Origin: an uncultured delta proteobacterium
GTDB taxonomy: Bacteria > Myxococcota_A > Polyangia > Polyangiales > Polyangiaceae
Length of the DNA: 41,072 nucleotides
Assembly: GCA_903906315.1 (NCBI GenBank)
Contig: CAIVJW010000268.1
Location: 1-41,072, forward strand
Reading direction: 5' to 3'
Of this stretch, positions 1-41,072 are shown piece after piece. The notes under the pieces are model-generated. The model was not told where the DNA came from. It ran no database searches and was given only the letters and a program-made list of their open reading frames with translations. Position 1 is the first letter of the stretch, and each line of letters begins with the position of its first letter. The position numbers and the translations under genes are program-made.

Positions 1-488
1 ACCTCGAGCGTGCGCGGCGACGGGCAGAGCAGCCACAGGTGCCGGACGCCCTCGCGCCGGTAGATGCGCATCTTCTTGCCGCGGTCGGTGGCCTCCGTGC
101 TGGACGAGATCACCTCGAACACTCAGTCGGGCGGAAGCTCGTAGTACGCGGGCGCGTCGTCCGGGCCGATCGCGTCGGGCATCCGATCGCGACGCCAGCC
201 GGCGAGATCGGGCACGACCTTGTCGGGCTTCGGGCCGAGGTGGAGCTCCGGCTCGTCGAGGATCACCCAGCCACCGGGCCCGCCGGTGCCGCGCCCGAAC
301 GGAGCGTGGAGCTCGCCGCCGAGAGTCGACGACGCGCGCGTGTGCCGCCGCACGGGACGCGACTGCACGTGGAGCTCGCCGTCGAGGATCTCCGCGACGC
401 TCGTGTCCGGCACGGCCTGGAAGGCGGCCTCGACGGCCGGGTCGTTGGGCGCGTTCGGGTCGACGAGGCGGTACGCGGGATCGGCCAT
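1..488 (-). pseudogene. Uma2-family (DUF820) endonuclease-like gene with an in-frame TGA
   Basis: The minus-strand reading from the ATG at 488 begins MADPAYRLVDPN and has typical Uma2 features: an early AEILDGEL segment, a GGWVILDEPELHLG core and a PDLAGWRRDR motif. After about 121 codons it hits TGA (125-123), exactly where the family normally has Trp in PPDWVFEV. Past the stop the same frame continues as good Uma2 sequence (VFEVISSSTEATDRGKKM, then REGVRHLWLL) to the window edge. TGG to TGA is a one-base change, so I read this as a recently inactivated gene, further cut by the window boundary. Uma2 proteins have a PD-(D/E)XK nuclease-like fold and are often multicopy; their physiological role is poorly known. 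No selenocysteine context is expected in this family. Confidence 0.8.
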
Positions 489-509
489 GGCTAGGCGCGA
501 AGATACCAC

Positions 510-989
510 GCCCTGCGCGAGATGCCCGCGCAGCGCCTCGACGTAGGCCCGGTACTCGGATTTCACCGCGTCGAGGAACGCGACGTCGATCGTGCCGCCG
601 AGCGCCTCGACCGCAGCCGGGATCACCTCGATCGCGGCGCCCTCCAGGACCGTCACGCGGTCCGCGAGGCCGGCCCGCGCGAGGAACCCGCGCGCGAACG
701 CCGCGCGCCCGGGGTCGATCTCGACGGTGACGAGCCGCCCGCCCGGCGCGAGCGCGCGCCCGAGCCAGATCGCCGAGTAGCCCCCGAGCGTGCCGATCTC
801 GATCACCGCGCGCGCCGCCGTCGTGCGCACGAGCAGCTACAGCAGCTGCCCGACGTCGGCACTCACCTCAATCGGCGGCAGGCCCGCGCGCGCCGCCTCG
901 GCGCGGAGCTCCGTGAGCAGCGGGTCCTCACGGCCGAAGACGTCACGGAGGTAGTCTTGCGTGGCGGTCCAGCGCTCGGGGGTCATCAT
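510..989 (-). pseudogene. Class I O-methyltransferase remnant (nonsense codon, 3' end lost)
   Basis: From ATG 989 (or 986) the frame reads MTPERWTATQDYLRDVFG and SADVGQLL, then a TAG (839-837), then continues in frame with LLVRTTAARAVIEIGTLGG, YSAIWLGRALAPGG and LVTVEIDP. These are the N-terminal helix and SAM-binding motif I (EIGTLGGYSA) of caffeoyl-CoA/catechol-type O-methyltransferases. The stop replaces a codon one base from CAG. The family normally runs past 200 residues and includes a conserved ending after the AFLDA-K-EYRAYVE segment. Here that ending is missing: the frame runs from EALRGHLAQG directly into the Uma2 start at 488. A good -10-like TATGAT box lies 9 bases upstream of the start. 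It is almost certainly non-functional. Confidence 0.8.
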
Positions 990-998
990 GGCGGCCCG

Positions 999-1004
999 AT
1001 CATA
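999..1004 (-). promoter_or_regulatory. -10-like box TATGAT before the methyltransferase remnant
   Basis: TATGAT on the minus strand is followed by 9 bases and then ATG at 989. The spacing suits a leaderless or nearly leaderless transcript. It resembles similarly placed boxes before the genes at 16172, 16797 and 38705. No convincing -35 hexamer is visible. Confidence 0.4.
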
Positions 1005-1126
1005 GGCCGGTCGCGGCCGACACGGCTGTCGGGAGGTCGAGAAGCTCGCGAGCGGAGCATTCGCCCTTGTTGCCGCCCGATCCCGCTGCCTTGTCGCCAC
1101 GGGCACTCTCCGCTAGGCACCACGCC

Positions 1127-1384
1127 ATGCTCAGACCCCTTGCAATGCTCACCCTCGCTCTGAGCACCTCGGCGTGCTTCATGACCGGCAGCGTCGAGCA
1201 CTTTCGCAGCACGGCCCTGCCACGCGCCGCGTTCGACCTCGACTGCCCCGAAGCTCAGCTCCAAGCGGCGGAGCTAGGCGGCAGCGGAGGCATCGGCGTA
1301 TCCGGCTGCGGGAAGAAGGCCGTCTACGTCTTCGCGGCCGGCGCCGGCTGGGTCAACAACACCGACGGCGGCAAGAAGCGCTAG
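1127..1384 (+). CDS. Small secreted protein, probable lipoprotein
   Basis: An 85-residue protein starting MLRPLAMLTLALSTSAC. It has a short hydrophobic signal peptide ending in TSAC, an imperfect lipobox with Cys17 as the possible lipidation site. The mature part contains a DLDCPEAQL segment and a VSGCGKKAVYVF segment. This two-cysteine pattern (DLxCP then GCGxxAxYV) resembles small exported proteins I associate with myxobacteria, function unknown. The ATG at 1127 was chosen over upstream starts because it places the signal peptide at the N-terminus. A TAGGCA box 7 bases before the start could be a -10 element. It is flanked by decayed genes but looks intact itself. Confidence 0.7.
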   Translation: MLRPLAMLTLALSTSACFMTGSVEHFRSTALPRAAFDLDCPEAQLQAAELGGSGGIGVSGCGKKAVYVFAAGAGWVNNTDGGKKR

Positions 1385-1484
1385 CACCTACCTCCGCCGC
1401 CGCCTTGGCGAGCGCGTCGACGCCCTTACCGCTCGCGCCGCCGTTCGGAACCCGCCTCGCCACGCCCTTCTTCTTCGTCGCCAG
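1353..1484 (-). CDS. Possible 43-codon basic mini-gene or its remnant
   Basis: A minus-strand reading from CTG 1484 gives LATKKKGVARRVP, then GASGKGVDALAKAAAEVGA and a short tail, and overlaps the 3' end of the convergent lipoprotein gene. Its only strong support is a 12-base perfect complement of the 16S rRNA 3' end (minus AGGAGGTGATCC, 1495-1484) whose AGGAGG lies five bases before the CTG. A CTG start is unusual, and ATG to CTG decay is possible given the eroded surroundings. I do not recognise a family. This may be a vestige rather than an expressed gene. Confidence 0.22.
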   Translation of the reverse strand: MATKKKGVARRVPNGGASGKGVDALAKAAAEVGASASCRRRCC

Positions 1485-1594
1485 GATCACCTCCTGCGCC
1501 GCTCGGCGCGCCGCGGGAGGTTCGCCCTCCGGCCGTATCGGGCGCAAGCGACTTCGAACGACCGACCGAGAAGTGAGGCAATCGCGACCGCGAG

Positions 1595-1846
1595 CTACCC
1601 CGCCCCTTCGATCGCCCTCCCGAGCGCCTTCCGCGCCGCGTGCAGCCGCGACCACACCGTCCCCTCGGGCACGCCGAGCACCGCCGCGATCTCCGCGTGA
1701 CCGAGCCCCTCGACCGCGAAGAGCGAGAGCACCGCGCGGTGATCGGCCCCGAGCCGAGCCATCGCGCGCGCGAGCCGCGCGGCCTCGAGGCGCCCCTCGG
1801 CCGCACGCCTGTCGAGGTCCGTCTCGTGGTCGTCGCAGGTCTTCAT
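1595..1846 (-). CDS. Sigma-70 region-4-only protein, probably a truncated ECF sigma factor
   Basis: The 83-residue product starts MKTCDDHETDLDRRAAEG and contains a complete region 4: LGADHRAVLSLFAVEGLGHA, then EIAAVLGVPEGTVWSRLHAA followed by RKAL. This is the helix-turn-helix that binds -35 elements. ECF sigma factors are usually 160-200 residues and carry region 2 upstream. Here the reading begins in what is normally the linker between regions 2 and 4, and no region 2 is found in any frame upstream. A good GGAGG sits 5 bases before the ATG, so a short DNA-binding protein could still be made. I judge it a 5'-truncated fragment, in keeping with its decayed neighbours. Confidence 0.5.
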   Translation of the reverse strand: MKTCDDHETDLDRRAAEGRLEAARLARAMARLGADHRAVLSLFAVEGLGHAEIAAVLGVPEGTVWSRLHAARKALGRAIEGAG

Positions 1847-2040
1847 CGTGGCCTCCGAATCCCTTGGAGGGCCGGACGCGGAGAACCTTCCCCTCGCCGC
1901 GAAGAAGACGCGACGGGCCCCGCCGGCCGCGAGCGCGCACGGCCACGCTCCGCCGCGATGCGAGCTCGCCGAGATCCCGCCACCGACGACCCCCCGAGCG
2001 GCCCCCCGCTCCGGACGCGCCGCCTCGCGCGCGATCGCGC

Positions 2041-2241
2041 GACCCGCTCCTCGGCGTCACGCCCGAGGCGATCGTGACCGCCCTCGTCGACCGCCACGAC
2101 GGGGAGGCCTTCGCGGGCCTCGTGCCGATCCGCTGCGTTCAGCTCGACCCGAGCCTCACGTTCCTGCGCCGGACGCCGTGGGCGCGCGCGAAGGTCGAGG
2201 ATCGTTATCTGCGCACCGTGGCGGCGCGGAATGCCCGCCGC
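2041..2241 (+). pseudogene. Eroded VF530/DUF2132 family gene
   Basis: The frame reads DPLLGVTPEAIVTALVDRH, then IRCVQLDPSLTFLRRTPWAR and AKVEDRYLR. This matches the small VF530 (DUF2132) family, whose members are about 70 residues and usually read DPLHGxTLExIxxxLV through DPSxKSSLxFLRKTPWARxKVExLYL. Compared with that pattern, four residues (xKSS) are missing between DPS and LTFLR, a 12-base in-frame loss, and the RHGW segment is altered. No start codon lies near the N-terminus, and no stop follows the usual end of the family. I read it as a decayed copy; VF530 proteins are structurally characterised but of uncertain function. Confidence 0.6.
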
Positions 2242-2377
2242 TCCCCCTCGGCACGCTCGACTCGGCACACCATGCGGGTCGTCCTCGAAGGCCTCACCGG
2301 GACGGGCGCGATCGACACCGGGCCGAGGGATGGGAGCGGAAGTGGTCGACGACGAAGTCGTCACGTACGAGCGACCG

Positions 2378-2840
2378 CTACTTGCCGCCGAGGTTCGCGC
2401 TGATCGCGACGGGGCCGCCGGAGACCGTGAACGCTTTGCCGGCGGTCGACGGATAGGCGCCGACGAAGGGGCTGCCCGCCTGCCAGACCTTCTGGCCCCA
2501 TTGCGTGTCGCCCGTCGGCGCGAAGCTGTCCTGCTGGAGCGTCGCCTGATCGGCATACGCGATGGTGAGCGTGTAGCCACCGTTCGCGAAGGCCTGCGCG
2601 AGGCCGCACGAGTCGAAGCCCGTGACGTACTCGCACGTCGCCTCGACGAGGGGCTCTTCGACGAACCAGGTGAGGTCGGCGTCGATGACGGCGCTCTGGC
2701 CTGCGGGGATCTCGACGGCGCGCGAGAGCCAGTCGTTCGACATGCACGACGGGCCGACGTGGCACGCGGCGCAGTCGCACTGGGTCAGGAGCGGCAGGCT
2801 GTTCTGGCTCGCGTCCTCGATGGTGAACGGCACCCCACCG
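2378..2840 (-). pseudogene. C-terminal fragment of a cysteine-containing exported protein
   Basis: The minus frame ending at TGA 2378 encodes about 150 residues. It begins around GGVPFTIEDASQNSLPLLTQ and continues with CDCAACHVGPSC, VEIPAGQSAVIDADLTWFV and ANGGYTLTIAYADQ. It shows good coding character and an even, beta-rich composition with several Cys. There is no signal peptide or proper start. Upstream of about 2840 the similarity ends where the truncated transposase begins on the other strand. The simplest reading is a gene beheaded by an IS-mediated rearrangement. I do not recognise the family. Confidence 0.55.
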
Positions 2841-2845
2841 CGGAT

Positions 2846-3862
2846 CTTCCCCTGGCGCGCTTCGCGTCGGCAGCGCGCGAAAGATCGAGCGATCTGACGC
2901 GCGACGACGTCGCGTTTCAATGGATCGTCGGCGATCAGAAGATCAGCCACAGCCGACTGTCGGACTTTCGCGTCGGTCACGGTGCCGCGCTCGACAAGCT
3001 CTTCACCGACGTGCTCGCGGGGCTGCTGCGCAAGGGGCTGCTCTCGCTCGAGCTCGTCGTGCAGGACGGCACGCGCGTGCGCGCGAGCGCGACGGCCCCG
3101 TCGTTTCGACGTGAGGCCTCGCCCGAGGAGTGCCGCGAGCAGGCGGCGTTCCATCTCAAGGCGGTGCTCGCCGAGCAAGACGATTCCGAGGCGACGGACG
3201 CGGAGAAGCAGCCGCGCCTGCGCGCCGCGCGCGACTACCAGCGCCGCGTGGACGAGGCGATCGCGACGGTGCAGAGCCTGCTCGGCGAGGGCAAGGACGA
3301 GCCGCGGGCGTCGACGACCGACGCCGAGGCGCGCGTGATGAAGATGGCCAATGGCGGCTATCGCCCCCGGTACAACATCCAAATGGCGACGGCGGGCTCG
3401 CCGCCCGGCGGCGCGCGCACGGTCGTCGGCGTCATGGTGACCAACGTCGGTAGCGACATGGGCTCGGTGACGCCGATGCTCGAGCAAATCGAGCGGCGCA
3501 CGTGCGTACTGCCGTCGAAGCTGCTCGCCGATGCGAATCACGCGATCCACGCCTGCATCCGGGTGTGCGCCGAGCTCGGCGTCGAGGCGTTGATCGCCGT
3601 TCCCAAGCGCTCCCAGACTCCAGGCCCGAACGCCGACCGCGACCCCGCCGTCGTGGCATGGCGTGAGCGCATGGCAACCGACGAGGCGAAGACGACGTAC
3701 CGCGCGCGCGCCTCGCTCTGCGAGCTCGCGAACGCGCACCTCAAGCGCCAAGGCGGCATCACCCAGGTGCTCGTCCGCGGTGCGGCCAAGGTGACGTGCG
3801 TCGCGCTGCTCGCCGCGCTCGCCGTCAACCTCGTGCAGTACGCCGCGAATCTGCTCGCCTGA
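2846..3862 (+). mobile_element. 5'-truncated IS1182-like DDE transposase
   Basis: About 338 codons run to TGA 3862. The frame resembles IS1182-type transposases: ARFASAARERSSDLTRDDV then FQWIVGDQKISHSRLSDFRV (usual form RWLCGGVSVNHHxLSDFR). QDGTRVRASA carries the first catalytic Asp, LLADANHA the second. Near the end ASLCELANAH supplies the likely Glu, followed by VRGAAKVTCVALLAALAVNL. The normal N-terminus and start codon are missing; upstream sequence belongs to another gene remnant on the opposite strand. I see no terminal inverted repeats, and no partner copy lies in the window. The element is inactive as it stands. Confidence 0.72.
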
Positions 3863-3902
3863 ACCACGCGCGCGCCGTCTGGAACGCGCTCGCGGACCAC
3901 GA

Positions 3903-3941
3903 CCCCTCCCTGAGCGAGCGCAGCGAGCGATTTGGGAGGGG
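3903..3941. repeat. Inverted repeat hairpin after the transposase
   Basis: CCCCTCCC at 3903-3910 is complementary to GGGAGGGG at 3934-3941. The loop holds two near-identical GAGCGAGCG/CAGCGAGCG words. It lies 40 bases after the transposase stop and could be a terminator-like stem or part of an IS end. There is no T-run, so a classic intrinsic terminator is unlikely. Confidence 0.45.
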
Positions 3942-4348
3942 CGGGCGGCGCGCAGCCGCGTAGCGGCGAGCACCGACCGGGGGTGGGCATCAGCTCGCGC
4001 CTCGGCGGCCGACCCGCCCCGGCCTCGTCCAGGGCACTCGACCGCTGGGGCGTCTTCTCTACGACCCTTGAGGGCGCTTCCGGCGGTGTTTCGCGGATTT
4101 GAGACGGCGGCTATCCGGCCGGAAGGCGTTTGCCATTCCTAGCCGCCGAGCAAGGCCGCGGGCGCGTCCTCGGCCGCGGCGGGAGCTTCGGCCGCACCCT
4201 CCGCACCGTCAGCGCCTCCGCCGCGCCCCGCGGGGGGCTGCGGGTGGGTGGCGGCGCGAGGCGCAGTGGGCGTGGGCGCGATGACCTCGATCAGCCTCGG
4301 GATCGCAGCGCGTCGGTCGCGCCCCGCGCGCGGGTCGCAGGCGCTGTC
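3942..4348. other. Gene-free stretch
   Basis: About 400 bases between the IS remnant and the next gene. Open frames exist on both strands but are Arg/Ala/Pro-rich artefacts of high GC. I found no motif, repeat or RNA gene here. Confidence 0.5.
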
Positions 4349-4897
4349 TCAGCCTGGCGTGCAGACGCCGTCGACGCACGTCGGCGGCACCGGCGCGGAG
4401 CAGGGGCACTGGCCAGGCGGCGCATGCGCGGCCGTCACGACGGCCGAGTAGGCCGCCTGCGCGCTCGAGGCGATCGCCGCGTTCGCGCAGCGGCAGTCCG
4501 AGCACAGGTCGCCCGCGTAGACGGTGATGCAGTCGGCGGCCACGACGCACGACGGGTCGAACGCTTTCGCGTCCACGCTCGCGTTCGAGCACTCGCTCCC
4601 GCCGCCGGCGCCGCCCGTGCCACCGGCACCACCCGCCCCGCCGCACGCGACCTCGTCGCACACCCACGCGCCACCGACGCACGACGCCTGGCCCGTGCGC
4701 TTCACACCGCCGACGCAGTCTTGGCTCGGCGCGCACGTCCCCGGTGTCGGCGCCGGGCAGTCGGTGGCCGTCGTGGTGCTGGTCGTCGAGCTGGTGGTCG
4801 AGGTCTGGGTCTGGCCGCCCGCCACGTCGCTGCCGCACGCAGCGGCGTGAAGCGCGAGAGCGGCGAGGAGGAGCCGGGGGAGGTTGGTCGAGTCCAT
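4349..4897 (-). CDS. Cysteine-rich lipoprotein
   Basis: A 182-residue protein starting MDSTNLPRLLLAALALHAAAC. The signal peptide ends in a lipobox (AAAC, Cys21), followed by a Ser/Thr-rich linker. Next comes a region with paired cysteines (CPAPTPGTC, DCVGGVKRTG, CVGGAWVCDEVAC), a Gly-rich spacer (GGAGGAGGTGGAGGG) and a second cysteine region (DPSCVVAADCITVYAG, CSDCRCANAAI, CPCSAP). Twelve or more Cys suggest disulfide-bonded modules on the cell surface or in the periplasm. This layout is common among uncharacterised myxobacterial lipoproteins. No enzymatic motif is visible. Confidence 0.8.
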   Translation of the reverse strand: MDSTNLPRLLLAALALHAAACGSDVAGGQTQTSTTSSTTSTTTATDCPAPTPGTCAPSQDCVGGVKRTGQASCVGGAWVCDEVACGGAGGAGGTGGAGGGSECSNASVDAKAFDPSCVVAADCITVYAGDLCSDCRCANAAIASSAQAAYSAVVTAAHAPPGQCPCSAPVPPTCVDGVCTPG

Positions 4898-5023
4898 GAC
4901 GCCATGCTCGCACCGAACCCCGCCGCCTGCGCAATGGCGGCTTCGCCAGGACCACCGTCGCGCCGAGCGCGGCGCGCGTTGCGAGCGCCGGCCGGGGCGA
5001 CCGCTCTCGATCGCGAGAAGCCG

Positions 5024-6214
5024 CTACTTCGCGCCGGCGAGCTTCACGATCTCGTAGCTGATCGCGGCCATGGCGGCGGCCGCGGGGCCGGTGAGCACCC
5101 AGGCCCAGACGATTCGGCCAGCGACGCCCCAGCGCACGGCGGAGAGCTTGACCACGCTGCCGGTGCCCACGATGGCCCCCGTGATGGTGTGCGTCGTCGA
5201 CACCGGGATGCCGAGGTACGTCGCGAGGAACAGCGAGATCGCGCCGCCGGTCTCGGCGCAGAAGCCGCCGACGGGGGCGAGCTTCGTGATCTTCGTGCCC
5301 ATCGTCTTGACGATGCGCCACCCGCCCGAGAGCGTGCCGAGCCCGATGGCGAGGTGACAGAGCAGGATGATCCAGAGCTGCGGCCTGCCGTGCGCCTTCT
5401 CGCGGAGCTTGTGCAGGCGGGCCTTCTGCTTCGCGACGGCCTCGACGGCGGCGGGCGCTGCGGACCCGTCCGAGGTCGCGGCGAGCACCCGGTCGGCGGT
5501 CGCCTGTGCGGCCTCGATGACGTGGCGCGAGGCGAACATCGAGACCTGCTGCTCGTAGACGTGCCCACCCGACGAGTCGTCGAGCCACCCGAGGCCGGGC
5601 TGCCCCGCCGTCGCGGCGAGCGCCATCACGATGATGCCGGCCGTCTTCTGGGCGTCATTGCCGCCGTGGCCGAGCGAGTAGAAGCCGGCCGAGACGAGCT
5701 GCATGCGCCGGAACCAGACGTCGATGAGGCGCGGCGATCGGTCGCCGAAGAGCCTCATCATCAGCCACATCAGCCCGCCGCCGAGCGCGAAGCCGAGGAA
5801 GGGCGCCACGACGATGAAGATGCCGGTCTTGATGAACACGCCCGGGTCGAGCGCCCCGACGCCGGCCTTGGCGATCGCGGCGCCCGCGAGGCCGCCCAGC
5901 AGCGCGTGCGACGACGAGGTCGGCAGGCCGAGCCACCAGGTGATGAGGTTCCACACGATCGCGCCGACCAGGCCGGCGCCGACGAGCGGCAACGAGAGGA
6001 TCGCGGGGTCGATGCCCTTGGCGATGCTCTTGGCGACGGCGACGCCGAACACCAGGAAGGCGACGAAGTTGAAGAAGGCCGCCCAGAGGACCGCGATGCG
6101 CGGCGACAGCACCCGCGTCGAGACGACGGTCGCGATCGAGTTCGCCGCGTCGTGGAAGCCGTTGATGTAGTCGAAGACGAGGGCGAGGGCGACGATGGCG
6201 ACCAGCGTGGCCAT
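5024..6214 (-). CDS. pit: Inorganic phosphate transporter, Pit family
   Basis: The 396-residue protein carries both PiT signature repeats: FDYINGFHDAANSIATVV near residue 15 and GHGGNDAQKTAGIIVMA in the middle. Two further conserved stretches are WWLGLPTSSSHALLGG and LGIPVSTTHTITGAIVG. These define a low-affinity, ion-coupled phosphate symporter of the inner membrane with around ten hydrophobic helices and a charged cytoplasmic loop (about residues 215-270). The ATG at 6214 was chosen because its A is also the last base of the stop codon of the upstream DUF47 gene (TGATG), implying translational coupling. DUF47-Pit pairs are widespread; the DUF47 protein is thought to control the transporter. 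Length is normal and motifs are intact. Confidence 0.93.
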   Translation of the reverse strand: MATLVAIVALALVFDYINGFHDAANSIATVVSTRVLSPRIAVLWAAFFNFVAFLVFGVAVAKSIAKGIDPAILSLPLVGAGLVGAIVWNLITWWLGLPTSSSHALLGGLAGAAIAKAGVGALDPGVFIKTGIFIVVAPFLGFALGGGLMWLMMRLFGDRSPRLIDVWFRRMQLVSAGFYSLGHGGNDAQKTAGIIVMALAATAGQPGLGWLDDSSGGHVYEQQVSMFASRHVIEAAQATADRVLAATSDGSAAPAAVEAVAKQKARLHKLREKAHGRPQLWIILLCHLAIGLGTLSGGWRIVKTMGTKITKLAPVGGFCAETGGAISLFLATYLGIPVSTTHTITGAIVGTGSVVKLSAVRWGVAGRIVWAWVLTGPAAAAMAAISYEIVKLAGAK

Positions 6215-6867
6215 CAGGCGTACTCCAGGACGACGCCTTCCAGCACGTTGGCCACGTCCTCGCAGCGGTCCGTCGCGGCCTCGAGGTTGTCGTAGATGTC
6301 GCGCCACTTGAGGGCCAGGAGCGGATCGGTGCCCTTGGAGAACGCGGCGGCGATGCCCCGCCGGTAGAGCTGATCGGCCTTGTTCTCGAGGCGGTTGATC
6401 TCGACGCAGAGCTTGAGGAGATCGTCGCTCTTCTTGAAGTTGGGCAGGAGCTCGGTGGCGCGCTTCACGGCCTCGGCGGTCTCGAGGAGCACGGCGGCGA
6501 GCTCGCGCGCGGTGACGAGCAGCTCCTTCTCGCGGCCGGCCTCGGCGGGGCCGATCTCGAAGATGACCACGCGCTCCGCCACCGCCTCCATGAGGTCGAG
6601 GACGTCGTCGAGCGACGTGATGAGCGTGTGGATGTCGGCCCGGTCGAAGGGCGTGATCCAGGTCTTGTGCAGGCGCGCGATCGTCTCGTGCGTGATCTTG
6701 TCGCCGAGGTGCTCGGCGTCGCTCACGGCCTTGGCGAGCTCCTCGCGCCGATCGGGTGCGGCGAACATCTCCACGAGCAGGCGCGCCGCGGCCACGCTCT
6801 GCGCGGCGTGCGACGTGAAGGCGTCGTGGAAGGCGGACTCTGTGTTGGAGCTACCGAAGCCGAACAT
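6214..6867 (-). CDS. DUF47 (PhoU-like) Pit accessory protein
   Basis: The 217-residue helical protein begins MFGFGSSNTESAFHDAF. It has the DUF47 pattern: an ISDAEHxGD-like element (VSDAEHLGDKITHETIARLH), then TPFDRADIHTLITSLDDVLD and later EINRLENKADQLYRRGI. It ends with WRDIYDNLEAATDRCEDVAN. PhoU-like three-helix bundles bind metals through such acidic clusters and act as cytoplasmic regulators of phosphate uptake. The ATG at 6867 follows a GAGGGA sequence; longer upstream frames are not coding. It overlaps the pit start by one base, so the two form one operon. Confidence 0.92.
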   Translation of the reverse strand: MFGFGSSNTESAFHDAFTSHAAQSVAAARLLVEMFAAPDRREELAKAVSDAEHLGDKITHETIARLHKTWITPFDRADIHTLITSLDDVLDLMEAVAERVVIFEIGPAEAGREKELLVTARELAAVLLETAEAVKRATELLPNFKKSDDLLKLCVEINRLENKADQLYRRGIAAAFSKGTDPLLALKWRDIYDNLEAATDRCEDVANVLEGVVLEYA

Positions 6868-7068
6868 GACGTGGTCCCTCGAGGCGCGGCGGAGCCTAGC
6901 GGGCCGCTCGACGCGGAAGCAAGCGGCGACGACGCGCGGACGCGACGGGATCGAGGCGTGCGCGCGAGGGTCCGGCGGGGTCCGGGGCCTCATCGGCGCA
7001 AGTTTCTGGCGCGACGGGCCGGTTCCATGACAGAGTGCCGCCGCTTTTCCCGAGGAGAACCGCAGGAC

Positions 7069-7236
7069 ATGGGCAAGAACGACAGCCGCCACTCGATGAA
7101 GATGAAGCGTCGCCAGGCGCAGGCCGCCAAGAAGGCGCGCATCGCCCGGAAGAAGACGCCGAAGACCGAGGCCGCGGCCCCGGCGAAGAAGGGGCGCGCC
7201 GCGAAGGCCGCCGCTCCGGCCGCGCCGGCGAGCTGA
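7069..7236 (+). CDS. Small basic Lys/Ala-rich protein
   Basis: A 55-residue protein starting MGKNDSRHSMKMKRRQAQAA, then Lys/Arg-rich (KKARIARKK) and closing with an Ala/Pro/Lys tail. There is no membrane segment or signal. The composition resembles histone-H1-like tails or small ribosome- or nucleic-acid-associated proteins, but I cannot name a family. GAGGAG lies upstream of the ATG. It diverges from the DUF47 gene across about 200 bases and is followed by a stem-loop. The N-terminal block of about 30 residues looks conserved in style, whereas the tail looks like a disordered extension. Confidence 0.65.
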   Translation: MGKNDSRHSMKMKRRQAQAAKKARIARKKTPKTEAAAPAKKGRAAKAAAPAAPAS

Positions 7237-7243
7237 GCGGATC

Positions 7244-7283
7244 AGCCGCAAGGGACCACGGCCGCGCCCTTCGGGGTGCGGCT
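7244..7283. terminator. Stem-loop after the small basic protein
   Basis: AGCCGCA (7244-7250) pairs with TGCGGCT (7277-7283), with a possible inner AGGG/CCTT pairing. It starts 8 bases after the stop at 7236. No clear U-tract follows, so Rho-independent termination is only possible, not shown. Confidence 0.4.
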
Positions 7284-7385
7284 GTTCGCGTTTCGAACGA
7301 CCGCGGTCGGGTGCGCAGAGGCGCCCGGCCGGCGGCGGCCGTGCGCGTTGCGAAGGCGGCGGTGATCGGCACCGAGGCGGCCTTC

Positions 7386-7500
7386 GGGCGGCGGCGACGC
7401 GCGGGTCGAACGACGCACGGAATGCGCGCGCAAGCCCCCGCTGGGCGGCGGCGACTCGCCGGCCGAACGACCCCGCCGTGGGCGCGCGCAAGCGCCCGCT
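7386..7500. repeat. Imperfect tandem repeat, two units of 57-58 bases
   Basis: Unit 1 (7386-7442) and unit 2 (7443-7500) both begin GGGCGGCGGCGAC, share a central CGAACGAC and end CGCGCGCAAGC followed by CCCGCT. A more degenerate copy may precede them. The block fills most of the 309-base gap between 7237 and 7545, where no gene is evident. Function unknown. Confidence 0.6.
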
Positions 7501-7545
7501 GGGGCGCGGACGCCGGCGGTCCGAGAGCCGCGGTGATCGGCGCGG

Positions 7546-8049
7546 CTAGTCGCCGGCGATGACGCGCGTGCGGAACTGCGCCTCGCGGCTCGCCGACATC
7601 GGGTCGGGCGGGCCGCCGGGGTTCGGCAGCGAGCGCGGCGGCAGGTCGCCGAACAGGCCGTAGTCGCCGGCGAGGCGCTCCTCGCTCACGAGCTTCCACG
7701 TGCCGCGCGTGTCGTGCCAGCGCTGCTTGAGCTCGGTGAGGCGGAGCGTGGTGTCGTTCGGCATCTGCCACGAGACGGCGACGGTCACGTCGGCGTTGTT
7801 GCTGTCGATGCTGTGCATCGCGTGGATGTCGACGTCGACCAGGCGGATGTTCGCGCCCCAGGCGGCGTGGTGCTTGGTGAAGACGTCGTAGGCCTTCGGG
7901 GTGACGAGCTCCGCGGCCATGTCCATGCGACCGAACCGGGCGGCGACGTTCAGGTTGTTGGCCGACTCGGCGAGGCGCTGCGAGGAGCTGGGGGCGCAGC
8001 CGGAGGTACCGAGGCAGAGGACGGCGGCAACGAGGAGGGCTCGCGACAT
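7546..8049 (-). CDS. Hypothetical lipoprotein
   Basis: A 167-residue protein starting MSRALLVAAVLCLGTSGC. It has a signal peptide with lipobox TSGC (Cys18), then a mature region beginning APSSSQRLAESANNLNVAAR. A compact domain follows with alternating beta-like segments (IRLVDVDIHAM, ADVTVAVSWQMP, RLTELKQRWHDTRGTWKLV). This pattern resembles small lipoproteins with an NTF2-like or cystatin-like alpha+beta fold, but I cannot assign a family. The ATG at 8049 was preferred over one 36 bases upstream because it puts Arg3 and the hydrophobic core at the N-terminus. The coding strand continues from the gene cluster upstream on the minus strand, with a gap of 54 bases. Confidence 0.75.
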   Translation of the reverse strand: MSRALLVAAVLCLGTSGCAPSSSQRLAESANNLNVAARFGRMDMAAELVTPKAYDVFTKHHAAWGANIRLVDVDIHAMHSIDSNNADVTVAVSWQMPNDTTLRLTELKQRWHDTRGTWKLVSEERLAGDYGLFGDLPPRSLPNPGGPPDPMSASREAQFRTRVIAGD

Positions 8050-8103
8050 GCGTCGGCCGTACGACAGGCGGGAGCGCGCGGCCAAATTTCCGGCGGGCGG
8101 AGG

Positions 8104-11100
8104 TCAGAAGGCGCCGGCGGCGATGAAGTAGAGCTGGCCGCCGGGGATGGCCTCGACGCTGAAGCCGCGGGCGTAGCCGAGGCGAAACTGCGTGGGGAGG
8201 CCGTAGCCGAGGGTGGTGCCGACCCAGAGCTCGCCGCCGACGGCGGTGTGGAACTGGCGGGAGTCGAGCAGCGCGCCCTGGCTGAAGAGGGCGAACTGGC
8301 TGGGGACGAGCTTCGAGAACGCGCCCCCCCAGTCGAGAAAGAGGTTCGCGTCGAAGCGGCGGAGGTAGACCGGCAGCGTGGACAGGCCGCGGTCGGGCTT
8401 CCAGAGGGGGGCGCGGTACTCGAAGGTCTGCAGCAGGTACTCGCTGCCGGAGTAGGAGCTCGCGGGGTAGCCGCGGAGCACGAAGGCGCCGTTGTAGATG
8501 CCGCTCGTCACGGTATCGAGGAGGCTCGTGCGCTCGAGGTCGTAGCCGCCGACGTAGTACGGCGCGCGCTCGGGGTAGGAGCCGGCCGCGATCGCGCCCG
8601 AGGTGCGGGCCGCGAGGGTGTGGTGGCCAGGCCACGGCAGCTCGAGGTAGCCGGTCAGGGACGCGGAGAACGAGCGGAGCGTGTGGGTGGAGCCGGTGGC
8701 CGTGTCGGCGAAGTCGACCCCGAGGCCGAGGGAGACGCCGCGCTGGGCGCCGGAGGCCTCGAAGCCGCCCTCCACGTTGGAGAAGGAGTAGCCGGCGTGG
8801 ACGATGCCCATCATGCCCGCCGGCGGCTTGCCGTAGACGGTGGCGTACGGGTCGAGCGTGCGCGCGGTGGGCAGGTCGGCCTGGAACGAGGAGGCCGTGT
8901 ACGACACGCCGAAGGCGTGCTGGGAGAAGGCGCCGTTGCGCGTGTAGGAGACGCCCGTCGTGAGGCCGTTCTGGTACTCGACGTAGTCGAGCGGCGTGCC
9001 GTTCGGCTTGAAGCCGCTGCGGGGGCCGAGCGAGTGCGCGAAGCGGACCGTGAGGTCGACCGGCAGCCGGCCGTAGCTGTAGTCGAAGGAGAAGGCCGGC
9101 CCGGCCGCCGCGGGGTCGACGGTGAGCGAGGCGCCGACGCCGTGATGCCCGACGACGTCGGAGCCGCGCGCGATCAGCGTGAGGGCGTTGCCGCCGAAGC
9201 TGCCTGGTTTGTAGGCGAAGCTGAACGCGCGGGGCGCGACGGTGAGCAGCGGGCGGTACGGGTGACGCCGCGAGGCGACGTCGCCGGGCTCGGTCGGCGG
9301 GTCGGGGCGGTCGGGCGGCGGGGGGGGCGCGGGGAGGAAGCGGGCGGGGTCGATCGGCATCGCGTAGAGGTCGAAGCCGAGGGTCGTGTAGCCGACGTAG
9401 ACGAGCGTCTTGCCGTCGGCGCTGACGTCCGGGCAGAAGGCGCCGACCTTGACGTTGGTCACCTGCGCGAGCGAGCGCGTCGCGAGGTCGTAGGCGTAGA
9501 CGTTGTAGATGCCGCTGCGGTCGGAGACGAAGTAGAGCGTCTTGCCGTCGGGGGAGAACGTGGGCTCGAGATCGAGGGCGCGATCGTGCGTGACCTCGTG
9601 AAAGGCGCCCGTCGCGACGTCGACGAGGCGGACGTCGCGGTAGCCGCCGGCCGTCCACGCGCTGTAGGCGACGAGGCGGCCGTCGGGCGAGAAGCGAGGC
9701 GTGTAGGCCTGCTCGTAGCGCGCGCTCGGGACGAGATCGTGGCGACGGACGAGGGCCCCCTCGGGCGTGAGGTCGGCGATCTCGAGGAAGGTCGTGCCCT
9801 TGGAGTTGATCGTGAAGACGACGCGGCGGCCGTCGGGGCTCACGTCCGGGGCCTCGACGCGCAGGCCGCTCGTGAGCTGTCTGCGCCACGGCTCCTCGCC
9901 GCCGGGGGCGGTCTCCTTCGGCGGCAAGGTGAAGAGGTCGCTCCGCGGGTAGACGTTGCGGTGGTAGGCGGTGCTCGTGAAGACGAGGCCTCCGGCCGGC
10001 GTGAAGGCCGGGGACGATCCGCCGGAGGTGCGCGCGACGAGCTCCTCGCCCGGGGCGGATCGAGGGCCGGCGTCACCGCCGAACGCGGGCGCGCCGGGGG
10101 GGATCGCGAAGCGGTAGAGGCCGGCTCGGTGGTCGTAGTCGTCGCGGTAGTAGACGACCTCCTCGGCGCCTTCGCGGGACCGCGCGCGGCGGGGGACGAA
10201 GCGCGGCGAGAAGACGTTGCGGCCGTGCCAGGTGAGGCGCCGGCCCTCGCGGACGCCACGCCGCTCGACCTCGCGGACCTGATCGGCGTAGCGGCGGCGG
10301 ATGTGGTCCTGCCAGCCCTCGTAGAGGTCCTCGTAGGTGCGGCCGGTCGCGCGGCGGATGGCGCGGTTGATCGACCAGGGGATGGGGTTCGACCCGTAGT
10401 CGGCCGCGACGGCGCGCAGCGTGTTCGGCCCGTAGACGTCGGTGACCCAGCCGAGGAAGCGCGACCCGTAGAGGTACCAGAGGTTGCCCTGGGGCCAGCG
10501 CAGCGCGTTCGACGAGATCTGGTCGAGGCCCGCGACGCGAGAGGCGAGCACGTCGGCCCGCAGGTACATGTCGAAGAGCGCGGATCGGAGGCGGCCCGCG
10601 CTCGAGAAGCGCGACTCGTTCACCACCGCGAGGCCCTCGAGGATCCACCGGGGCTGCACCTGGTTCGGCGCGAGGGTCTTGCCGATGATCGCGTTCGCGA
10701 GCGCGGGCAGGCCGCTCACGTTGTCGGTGTGGAGGATGTGCGTGTACTCGTGCGTGACGAGGTCGAGGTACCAGTCGTCGTAGTCGCCGAGCGGGGACAG
10801 GTCGTCGGGGGCGGTGACGTAGAGGCGGATCGTGTTGTACGGCAGCGCGGTCGCGGACCCGTTGGCCGAGTCGCTGTCGTCGCTGAGGACGATCTCGGTG
10901 CGGCTGCGCGGGGAGTGCCCGAGCGCGCCGGCGAGGCGGGAGTGCACGGTCTCGGCCAGGGCGGCGACGCGCTCGGCGACCGGCTCCACGTCACGCGGGT
11001 ACGTGACGCGGAAGTGCGCGGTCTCGATCGTCCACCAGGCGAGATCGGGATCGCCGTCGGCCCGGGCGGTGCGACCGGGAGCGAGGGCGACGAGCGCGCC

Positions 11101-11142
11101 GGCGAGCCCGACGGCCGCCCGAGCGGCGCGCCCGAGGCTCAC
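8104..11142 (-). CDS. Peptidase-MA-like / TolB-like propeller / outer-membrane barrel fusion
   Basis: A 1012-residue exported protein. The signal peptide (residues 1-28, ending TARA) is followed by a gluzincin-like domain with zinc motif HEYTH (H131, E132, H135) and a likely third ligand in RWILEGLAV (E169), as in the peptidase_MA_2/DUF1570 group. Residues about 320-610 hold repeated WD40/TolB-like blades (SPDGRRVVFTI, SPDGRLVAYSAW, SPDGKTLYFVSD, SADGKTLVYVG). A Pro-rich linker leads to a C-terminal domain of about 370 residues with amphipathic strands and the ending GGQLYFIAAGAF, typical of BamA/D15-type surface-antigen barrels. The start is GTG 11142, overlapping the upstream stop by 4 bases (GTGA). 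I infer an outer-membrane protein with a periplasmic propeller; whether it cleaves peptides is unproven. Confidence 0.88.
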   Translation of the reverse strand: MSLGRAARAAVGLAGALVALAPGRTARADGDPDLAWWTIETAHFRVTYPRDVEPVAERVAALAETVHSRLAGALGHSPRSRTEIVLSDDSDSANGSATALPYNTIRLYVTAPDDLSPLGDYDDWYLDLVTHEYTHILHTDNVSGLPALANAIIGKTLAPNQVQPRWILEGLAVVNESRFSSAGRLRSALFDMYLRADVLASRVAGLDQISSNALRWPQGNLWYLYGSRFLGWVTDVYGPNTLRAVAADYGSNPIPWSINRAIRRATGRTYEDLYEGWQDHIRRRYADQVREVERRGVREGRRLTWHGRNVFSPRFVPRRARSREGAEEVVYYRDDYDHRAGLYRFAIPPGAPAFGGDAGPRSAPGEELVARTSGGSSPAFTPAGGLVFTSTAYHRNVYPRSDLFTLPPKETAPGGEEPWRRQLTSGLRVEAPDVSPDGRRVVFTINSKGTTFLEIADLTPEGALVRRHDLVPSARYEQAYTPRFSPDGRLVAYSAWTAGGYRDVRLVDVATGAFHEVTHDRALDLEPTFSPDGKTLYFVSDRSGIYNVYAYDLATRSLAQVTNVKVGAFCPDVSADGKTLVYVGYTTLGFDLYAMPIDPARFLPAPPPPPDRPDPPTEPGDVASRRHPYRPLLTVAPRAFSFAYKPGSFGGNALTLIARGSDVVGHHGVGASLTVDPAAAGPAFSFDYSYGRLPVDLTVRFAHSLGPRSGFKPNGTPLDYVEYQNGLTTGVSYTRNGAFSQHAFGVSYTASSFQADLPTARTLDPYATVYGKPPAGMMGIVHAGYSFSNVEGGFEASGAQRGVSLGLGVDFADTATGSTHTLRSFSASLTGYLELPWPGHHTLAARTSGAIAAGSYPERAPYYVGGYDLERTSLLDTVTSGIYNGAFVLRGYPASSYSGSEYLLQTFEYRAPLWKPDRGLSTLPVYLRRFDANLFLDWGGAFSKLVPSQFALFSQGALLDSRQFHTAVGGELWVGTTLGYGLPTQFRLGYARGFSVEAIPGGQLYFIAAGAF

Positions 11143-12215
11143 AGATCGTCGTAGAACATCGGCTCTCGGTTGCGCGTGTACCGGTAGACGAGCTGCCGGC
11201 CTTCGGGCGTGATGTGCGTGAACCGCGCGCCGAAGCCGGGCTCTTCGCTGCCGCTCTGGGCGCGCGTCCACTGGACCACGGCGTTCGCCTGGAACTCGTA
11301 GTCGCCCGGAAGGAGCACGCGGAGCGCGACGTTGGTGCCGATCTTCTGGGCCTTGTAGGTCGCGACGAAGAGGCCGCCGTGCTCGATGACGTCGTTGCCG
11401 CCGAGGCCCTTGTAGAAATTCGACGGGCTGTGCGTGCCGAGCTCGACGTCGATGACGCCCGGAGCGCCCTTCGGCGGATCGGGCACGGCGCGCGGCGCGA
11501 CGAGGGGCGCGGGGGCGGTGTGCTGCGGCTGCGGCGCGGGCTGCTGCCAGGCCTGCGCCGGGGGCTGAACGGCCGCGGCGAAGGGCTGCGGCGTCGGGGC
11601 GCGCGGCGGTGCAGGCTGCGCGGGCTGCTGCCAGGCCTGCGCCGGGGGCTGAACGGCCGCGGCGAAGGGCTGCGGCGTCGGGGCGCGCGGCGGTGCAGGC
11701 GCGGCCTGCTGGGGCGGCTGCCAGGCGGGCACCTGAGCTTGCGCCGGCGCGGCGTACTGCGGCTGCGGCGCGGGCTGCACGACCGCCGGCGGCGCGGGCG
11801 CGGCGTACTGCGGCGCGGGCTGCACATCCATGCGGACCGTGCCGGTCGGGACGGGCTGAGCGAGCAGGGGCGCCGGAGCCGGCGGGGGCTCCGCCGCTGG
11901 CGGCGTGTAGCGAACCAGCGAGTGCGCCTTGCCGAGCGCCTGAGCGACCTCCTCCATCACCGTCTCGACCGCAGGGTGCGTGCTGCCGATGGCCTGGAGC
12001 CGGTCGAGCACGGTGCGCACGTTCGTGAGCACCGTGTCGCGACCGTCGAGATCGGCGCCGGCCGAGCGCTCGACTCGGTGCAGCACGCCCATGGCCTGGG
12101 CGATGGGCTCGGCGAGCTCCTCGAGCGCTGCAGGGACGTCGTCCGCCTGCAGGGCACGCAGGGCCGAGGCCAAGTGTTCGCGGGCTGCCTTCGCGAGCTG
12201 AACGGGCTCCGACAT
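11139..12215 (-). CDS. PilZ-like domain protein with Pro/Gln/Ala-rich linker
   Basis: The 358-residue cytoplasmic protein has three parts. Residues 1-100 form a helical domain (VQLAKAAREHLASALRALQ onward). Residues about 105-245 are Pro/Ala/Gln-rich and disordered, with a 28-residue duplication. The C-terminal 110 residues are PilZ-like, of the type found fused in many myxobacterial proteins: HSPSNFYKGLGGNDVIEHGG, LFVATYKAQKIGTNVALRVL and GFGARFTHITPEGRQ. The canonical c-di-GMP motif RxxxR is not obvious, so nucleotide binding is uncertain. GGAGG lies 4 bases before the ATG. Its stop overlaps the GTG of the barrel fusion gene, so expression of the two is coupled. Confidence 0.85.
   Translation of the reverse strand: MSEPVQLAKAAREHLASALRALQADDVPAALEELAEPIAQAMGVLHRVERSAGADLDGRDTVLTNVRTVLDRLQAIGSTHPAVETVMEEVAQALGKAHSLVRYTPPAAEPPPAPAPLLAQPVPTGTVRMDVQPAPQYAAPAPPAVVQPAPQPQYAAPAQAQVPAWQPPQQAAPAPPRAPTPQPFAAAVQPPAQAWQQPAQPAPPRAPTPQPFAAAVQPPAQAWQQPAPQPQHTAPAPLVAPRAVPDPPKGAPGVIDVELGTHSPSNFYKGLGGNDVIEHGGLFVATYKAQKIGTNVALRVLLPGDYEFQANAVVQWTRAQSGSEEPGFGARFTHITPEGRQLVYRYTRNREPMFYDDL
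11534..11700. repeat. Perfect 83-base direct duplication inside the PilZ-like gene
   Basis: 11534-11616 is repeated exactly at 11618-11700 (period 84 bases, in frame). It duplicates 28 residues of the Pro/Ala/Gln-rich linker. The absence of even synonymous differences indicates a recent slip or recombination event. Confidence 0.9.
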
Positions 12216-12254
12216 CGATCCTCCAGGGCATGCTCGCGGACGCGCGAGCGGCGG

Positions 12255-13190
12255 TCAGCCTATCAGAAATGGCGGAGGCGTTCGCCGGAAGAGGACGGCG
12301 AGCGCGGCCGCCGACGCGGGGCTCCACGATCCCTCGTCGTCGTCGGCCTCGGTCGCTTCGAGGACCTCGCCCTCGAGCAGGACGATCGCGCCGTCGCCCG
12401 TGCGCACCACGGCGCGGCCGTCCACCGCGGCGCCCTCTCCGGGCTCGAGCGCACGCGGAAACGTCGGCGCCGACGTGGCCGCGAGCACGGTCACGAGCGC
12501 GCCGCCGATCTCGGTCCAGGCTCCCGGCGACGGGGCGAGGGCGCGCACGTGGCGGAGGATCTCGGCGGTCGAGGCCGACCAGCGGATGGCGCGGTCCTCG
12601 TCGGACGGCTGCGGAGCGTACGTGGCCAGCGCCTCGTCCTGCGGGAGCGCCCCGACCGCCTCGCCACGCGCGAAGCGGGCGACGGTCGCGCGGAGCTGCC
12701 GGAGCGACGGGCGATCGAGCGCCTTCGAGAGCTTCCAGCCCGTCCACGCAGGGTCGATCGCGAGCCGCTCCTGGGCGAGCACGTCGCCCGTGTCGTAGTC
12801 GGCGGCGAGACGGTGGACGGTGACGCCGGTCTCCGCGTCGCCGCTCGCGATGGCCCAGTACGTCGGGTCGGGGCCGCGGTGGCGCGGCAGGAGCGAGGGG
12901 TGGACGCCGAGGCCGCCGTGACGCGCGGCGGCGACGAGAGCGACCGGCAGCTTCGTCGTCCAGAACCAGCTCACGACCAGGTCCGGCGCGATCGCCTGGA
13001 CGCGCCGCAGCAGGGCGCGATCGGTGGCGCGGGGCTTGACGAGGACGCGGTCGGCGCCGATCCGCCGCGTGAGGCGGCGCGTGCCGAGGGATCCGGGGCG
13101 GCAGATCGAGGCGAGCGCGATCTCGTGGCCGTCCTCGGCGAGGAGGAGCGCCGCGAGCGGCAGGCCGAAGAACACGATGCGGAGCGGCAC
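12255..13190 (-). CDS. Formyltransferase-like protein (methionyl-tRNA formyltransferase fold)
   Basis: A 311-residue protein starting at GTG 13190 (VPLRIVFFGLPLAALLLAED). The N-terminal Rossmann-like domain has the folate-site loop HPSLLPRHRGPDPTYWAI and the aspartate loop DYDTGDVLAQ (D133). A C-terminal domain resembles the Fmt C-domain. In Fmt and ArnA the catalytic triad is Asn-x-His plus Asp; here the Asn position is Gly (GVHPS, G95/H97), while His and Asp remain. It is therefore a paralogue with altered chemistry or a different acceptor, not a clear tRNA formyltransferase, so I give no symbol. A CATACT box 6 bases before the GTG suggests a leaderless message. It diverges from ftsE. Confidence 0.82.
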   Translation of the reverse strand: MPLRIVFFGLPLAALLLAEDGHEIALASICRPGSLGTRRLTRRIGADRVLVKPRATDRALLRRVQAIAPDLVVSWFWTTKLPVALVAAARHGGLGVHPSLLPRHRGPDPTYWAIASGDAETGVTVHRLAADYDTGDVLAQERLAIDPAWTGWKLSKALDRPSLRQLRATVARFARGEAVGALPQDEALATYAPQPSDEDRAIRWSASTAEILRHVRALAPSPGAWTEIGGALVTVLAATSAPTFPRALEPGEGAAVDGRAVVRTGDGAIVLLEGEVLEATEADDDEGSWSPASAAALAVLFRRTPPPFLIG

Positions 13191-13196
13191 GGCGCG

Positions 13197-13202
13197 AGTA
13201 TG
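13197..13202 (-). promoter_or_regulatory. -10-like box CATACT before the formyltransferase-like gene
   Basis: CATACT on the minus strand lies 6 bases before GTG 13190, with no Shine-Dalgarno sequence between them. It fits a leaderless start. Confidence 0.35.
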
Positions 13203-13292
13203 CCGCGTCACGCGCGCGCCGACACGCGCTGCGTGCGGGCGCACGGTCGCCGAAAAGTTTCCCGTCCCGGGGGGGCTTGATACGAGGGCCGC

Positions 13293-14132
13293 ATGGCGAA
13301 CCGCCGTCCCGATCCGCACCGCGCGGCAGCGCCTGCGGACGCCGCACCGGGTCCCTTCCGCCAGCCGATGCGGCAGGGGCCGCGCTACGATGCGTCCGCT
13401 GCGCGCCGCCCGATCCTCGTCTTCGAGGACCTCTACAAGTCGTACCGCGCCGACCAGCCGGTGCTCCGGGGCTGCTCGCTCACGATCGAGCGCGGCGAGT
13501 TCGTCTTCATCACGGGGCCCTCGGGCTCGGGCAAGAGCACGCTCCTGCGCCTCGTGCACCGCACGGAGCGATCGGACTCCGGCCGCATCCTGTTTCTCGG
13601 GCGCGACATCGCGCGCCTCACCGACGACTCGGTGCCCGCGCTGCGGCGGAACATCGGCTACGTGTTCCAGGACTTCAAGCTGGTGCCGAACTGGACGGTG
13701 TTCGACAACGTCGCCATCGCGCTCGAGGTGACGGGCCTGCCCGGGCGCCTCGTGCGCACGCGCGTCGGCGAGGCGCTCGAGCGCGTCGGGCTCGCCGGGC
13801 GCGGCGACGACAAGGCCCGCGTGCTCTCGGGCGGCGAGCAGCAGCGCGTCGCGGTCGCCCGCGCGATCGTCGGCGAGCCCGCGCTCATCCTGGCCGACGA
13901 GCCGACCGGCAACCTCGACCCGCAGCTCGCGATCGACATCCTCGGCATGTTCGAGGACATCCACGAGACGGGCGCGACCGTGCTGTTCGCCACCCACGAC
14001 CGCACGCTCCTCGACGTGCGCCCGCGGCGCGTGGTGGTGCTCGACGAAGGCAAGGCCACCGACGTGCCGAACGGGCTCGAGCGGCAGGCGATGGACGACG
14101 AGCTCGAGGACGAGCTGCGCGCGAGCGCGTAG
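13293..14132 (+). CDS. ftsE: Cell division ATP-binding protein FtsE
   Basis: A 279-residue ABC ATPase: Walker A GPSGSGKST (75-83), Q-loop FQDFKLVPNW, signature LSGGEQQRVAVARA, Walker B ALILADEPTGNLD and H-loop LFATHD. The motif DFKLVPNWTVFDNVA is characteristic of FtsE. With FtsX it forms the inner-membrane complex that activates septal peptidoglycan hydrolases. It is about 55 residues longer than typical FtsE, with a disordered N-terminal extension (residues 1-38) and an acidic tail. A start at the internal ATG (residue 26) is possible, but the ATG at 13293 is preceded by AGGG. It begins an operon with ftsX and a LytM gene. Confidence 0.94.
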   Translation: MANRRPDPHRAAAPADAAPGPFRQPMRQGPRYDASAARRPILVFEDLYKSYRADQPVLRGCSLTIERGEFVFITGPSGSGKSTLLRLVHRTERSDSGRILFLGRDIARLTDDSVPALRRNIGYVFQDFKLVPNWTVFDNVAIALEVTGLPGRLVRTRVGEALERVGLAGRGDDKARVLSGGEQQRVAVARAIVGEPALILADEPTGNLDPQLAIDILGMFEDIHETGATVLFATHDRTLLDVRPRRVVVLDEGKATDVPNGLERQAMDDELEDELRASA

Positions 14133-14179
14133 CGCCGCGACCGAGCTCGCGCGCGCCGCAGATTGCACAGGAGCGACGG

Positions 14180-15070
14180 ATGGGATCGAGCGACTACGGT
14201 TGGAAGCCGCGCATCGGGGCCTGGCGCGCGGGGCGGAGCGACTGGCGGGTGCACGTGCTCAGCGTGTTCTCGCTGGCGGTCGCGTTCGTGTGCCTCGCCG
14301 CGTCGCTGCTCGTCGTGACGAACCTCGCGGCCGTGCGCGACCGCTGGTCGCGAGCGGGGCGCGCGACGGTCTACCTGCGCGAGGGGGCGACCGACTCCGA
14401 GGTCGCGGCGCTCGCGAAGGCGCTCGAGGGCACCGACGGGGTCAAGCGCGTGCGGCACGTGTCGAGCCAGGAGGCGCGCCGCGAGGTCGTGAGCGACGAG
14501 AGCGACGCCGCCCTCGCCTCGCTGCCCCCGAGCGCGTTCCCCGCCTCGCTCGAGGTCGGCTTCTCCGACGACATCGAAGACGTCGCCCTCGGCGCGATCG
14601 CGGTGAAGCTGCGCGCGCTGCCCGCCGTCGAGTCGGTCGAGACCTACCAGCGCTGGACCGAGCGGCTCTCGTCGCTGCTCACGGGAGGCGTCACGGCGAG
14701 CCTGTGCCTCGCGGTCATCGTGCTCGCGGCGGTCGTGAGCGTGATCGGATCGACGATGCGGCTGCTGCTCAACCGCCGCCGGATCGAGGTCGAGGTGCTC
14801 AAGCTCGTCGGCGCGACCAACGGCTTCGTGCGCCAGCCCTTCGTCCTCGAGGGCGCGACCCAGGGCGCCGCGGGCGCGACCGGCGCGCTCGTGCTGCTCG
14901 GCGGGCTGTTTCTGATCGTGCGCGGCCGCTTCGACCACGAGCTCGCGAACCTGCTCGGCGTGTCGCCGACGTTCCTGCCCTGGCCGGTGGCCTTCGGCAT
15001 GGTCGCGCTCGGCGCGATCCTCGGGGCGACGACCGCGCTCGTGAGCCTGCGCAAGATGGTGGCGGTGTGA
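14180..15070 (+). CDS. ftsX: Cell division protein FtsX
   Basis: The 296-residue protein begins MGSSDYGWKPRIGAWRAG. It has the FtsX layout: TM1 at about 25-48, a periplasmic domain (about 50-160, ATVYLREGATDSEVAALAKA onward) and three C-terminal membrane helices with RRRIEVEVLKLVGATNGFVR, the conserved coupling-helix region contacting FtsE. AGGAG precedes the ATG. The stop overlaps the start of the LytM-domain gene (TGATG), arguing for stoichiometric synthesis of the transporter and its periplasmic partner. Confidence 0.93.
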   Translation: MGSSDYGWKPRIGAWRAGRSDWRVHVLSVFSLAVAFVCLAASLLVVTNLAAVRDRWSRAGRATVYLREGATDSEVAALAKALEGTDGVKRVRHVSSQEARREVVSDESDAALASLPPSAFPASLEVGFSDDIEDVALGAIAVKLRALPAVESVETYQRWTERLSSLLTGGVTASLCLAVIVLAAVVSVIGSTMRLLLNRRRIEVEVLKLVGATNGFVRQPFVLEGATQGAAGATGALVLLGGLFLIVRGRFDHELANLLGVSPTFLPWPVAFGMVALGAILGATTALVSLRKMVAV

Positions 15071-16089
15071 TGCGTCGCCGCGGCCTCCTCGGTGTGATCG
15101 TCGCCCTCACGGTCGCCGGCGGCGCGGCGGCGGGGACCGACCCGCCGGGATCCGCGCCCAGCCCGGCGGCCCTCGCGGCCCCGACGCCGCTGCCGATCCC
15201 GCAGGCGGCGCCGCGCGGCGCGAGCGCCCCGAACGAGCTCGACCGCCTCCTCACGCGCTACGACGCCGAGGAGCGATCGCTGCGCGACGAGCAGTCGCGC
15301 GTCGGCCCCGATCTGGAGGTCACGAAGCGGCGCATGCACGCGCGCGGTCGCGCCTACTACAAGCAGGTGCACGCGGGCCTCCTGCCGGCGGGCGGCGGCT
15401 TCGACGCGCTCGTCGACCACGCGGCGCGCGTCGAGCGCAACCGCAGAGCGATCGCGCGCGACCTCGCGCGCATGGAGTACCTCACGAAGCGCGGGGGCGA
15501 GATCGGCGAGCGGCTCACGCGGCTGCGGGCCGAGCGCGCGCCGCTCGAGGTGCAGCGCGAGGCGATGGACCGCGCACGAAACGCCCTGCAGCAGGCCGAC
15601 GAGCGGCGCGCCGCGTTCACGCGCGCGTTCGACAGCTCGCAGCGGCCGCCGGACTACCTCGCCGTCTACGGCGCCGAGTCCGGGCCGAGCGACGTCGATC
15701 CGCGCAAGGGCTTCCGGTCGCTGAAGGGGCGGCTGCCGTTCCCGCTCGCCGGGCGCGCCGAGGTCCGCCGCGTCACCGTGCCGGGCGCGGGCACGCCTGC
15801 GCTCGAGCTGACGACGCCTCCGGGCGCCATCGTGCGCGCGGTCGGCCCCGGCCGGGTCGCGTTCGCGGACAAGCACGAGGACTACGGCTTCACGGTCATC
15901 GTCGACCACGGCGACCGCTACTTCTCGATCTACGCGAACCTCGGCGCGGTCGACGCGCACCTGGGCGACGTCGTGGCCTCGGGCGCGCGCATCGGCGCGC
16001 TCGGCACCGACACGGCTCGCGTGACGCTGCACTTCGAGCTGCGGCACGGCGCGGACGCGATCGAGCCTTCGCCCTGGCTCGGACTGTAG
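15070..16089 (+). CDS. EnvC-like degenerate LytM/M23 protein
   Basis: A 339-residue secreted protein with signal peptide (1-21), a Pro/Ala-rich spacer, a long coiled-coil region (about 55-205, rich in Arg/Glu/Ala) and a C-terminal LytM domain (about 245-339). Peptidase M23 enzymes need HxxxD, a YxH and HLH. Here the first motif region reads TPALELTTPPGA with no His or Asp, the YGHL position is YANL, and only TLHFELR retains the last His. The domain is therefore catalytically dead, as in E. coli EnvC. Placement directly after ftsEX with TGATG coupling makes it the probable FtsEX-controlled amidase activator. Confidence 0.88.
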   Translation: MRRRGLLGVIVALTVAGGAAAGTDPPGSAPSPAALAAPTPLPIPQAAPRGASAPNELDRLLTRYDAEERSLRDEQSRVGPDLEVTKRRMHARGRAYYKQVHAGLLPAGGGFDALVDHAARVERNRRAIARDLARMEYLTKRGGEIGERLTRLRAERAPLEVQREAMDRARNALQQADERRAAFTRAFDSSQRPPDYLAVYGAESGPSDVDPRKGFRSLKGRLPFPLAGRAEVRRVTVPGAGTPALELTTPPGAIVRAVGPGRVAFADKHEDYGFTVIVDHGDRYFSIYANLGAVDAHLGDVVASGARIGALGTDTARVTLHFELRHGADAIEPSPWLGL

Positions 16090-16157
16090 CGCACGAGCGG
16101 CGCGACCTCGACGCGGAGCGCCACGCGCAGCGCCGCGACCCCGCCCGCGGGGCGCGC

Positions 16158-16163
16158 TATCCT
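16158..16163 (+). promoter_or_regulatory. -10-like box TATCCT
   Basis: TATCCT is followed by 8 bases and GTG 16172, with no Shine-Dalgarno in the gap. The same hexamer with nearly identical spacing precedes the gene at 38705. Confidence 0.45.
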
Positions 16164-16171
16164 GGGCCTGC

Positions 16172-16708
16172 GTGGCCGGCCCCGTCTTCATCCGTCACCC
16201 GCGCCCCGGCGACGAGGCCGAGCTCGTCGCGCTGCGGCGCGCGAGCCGCGAGTTCCTCGAGCCGTGGGAGCCCATCCCGCCCGCCGGCACCGACGGCTTC
16301 GACGAGGTCGCCTTCGCGCGCATGCTCGCCGCGAGCGACACCGAGCGATCGCAGCGCGTGCTCGTTTGCCGCGCCGCCGACCGCCGGATCGTCGGGCAGG
16401 CGAGCCTCGGCGAGATCATCCGCGGGTCGCTCGAGCAAGCGTTCCTCGGCTACTGGGTGGGCGCACCCTTCGCGCGGCAGGGGTTCATGACGGCCGCGAT
16501 CCGGCTCGTCCTCGCGCGCGCCTTCGGGCCGCTGCGGCTCCACCGCGTCGAAGCGAACATCCAGCCGCACAACGCCGCGTCGATCGCGCTCGCGCGGCGC
16601 GTCGGGATGCGCAAGGAAGGCTTTTCGCCCAGGTACCTGCGCATTCGGGGCGCCTGGACGGACCACGAGCGCTGGGCGGTGACGGCCGAGGACTGGGGCG
16701 CCGGCTGA
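16172..16708 (+). CDS. GNAT acetyltransferase, RimJ/RimL type
   Basis: A 178-residue protein from GTG 16172. It has the RimJ-like opening FIRHPRPGDEAELVALRRAS and a REFLEPWEP segment usual in this group. The acetyl-CoA region is RIVGQASLGEIIRGS, GYWVGAPFARQGFMT, then HRVEANIQPHNAASIALARR and VGMRKEGFSPRYLRI. This matches ribosomal-protein or amino-acid N-acetyltransferases; the substrate is not predictable. It lies 82 bases after the LytM gene and has its own candidate -10 box, so it is probably a separate transcript. Confidence 0.88.
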   Translation: MAGPVFIRHPRPGDEAELVALRRASREFLEPWEPIPPAGTDGFDEVAFARMLAASDTERSQRVLVCRAADRRIVGQASLGEIIRGSLEQAFLGYWVGAPFARQGFMTAAIRLVLARAFGPLRLHRVEANIQPHNAASIALARRVGMRKEGFSPRYLRIRGAWTDHERWAVTAEDWGAG

Positions 16709-16783
16709 CGCGCGACCCTCCGCCGCGGTCGCCGCGGTCGCCCGATCGGGCGCCGTCGCGCCGGAAATGCGCGGCGGATCGAC

Positions 16784-16789
16784 TAGACT
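16784..16789 (+). promoter_or_regulatory. -10-like box TAGACT
   Basis: TAGACT is followed by 7 bases and then GTG 16797. It supports the GTG start over the ATG at 16767, which would lie upstream of the box. Confidence 0.45.
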
Positions 16790-16796
16790 CGCCGGC

Positions 16797-17714
16797 GTGT
16801 CGAAGCCCAGCGCGCCGAGCCGCCGACGGCTGATGATCGGCCTCGGCGCGATCGCGATCGGCGGCTGCGATCGGACGACGCCGCGACCGCCGCCGCCCGT
16901 CGCGCCTCCGTGGCGGGAGCTCGCGTTTCCGCCGACCCCGGGCGATCCGACCGATCAGCTCGCGCTCGTGCTCTCGCCGCCGGGCGCGACCGAGGAGGCG
17001 CGGCCGGTGCTCGTCGCGCTCCACGGCCGCGGCGAGTCGGGGCGCGGGCTCGCGGTCGGCGCGCACGCATGGCGCGACGACTACGACCTCGATCGCCTCG
17101 ACCGACGCCTGTCGGCGCCGCCGCTCGTGGCGAGCGATCTGCAGGGGCTCGTCGAGGCGGCGCGGCTCGCCCGGATCAACGCCTCGCTCGCGGCCGCGCC
17201 GTACCGCGGGGTCTGCGTCGCGTGCCCGTACACGCCCGACCTACCCGATCGATCGCTCGCGGGCGCGGCCGGCTTCGGGCGCTTCGTGATCGATCGGCTG
17301 CTGCCGCGGGTGCGCGCCGACCACGGCGGCAGCGGCGAACGTCGTGCGACCGGGATCGACGGCGTGAGCATGGGCGGACGGCTCGCGCTGCTCGTGGGGC
17401 TCGGTCACCCCGAGGTCTTCGGCGCGGTCGGGGCGCTGCAGCCCGCGCTGCGCGTCGACGAGGCGCCGGCCTTCGCCGAGCTCGCGCGCGAGGCCGCGAG
17501 CCGAGCGCCGATCGCGCTGCGCCTCGTCTCGAGCGCGGGCGACCCCTTCCTGCCCGCCGTCCGCGCGCTGTCGGATCGGCTGCGCGTCGTGGGCGTCGAC
17601 CACGAGCTCCTGGTCACGCCCGGACCGCACGACTACGTGTGGAACCGCGGCCCGGGCGGCGCGGAGATGCTGATCTGGCACGAGCGCGTCGAGCGCGGGC
17701 TCCCCGCGCCGTAG
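16797..17714 (+). CDS. Lipoprotein esterase/hydrolase (alpha/beta fold)
   Basis: A 305-residue protein. The N-terminus has RRR followed by a hydrophobic stretch and lipobox IGGC (Cys23), so it is probably a membrane-anchored lipoprotein. The fold is alpha/beta hydrolase of the putative-esterase group: VLVALHGRGESG oxyanion region, nucleophile elbow GVSMGG (S191) and a late GPHDYVWN with the likely catalytic His. An Asp between SAGDPFLPA and the His would complete the triad. The substrate is unknown; carbohydrate-linked esters are typical of related proteins. The start was chosen at GTG 16797 because of the signal peptide and the TAGACT box. Confidence 0.82.
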   Translation: MSKPSAPSRRRLMIGLGAIAIGGCDRTTPRPPPPVAPPWRELAFPPTPGDPTDQLALVLSPPGATEEARPVLVALHGRGESGRGLAVGAHAWRDDYDLDRLDRRLSAPPLVASDLQGLVEAARLARINASLAAAPYRGVCVACPYTPDLPDRSLAGAAGFGRFVIDRLLPRVRADHGGSGERRATGIDGVSMGGRLALLVGLGHPEVFGAVGALQPALRVDEAPAFAELAREAASRAPIALRLVSSAGDPFLPAVRALSDRLRVVGVDHELLVTPGPHDYVWNRGPGGAEMLIWHERVERGLPAP

Positions 17715-17806
17715 TCGATTCGCACGCGCCCGAAGCACGGTCGCGGACCGCCCCGGGCGCCCGGCCCGTGGGTACGCGCGCGGTCGTCCGTGATAAGCCC
17801 CGGATC

Positions 17807-20590
17807 GTGACCTCACCCGCCACCGCCGCGCCCGCGATCGCCCTGCCCCCGGAGGCCGCGGAGGTGCTGCGATCGCTCGAGTCGGTCGGGACGAAGCGGT
17901 CCACCGGAGCGCGGCGCATGGGCGGCAAGGCCACGATGCTGGCGCGGCTCGCGCGCGAGGGCTTCCCCGTCCCGCGCGGCTGGGTGATCGACGCGCGCCG
18001 GTTCTCGCGCGCGGTCGAGGACACGCTGCCGAAGGGCCACGACGTCGCGACGCTGATCAAGCTCGCGGGCACGCAGGCCGGCGTCGATCGCGCGGCGCGC
18101 GCGTACGATCGCCTCCTCGCCACGCCGCTGCCGGACGACGTCGAGCGCGCGCTGGAGGCGCTGTGGGCGCGCGTCGAGGCGACCGCCCCGTGGGGCCTCG
18201 CGGTGCGGTCGAGCGGCACGGCCGAGGACGGCGAGGTCACGTCGCTCGCGGGGCTCGCCGAGTCCGTGCTCGGCGTGCGCGGGCCCGCGGCGCTGTCCGC
18301 GGCCGTGCGCCGGGTGTGGGCGAGCGCCGTCCTGCCTCGATCGATCGCGTACCTCGCGCACGCGGGTCTGCGCGATTTCGCGATGGCGGTGCTGATCCAG
18401 CCGATGGTCGAGGCCGAGGCCGCGGGCGTGATGTTCACCGCGCCGCCGCCGGGGCTCGACGGCGACCACTGGCACCCGGACGAGCGGCTGGTGTGCGCGA
18501 CGCTCGGCCTCGGCGCGCCGGTCGTCGATGGCGCCAGCGCGACCGACTCCTACCGCCTCGCGCGCGACGGCGGCGCGACCGTGGCGTCGGTCGTCGCGTA
18601 CAAGGCGCGCGTGCTCGTCGTCGGCGCGATCGGGGTCGAGGCGCGCGACGTCCCCGCCGCGGAGGCCGAGCGCCCGGCCCTCGGCGCCGAGGCGCGCAGC
18701 GAGCTCGCCCTGCTCGCGACGCAGCTCGAGCGCGAGATCAAGCGCGGGCCCCTCGACGTCGAGTTCGCCGTCACGAAGGCCGCGGGCGGCGAGCGCCGCG
18801 TGGTGCTGCTCCAGGTGCGGCCCGTGACCGGCGGCGGCTACCCCGAGGGCGGCGCGGCCGACTCGGTCTGGTCGCGCGCCAACGTCGGCGAGGCGCTCCC
18901 CGGCGCCGCGACGCCGCTCACGTGGTCGGTCGCGCGATCGTTCGCCGAAAAGGGCTTCCGGCAGGCGTTCGGCGCGCTCGGCTGCAAGGTGCCGCGCGGC
19001 GCCGCGCTCGTCGCCAACGTCCACGGGCGCTTCTACCTGCACCTCAGCGGGTTCATGCGCATCGCCGCCGAGGTGCCCGGCCTCGAGCCCCGCGCGCTCC
19101 TCGAGGCGAGCGGCGGCGCGACCGAGGCGGCCATCGGCGCCCTCGAGCGCCAGCTCGGCGAGGTGTCGCACCGCGCGTTCTACGCCCGCCTGCCGATCAC
19201 GATTCCGCGGCTCCTCGCCATGCAGGCACGCCTCGCGCGCGACGTCGGGCGCTTCGAGGCGGACGCCGGGCGCCAGCGCAAGGCGCTCCTCGAGATGGAC
19301 CTCACGCTGCTGCCGGACGACGGCCTCGTGACGACCCTCAAGGGCGCGAACGCGCTGCTCGATCGCACCGGATCGCTCATGCTGTCGTGCGCGTCGGCCT
19401 CGCTCGCGAGCCACCTCGCGCTCTGCCGGCTGCTCGCGGCCGTGACGGCCGGCAAGGCCTCGGCCCGCGACGACGACGCGCCCGGCACGGGCGGCGACGG
19501 CACGCCCGAGACGGCCGCGCACCTCGCGCAGATGCTCACGGGCGGCGCCCACGACATGGAGAGCGCCGGCCCCGGCGTGGCGCTCGCGCGCGTCGCGGTC
19601 GTGGCGCGCGACGAGGACGCGGCGCGCGAGGCCCTGATCGCCGGGCGCGTGCGCGCGGTGTCGGACCTGCCTTCGGGGCCGACGCGGCGCGCGCTGGCCC
19701 GCTTCCTCGAGGCCTACGGTGATCGCGGCGTGCGCGAGGCCGAGCTCGCCTCGCCGCGCTGGGCCGAGGATCCGTCGACCGTGATCGGCATGCTAACGGC
19801 GTCGCTGCGCGGCGCGCCCGGCGACCCGGACGCGGCCCTCGCCCGCGCGCGATCGCTCGCCGACCGCGAGCTGGCGCGCCTCGAGACGCAGCTCGGCGTG
19901 GTCACGATCGCCGCCGTGCGCCTGCTCGTCTCGCGCACGCAGCACTTCACGCGCCTGCGCGAGCGGATGCGAGCCTGGGTGTCGCGCGTGCTCGGGCTGC
20001 TGCGCACCATCGCGCTCGACGTGGACGCGCGCATCCGCCGCATCGACCCGTCGCTCCCCGAGGGCAGCGTGTTCTTCTGCACGTTCGACGAGCTCACGGG
20101 CGCGCTGCGCACCGGCCGCGCCGAGCTCGGCCCCATCGTGCGCCTCCGCCGCGCCGAGCACGCGCGCGACGCCGCCCGCCCCGATCCGCCCGCGGTCTTC
20201 ATCGGACGCCCGCCGCCGGTCGTCCTGCCGCCGGTCGCCGGCCCGCGCCTCACGGGCCTGCCCGCGAGCGGCGGCGTGGTCGAGGGGGTCGTCCGCATCC
20301 TCGAGCCCGGATCCGCGCACCTCGACGCGCTGCGCCCGGGGGAGATCCTCGTCACGCGCACGACCGACGTCGGCCTGTCGCCGCTCTTCCTCGTCGCCGC
20401 CGCGGTCGTGACGGAGCTCGGCGGCCCGCTCTCGCACGCGGCCATCGTCGCGCGCGAGTACGGCCTGCCGGCGGTCGTGAACGTGCCCGGCGCCACGGTC
20501 GCGCTGCGGACCGGCGACCGCGTCCGCGTCGACGGCGACCGCGGCCTCGTCGAGCGGATCGACGCGCCCCGGGACGAGGTGGCGTCGTGA
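17807..20590 (+). CDS. Rifampin-phosphotransferase / PEP-synthase-like dikinase
   Basis: A 927-residue protein starting at GTG 17807. The N-terminal ATP-grasp domain (about 20-340) has GGKATMLARLAREGFPVPRG, VRSSGTAEDG and LQVRPVTGG. The middle region (about 345-790) begins SRANVGEALPGAATPLTWS, the hallmark opening of the substrate domain in rifampin phosphotransferases and related PEP-utilising proteins. The C-terminal swivelling domain carries GGPLSHAAIVARE with phosphohistidine H877. There is no PEP-synthase TIM barrel. This domain order is that of RPH enzymes, which split ATP and phosphorylate a small molecule through a His intermediate. Rifamycin as substrate is not shown. The following gene overlaps by 4 bases. 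Confidence 0.85.
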   Translation: MTSPATAAPAIALPPEAAEVLRSLESVGTKRSTGARRMGGKATMLARLAREGFPVPRGWVIDARRFSRAVEDTLPKGHDVATLIKLAGTQAGVDRAARAYDRLLATPLPDDVERALEALWARVEATAPWGLAVRSSGTAEDGEVTSLAGLAESVLGVRGPAALSAAVRRVWASAVLPRSIAYLAHAGLRDFAMAVLIQPMVEAEAAGVMFTAPPPGLDGDHWHPDERLVCATLGLGAPVVDGASATDSYRLARDGGATVASVVAYKARVLVVGAIGVEARDVPAAEAERPALGAEARSELALLATQLEREIKRGPLDVEFAVTKAAGGERRVVLLQVRPVTGGGYPEGGAADSVWSRANVGEALPGAATPLTWSVARSFAEKGFRQAFGALGCKVPRGAALVANVHGRFYLHLSGFMRIAAEVPGLEPRALLEASGGATEAAIGALERQLGEVSHRAFYARLPITIPRLLAMQARLARDVGRFEADAGRQRKALLEMDLTLLPDDGLVTTLKGANALLDRTGSLMLSCASASLASHLALCRLLAAVTAGKASARDDDAPGTGGDGTPETAAHLAQMLTGGAHDMESAGPGVALARVAVVARDEDAAREALIAGRVRAVSDLPSGPTRRALARFLEAYGDRGVREAELASPRWAEDPSTVIGMLTASLRGAPGDPDAALARARSLADRELARLETQLGVVTIAAVRLLVSRTQHFTRLRERMRAWVSRVLGLLRTIALDVDARIRRIDPSLPEGSVFFCTFDELTGALRTGRAELGPIVRLRRAEHARDAARPDPPAVFIGRPPPVVLPPVAGPRLTGLPASGGVVEGVVRILEPGSAHLDALRPGEILVTRTTDVGLSPLFLVAAAVVTELGGPLSHAAIVAREYGLPAVVNVPGATVALRTGDRVRVDGDRGLVERIDAPRDEVAS

Positions 20591-21282
20591 ACCGTCGAGC
20601 CTTCGGGCGGATCCTGGTCGGCACCGCGATCGGGCTCGCGGCCGCCGCGATCGCCGCGGGCGGGGTCGCGCTCGCCGATCCGCCCGGCGGGCGCGCGCCC
20701 GATCCGGCCGCGCCGTCGACCGTGAAGCAGTGGGTCTTCGAGCTCACGGCCAAGCGCGGCGCGGTGACGCCCGGCCGCGTCACGAGCGCCACGGCGAAGG
20801 CGCCGATCGCGACCGCGCGCGTGATGGGCCGCTACGCGATCGAGCTCTACGTCGGCCGCGAGCTGCTCGATCGCGTGCGGTTCGACATCCCGCTGACGGG
20901 CGACGGCCCCCCCGAGAGGGACCCGAAGCGCCCGTTCGCGCGGCCGACGTTCGAGGTCGTGTCGACGCGGCTGCGTGTGCAGATGGCCGACAGCCCGCGC
21001 GCCGCGTGGGGCGTCGTGCTCGACCGTGCGACCGGGGAAATCGGGCGCTTCTGGTGGCCGCCCGAGGCCGACGGCCGCCTCCTGCCGATGGCGCCTCCGC
21101 CGATCGCCGACGCGGGCCCCGCCTCCCCGAGCGACGCGGGCGCGCGCGATCCGAAGGTCGCGCCGGATGCGGGCCCGATCGGCGACGGCGGCGCGCCGGC
21201 CCCGGTGGACGCGGGAGCCGCGCCGGGAGACGGCCGCGCGCCGGCGGACGCGGCCGCGCCGACCGCGCGCGACGCGGGCTGA
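20587..21282 (+). CDS. Exported protein with DAG-rich tail
   Basis: A 231-residue protein starting at GTG 20587, overlapping the dikinase stop (GTGA). The N-terminus MNRRAFGRILVGTAIGLAAA resembles a signal peptide with an ALADPP cleavage region. Residues 45-160 form a beta-rich domain (VKQWVFELTAKRGAVTP, ATARVMGRYAIELYVGRELL, RVQMADSPRAAWGVVLDR). The C-terminal 70 residues are low-complexity with repeated DAG/DAGA units, common in exported myxobacterial proteins. I recognise no family. Coupling to the dikinase hints at a shared process. Confidence 0.72.
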   Translation: MNRRAFGRILVGTAIGLAAAAIAAGGVALADPPGGRAPDPAAPSTVKQWVFELTAKRGAVTPGRVTSATAKAPIATARVMGRYAIELYVGRELLDRVRFDIPLTGDGPPERDPKRPFARPTFEVVSTRLRVQMADSPRAAWGVVLDRATGEIGRFWWPPEADGRLLPMAPPPIADAGPASPSDAGARDPKVAPDAGPIGDGGAPAPVDAGAAPGDGRAPADAAAPTARDAG

Positions 21283-21452
21283 ATCCGGCCGGGCACGCGG
21301 CGCGAGCCTCGCCGCGGTCTCCCGCGAGGCGATCGACGAAGCGAGCGCCTGGGCGGGCGCGCCTGCGACGCCCACGCGAGGGAGGCGGCGAGCGGGCGTA
21401 GGCGTCGACGCGGCCGGGCGCGGGTGCGTCGATCGAGCGAGGCAATCCGGCC

Positions 21453-22265
21453 TCAGGCGCTGGCGCGGACGACCCAGCACGCGGCCTGGAACGTCACACC
21501 GCGATCGCCCAGGTGGCGCGCGCAGAGCGCCTCGAGCGCGGCCCGCACGGGCGCGGGGTCGACCGCGCGCTCGCGCAGGAGCTTGCCGACGGGCCCGGTG
21601 CGCATCGCCAGCTCGACGGCGCGCTCGGGCGTGGGACCGAGGACGTAGTCGGCGGAAAAGGGGCACCGATCGATCGCGCGGAACCCGGCGCCGCCGAGGA
21701 GGGCGTCGAGCCGCGCGCCGTCGGCGAACGCGAACGGGCCGGGCGCGCCGGGGGGTGTGGGGGCGGGCGGCTCGCCGAGAAAGGGCAGCGCGGCGGCGAG
21801 CGTGTCGCGCGCCCAGCCGTTCTCCTCCGCGCCCCGCCAGCAGACGAAGGCGAGGCGACCTGCGGCGCGCAGCGCGCCGCGCAGATGGGCGAAGGCCGCG
21901 CGGGGGTCCGCGAAGAACATCACCCCGAAGCGCGAGAACGCGGCGTCGTAGGGCGCGTCGGGGATCGGGGCCTCCGCGGCGTCGGCGTGGAGGTAGCGCG
22001 GGCCGCCGCCGCGCACGCGCGCGACCTCGAGCAGCGGGGCGGAGACGTCCACGCCGAGCACCGCGCCGCCATCGCCGACGCGCGCGAAGAGGGCGCGGCT
22101 CGTCGCGCCGGCCCCGCAGCCCACGTCGATCACGCGCTCGCCGAGCGCCGGGTCGAGCGCCGCGATGGCCGCCGTGCCGAGCGGCTCGAGCATCGCGTCG
22201 AGCGCCTCGTTCTGCCCGGCCCAGGTGACGCCGGCCTCGCCGTTCCAGTAGTCCCGCTGATCCAT
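21453..22265 (-). CDS. Class I SAM-dependent methyltransferase
   Basis: A 270-residue protein starting MDQRDYWNGEAGVTWAGQNE. SAM motif I is VIDVGCGAG (45-53), followed by VLGVDVSAPLLEVAR, LHADAAEAPIPD and FSRFGVMFFADPRAAFAHL. The latter is the UbiE/COQ5-like post-motif region. The opening YWNG...W and a C-terminal region with GWARDTLAAAL suggest a small-molecule methyltransferase; the substrate is unknown. A CATGAT box 6 bases before the ATG suggests a leaderless transcript. Confidence 0.88.
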   Translation of the reverse strand: MDQRDYWNGEAGVTWAGQNEALDAMLEPLGTAAIAALDPALGERVIDVGCGAGATSRALFARVGDGGAVLGVDVSAPLLEVARVRGGGPRYLHADAAEAPIPDAPYDAAFSRFGVMFFADPRAAFAHLRGALRAAGRLAFVCWRGAEENGWARDTLAAALPFLGEPPAPTPPGAPGPFAFADGARLDALLGGAGFRAIDRCPFSADYVLGPTPERAVELAMRTGPVGKLLRERAVDPAPVRAALEALCARHLGDRGVTFQAACWVVRASA

Positions 22266-22271
22266 CGGCGG

Positions 22272-22277
22272 ATCATG
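22272..22277 (-). promoter_or_regulatory. -10-like box CATGAT
   Basis: On the minus strand, CATGAT plus 6 bases leads into ATG 22265. The spacing would leave no room for a 5' leader. Confidence 0.35.
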
Positions 22278-22307
22278 GCCGACTTCGGCCCCCGGGCGCC
22301 AGGGCGG

Positions 22308-23120
22308 CTACTTCGTCACGAGGCGGAAGCGGTTCGAACCGATCTCGAGGAGATCGCCGTGGCGGAGGTTGCTGAGCTTCGTCTTCTCGCCGTTGACGCG
22401 CATCGCGGGGAACGTCAGCGCGCTCTCGACGGAGAAGTAGTTGCCGTTCCAGGTGACCTTCGCGCTGCCGAGCGTGAGGCCGCGCAGCTCGACCGGCGCG
22501 CCGGATCCGCCGATCACGAGCACCTTGTCCTCCGCGAGCTCGAAGCGCTCCCCGGGCTCGTCGCCCTTCTCGATGCGCTCGAGCGCGCTGCGCGTCGCGT
22601 TCCGCAGGCGGAAGAAGCCCGCCTCCGCCTCGAACGCGCTCATCGTGGTGGTGGGCTCGTCGGCGCGCGCCGTGGGGGCCGACTCGACCTTGACGGCCGT
22701 GCTGCCGCACTGAAGGCAGACGGGCTCGCGCCGCAGCGTCGACACGACGCCCGTCCAGCCGCAGCCCCCGCAGGTGCTCCTGGCGAAGTAGCCCGCCTGG
22801 CCCATGTACTCGGTCGCCTTCACGCTGCTCTGCGCGAACACGAGGAGGTGCTCCTTGCCGACGAGGATCTCCGACCCCTCGGCGATCCTCGCGCCGCCGG
22901 TGACGAGCTGGCCGTCGACGACGATCGGGTTTCGGTGCGACACGCACACGGCCGTCCACGTGCCGTGCGGGTCGGCCGCGAGCGTCAGGTGGGTGCGCGA
23001 CACCGTCGCGCCCTCGAGGACCACGTCGTTTCTCGGACCCCGGCCGATGCGTACGAGGGTCGTCGTGGGCGCCTCGCGGCGCGGGGGCCGCCCCATCTGG
23101 TGGATGACGAGAATCGGCAC
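22308..23120 (-). CDS. FHA - zinc ribbon - FHA-like signalling protein
   Basis: A 270-residue protein from GTG 23120, which has GAGG 7 bases upstream. Residues 15-95 are an FHA domain with GR (26-27) and VSRTHL (40-45), the phosphothreonine-binding loop residues. Residues 115-142 contain CGGCGW and CLQCGS (C117, C120, C135, C138), a four-Cys zinc ribbon. Residues 180-270 form a second FHA-like beta sandwich (VLVIGGSGAPVELRG, MRVNGEKTKLSNLRHGD, LLEIGSNRFRLV) without clear phosphopeptide residues. It is probably a cytoplasmic adaptor reading Ser/Thr kinase signalling. It lies 42 bases upstream of the methyltransferase gene on the same strand. Confidence 0.85.
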   Translation of the reverse strand: MPILVIHQMGRPPRREAPTTTLVRIGRGPRNDVVLEGATVSRTHLTLAADPHGTWTAVCVSHRNPIVVDGQLVTGGARIAEGSEILVGKEHLLVFAQSSVKATEYMGQAGYFARSTCGGCGWTGVVSTLRREPVCLQCGSTAVKVESAPTARADEPTTTMSAFEAEAGFFRLRNATRSALERIEKGDEPGERFELAEDKVLVIGGSGAPVELRGLTLGSAKVTWNGNYFSVESALTFPAMRVNGEKTKLSNLRHGDLLEIGSNRFRLVTK

Positions 23121-23320
23121 GTTGCTACCTCGCGGAGCCGACCCACGCGGGGGATCGGCCGATCTCGCCTACCAGGGAGGCCGCGCCGCGAGAAGCGACC
23201 GGACGCACCGCGCCGACCCGGATCGCGCGAAAGCCCCGCCGACGGTCACGCGGCACGCCGCGGAGGCTCACGACGAGCGCCGGCCAGGGGTGCATCGAGC
23301 CTCCGCGGGGCGCGCGCGGA

Positions 23321-23905
23321 TCACTTCCCGGGCGGCTTGGGCGTCGCGCCCTTCGTCGGGGGCTTCGCCGTGGTCGCCGGGGGAACGGTGGCAATCGGCC
23401 TCGGCGGGGGCGGCGGCGGCGTGGTCGCGACCGGCTGCGGCTGCGGCGTGGCGCCGACGCCGGTGACCGGCTGGCCGCCGAAGTTCGAGGCCCCGAACGA
23501 CCCGGTGCCGACGCCCGCGTCGTAGTAGATGGGCCGGATCATCTGGGCCGTCTCGACCCAGGCCTGCTTCGGCCCCTGCGGCGTGCCCCACTGGATGAGC
23601 GTGTAGCCGCCGTACCGCGCGACGCGCACGAGGCCCGATCCCGGCTGGATGATCATCACGGTCTCGGCGTTCGCGTCCGCGGCCTTGCGGGCGCGGACGG
23701 CCTGCCAGGCCACGTACGAGCCCGTCTCCGGCGTCTCGCCCGGGTAGCGCACGACGTCACCGACCGCCGCGGGGGCCGCTCCCGTCGCCGCCGCGCCGCT
23801 GCCGCCGCCGTCCCCCGACTTGCAGGCGGCGAAGGAGACGGTCGCGACGAGCGTCGCTACCCCAAGGACGAGCCCGCGCCCCGTAGCGCCCCGAGTTGCA
23901 TTCAT
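23321..23905 (-). CDS. SH3-like lipoprotein with Pro-rich tail
   Basis: A 194-residue protein with a signal peptide and lipobox FAAC (Cys28). A Gly/Ala/Ser spacer leads to a domain at about 50-125 with beta segments (VVRYPGETPETG, ANAETVMIIQPGSGLVRVA, GGYTLIQWGTPQGP, KQAWVETAQMI). This resembles a bacterial SH3 fold, often a cell-wall binding module. The C-terminal 60 residues are Pro/Thr/Lys-rich with a run of six prolines. The gene diverges from nothing nearby; its start lies 92 bases downstream of the stop of the DUF2723-like gene. Confidence 0.75.
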   Translation of the reverse strand: MNATRGATGRGLVLGVATLVATVSFAACKSGDGGGSGAAATGAAPAAVGDVVRYPGETPETGSYVAWQAVRARKAADANAETVMIIQPGSGLVRVARYGGYTLIQWGTPQGPKQAWVETAQMIRPIYYDAGVGTGSFGASNFGGQPVTGVGATPQPQPVATTPPPPPPRPIATVPPATTAKPPTKGATPKPPGK

Positions 23906-23996
23906 GGTGGTCCTCGCGTCGCGGCCGCGGAGGAGAGTGCGACCGCCGCGGAACGGTACACGAAAGCCGCGCGGATCGGCGAAGCCGCGCGGATCG

Positions 23997-25938
23997 TCAG
24001 CGGGCGCGGAGGGCCTCGCGAAACGCGACGAGGTGCGCCGCGTCGGCGAGCGCGGAGTGCTGCGCCACCGTCGCGCCGATCGGGTCCTTCGGCAGGAGGC
24101 CGCCGATGCGCTCGAGGAACGCCTGCGCGGCCTCGCCCTCGCCGAGGACGTCGAGCACGGTCGCGTGGGCGCGGAGGGTGTCGGCGACGACCGCCGCCGT
24201 GGACGCGTCGGGCGCCGGCGAGTCGGCGAGCGCGCGGAGCAGGCGCGCGAGCGGGACCGTGGCGGCGCCGAGCGCGAGCTTGCGGTCCGAGGGCCCGAGC
24301 GGCTGCGGGGCGTACTGGAGCCACAGGCCGCCGACGGCCAGGTGGGTGACGAGGCGCTTGGACCAGGCGCGGTCGAGCTCGACGTGCAGCGGGCGCGAGT
24401 CCGCGGCCTTCGACAGGGCGAACTCGGTCGGCGCGCCGGTGAGGGCGAAGTCGCGCAGCAGGGGCTCGAAGCCGCGGTCGGCCGCGAGCAGGTCGGCGGC
24501 GACGCGGCCGCGCGACAGGAGGGCCACGGGGATCGCGACCACGTCGGGGCGCTCGCCGCGGGTCAGGCGCGCGGCCCACAGGCGCCAGGTGGCCGCGGGC
24601 GACCGCACGAGGATGGCCGCCTGCGGCTCGAGCGCGCCGAGGGCCGCGTCGGCCCACGCCTCGGCGCCGAACTGAGCGCTGCGGTCGGCGACGAAGGCCG
24701 CGTCCTCGGACGCGAGCGCGACGAGGGTCAGGTGGAAGACGACGACGAGCACGGCCCCGCTGCGCGCCATGGGCAGGCGCGCGGCGAGCAGCGTGGTCAC
24801 GACGCGATGGACGCCCGCGGCGCTGACCATGCCGATCGCCGCGACCGCGAGCGATCGCAGCGAGGTGAGGGGGTCGGCCGCGAGGACGCCGGCGAGGCGC
24901 GCGGGCAGGAGCGTGTCGAGGACGACGAGCACGCCGAGCGCGGCGGCGAGAGCGCGGGTCGGGCGCGCGAGCAGCGCGAAGCCCAGGCCGAAGGCGGCGA
25001 TCGCGAGCGACACGACGCCGACCTCCGCGATCCAGGCGACGAGCGCGGTCGTGCGCGGGCCGGCGACGTCGAGGGCCGAGAGGCTCGCGCTCGACAGGGC
25101 GCGGCCGAGGTCGACGAACGCGCGCGGCGCGAACGGGCGGATCGCGAGCGGCGTGGCGAGGATGGCGGTGGTCGCGATGCCTGCGCCCGCCGTCCAGCCG
25201 ATCACGCGGTCCGGCGGCATCGGCGCGCGCGGCGTCGTCGGGACGCGCGCGCCCGGGATGCGCAGGAGGATGGCGAGGGCGCCGATCGGCAGGCGATCGG
25301 CCGTGAAGAGCGCAGCGAGCGCGGCGACGAGGGCGAGCGCCGCGGGGGGGCTCTCGGCCAGGGTCGCGCCGACGAGCGCGCCGAGCGCGATGACGCCGCG
25401 CGCGGGGTTCGGGGAGGCCTTCACGCGCGCGGGGTCGACGGCCGCGAGGCCGAGCGCGAGGGCGGAGAGCGCGAGGGCGGTCGCGATCATCGCGCCGCCG
25501 CCGACGGTGGCCTCGCGCTGCCAGGTGGGCGAGAGGGCCGCGGTCAGGGGTGGCGATGGCCGCGAGCGCGGCGCGGAGCGCGGGCGACGCGGGCGCGGCG
25601 GCCGCGAGCAGGCGCACGGTCAGGCCGTAGAGGACGCGGGCGGCGACCGCGAGCGCGAGCGCCGACCCGAGCGCGGCGCGGAAGGCGAGCGAGCCGAGCG
25701 GCAGGAGCCCGACGGCCTGCGTGACCACCGTCGAGACGGCGCCGCCCCAGCCGACCGCGACGAGGCCGACGTCGCGCACCGCGGACACGTCGTCACGCCA
25801 CTGGCCGCTCGACGCCGCGCGCGAGAGCGCGAGCGCGAAGGGCAGCGCGGTCGCGATCAGCCCGAGCGCGCCCTCCGTCCACGTGGACGCGCCCGGCGCG
25901 GGCGGGGTCACGGGCGGCGCGGGAGCCTTCGCGGGCAT
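23997..25938 (-). pseudogene. DUF2723-like multispanning membrane protein with a single frameshift
   Basis: The N-terminal part (from ATG 25938, about 130 codons) reads WRDDVSAVRDVGLVAVGWGG and LLPLGSLAFRAALGSALALA, a pattern typical of DUF2723/protein-mannosyltransferase-like proteins. The reading is lost near 25550, but coding continues in the next frame as LTAALSPTWQREATVGGGAM through many membrane helices. It then has a soluble C-terminal helical region, ending at TGA 23997. Removing one base from the GGGG run (25547-25550, plus strand) restores one frame of about 646 residues. If real, the shift inactivates the gene; if an assembly error, the gene is intact. A shorter product from the ATG at 25490 would lack the conserved N-terminus. 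Confidence 0.75.
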
Positions 25939-26002
25939 CGGGCGGAGGGGTGCCAGATCCGGGCGGAAGATGGCAAGTTTCGAGCGGGATGGCCGTCGGT
26001 GC

Positions 26003-26008
26003 TATAGG
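26003..26008 (+). promoter_or_regulatory. -10 box TATAGG for aspS
   Basis: TATAGG lies about 33 bases before the aspS start. With a short leader this leaves room for the GGAGG ribosome-binding site at 26032-26036. It is one of the few promoters here with a conventional leader. Confidence 0.45.
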
Positions 26009-26041
26009 GGACGCCCTTCCCCACCGACCCCGGAGGCCCGC

Positions 26042-27950
<1,909 letters not shown>

Positions 27951-27961
<11 letters not shown>

Positions 27962-28478
27962 CCCCCCGATCGCCCGCGAAGACCGCGCCGGCGACCGGTC
28001 TCCCTCCGCCCTCCCCTCCCCTCGGTCCTCGGGGGGCAGGGCTCGAGGCCGGGGGGCGTGGGCCGCGGTCGCTGCGATCGCGATGGTGGCCATCGGAGCG
28101 TGCGCCGCGCGGATCGTGCACACGTTCGGGGCCGAGCGGTGGGACCCGGCGCGCAACTGCCTGGAGAAGGGCTCGGCCGTCGACGTGGTCGAGGGCAAGG
28201 ACCCGGGCAGCTGCGCGGCGACGCGATGCTGGGAGTCGCGCGACGGCGAGATCTGGGTGACGACGACGGCCTGCGACGCGCCGCCCGACTACCGCGAGGG
28301 CACGGGCGATCCGGCCGGGTCCGCCTGCGCGGGGGCGATCGCGGCCCGGGCGCGCGACGCGACCTGCCCGACCGACGGGAGCGCGCTGCCGGCGTTCGAC
28401 GCGGGCGCGGGCGACGCCGGCGCGCACGCCGACGCGGGCGCGAGCGACGCCGGCGGCAGCGCCCCCCCCGGACCGTAG
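27951..28478 (+). CDS. Membrane-anchored hypothetical protein with DAG-rich tail
   Basis: A 175-residue protein from GTG 27951, overlapping the aspS end by 11 bases. A Pro/Arg-rich cytoplasmic segment (1-35) precedes one hydrophobic segment (WAAVAAIAMVAIGACAA). An exported Cys-containing domain follows (ARNCLEKGSAVDVVEGKD, CAATRCWESRDGEIWVTT, ACDAPPDYREGTGD), then a DAGAGDAGAHADAG tail. The start could instead be at a downstream GTG or ATG that keeps the hydrophobic segment as a signal anchor. Function unknown. It is probably cotranscribed with aspS. Confidence 0.68.
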
Positions 28479-28539
28479 TGAGCCGCCAGGACGACCCCGC
28501 CCCGAAAAAGCCCTCCTTCCGGAGCCCGGTGCTTGGCTC

Positions 28540-28545
28540 TACACT
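28540..28545 (+). promoter_or_regulatory. -10-like box TACACT before the chemosensory operon
   Basis: TACACT is preceded by GC-rich DNA and lies 57 bases before ATG 28603. It is the best candidate promoter for the four-gene operon, with GGAGGGAG (28585-28592) as a possible ribosome-binding site. Confidence 0.4.
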
Positions 28546-28602
28546 CCGTCACCCTGCCGACCCGTCCCCTCGGGCTGGCCGCGGAGGGAGCCTCTCGCCT
28601 CG

Positions 28603-30009
28603 ATGCCCGATCCCGCCCGCATCCTGGTCGTCGACGACAGCGCCACCATCCTCAAGGTGGTCAGCGCGATCCTGTCGCGCCACGGCTTCGATCCGACCAC
28701 CGCGCGCGACGGCGTCGTGGGCATCGAGCTCGTGAGGAGCGAGCCGAGGTTCGACCTCGTGCTGCTCGACTTCGTGATGCCGCGCATGAACGGCTACCAG
28801 TTCTGTCGCGAGCTGCGCTCGAGCCCCGAGCACCGGCACCTGCCCGTCGTGCTGATGAGCGCGAAGGGCGACAAGATCCGGGGCCAGTTCGTGCAGCAGA
28901 CGGGCGCGGTCGACGCCATCACGAAGCCGTTCGACGCGCGCGCGCTCGTGGCCGTCGTCCAGGGCGCGCTCGCGAAGGCCACCGAGGGGCGCGCGCGGCC
29001 GATCCCCGAGGGCGGCGCGATGCCCGACGAGGAGGCCGTCGGACTGATGCTCTCGATGCGCTCGTCGGAGCTCGCGTCCGCGCCGAGCAACCGGGCGAGG
29101 GTCGCGATCCAGGTGGCCCAGCAGGTCGCCTCCGCGGTGGTGCCGGCGATCACGATGCTGCCGAGCGCGGAGCGCGGCAGCGAGGCCGCCCTGCTCGCCG
29201 CGGTGGCGCGCGCGGTGACGCCCGAGGTGCTGCTCGCGCTCGGCGAGACGCTGCGCGAGATCGACGAGGCCAGCGACGCGGACGGCGCCAAGATCGTCAT
29301 GTCCGGCGACATCGCGGCCATCCCTCTCGCCGAGATCCTGCAGGTCTTGCAGATGCAGCGGCAGACGGGGGTGCTGCGCGTGACGACGCCGCGCGCGGGC
29401 ATGACGATCTGGATCCGCCTGGGGCTCGTCGATCTCGTGCAGTCGCACAACGTGCGCGACGAGTCGCGCCTCGGTCGGTACTTCGTGGAGCGCGGCCTCG
29501 CGACCCGCGAGCAGATCGACGCGACCCAGCGGGCGCAGCCGGCCAGCGGCAGGCTGCTCGGCGAGGCGCTGCTGCGCGCCGGCCTCGTGATGCGGGCCGA
29601 TGTCGACCTGGCGCTGAAGCGTCAGTCGAGCGAGCTCGTCTACGAGATGCTCCGCTGGCCCACGGGCCGGTTCACCTTCACGCTCGAGCCCTTCCGTCCC
29701 GAGGTGGAGAGCGCGCAGCTCGGCCTCGGCATCTCGGCGCTGGTGCTCGAGGGCTTCCGGCGCGTCGACGAGTGGCGGCTGATGGAGGGGGTCATCGACT
29801 TCGACCAGGTCGTGGTCGTCGACTCGATGGCGCTCGGGTCCGTGGGCGCGGACCGGCTCACGCGCACCGAGCGGCTCGTGCTCGACGCGGTCGACGGCAC
29901 GCGCACGGTGAGCGAGGTCGTCGAGGGCAGCCTGGTCAGCTCGTTCGACGCGCTCAAGGTCATCTACCAGTTTCTCCAGTCACGGGTCCTGCGCACGCGG
30001 GCGGGCTGA
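28603..30009 (+). CDS. Response regulator with REC and DUF4388 (PATAN-like) domains
   Basis: A 468-residue protein. The REC domain (1-125) has the acidic pair D11/D12, phosphoacceptor D56 (LVLLDFVMP), S86 and K108 (ITKPFD), so it should accept phosphate. After a helical linker (about 130-225) comes a DUF4388 domain (about 228-400), starting MSGDIAAIPLAEILQVLQMQ and QTGVLRVTTPRAGMTIWIRL, followed by a winged-helix-like C-terminus (TRTERLVLDAVDGTRTVSEV). DUF4388/PATAN domains mediate protein contacts in PatA-like regulators and gliding or polarity pathways. The stop is 2 bases from the CheW-like start; as the first gene with CheA downstream, it is the likely output regulator. Confidence 0.92.
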   Translation: MPDPARILVVDDSATILKVVSAILSRHGFDPTTARDGVVGIELVRSEPRFDLVLLDFVMPRMNGYQFCRELRSSPEHRHLPVVLMSAKGDKIRGQFVQQTGAVDAITKPFDARALVAVVQGALAKATEGRARPIPEGGAMPDEEAVGLMLSMRSSELASAPSNRARVAIQVAQQVASAVVPAITMLPSAERGSEAALLAAVARAVTPEVLLALGETLREIDEASDADGAKIVMSGDIAAIPLAEILQVLQMQRQTGVLRVTTPRAGMTIWIRLGLVDLVQSHNVRDESRLGRYFVERGLATREQIDATQRAQPASGRLLGEALLRAGLVMRADVDLALKRQSSELVYEMLRWPTGRFTFTLEPFRPEVESAQLGLGISALVLEGFRRVDEWRLMEGVIDFDQVVVVDSMALGSVGADRLTRTERLVLDAVDGTRTVSEVVEGSLVSSFDALKVIYQFLQSRVLRTRAG

Positions 30010-30011
30010 TC

Positions 30012-30488
30012 GTGGCGCTGCGCGGCGGCCTGCTCTATCGGACGACGGGCCGCGTCGGCGAAGGCGACGACGCGCTGCGCTTCGTGCCCGACGACGTGGT
30101 GGTTCGCGTGACCATGCTCGTCGCGCTGACGCCGGTCGCCGGGATGCGCGGGCCCGCGGCGGGGATCGCGCTCGCGGACGGGGAGGTCGTGACGGTGCTG
30201 CGGCTCGGCGAGGGGCACGCGGAGCCGCCGTGCGACGAGGACGGCTGGCCGACGCCGGGGGCCGATCAGGCGGTGCTCTGCGATCTGGGAGGCGAGCGCG
30301 TGGCGCTCACGGGAGGGACGGTGGTGGCGACAGGCTGGTTCGAGGCGGCGGAAGCGGGCGACGACGGCGTGACGTTCCGCGGGCGGCGGGCGGCGACGCT
30401 CGACGTGCGCGGGCTGTACTCGCGCGCGGAGGCGGCGATCTGGGCCGCGCGCGCCACGGCCTCGCGCCGCGGCGGGGAGCTCGCGTGA
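30012..30488 (+). CDS. CheW-like coupling protein
   Basis: A 158-residue protein from GTG 30012, two bases after the upstream stop. The CheW fold is divergent: VVVRVTMLVALTPVAGMRG, then PAAGIALADGEVVTVLRLG aligns with the CheW core GIxxxRGxxxPVxDL. The late segments VLCDLGGERVALTGGTVVA and RRAATLDVRGLYSRAEAA match the C-terminal half. It would link the MCP-like protein to CheA. The position between a response regulator and MCP/CheA genes, with a 4-base overlap to the MCP-like gene, supports the call more strongly than sequence alone. Confidence 0.78.
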   Translation: MALRGGLLYRTTGRVGEGDDALRFVPDDVVVRVTMLVALTPVAGMRGPAAGIALADGEVVTVLRLGEGHAEPPCDEDGWPTPGADQAVLCDLGGERVALTGGTVVATGWFEAAEAGDDGVTFRGRRAATLDVRGLYSRAEAAIWAARATASRRGGELA

Positions 30489-31294
30489 GCGCACCGCGGC
30501 GCGGGCGCCTGCTCGACCTGCTGCGGCGCGCGAGCGGCGGCGGCGACGATCCGGACAGGCCGGCGCGCGCGACGCTCGACGACGCGGGCCTGTGGAGCGC
30601 GCACGAGCTGGCGACGCGGTCGCTCGACGAGTCGGGGGCGCTCGCCGAGCGCGTCGCGGCGGCGGTGGCGCGGCAGCGCGGGACGGTGGACGCGGCCGGC
30701 GAGCGCGCGAACCTCGTCGCGGCGCGGGCCGAGGGCATCCAGGCCTCGAGCGCGCGCGTCAGCGAGACGTTCGAGCGGCTCGGCGTCGTGGCGCTGAACG
30801 CAGGCCTCGAGGGCGCGCGCGTCGCGGAGCCCGCGGGCCGCGCGCTCATGCTCGTTTCCGACGAGATCCGCGCAAACGTGGCGCGCGGGGCGGAGGCCGC
30901 GCGCGAGCTGTCCGCGGTCGCGCGCGAGGTGGCCGACGAGTCCGTCGAGCTGCGGCGCCAGATCGAGCGATCGCGCGGCGACGTCGGCGAGGTCGGCGAG
31001 GAGGCGGCAAAGCTGCGCGCGTCGGCGCAGCAGGCGGCGCGCGCGCTCGAAGACCTCGGCCAGCGGCTGCGCAAGGCGACGGGCGTCGATCCGGAGCTCG
31101 CGCGCGCGGTCGCGCAGGCGGCCGAGCACGCGCGCGGGCTGATGGGCGCGCTCTCGACGCTCGCGACCGCGCCGCACGCCCGCACGGTCGTCGACGCGCT
31201 GCGGCCGCTGACCGGGCCGCTGTCGAAGCTGCTCGAGGAGCTCGGCTCGACCGACGGCACGCCGACGCGGCGCGATCGCGGCGAGTCGGGCTGA
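30485..31294 (+). CDS. Soluble MCP-like signalling protein without sensory domain
   Basis: A 269-residue, almost entirely helical protein from GTG 30485 (GTGA overlap with the CheW-like gene). Residues about 97-130 read RLGVVALNAGLEGARVAEPA then GRALMLVSDEIRA, which aligns with the hairpin tip of chemoreceptors (LLALNAAIEAARAGE...GFAVVADEVR). Flanking helices form a coiled coil over about 35-250. There is no membrane segment, no PAS, HAMP or ligand domain and no obvious methylation pentapeptide. With no CheR/CheB nearby, adaptation by methylation is doubtful. It must receive input from another protein or work as a cytoplasmic scaffold for CheA. Confidence 0.85.
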   Translation: MSAPRRGRLLDLLRRASGGGDDPDRPARATLDDAGLWSAHELATRSLDESGALAERVAAAVARQRGTVDAAGERANLVAARAEGIQASSARVSETFERLGVVALNAGLEGARVAEPAGRALMLVSDEIRANVARGAEAARELSAVAREVADESVELRRQIERSRGDVGEVGEEAAKLRASAQQAARALEDLGQRLRKATGVDPELARAVAQAAEHARGLMGALSTLATAPHARTVVDALRPLTGPLSKLLEELGSTDGTPTRRDRGESG

Positions 31295-31306
31295 TCGCGG
31301 GGCGTC

Positions 31307-33337
31307 ATGGACGGGGAGGTCGCGGCGCTGCTCCTCATCGAGCTCGATCGGCACCTCCGCGCGCTCGAGCCCGGCCGCGATCCCGAAGACCAGCGCAGGG
31401 CCGCGCACGCGATCCGCGGATCGACGGGCATGGCCGGCCTCACCGCGCTCTCGGAGGCGCTCGGCCGGTTCGAGCGGCGCCTCGGCGCCGGCGACGACAC
31501 GGCGGCGGCCGAGGCGCGCGAGCTCGTGATCGCCGCGCGCGCCGCGCTCGCCGCCGGCGAGGAGTTCGAGCTGCCCGCGTGGCCGACGCCGCCGCCGGGC
31601 CTCGTCGCGCCGCGCCTCGAGGCGTCGACCTCGCAGCTCTACGCGGCCGAGATGCACGATCGCCTGGCGCACCTCGACGCCGTCCTCGCGTCGACGGGCG
31701 GGGATCGCGAGGGCGCCGCCGAGGCCCTGCGGCACGTGCACACGATGAAGGGCGCGGCGCTCGCGCTCGGCGACGAGGCGACGGCGTGGTTCTGCCACGG
31801 CCTCGAGGAGCGCCTCCGCCACGCCGACCGGGGCCCCGAGCAGGCCCGCGACGCGATCGAGGAGCTCGCCCGATCGCGCGGCGTCCTCGCGGAGCTACTC
31901 GTAGCGCCCGGCGAAGCGCTCGACGCGCTGCGACGCAAGGCCGCGCCGCCGCCCTCCTCGCCCGCCTCGCCGGGGGCGCCGGCCGCCGCGCCGCCCCCCC
32001 GCCGGGCGCCCCTGGACCCCGCCGACGCGACGGGGCCGCGCGCTCACGACGACGCCTCGCTGCGCGTCCCGACGGCGACGCTCGACCGCCTGTTCGAGCG
32101 CGTGCGGCAGATGAGCGAGTCGCGCACGCACGTCACGGAGGGGGCCTCCGAGGTGCAGCACGAGGCCGCGCAGGCGCGGACGCTGCGCCGAACGCTCCTC
32201 GAGGCGCTGCGGCTCATCGGGCCGCCGCGGCCGTGGGGGGCGCCGGTGGTCGCGCTCGCCGCGATCGAGCGGAGCGCGCGCGAGCTCGGGCGGCTCGGCG
32301 ACCGGCTCGAGGGCCACGGGACCGCGCTCAAGGACGCGGCCGAGCGCGTGCGGTCCGAGGCCGCGGCCGCCGACGGCGAGCTCGCGCAGGTCCGCACGAC
32401 GACGGCGGCGTGGCTCTTCGATCGGATCGCGGGCGCGCTGGCCGCGCAGGCGCGCCGCGAGGGGCGCGAGGTGCGCATCGCGTGCCTCGGCGGCGAGACG
32501 CCGATCGAGCGGCGCGTCGCCGAGGCGCTGCTCGACCCGGTGCTGCAGCTCGCCCACAACGCGGTCGCGCACGGCATCGAGCCCGCCGCCGAGCGCGCGG
32601 CCCGCGGCAAGACCCGCGTGGGCACGGTGCGGCTGCGCGCCGACCCGCGCGGAGGCGGCCTGCGCCTGCACGTCGAGGACGACGGCGCCGGCGTCGATCT
32701 GGCCGACCTCCGCAGCCGAGCGGTCGCGCGCGGCGCGATCACGCCCGAGGCCGCGCGCGGCGCCGACGACGAGACGCTGCTCGGCCTGCTCTTCGCGCCC
32801 GGTTTCACCACGCGCGACAGCGCGGATCTGCTGTCCGGGCGCGGCGTCGGCCTCGACCTCGCGCTGGCCGCCGTGCGCCGCCTCGGTGGCACCATTCGCC
32901 TCGCGAGCCGACCCGGGCGCGGCCTCACCGCCACGCTCGACGTGCCCCTCGAGGGCGGCCTCACGAAGGTCCTCTGGGTCACGGCCGCGCGGAGCCTGCT
33001 CGCGCTGCCCGTGCTGCACATCGCGCGCGTGCACCTGCGCGCGGACCGGACCGACGAGGTCGTCGAGCTCGGCGCGCTCCTCGGCGCGGCGCCGTGGGAC
33101 CCGCCCGCGCCGACCGCGGTCGCCATCGAGCTCGACCTCCGCGACGACGCCGCGGGCGGCCCGCAGGCGCTGCTCGGGGTCGAGGCGGTCGGCGCCGTCG
33201 AGGAGGTCACGCTCCGCGGCGTGTCCTCGCTCGTGATGGCGGCCGGCCCCTACGTCGCGGCGATCGTGCGCGGGGACGCACTGCGCCTGTGCCTGGACGC
33301 GGCGGCGCTCGGAAAGGCGCTGCGTCCCGGCGCCTGA
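31307..33337 (+). CDS. cheA: CheA-type histidine kinase with two HPt domains
   Basis: A 676-residue protein. HPt1 covers residues 1-85 with AAHAIRGSTG (H34). HPt2 covers about 108-205 with HVHTMKGAA (H145), the usual CheA phosphorylation motif. A Pro/Ala linker precedes a dimerisation-like helical region (about 255-360). The kinase domain has an N-box (LLDPVLQLAHNAVAHGIEP, near 407), G1 VEDDGAGVD, F-box LFAPGFTT and G2 GRGVGLDLAL (near 510). The C-terminal CheW-like domain (about 545-676) binds the coupling protein. There is no P2 domain of the usual kind and no attached receiver. It is the last gene of a four-gene operon. Confidence 0.92.
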   Translation: MDGEVAALLLIELDRHLRALEPGRDPEDQRRAAHAIRGSTGMAGLTALSEALGRFERRLGAGDDTAAAEARELVIAARAALAAGEEFELPAWPTPPPGLVAPRLEASTSQLYAAEMHDRLAHLDAVLASTGGDREGAAEALRHVHTMKGAALALGDEATAWFCHGLEERLRHADRGPEQARDAIEELARSRGVLAELLVAPGEALDALRRKAAPPPSSPASPGAPAAAPPPRRAPLDPADATGPRAHDDASLRVPTATLDRLFERVRQMSESRTHVTEGASEVQHEAAQARTLRRTLLEALRLIGPPRPWGAPVVALAAIERSARELGRLGDRLEGHGTALKDAAERVRSEAAAADGELAQVRTTTAAWLFDRIAGALAAQARREGREVRIACLGGETPIERRVAEALLDPVLQLAHNAVAHGIEPAAERAARGKTRVGTVRLRADPRGGGLRLHVEDDGAGVDLADLRSRAVARGAITPEAARGADDETLLGLLFAPGFTTRDSADLLSGRGVGLDLALAAVRRLGGTIRLASRPGRGLTATLDVPLEGGLTKVLWVTAARSLLALPVLHIARVHLRADRTDEVVELGALLGAAPWDPPAPTAVAIELDLRDDAAGGPQALLGVEAVGAVEEVTLRGVSSLVMAAGPYVAAIVRGDALRLCLDAAALGKALRPGA

Positions 33338-33406
33338 TACGGCCCGAGCCGCTGGAGTGCCCGGGGGCGCGTCGCCGACTTCACCCGAAACGGGGGGCGA
33401 TCTCTG

Positions 33407-33493
33407 CGGAGAGGGCGGGATTCGAACCCGCGGATCAGTTTCCCGATCGCACGCTTAGCAAGCGTGTGCCTTGAGCCACTCGGCCACCTCTCC
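33407..33493 (-). tRNA. tRNA-Ser (anticodon GCU)
   Basis: An 87-base type II tRNA on the minus strand. The acceptor stem GGAGAGG (33493-33487) pairs with CCTCTCC (33414-33408), and the discriminator is G. The D-arm begins TGGCCGAGTGG. The anticodon stem-loop is CACGC TTGCTAA GCGTG with anticodon GCT at 33459-33457, the variable arm is long, and the T-arm is GCGGG TTCGAAT CCCGC. CCA is not encoded. It lies between two convergent signalling operons. Confidence 0.97.
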
Positions 33494-33792
33494 AAAGGTG
33501 TCCCGGGAGCGGATCAGGGCCCCGCGGGATGGGCTGTAATGTCAATGTCGCCACCGGCTCGCACCGTCGACGGGCGCGTACAGTACAAGAAAGCGCGCTC
33601 AGGACAAGGGTTTCTGCGCGGGATCCGAGGAGCCCCTCGCCGGCGCTCGACGGAGGGGCGGGAGGCGGGAGGCGATCCGCCGCGAAGCCCCTGCTTTCCC
33701 CGGACAAACCGGGGGGTAAGCGTTCACGGGCGCCGCGAGGCGGACCGAGGAGGGCGCCAAGCGAACGGGCGCTCGCCTCGCGGGGCCGCCCT

Positions 33793-34386
33793 TCACTCCC
33801 GCGGCGCCGCGGCCGCGAACGCCCGCTCGACCGCGAGGCGCTCGTCGCGCGCGAACGGAGCCTTCGCGACGATGCCGACCGTGAGCTGCAGGGCGTCCTC
33901 GCCCTCGCCGACCACGACGCGCAACCCGCTCAGCCAGCCGGTGGCGAGCTCGACGGCGAGCGCGCGCGAGGTGCCATCGGGCGTGTCGACGGCCATCTGC
34001 GCGGCGTGCTGGAGCGCGACCATCAGGCGCGCACCGACGCCCTGGACCGCGTCCGGCGTCATCCGGCCGCGGTTCGCGACGACGAGGCCGTACGCGTCCA
34101 TGACGAACGCGGCCTCGGCGTCGAACGCGACGAGGCACCACTCGAGGAGCTGCTCCCAGCAGAGCGACCCCTGATCGATCGAGACGATCGGCGGGTCGGG
34201 GAGCCGCCGGACCGGGGCGGGCGCGTCGACCGTCGGCGCCGCGCGGTGCGCCGGGAAGCGCACGTAAGCCAGGGGAGCGGGCCCGACCGGCGCCGGCTTC
34301 GCGGCCCGACCGTCGACGACGAGCCGGCGAGACAGCTCGCGGGCCAGGGTGAGATCAGACGAGCTGCCGCTCCGGACGTCCGACAT
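33793..34386 (-). CDS. Roadblock/LC7-like protein
   Basis: A 197-residue protein from ATG 34386, preceded by GGAAGGGAG. Residues 1-75 are Pro/Ala-rich and unstructured. The C-terminal domain (about 85-197) reads WEQLLEWCLVAFDAEAAFVM, DAYGLVVANRGRMTPDAVQ and GARLMVALQHAAQMAVDT. This looks like a divergent roadblock/LC7 fold (VxxDxxGLVVAxxG), the fold of MglB and other small-GTPase regulators. It overlaps the end of the parA-like gene by 32 bases and is the last gene of the minus-strand operon. An upstream TTG at 34407 is a less likely start. Confidence 0.72.
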   Translation of the reverse strand: MSDVRSGSSSDLTLARELSRRLVVDGRAAKPAPVGPAPLAYVRFPAHRAAPTVDAPAPVRRLPDPPIVSIDQGSLCWEQLLEWCLVAFDAEAAFVMDAYGLVVANRGRMTPDAVQGVGARLMVALQHAAQMAVDTPDGTSRALAVELATGWLSGLRVVVGEGEDALQLTVGIVAKAPFARDERLAVERAFAAAAPRE

Positions 34387-35170
34387 CTTCGCGCTCCCTT
34401 CCGCCAAGCGACGTGAGCAGATCCAGGATCTCCCCCGCGAGGTGCTCGAATCGACGCGCCTCTTGCGAGACGGCGCCGCCCAGGTAGCCGATCGGCAGCC
34501 CCTTGCTGCTCGCCTCGGCGAAGACGTCGGCGCGCGGGATGACCGCCTCGAGGACGCCGGCGAAATCCGTCCACACGTCGATGAGCGACTGGAGCGACGG
34601 GTCCTTCTGCTTCTCGACCATCGTCGGCAGGATGCCGAGCAGGCGCAGCCGCGGGTTCTCCTCCTCGGCGACGCGGGTCATCACGCGGAGGATCTGCGAC
34701 AGCGTCCGGATCGCGAGCGGCTCGGCCTGCACCGGCAGCAGCACGAAGTCCGCGACGCGCATCCCGGCGCGCGTCGGCATGCCGAGCCCCGACGGCGTGT
34801 CCATCATCACGAGGTCGAACCCGGTGGCGCACGACGCGATCGCGCCTTCGAGCACGCCCGGCGAGTGCAGCGTCTGCTCGTACTCGCACACGTCGCACGG
34901 GTCGAGCCGACCGCGCGGGAGGATCGAGAGCGCCGGCAGCTTCGTCTGCAGCACCGCCTCCTCGCGCGTCGCGGCCCCCGCGAGCAAGTCCGCGAGGCCG
35001 ACGAGATCGGCGTCGCCCTTTGCGAGCGAGTGCCCGATTCCCCCCTGCGGATCGAGATCCACGAGAAGGGTGCGCTTGCCGCGCTCGGCGAGCGCGAGCG
35101 CGAGGTTGAGGCAGACCGTCGTCTTGCCGACGCCGCCCTTTTGACTGGCCACCACGATCTTCGTCGCCAT
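34355..35170 (-). CDS. ParA-family ATPase
   Basis: A 271-residue deviant-Walker ATPase: KGGVGKTT (11-18), switch DLDPQGG (38-44) and VMMDTPSGLG (Walker B). ParA/MinD proteins dimerise with ATP and position cargo, such as plasmids, chemotaxis arrays or polar machinery. No parB and no origin-like repeats are nearby, so chromosome or plasmid partitioning is unlikely. The neighbours suggest positioning of a signalling complex (inference). A CxxC pair (C92, C95 in LDPCDVCEYEQ) is present, which may bind metal or act as a redox switch. The start is 9 bases after the REC-DUF4388 stop. Confidence 0.9.
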   Translation of the reverse strand: MATKIVVASQKGGVGKTTVCLNLALALAERGKRTLLVDLDPQGGIGHSLAKGDADLVGLADLLAGAATREEAVLQTKLPALSILPRGRLDPCDVCEYEQTLHSPGVLEGAIASCATGFDLVMMDTPSGLGMPTRAGMRVADFVLLPVQAEPLAIRTLSQILRVMTRVAEEENPRLRLLGILPTMVEKQKDPSLQSLIDVWTDFAGVLEAVIPRADVFAEASSKGLPIGYLGGAVSQEARRFEHLAGEILDLLTSLGGREREDVGRPERQLV

Positions 35171-35179
35171 GTAGGTCCC

Positions 35180-36157
35180 TCAGGCTCCCGGGCCCTCGCC
35201 GCCCTCGGACGAGCCACCCGGAGCCACGTGGCCCAGCTCGCCGAGGCGCTTCAGATTCGCCTTCACGCGGGGATCGTCCGGCCGGAGCGACTGGGCGACC
35301 CGGAACGCCTGCACGGCGGCGGGGTAATCCTTCGTGAGCATGGCCTCGAGCGCGTGCTCCCACGCGAGCTCGAAGCGGGCGTCGTTCTCGGCCTGCGCCT
35401 CCTCCTCCGGCGTCGCCTTCGGCGGCCGGGGCGGATCGGTCGGCGGGCGAGGCCACGCGCTCTCGACCTTCGGCGGCCGCGTCGAGGCGAGCAGCTCCTC
35501 GTCGAAGATGCGCGCCGACTCGAGCAGCACGGCCTCCCACGGCCCCTCGACGTCCCGCACCCCGGGCGCGCCCTTGAGCGTCGTGCAGTGGACCTCGACG
35601 TCCTGCCGGAACACGAGCCGCCGCAGCGCGGCCGGCCCGACGCCCTGGTCGTCCTTCGCCGACCAGAGCTGGCCGTCCGCAATGACGATCTCGCCGTGCA
35701 GGTCGGCGCGGTCGAGGTGGATCACGACCGAGTGGCGGCCGGTGCAGGCGAGCTGGAGGTAGTCGGCCGCGGAGAACGGCGCGCGGCGCGGCTCCGGCGG
35801 CGCGCCGAGCCGCGCGCGCACCATCGCGCGGAGGTCGTCGAGGCCGACGGGCTTCTCGACCACCTCCACGTTGGCGTGCGGCGGGATCTGCGCGCGGTAC
35901 GCCTTGAGGTACGCCGAGACGTAGATGACGGGCGTCGACAGGCCGCGCCGGCCGAGCTCGCCGAGCAGCTCGATGCCCGATCGGCCCGGCAGATCGATGT
36001 CCGAGATGACGAGGTCGGGCCGGTGCGTGTCGAGCAGCACCAGCGCCTCGTCGAGGTCCTTCGCGTCGGACACGTCGACGCCCGGAAGCTTCGCGATGCC
36101 CCGCGCCATGGAGGTGCGGAGCACCGTCTCGTCTTCGATGAGCAGGACGCGCGCCAC
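35180..36157 (-). CDS. Response regulator with REC, DUF4388 and TPR-like tail
   Basis: A 325-residue protein. REC (1-118) has E8/D9, phosphoacceptor D53 (VISDIDLPG), S81 and K102 (EKPVG). The DUF4388 domain (about 125-235) contains FSAADYLQLACTGRHSVVIH and GEIVIADGQLWSAKDDQG. After a Pro-rich linker the tail (about 265-310) reads ARFELAWEHALEAMLTKDYP then AAVQAFRVAQSLRPDDPRVK, a TPR pair. It is likely the phosphate acceptor for the PAS kinase encoded at the operon head. It is a second DUF4388 regulator of different layout from the one at 28603. It starts 7 bases after the ODP-type gene stop. Confidence 0.92.
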   Translation of the reverse strand: MARVLLIEDETVLRTSMARGIAKLPGVDVSDAKDLDEALVLLDTHRPDLVISDIDLPGRSGIELLGELGRRGLSTPVIYVSAYLKAYRAQIPPHANVEVVEKPVGLDDLRAMVRARLGAPPEPRRAPFSAADYLQLACTGRHSVVIHLDRADLHGEIVIADGQLWSAKDDQGVGPAALRRLVFRQDVEVHCTTLKGAPGVRDVEGPWEAVLLESARIFDEELLASTRPPKVESAWPRPPTDPPRPPKATPEEEAQAENDARFELAWEHALEAMLTKDYPAAVQAFRVAQSLRPDDPRVKANLKRLGELGHVAPGGSSEGGEGPGA

Positions 36158-36164
36158 GGTGCGC

Positions 36165-36926
36165 TCAGCGGCCGGGGATCTTGTAGACGTCGTCGAGCAG
36201 ATCGACGCCGCAGGCGAGGCCCTCGCACCAATCGATGAAGCGATTGACGTGCTCCTTGCCCCGGAACAACGCGCCGTGCTGCGGCGCTATCATCTCGATG
36301 TCGAGCGTGCGGACCATGGCCGCCCACGCGCGCATCGTGCGGTTCGACGCGATGTAGCGGCGGTGGAAGCCCTCCATGTACTGGAGGTGGTCGTCGAAGT
36401 CGGTCACCTCGCGGTAGTCCATGCCGAGCGAGGCGCCGAGATCCCCGCTGTAGAGGATGCGCGAGACGGGGTCATAGACCTGGAAGTTACCGGGCGAATG
36501 CAGGTAGTGGGCCGGCACGAAGAGCAGCGGCGCGCCCCCGAGGTCGAGCGTCATACCCGCGTCCGGGATGGGCTTCAGGCGGTCCTCGACCAGCCGGTCG
36601 AGGCCGAAATGCGGGATGAACCGCAGCCAGAGCGCGGAGATGTAGGCCTCGACGTCCGTGGTCATCAGCCAGCCGTTGCAGGCGGCGACGATGTCCGGGT
36701 CCTGGTGCGACAGGAAGAGGTACCGGAGCTTGGCCCCGCCCCGGAGCAGACTCAATGTCTCGGACAGAACCTTGTTGTAGACCTTGTGGCCCCCGGGATC
36801 GAGGATCATGGCCGAGTCCCCGTGGATCACGAGGTGCTGATTGGCCTGCACGGCGAGGCCCGTGCCGAACTCCTCGAGGAGGATGTTCTTGTGCGTGCCG
36901 TTGTTGAAGAGAATCGAGGAAGCCAT
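36165..36926 (-). CDS. ODP-type di-iron metallo-beta-lactamase-fold protein
   Basis: A 253-residue protein. Metal ligands of the FprA/ODP class are recognisable: SHQDPD (H74, D76, D78), PAHYLHSPGN (H140 or H143), SGDLGAS (D162) and APQHGAL (H217). Flavodi-iron proteins have HxExD at the first site; the Asp variant HQDPD is typical of stand-alone ODP-like proteins. No flavodoxin domain follows, so NO/O2 reduction by itself is unlikely. ODP proteins have been described as iron/oxygen sensors in spirochete chemotaxis. Placement between a roadblock gene and a response regulator supports a sensor role. GGGAGGGG precedes the ATG. Confidence 0.87.
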   Translation of the reverse strand: MASSILFNNGTHKNILLEEFGTGLAVQANQHLVIHGDSAMILDPGGHKVYNKVLSETLSLLRGGAKLRYLFLSHQDPDIVAACNGWLMTTDVEAYISALWLRFIPHFGLDRLVEDRLKPIPDAGMTLDLGGAPLLFVPAHYLHSPGNFQVYDPVSRILYSGDLGASLGMDYREVTDFDDHLQYMEGFHRRYIASNRTMRAWAAMVRTLDIEMIAPQHGALFRGKEHVNRFIDWCEGLACGVDLLDDVYKIPGR

Positions 36927-36941
36927 CGTTCGTCCCCTCCC

Positions 36942-37307
36942 TCAGAGGATCTTCTTGATTTGCTCGACGGCCCGCGACATGTCGAGGAACACGAGGCCGA
37001 GCTTCGCTTCCTTCGTCGTGAGCACGAGCAACATGGTGCCCTGCGCCGCGGTCACCATGATCGCGTAGCCGCGGTCGCCGCGGATGAGCACCTGGCGTAG
37101 CTCGCCGCGCTCGAGCTCCATGGCGGCGCGGGTGCCCAGGGAGAGCAGCGTGGAGCTCATGCCGGCGACGCGGAGCTCCTCCACGTGCTGCGGGAGCGCG
37201 CTCGCGATCATCAGCCCGTCCTCCGAGATCAAGGCGCTGGCCTCGATGTCGGGCGTGCCGGACTGGAGCGTGCGCAGGATCTTGTTCAGCTCCTCGATGC
37301 GTGCCAT
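36942..37307 (-). CDS. Roadblock/LC7 domain protein (MglB-like)
   Basis: A 121-residue single-domain protein: MARIEELNKILRTLQSGTPD, then ASALISEDGLMIASALP, LLSLGTRAAMELERGELRQV and MVTAAQGTMLLVLTTKEAKL. This is the standard roadblock/LC7 fold, as in MglB and other GTPase-activating partners of small Ras-like proteins. No mglA-like GTPase lies in the window, so it may act on a distant partner or as a dimeric scaffold. AGGAGG 9 bases upstream supports ATG 37307 over the longer frame. The stop lies 15 bases before the ODP-type gene. Confidence 0.92.
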   Translation of the reverse strand: MARIEELNKILRTLQSGTPDIEASALISEDGLMIASALPQHVEELRVAGMSSTLLSLGTRAAMELERGELRQVLIRGDRGYAIMVTAAQGTMLLVLTTKEAKLGLVFLDMSRAVEQIKKIL

Positions 37308-37362
37308 TCGGAAGGACCTCCTCGTGCGGCGCGCGGCGCGCGCCAGTTTCACCGGGCCCGGC

Positions 37363-38475
37363 CTACGCGACCGGGACCCGGAGCGTGACCGTCGTGCCGA
37401 CGCCGACGATGGACTGGATGTCGAGCGAGCCGCCAGCGCCCTCGGCGGCGCGCCGCGCGAGCGCCAGGCCGATGCCGCTGCCGCTCCGCTTCGTGGTGAA
37501 GAAGAGCTCGGTGCAGCGGTCGAAGACCTCCGCCGTCATGCCCTCGCCGGTGTCGGCGACCGTCAGCTCGAACGCCTTGCCGCCGCCCACGAGGCGCGCG
37601 TGAACGATGACCGTGCCCCCTCCGCGGCACGAGTGCTGGGAGTTGACGAGCAGGTTGAAGAGCACGGCGCGTACCACCGCCGGATCGAGCGGCAAGAGCG
37701 GCAGGTCCGGGACGTCGCAGCGAGCGACGACGTCGGCCGCCTGCATCCGCGGCGCGAGGATGCGGAAAACCTCGCGGCACGCGAGATCGACGGCGCCGTA
37801 CCGGTCGCTCTTGAGATCCCGGCCCACGGCGCCGACGCCCTCGAGGGCGAGCGCCATGCGGCGCACCTCGCCGAGCACGGCGTAGAGCTGGTCGCGCACC
37901 GTGCCGTCCGAGAGCTCCTCGAGCAGCACCTCGACCGCCGTGGTCACGGCGGCCAGCGGGTTCTTGACCTCGTGAAGCACGCTCGGGAGCACGTCGCCGA
38001 CGGCCGCCAGTTGCAGAAGCCGGTCGCGCTCCTCGCGGACCTTCTCCCAGGTGGAGATGTTCTGGAACACGACCGCGTAGAGGAGAGGCTCGCTGTCGTC
38101 CGCGCCGACGACGAGGCCGACGCCATAGCCGATCGTGATGGTCCGACCGCTCGGCAGCGTGACGACCTGCGTGTAGCGAAGCTCGCCGCCCTCGGGCGGG
38201 ACGGGGTTCTCCTGGTGCCAGCGCATGGGGCCGAGGACGTCCTCGACGCGCGCGCCGCACAGCGCTTCCGCGCCGCGCTCGAGGATGCGCGCGGCGCGGC
38301 GGTTCGCCATCAGGATGATGCCCTGTGCGTCGACGACGAGCGTGGCGGTCGGCAGCGAGGCGATGACGCGCAGCCCCGAGGAGACGGGGAGCGGCGGAGA
38401 GCCGGGCCTCGCGCCGGCGAGCGTCGGATCGTTCTGAATGGACACGGACGTCCTCGTCGTTCCGCGGGGTGCCAC
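37363..38475 (-). CDS. PAS-domain sensor histidine kinase
   Basis: A 370-residue soluble kinase. The PAS domain (about 35-145) reads VIASLPTATLVVDAQGIILM and ANRRAARILE. The HisKA helix has VLHEVKNPLAAVTTAVEVL with H168. The HATPase domain (about 260-370) has N-box LFNLLVNSQHSCRGGGTV, G1 VADTGEGM, F-box ELFFTTKRSGSG and G2 GIGLALARR. There are no membrane helices, so it senses a cytoplasmic signal or a protein partner. The start is GTG 38475, supported by a TACCCT box 9 bases upstream; GTG 38445 is an alternative. It heads the six-gene operon running to 33793. Confidence 0.92.
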   Translation of the reverse strand: MAPRGTTRTSVSIQNDPTLAGARPGSPPLPVSSGLRVIASLPTATLVVDAQGIILMANRRAARILERGAEALCGARVEDVLGPMRWHQENPVPPEGGELRYTQVVTLPSGRTITIGYGVGLVVGADDSEPLLYAVVFQNISTWEKVREERDRLLQLAAVGDVLPSVLHEVKNPLAAVTTAVEVLLEELSDGTVRDQLYAVLGEVRRMALALEGVGAVGRDLKSDRYGAVDLACREVFRILAPRMQAADVVARCDVPDLPLLPLDPAVVRAVLFNLLVNSQHSCRGGGTVIVHARLVGGGKAFELTVADTGEGMTAEVFDRCTELFFTTKRSGSGIGLALARRAAEGAGGSLDIQSIVGVGTTVTLRVPVA

Positions 38476-38484
38476 CGGCTACGT

Positions 38485-38490
38485 AGGGTA
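38485..38490 (-). promoter_or_regulatory. -10-like box TACCCT before the signalling operon
   Basis: On the minus strand TACCCT lies 9 bases before GTG 38475. It is the candidate promoter of the six-gene operon, facing the hydrolase promoter 202 bases away. Confidence 0.4.
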
Positions 38491-38691
38491 GCAAACATCG
38501 GCGGGCAATGCCGCGGTCATCCAGCGTGTAAATGGTGCGGTAAAAAACGAAATTGGTGCCGCTGGTCGACGGCGGAGCACGAGCGGCGCCGGGGGATGCC
38601 TCGCGACGGGAGCTTCGGCGCGGTGGTCGCGCCCCGGGAGAGGCGAATGGCGCCCGGGACGGCGCGCGCCGCGGCCGCATGCGGCATGGGC

Positions 38692-38697
38692 TATCCT
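38692..38697 (+). promoter_or_regulatory. -10-like box TATCCT
   Basis: TATCCT plus 7 bases leads to GTG 38705. It is the same hexamer and spacing class as at 16158, with no ribosome-binding site in between. Confidence 0.45.
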
Positions 38698-38704
38698 CGT
38701 CGCC

Positions 38705-39748
38705 GTGAGCCTCAGTTTCTACCAGAAGGCGGAGGCGACCCTCGGCCGCGCCGTGCTGCGACTGCCGACGCGGTGGGTCGCGCGGATCGCGGGCGCGCCG
38801 GTCCTTCGCGGCGCCGGCGCCCTCGACCCGCAGATCCAGCTCGCCATCCGCGCCCACGGCGTGCTGGGGCACAAGCACACGCACGAGCTGCCCGTCGCCG
38901 AGGCGCGCGCGGTCATGGAGGCGAACACGGCGATGCTGGCCCCGACGCCGCCGCCGCTCGCCGAGGTGGTGGAAGCGCGCTTCCCCGGGCCGCACGGCGA
39001 CATCCCGGCGCGGATCTACCGGCCTCTCGACGCGCGCACGCCGGCGCCCGCGGTCGTGTTCTTCCACGGCGGCGGCATGGTGCTCGGGTCGCTCGCCTCG
39101 CACGACGCGCCGTGCCGCGTGATCGCCGCCGAGTCGGGGTGCGTGGTCGTCGCCGTCGACTATCGCCTCGCCCCGGAGCACCGCTTTCCGGCGCCGGTCG
39201 AGGACGCCCTCGCCGCCTTCCGCCACGTCGCGCGCGAGGCGCCGCGAATGGGCCTCGATCCGGCGCGCCTCGCGCTCGCGGGCGACAGCGCGGGAGGCAC
39301 GCTGTCGGCCGTGGTCGCGCTCGAGACGCGCGGCGACGCGGTCCGGCCTCGCTTCCAGGTGCTGATCTATCCGGCCGTCGACCTCACGTCGTCCTTCCCT
39401 TCCATCCAGTCGCTCGGAGAGGGCTTCTTCCTCGAGGCGGCGTCGATTGCCTGGTTCGTCGACCACTACCTGGATCCGGGGCAGGACCGACGCGATCCGC
39501 GGGTATCTCCGCTCTTCGCGCCCGACCACGCCGGCCTGCCCCCCGCGTTCGTCCTGACTGCCGGCTTCGACCCGCTCCGCGACGAGGGGGAAGCGTACGT
39601 CGCCGCGCTGCGCGCCGCGGGCGTCGAGGTCGACCACCGCTGCTACGAGAGCCTCATCCACGGCTTCTTCAACCTCTCCGGGGGAGTCGTGGCCGCCCGC
39701 GCGCCGCTCGCCGACATCGCGGCCGCGCTCCGACGCGCGCTCGCCTGA
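38705..39748 (+). CDS. Alpha/beta hydrolase, hormone-sensitive-lipase type esterase
   Basis: A 347-residue protein from GTG 38705. It has the HSL family motif FFHGGGMVLG (H121) forming the oxyanion hole, VVAVDYRLAPEHRFPAP, nucleophile GDSAGG (S195), TAGFDPLRDEG with the catalytic Asp and LIHGFFN with the catalytic His. All triad residues are present. The N-terminal 60-90 residues form the usual helical cap. There is no signal peptide, so it is cytoplasmic. The substrate is probably a short-chain ester or acyl glycerol. It stands alone, diverging from the signalling operon. Confidence 0.92.
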   Translation: MSLSFYQKAEATLGRAVLRLPTRWVARIAGAPVLRGAGALDPQIQLAIRAHGVLGHKHTHELPVAEARAVMEANTAMLAPTPPPLAEVVEARFPGPHGDIPARIYRPLDARTPAPAVVFFHGGGMVLGSLASHDAPCRVIAAESGCVVVAVDYRLAPEHRFPAPVEDALAAFRHVAREAPRMGLDPARLALAGDSAGGTLSAVVALETRGDAVRPRFQVLIYPAVDLTSSFPSIQSLGEGFFLEAASIAWFVDHYLDPGQDRRDPRVSPLFAPDHAGLPPAFVLTAGFDPLRDEGEAYVAALRAAGVEVDHRCYESLIHGFFNLSGGVVAARAPLADIAAALRRALA

Positions 39749-39779
39749 GAGCACGACAGTCCGTCCGGGACGCCGGACC

Positions 39780-39990
39780 GGGGGTGAGGATCGTCTCGCC
39801 ACGGGCGACGCCGGCGACCGCGCTGGCCCCGCCCACCAGCATTCCGATCGTGCCGCCGTGGCCCACGAGGAAGCCGTAGACGTCGTCGCCGGGCCCGCTG
39901 CCGAGGACGGTCGGCAGCTTCGCTGGCTTCTCCCCCTATCCGTGTGCGACGGACACCGGCAGGCCCGTGAGCTTCTGAAGGGATTCGGCT
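39780..39990 (-). pseudogene. Gene remnant with an in-frame TAG
   Basis: In the mostly empty gap 39749-40075 the minus strand reads AESLQKLTGLPVSVAHG, then TAG (39938-39936), then GEKPAKLPTVLGSGPGDDVY and GFLVGHGGTIGMLVGGASAV to GETILTPG. Coding-like composition on both sides of one stop suggests a decayed C-terminal fragment. I cannot name the family, and no start or natural end remains. The rest of the gap holds nothing I can identify. Confidence 0.35.
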
Positions 39991-40075
39991 CGTCGGCGGA
40001 GTCTACGATCGCGCCCGGGGAGCTTGGCGCGCCGCCCGGGAGCCCTCGCGGGAGCTCCCGGGGCGCGCGCGAAGG

Positions 40076-41072
40076 TCAGCGCCCGAAGGCGGGCAGTCGA
40101 TCGGGCGCGCGGCTCGCGGCGACGATCACGTTCCTCGGCGTGACGACCGGGTCGAAGGCGACGCCGACGCGGACGGCGCTGCCGGCCTCGGCCAGCGCGG
40201 CCGCGCGATCGAGCACGATCGCCACCTCGCAGAGGCGCGCGAGCAGCGCGCGGGGCAAAGACAGGCGCCGCATGCGGGCGAAGTCGACGCGCGCCTCGGC
40301 CTCGGCCGCCGAGATCTCGGCCGCCGTCGGGGCAGAAAGCCCGCGGATCGCGAGCGCGGCCTCGGCGAGGGGCGCGAGCCCGCGGCGCGCGCGGCGGCGG
40401 TTCAGGCCGCGCATCTCCTCGCCCGGGGGCGCGTCGACGCCGCGCACGCGCAGGAGCAGCGCGAGCGCGTGGCGAGCCTCGCGGGCCGCGAGGGTCGCGG
40501 CGAGGGTCGTCTCGACGCCGACCTCGCCGGGCGTGAGGTTCGTCAAGCCGAGCGCGTCGTGCCCGAGCACGAGCCCCGCGGCGGCCGCGCGTCGCGAGAG
40601 GGGCAGGCGCGCAGCGCCGTCGATCTTCTGCAGGCAGCACGACACGAGCGCGAGATCGCAGCCCGCGCGCGCGGCGGCGACGACGAGGCGGTCGCCGAGC
40701 GCGCCGCAGGCGTGGAGCCCGACGGCGAGGTCGCCCGCGTCGAAGGTGAGCTCCTCGCGGCCCACGTCGAAGGTGACGAAGCGCGCGCGGCCGCCCTCGC
40801 CCGCGAGCGCCGCGGCGGCCTCCACCCGCGGCGCCGATCGCTCGAGCCCGATCGCGTCGCGGTCGAAGGCGTCGGCCGCGAGGCGCGTGAAGTGCCCGCT
40901 GCCCGCGCCGACGTCGACGATGCGCGTCGCGGCCTCGGCCATCGCGCGCACCGCGCCGAGCAGCGCCGGCAGCTGCTCGCGCTTGCGAGCGCGCACCGAT
41001 CGGAGCGCCTCGCCGGTCGCGTCGACGCGCGCCGTGGAGAGCGCCGGCAGCGCGGTCGCCTCGGCGACGGCG
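40076..41072 (-). CDS. METTL25/RRNAD1-like methyltransferase (5' end outside window)
   Basis: At least 331 residues, open to the window edge on the minus strand. SAM motif I is RIVDVGAGSGHFTRLAAD. A LAVGLHACGALGDRLV motif and LALVSCCLQKI follow, the pattern of Methyltransf_32 proteins (METTL25/RRNAD1 and bacterial relatives). The C-terminal half is helical and Ala/Arg-rich (GEEMRGLNRRRARRGLAPLA), ending TPRNVIVAASRAPD. A GTG at 40996 could be a start, but coding character extends upstream to 41072, so I treat the gene as partial. The substrate is unknown. Confidence 0.85.
   Translation of the reverse strand, partial: AVAEATALPALSTARVDATGEALRSVRARKREQLPALLGAVRAMAEAATRIVDVGAGSGHFTRLAADAFDRDAIGLERSAPRVEAAAALAGEGGRARFVTFDVGREELTFDAGDLAVGLHACGALGDRLVVAAARAGCDLALVSCCLQKIDGAARLPLSRRAAAAGLVLGHDALGLTNLTPGEVGVETTLAATLAAREARHALALLLRVRGVDAPPGEEMRGLNRRRARRGLAPLAEAALAIRGLSAPTAAEISAAEAEARVDFARMRRLSLPRALLARLCEVAIVLDRAAALAEAGSAVRVGVAFDPVVTPRNVIVAASRAPDRLPAFGR

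Follow-up and report, generated by a model that had tools for sequence, protein, structure and literature searches.

Roadblock proteins have known roles in GTPase regulation (MglB) and as scaffolds at the lysosome (Ragulator), and the cargoes of the ParA-like positioning ATPases include DNA, chemoreceptors and carboxysomes. Proteins of both kinds occur, together with an oxygen-binding diiron protein (ODP), in a six-gene operon at 33793-38475 of the window, by which the whole analysed stretch of 41,072 nucleotides is meant. Several described systems resemble this operon in part.

The ODP of Treponema denticola (TDE2498) is likewise a stand-alone diiron protein coupled to a signalling partner, the MCP TDE2496, and in the description given by the available part of PMC7666581, ODP senses oxygen and is coupled to an MCP that modulates CheA; the partners of the window ODP, in contrast, are a roadblock protein, a kinase and ParA. 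ODP operons containing other signalling genes are noted in general terms in PMC7319448 (available part). Protoglobin-based oxygen sensing in Myxococcota, where the NmpU homologue uses this haem-sensor family, is reported in PMC11841059 (in part). NmpU and AfGcHk are protoglobin or globin-coupled oxygen sensors, and a protoglobin likewise fills the place of ODP in some of the operons compared here; unlike in these sensors, it is a single-domain protein beside a roadblock gene and is not fused to a kinase. In the conservons of Streptomyces a histidine kinase likewise adjoins a roadblock protein, the core being formed by the histidine kinase CvnA, the roadblock protein CvnB, CvnC and the GTPase CvnD (PMC13343842, in part), whereas the window operon has ODP, a receiver-DUF4388 protein and ParA in place of CvnC and CvnD. 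Group 1 Rup GTPase loci, which carry a small GTPase gene with an OmpA-type inner-membrane protein (PMC4316618, in part), share the latter with a variant of the present operon, but this variant has ODP, a roadblock partner and a membrane roadblock. In ParABS and its relatives, the ParA ATPase likewise has a partner with a conserved N-terminal helix before a folded, probably dimeric domain, while the partner here has a predicted helix and a predicted roadblock fold. Judged by title, no ParA with a roadblock partner was found among the literature matches listed. Judged by titles and abstract openings, no description of the ODP-roadblock-ParA set was found among the matches listed either, in agreement with the first-pass annotation, which knew of no described system of this composition; earlier ODP gene-neighbourhood work may nevertheless include roadblock neighbours. 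The literature search also returned no paper on roadblock proteins with protoglobin, or with DUF4388.

Gene content of the operon

The proposed operon of six genes, including their order and strand, was confirmed from the open reading frames and Pfam domains. The intergenic gaps along the operon are 55, 15, 7 and 9 bases, and the ROBL2 gene overlaps the ParA gene at its 3' end by 32 bases. The genes are listed in their order on the minus strand:

37363..38475, minus strand: PASHK, PAS histidine kinase, start at 38445 (ATG) or 38475 (GTG); Pfam HATPase_c 4e-17, PAS 1.2e-5, HisKA 9e-6 (just below cut-off)
36942..37307, alternative start 37352, minus strand: ROBL1, stand-alone roadblock/LC7 protein; Pfam Robl_LC7 2e-16
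36165..36926, minus strand: ODP, oxygen-binding diiron protein; PF19583 4e-69
35180..36157, minus strand: REC-DUF4388, receiver and DUF4388; Pfam Response_reg 2e-18, DUF4388 1e-6
34355..35170, minus strand: ParA/MinD-family ATPase; Pfam AAA_31 1.5e-31
33793..34386, alternative TTG start 34407, minus strand: ROBL2; Pfam Robl_LC7 only 0.013, below cut-off

PASHK has no strongly hydrophobic stretch (the highest mean over 19 residues is 1.67) and is therefore probably soluble. In a PDB profile search, ROBL1 matched 7f8m (E 1e-33). In REC-DUF4388, the DUF4388 domain is followed by a proline-rich linker and a C-terminal part that is TPR-like by eye, for which Pfam gave no TPR match. ParA carries an intact deviant Walker A motif, SQKGGVGKTT (core KGGVGKTT), as expected for the ParA/MinD family, and its match to NCBIfam ParA_partition (1.2e-25) is below the cut-off of that model. 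By Pfam, neither a Ras/Arf-type GTPase nor a CvnC-type domain was found in the other four genes, i.e. beyond the kinase and roadblock genes. No convincing DNA-binding or cyclase domain was found by Pfam in the six proteins (a winged-helix match in REC-DUF4388 was below cut-off, E 0.041), which points to protein localisation or activity in trans as the probable output.

ODP, its roadblock partner and protoglobin

With 232.7 bits against PF19583 (cut-off 27.2), ODP is a clear member of its family, as had been claimed from the sequence. Its fold is that of a metallo-beta-lactamase without flavodoxin (PDB profile match to 6qrq, E 6e-85). Residues H74, D76, D78, H143, D162, Q216 and H217 were invariant in 10 homologues and, by our own assignment, are likely metal ligands. 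For the Thermotoga ODP, the available part of PMC7785958 describes a pattern in which the third His of motif 2 is lost and Gln occurs at motif 5; the window protein appears to follow it, with I79 after HQDPD and with Q216-H217, both invariant in the 10 homologues.

Among 80 ODP loci chosen by similarity to the window ODP, a ROBL1-type gene was present in 77, and in 61 of these 77 it lay within 100 bases of ODP. Homologues of PASHK and REC-DUF4388 were present in 33 and 37 of the 80 loci, respectively, and carriers of the gene set belong to Myxococcota, Pseudomonadota and Planctomycetota. In an even sample of 140 Myxococcota genomes, a ROBL1-type gene adjoined 14 of 22 ODP places (ODP E <= 1e-40, ROBL1 E <= 1e-10, at most 430 bases apart on the same strand, paired by hand), two of these 14 pairs (G000 and G041) having contributed to the search profiles. 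This adjacency is more than chance. ROBL1 was absent alongside the remaining 8 of 22 ODP places, and 7 of 26 ROBL1 places had neither ODP nor protoglobin nearby. The survey of 398 Pseudomonadota genomes gave 24 positive for ROBL1; of the 20 ROBL1 loci fetched, 14 contained ODP and six did not. Conservation beyond the strain, on which the first-pass annotation had made its proposal depend, is therefore wide, as the counts of 77/80 and 14/22 show. One locus (L131) encodes a fusion of DUF4388 and Robl_LC7 (Pfam 2e-23 and 1e-14).

In three Myxococcota operons and one bare pair (L132, L135, L136 and L141), the gene directly after ROBL1 encodes a protoglobin (PF11563 E 7e-31, 3e-30, 5e-28 and 3e-24, respectively). 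H93, which we take to be the proximal histidine, was invariant in the three sequences aligned. Among the 140 Myxococcota genomes, the five best protoglobin matches, three of which had built the profile, all had ROBL1 no more than 2.1 kb away. Of the four genomes in which ROBL1 is paired with protoglobin, two (G145 and G119) also encode an ODP elsewhere, without ROBL1, and both sensors occurred together in 6 of the 80 ODP loci and 4 of the 20 Pseudomonadota ROBL1 loci. Protoglobin is a haem protein unrelated to ODP, and its occurrence in the place of ODP therefore supports oxygen or gas sensing. The earlier idea of oxygen or redox control gains support from this exchange and from the conserved ODP residues.

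ROBL2, ParA and the alternative anchors

The first-pass annotation had counted two roadblock proteins. For ROBL1 this follows from Pfam; ROBL2, being below the Pfam cut-off, is placed among them by its predicted fold. Its AlphaFold2 model (mean pLDDT 81) consists of an N-terminal helix, a low-confidence linker and a roadblock domain. In structure searches, the solved structures that it matched best include a Streptomyces roadblock protein and MglB (VIA Z 14, Foldseek E 2e-4). Comparison of the ROBL1, ROBL2 and membrane roadblock (TMROBL) profiles by hhalign was weak, with probabilities of 6%, 42% and 1%, the 6% being that of ROBL2 against ROBL1.

A motif in the N-terminal part of ROBL2, written from these same sequences, was present in 13 of 15 unfused ROBL2 copies beside ParA versus none of 54 TM-roadblock ORFs, and in one of four copies without ParA within 3 kb. 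In two Planctomycetota loci (L063 and L075) ParA and ROBL2 are fused; Pfam detects the ParA part only, and the ROBL2 part scored 138 and 176 bits against our own profile. Modelled with AlphaFold2, the L063 fusion shows both domains (pLDDT 85, pTM 0.67).

At the far end of the operon, ParA was found in 16 of the 80 ODP loci and an OmpA-type protein and/or TMROBL in 42, while 22 had neither. Bradyrhizobium sp. BTAi1 (locus L108) is a culturable carrier of the OmpA form. The two anchor types never occurred together on one strand (0/80), which suggests that they are interchangeable. Without the strand rule the counts were 15 for ParA, 43 for OmpA/TMROBL and 1 for both; the sole overlap without strand or distance rule is L102, where the OmpA match is on the opposite strand. 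The p-value for exclusivity overstates independence because loci with the same anchor class group together on the ODP tree. This tree showed eight changes among ParA, OmpA and GTPase labels, of which the starred branches force only one; a GTPase model at 100 bits was reached in none of the 80 loci. Repeated exchange of anchor modules, with multiple swaps, is the favoured reading of the tree. Of seven TMROBL examples, only that of L062 passed the cut-off for Robl_LC7 (28.1 bits, with the cut-off at 23); L111 was just under it (22.3 bits), L060 reached 16.1, and L072, L087, L095 and L120 had no Robl_LC7 match in Pfam. The alternation of ParA with OmpA/membrane roadblock and the ParA-ROBL2 fusions speak for the localising role suggested earlier.

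Possible mechanism and competing explanations

The best reading, which we hold with moderate confidence, is a signalling platform built on roadblock proteins that responds to oxygen or redox gases, receives a phospho-input and is anchored by way of ParA. It draws on the gene set, conservation, sensor swap, anchor alternation, predicted ROBL2 fold and ParA-ROBL2 fusions computed here. The diiron site of ODP would bind O2 or lose iron and change shape; a protoglobin in its place would do the equivalent job via haem. ODP would then act on ROBL1, its gene partner and a putative adaptor, on which REC-DUF4388, phosphorylated by the PAS kinase, could converge as a second input. The N-terminal helices of ROBL2, like ParB-type partner peptides, may bind and activate ParA, by which the complex would be attached to the nucleoid or spread over it, while the tether of other lineages would consist of an OmpA-type inner-membrane protein and a membrane-anchored roadblock protein. 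The output would be protein localisation or activity in trans.

A system of this kind would tie spatial organisation to metabolism and give a function to many of the ODP and stand-alone roadblock genes in Myxococcota, Pseudomonadota and Planctomycetota; the exchange of sensors predicts that two unrelated oxygen proteins act on the same roadblock partner. More tentatively, and rather doubtfully, it could represent a general oxygen-controlled positioning machine, in which ROBL1 is combined with interchangeable diiron or haem sensors and with interchangeable anchors (ParA plus a roadblock ParB-like activator, or peptidoglycan-binding OmpA plus a membrane roadblock), and in which ROBL2 is a new class of ParA partner. 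In that case oxygen would set the location of a signalling complex, and ROBL2 would be a roadblock dimer in the role of ParB.

An unlikely alternative is control of polarity or type IV pili, in which MglA or PilB would be the target of ROBL1, ROBL2 and a PATAN-type regulator, reversal or pilus activity would depend on oxygen, and ParA would help to place the pole complex. In the host genome (locus L051), a roadblock gene directly precedes a GTPase gene; we take these to be MglB-like and MglA-like, a naming supported by matches of the MglA-like search that are up to 95% identical to that GTPase. The host genome also has four PilT-family matches above cut-off. PATAN proteins are reported near MglB homologues in PMC4316618 (in part), and PATAN regulators appear to figure in cyanobacterial pilus work (PMC7690835). 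Like MglB, which provided some of the best fold matches of ROBL2, the operon proteins are of roadblock type (ROBL1 by Pfam, ROBL2 by its predicted model). MglA, however, is absent from the operon by Pfam. An MglA-like GTPase was found in 9 of 22 carrier genomes and in none of the 13 Pseudomonadota carriers examined, which have the minimal form. Dependence of ROBL1 on MglA was therefore rejected for this form, for which the label "GTPase regulator" given by the first-pass annotation is too specific. A GTPase link in general may hold, because a different small GTPase was present in 10 of the 20 fetched Pseudomonadota ROBL1 loci, seven of them with ODP. Of 23 carriers, some of them draft genomes in which a gene may be missed, seven had no PilT-family match above the NCBIfam cut-off and two had no CheA dimerisation-domain match; the Methylocystis genome G195 had neither. 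The link to motility is weak, since some carriers are without PilT, CheA or MglA, and motility as universal output was rejected; a motility complex, one of the cargoes proposed earlier, was not supported as the general one.

Distinctly improbable is a plain two-component pathway from the PAS kinase to REC-DUF4388, in which ODP is the sensor and ParA and ROBL2 are mere neighbours. PASHK does occur in 32 of the 37 loci having REC-DUF4388, but in Planctomycetota and several families of Myxococcota REC-DUF4388 is repeatedly accompanied by both ParA and ROBL2, apart from the two fusions, and many proteobacterial loci have the form ROBL1-ODP-OmpA-TMROBL without PASHK. Slightly less probable again is that ODP is an enzyme consuming oxygen or NO, with neighbouring genes that serve only for its regulation or placement. 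Profile searches did relate ODP to flavodiiron NO/O2 reductases (E 2e-5 to 6e-4); against this, flavodoxin and rubredoxin are absent from the Pfam matches of the six proteins, and protoglobin, of a haem-sensor family according to the available part of PMC11841059, fills the place of ODP in some operons. A remnant of DNA partition is barely credible for ParA-ROBL2 in spite of the ParA-family ATPase with intact Walker A, since Pfam gave no ParB-family match for any of the operon proteins, the ParA partner has a predicted roadblock fold, and ParA recurs alongside ODP and ROBL1.

The signalling platform proposed above has its genes in the minus-strand operon. The ODP has no MCP gene among its operon neighbours, which are the kinase, roadblock, regulator and ParA genes; an MCP-like gene (30485-31294) lies on the opposite strand about 2.5 kb away, and no relative of it was the best match beside an ODP in the loci compared. 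It belongs to the chemosensory-like genes at 28603-33337, located on the opposite strand beyond tRNA-Ser, which were considered as part of the system and rejected; in relatives, no gene beside an ODP had its best match among their CheA, CheW-like and MCP-like proteins. The receiver-DUF4388 protein of the same region was the best match beside an ODP in a few loci, among several generic receiver matches.

The operon and its ODP-family protein

The first-pass annotation had described a six-gene operon with gaps of 7-55 bases and one overlap, and this arrangement was confirmed:

33793-38475, minus strand: PAS histidine kinase (PASHK), stand-alone roadblock (ROBL1), oxygen-binding diiron protein (ODP), receiver and DUF4388 regulator (REC-DUF4388), ParA, second roadblock (ROBL2)

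The intergenic gaps are 55, 15, 7 and 9 bases, and the overlap is 32 bases. Pfam backs five of the six genes; ROBL2 is below the cut-off (0.013). An AlphaFold2 model of ROBL2 (mean pLDDT 81) predicts an N-terminal helix at residues 9-23, joined through a low-confidence linker to a domain of roadblock type. Its matches among solved structures include a Streptomyces roadblock, MglB and Ragulator subunits (top match Z 14.4, 114 residues, rmsd 2.2).

The closest solved relatives of the ODP are the oxygen-binding diiron proteins 6qrq (E 6e-85) and 6qnm (E 7e-75), and no flavodoxin domain was found in it by Pfam. Residues H74, D76, D78, H143, D162, Q216 and H217 show no variation across 10 homologues and are, by our assignment from the alignment, the probable metal ligands. 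According to the passages on the Thermotoga ODP in PMC7785958, that protein has lost the third motif-2 histidine and carries a glutamine at motif 5; both traits can be recognized in the window ODP. In the host genome (an 8.8-Mb draft) a second ODP forms one protein with a GGDEF diguanylate cyclase (contig C188, L048:8317-10134), and in relatives ODP is joined to eukaryote-like serine/threonine kinases (L049:8409-10586, L050:8894-10900).

Conservation and the place after ROBL1

Among 386 candidate stretches from species-representative genomes 361 ODP relatives were present, the best 80 of which were kept and scored by six-frame HMM, counting same-strand matches up to 6 kb away. These 80 loci contained ROBL1 in 77, PASHK in 33, REC-DUF4388 in 37, ParA in 16, ROBL2 in 17, an OmpA-type protein (OMPA) in 40, a membrane roadblock (TMROBL) in 41 and protoglobin in 6; in 61 of the 77, no more than 100 bases separate ROBL1 from ODP. 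Because the 80 loci were picked by likeness to the window, the counts were extended to two evenly drawn samples. Across 140 Myxococcota genomes ODP occurred at 22 places (E <= 1e-40) and ROBL1 at 26 (E <= 1e-10), with 14 adjacent pairs, two of which (G000, G041) contributed to building the search profiles. The set is thus conserved beyond this strain. At the other 12 ROBL1 places protoglobin directly adjoins in four and lies at 2 kb in one, and neither ODP nor protoglobin is nearby in seven. A ROBL1 relative was found in 24 of 398 Pseudomonadota genomes; 20 loci from these had ODP alongside in 14, protoglobin in 4 (together with ODP), a small Ras/Arf-type GTPase in 10 and OmpA or TMROBL in 3.

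In three Myxococcota loci (L132, L135, L136) the order is ROBL1, protoglobin, REC-DUF4388, OmpA, TMROBL, with PASHK additionally at the front of L132, and the protoglobin of about 180 residues occupies the expected ODP place; L141 has the ROBL1-protoglobin pair alone. Two of these four genomes (those of L132 and L141) encode an ODP elsewhere, without ROBL1. The top five protoglobin matches in the Myxococcota sample (240-333 bits; next 108) each have ROBL1 no more than 2.1 kb away, three of them having made the profile and two (G004, G105) being independent of it; in G105 two opposite-strand genes intervene. This swap is the strongest evidence that the place after ROBL1 senses a gas or redox cue, since two unrelated oxygen-binding folds occupy it.

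Twelve Pseudomonadota loci (L165-L176) all carried ODP and ROBL1, several with further roadblock-like genes, four with protoglobin and seven with a small Ras/Arf-type GTPase. After ROBL1-ODP at L148:126-7621 come an HD/PAS/histidine kinase protein of 1027 aa, a regulator and then ParA-like and roadblock-like genes. Two Myxococcota genomes encode, close to roadblock genes, proteins of 158 and 164 residues that are alike by eye (L134:7739-8215, L156:4011-4505); the former matched no Pfam family above cut-off. Some ROBL1 relatives lie close to proteins with a CPHDTA motif near their start (L160:4829-5578, L162:3796-4530, L154:2937-3644), which by eye look like PhnD-type binding proteins and are perhaps another sensor partner. 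At L140:1852-3747 an ODP without ROBL1 adjoins a truncated globin and a YbjN-family gene.

Putative anchors at the far end of the operon

Within the same 6-kb limits, 16 of the best 80 ODP loci had ParA, 42 had OmpA and/or TMROBL, none had both and 22 had neither. The Fisher value for exclusivity is 8e-7, and 2e-6 within the 37 REC-DUF4388 loci (14 ParA vs 18 OmpA/TMROBL), both to be read with the related genomes not being independent and the labels clustering on the ODP tree, where only one of 8 label changes is forced by starred branches. When the strand rule was dropped, L102 alone had both. OMPA proteins of two loci match PF00691. TMROBL starts with a hydrophobic segment bearing a GYLFG-like motif; of seven copies, one scored above the Robl_LC7 cut-off and two below.

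The motif D[LR]x5[LFIVA][SAV]x[RQST]L is present in 13 of the 15 unfused ROBL2 copies next to ParA, in 1 of 4 that have no ParA closer than 3 kb, in one of the two fused ones and in none of 54 TMROBL ORFs, a contrast that is suggestive only, because the pattern derives from these same sequences and the profile mainly from ParA-linked copies. Among the 37 window proteins it matches ROBL2 alone, and it hits 4 of 2000 shuffled versions of the first 60 ROBL2 residues. As an N-terminal peptide of ParB binds and activates ParA (reported in PMC12462528), a putative role of ROBL2 as ParB-like partner is a reasonable idea by analogy. ParA and ROBL2 are fused in two Planctomycetota loci (L063, L075), the latter without the Walker A lysine (GGVGGTT); in a Chloroflexota locus (L131) DUF4388 and a ROBL1-type roadblock form a single protein (Pfam 2e-23, 1e-14).

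Proposed function

PMC7319448 refers in general terms to operons that combine ODP with various signalling genes, and PMC4316618 places PATAN proteins close to MglB homologues; the main text of the latter, as far as available, does not contain the words lactamase, globin, ParA or oxygen. Among the matches listed, titles and abstract openings gave no description of ODP or protoglobin with a roadblock. The gene set is therefore assigned, from sequence, as a probable form of roadblock-based signalling, a kind already known, in a version not found described; it may be something more general. In the favoured model, whose order of steps we infer, ODP or protoglobin would pass an oxygen signal to ROBL1, PASHK would supply phosphate-based input via REC-DUF4388, and ROBL2-ParA or TMROBL-OmpA would keep the assembly in place.

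The first-pass annotation had proposed redox-controlled localisation of a signalling or motility complex. A dedicated motility role is unlikely as the general function, because the CheA dimerisation domain was not found in 2 of 23 carriers and PilT above cut-off not in 7 of 23. An MglA match is present in 9 of 22 carrier genomes, none of the nine Pseudomonadota, and absent in all 13 Pseudomonadota carriers examined. The host genome has both the CheA dimerisation domain and PilT, and here a motility role is possible. The window also contains:

28603-33337, plus strand: chemosensory-like operon of REC-DUF4388, CheW-like, MCP-like and CheA-like kinase genes

The CheW-like and MCP-like proteins are both under cut-off; the CheA-like kinase, with no PF02895 dimerisation match, carries Hpt and ATPase domains.
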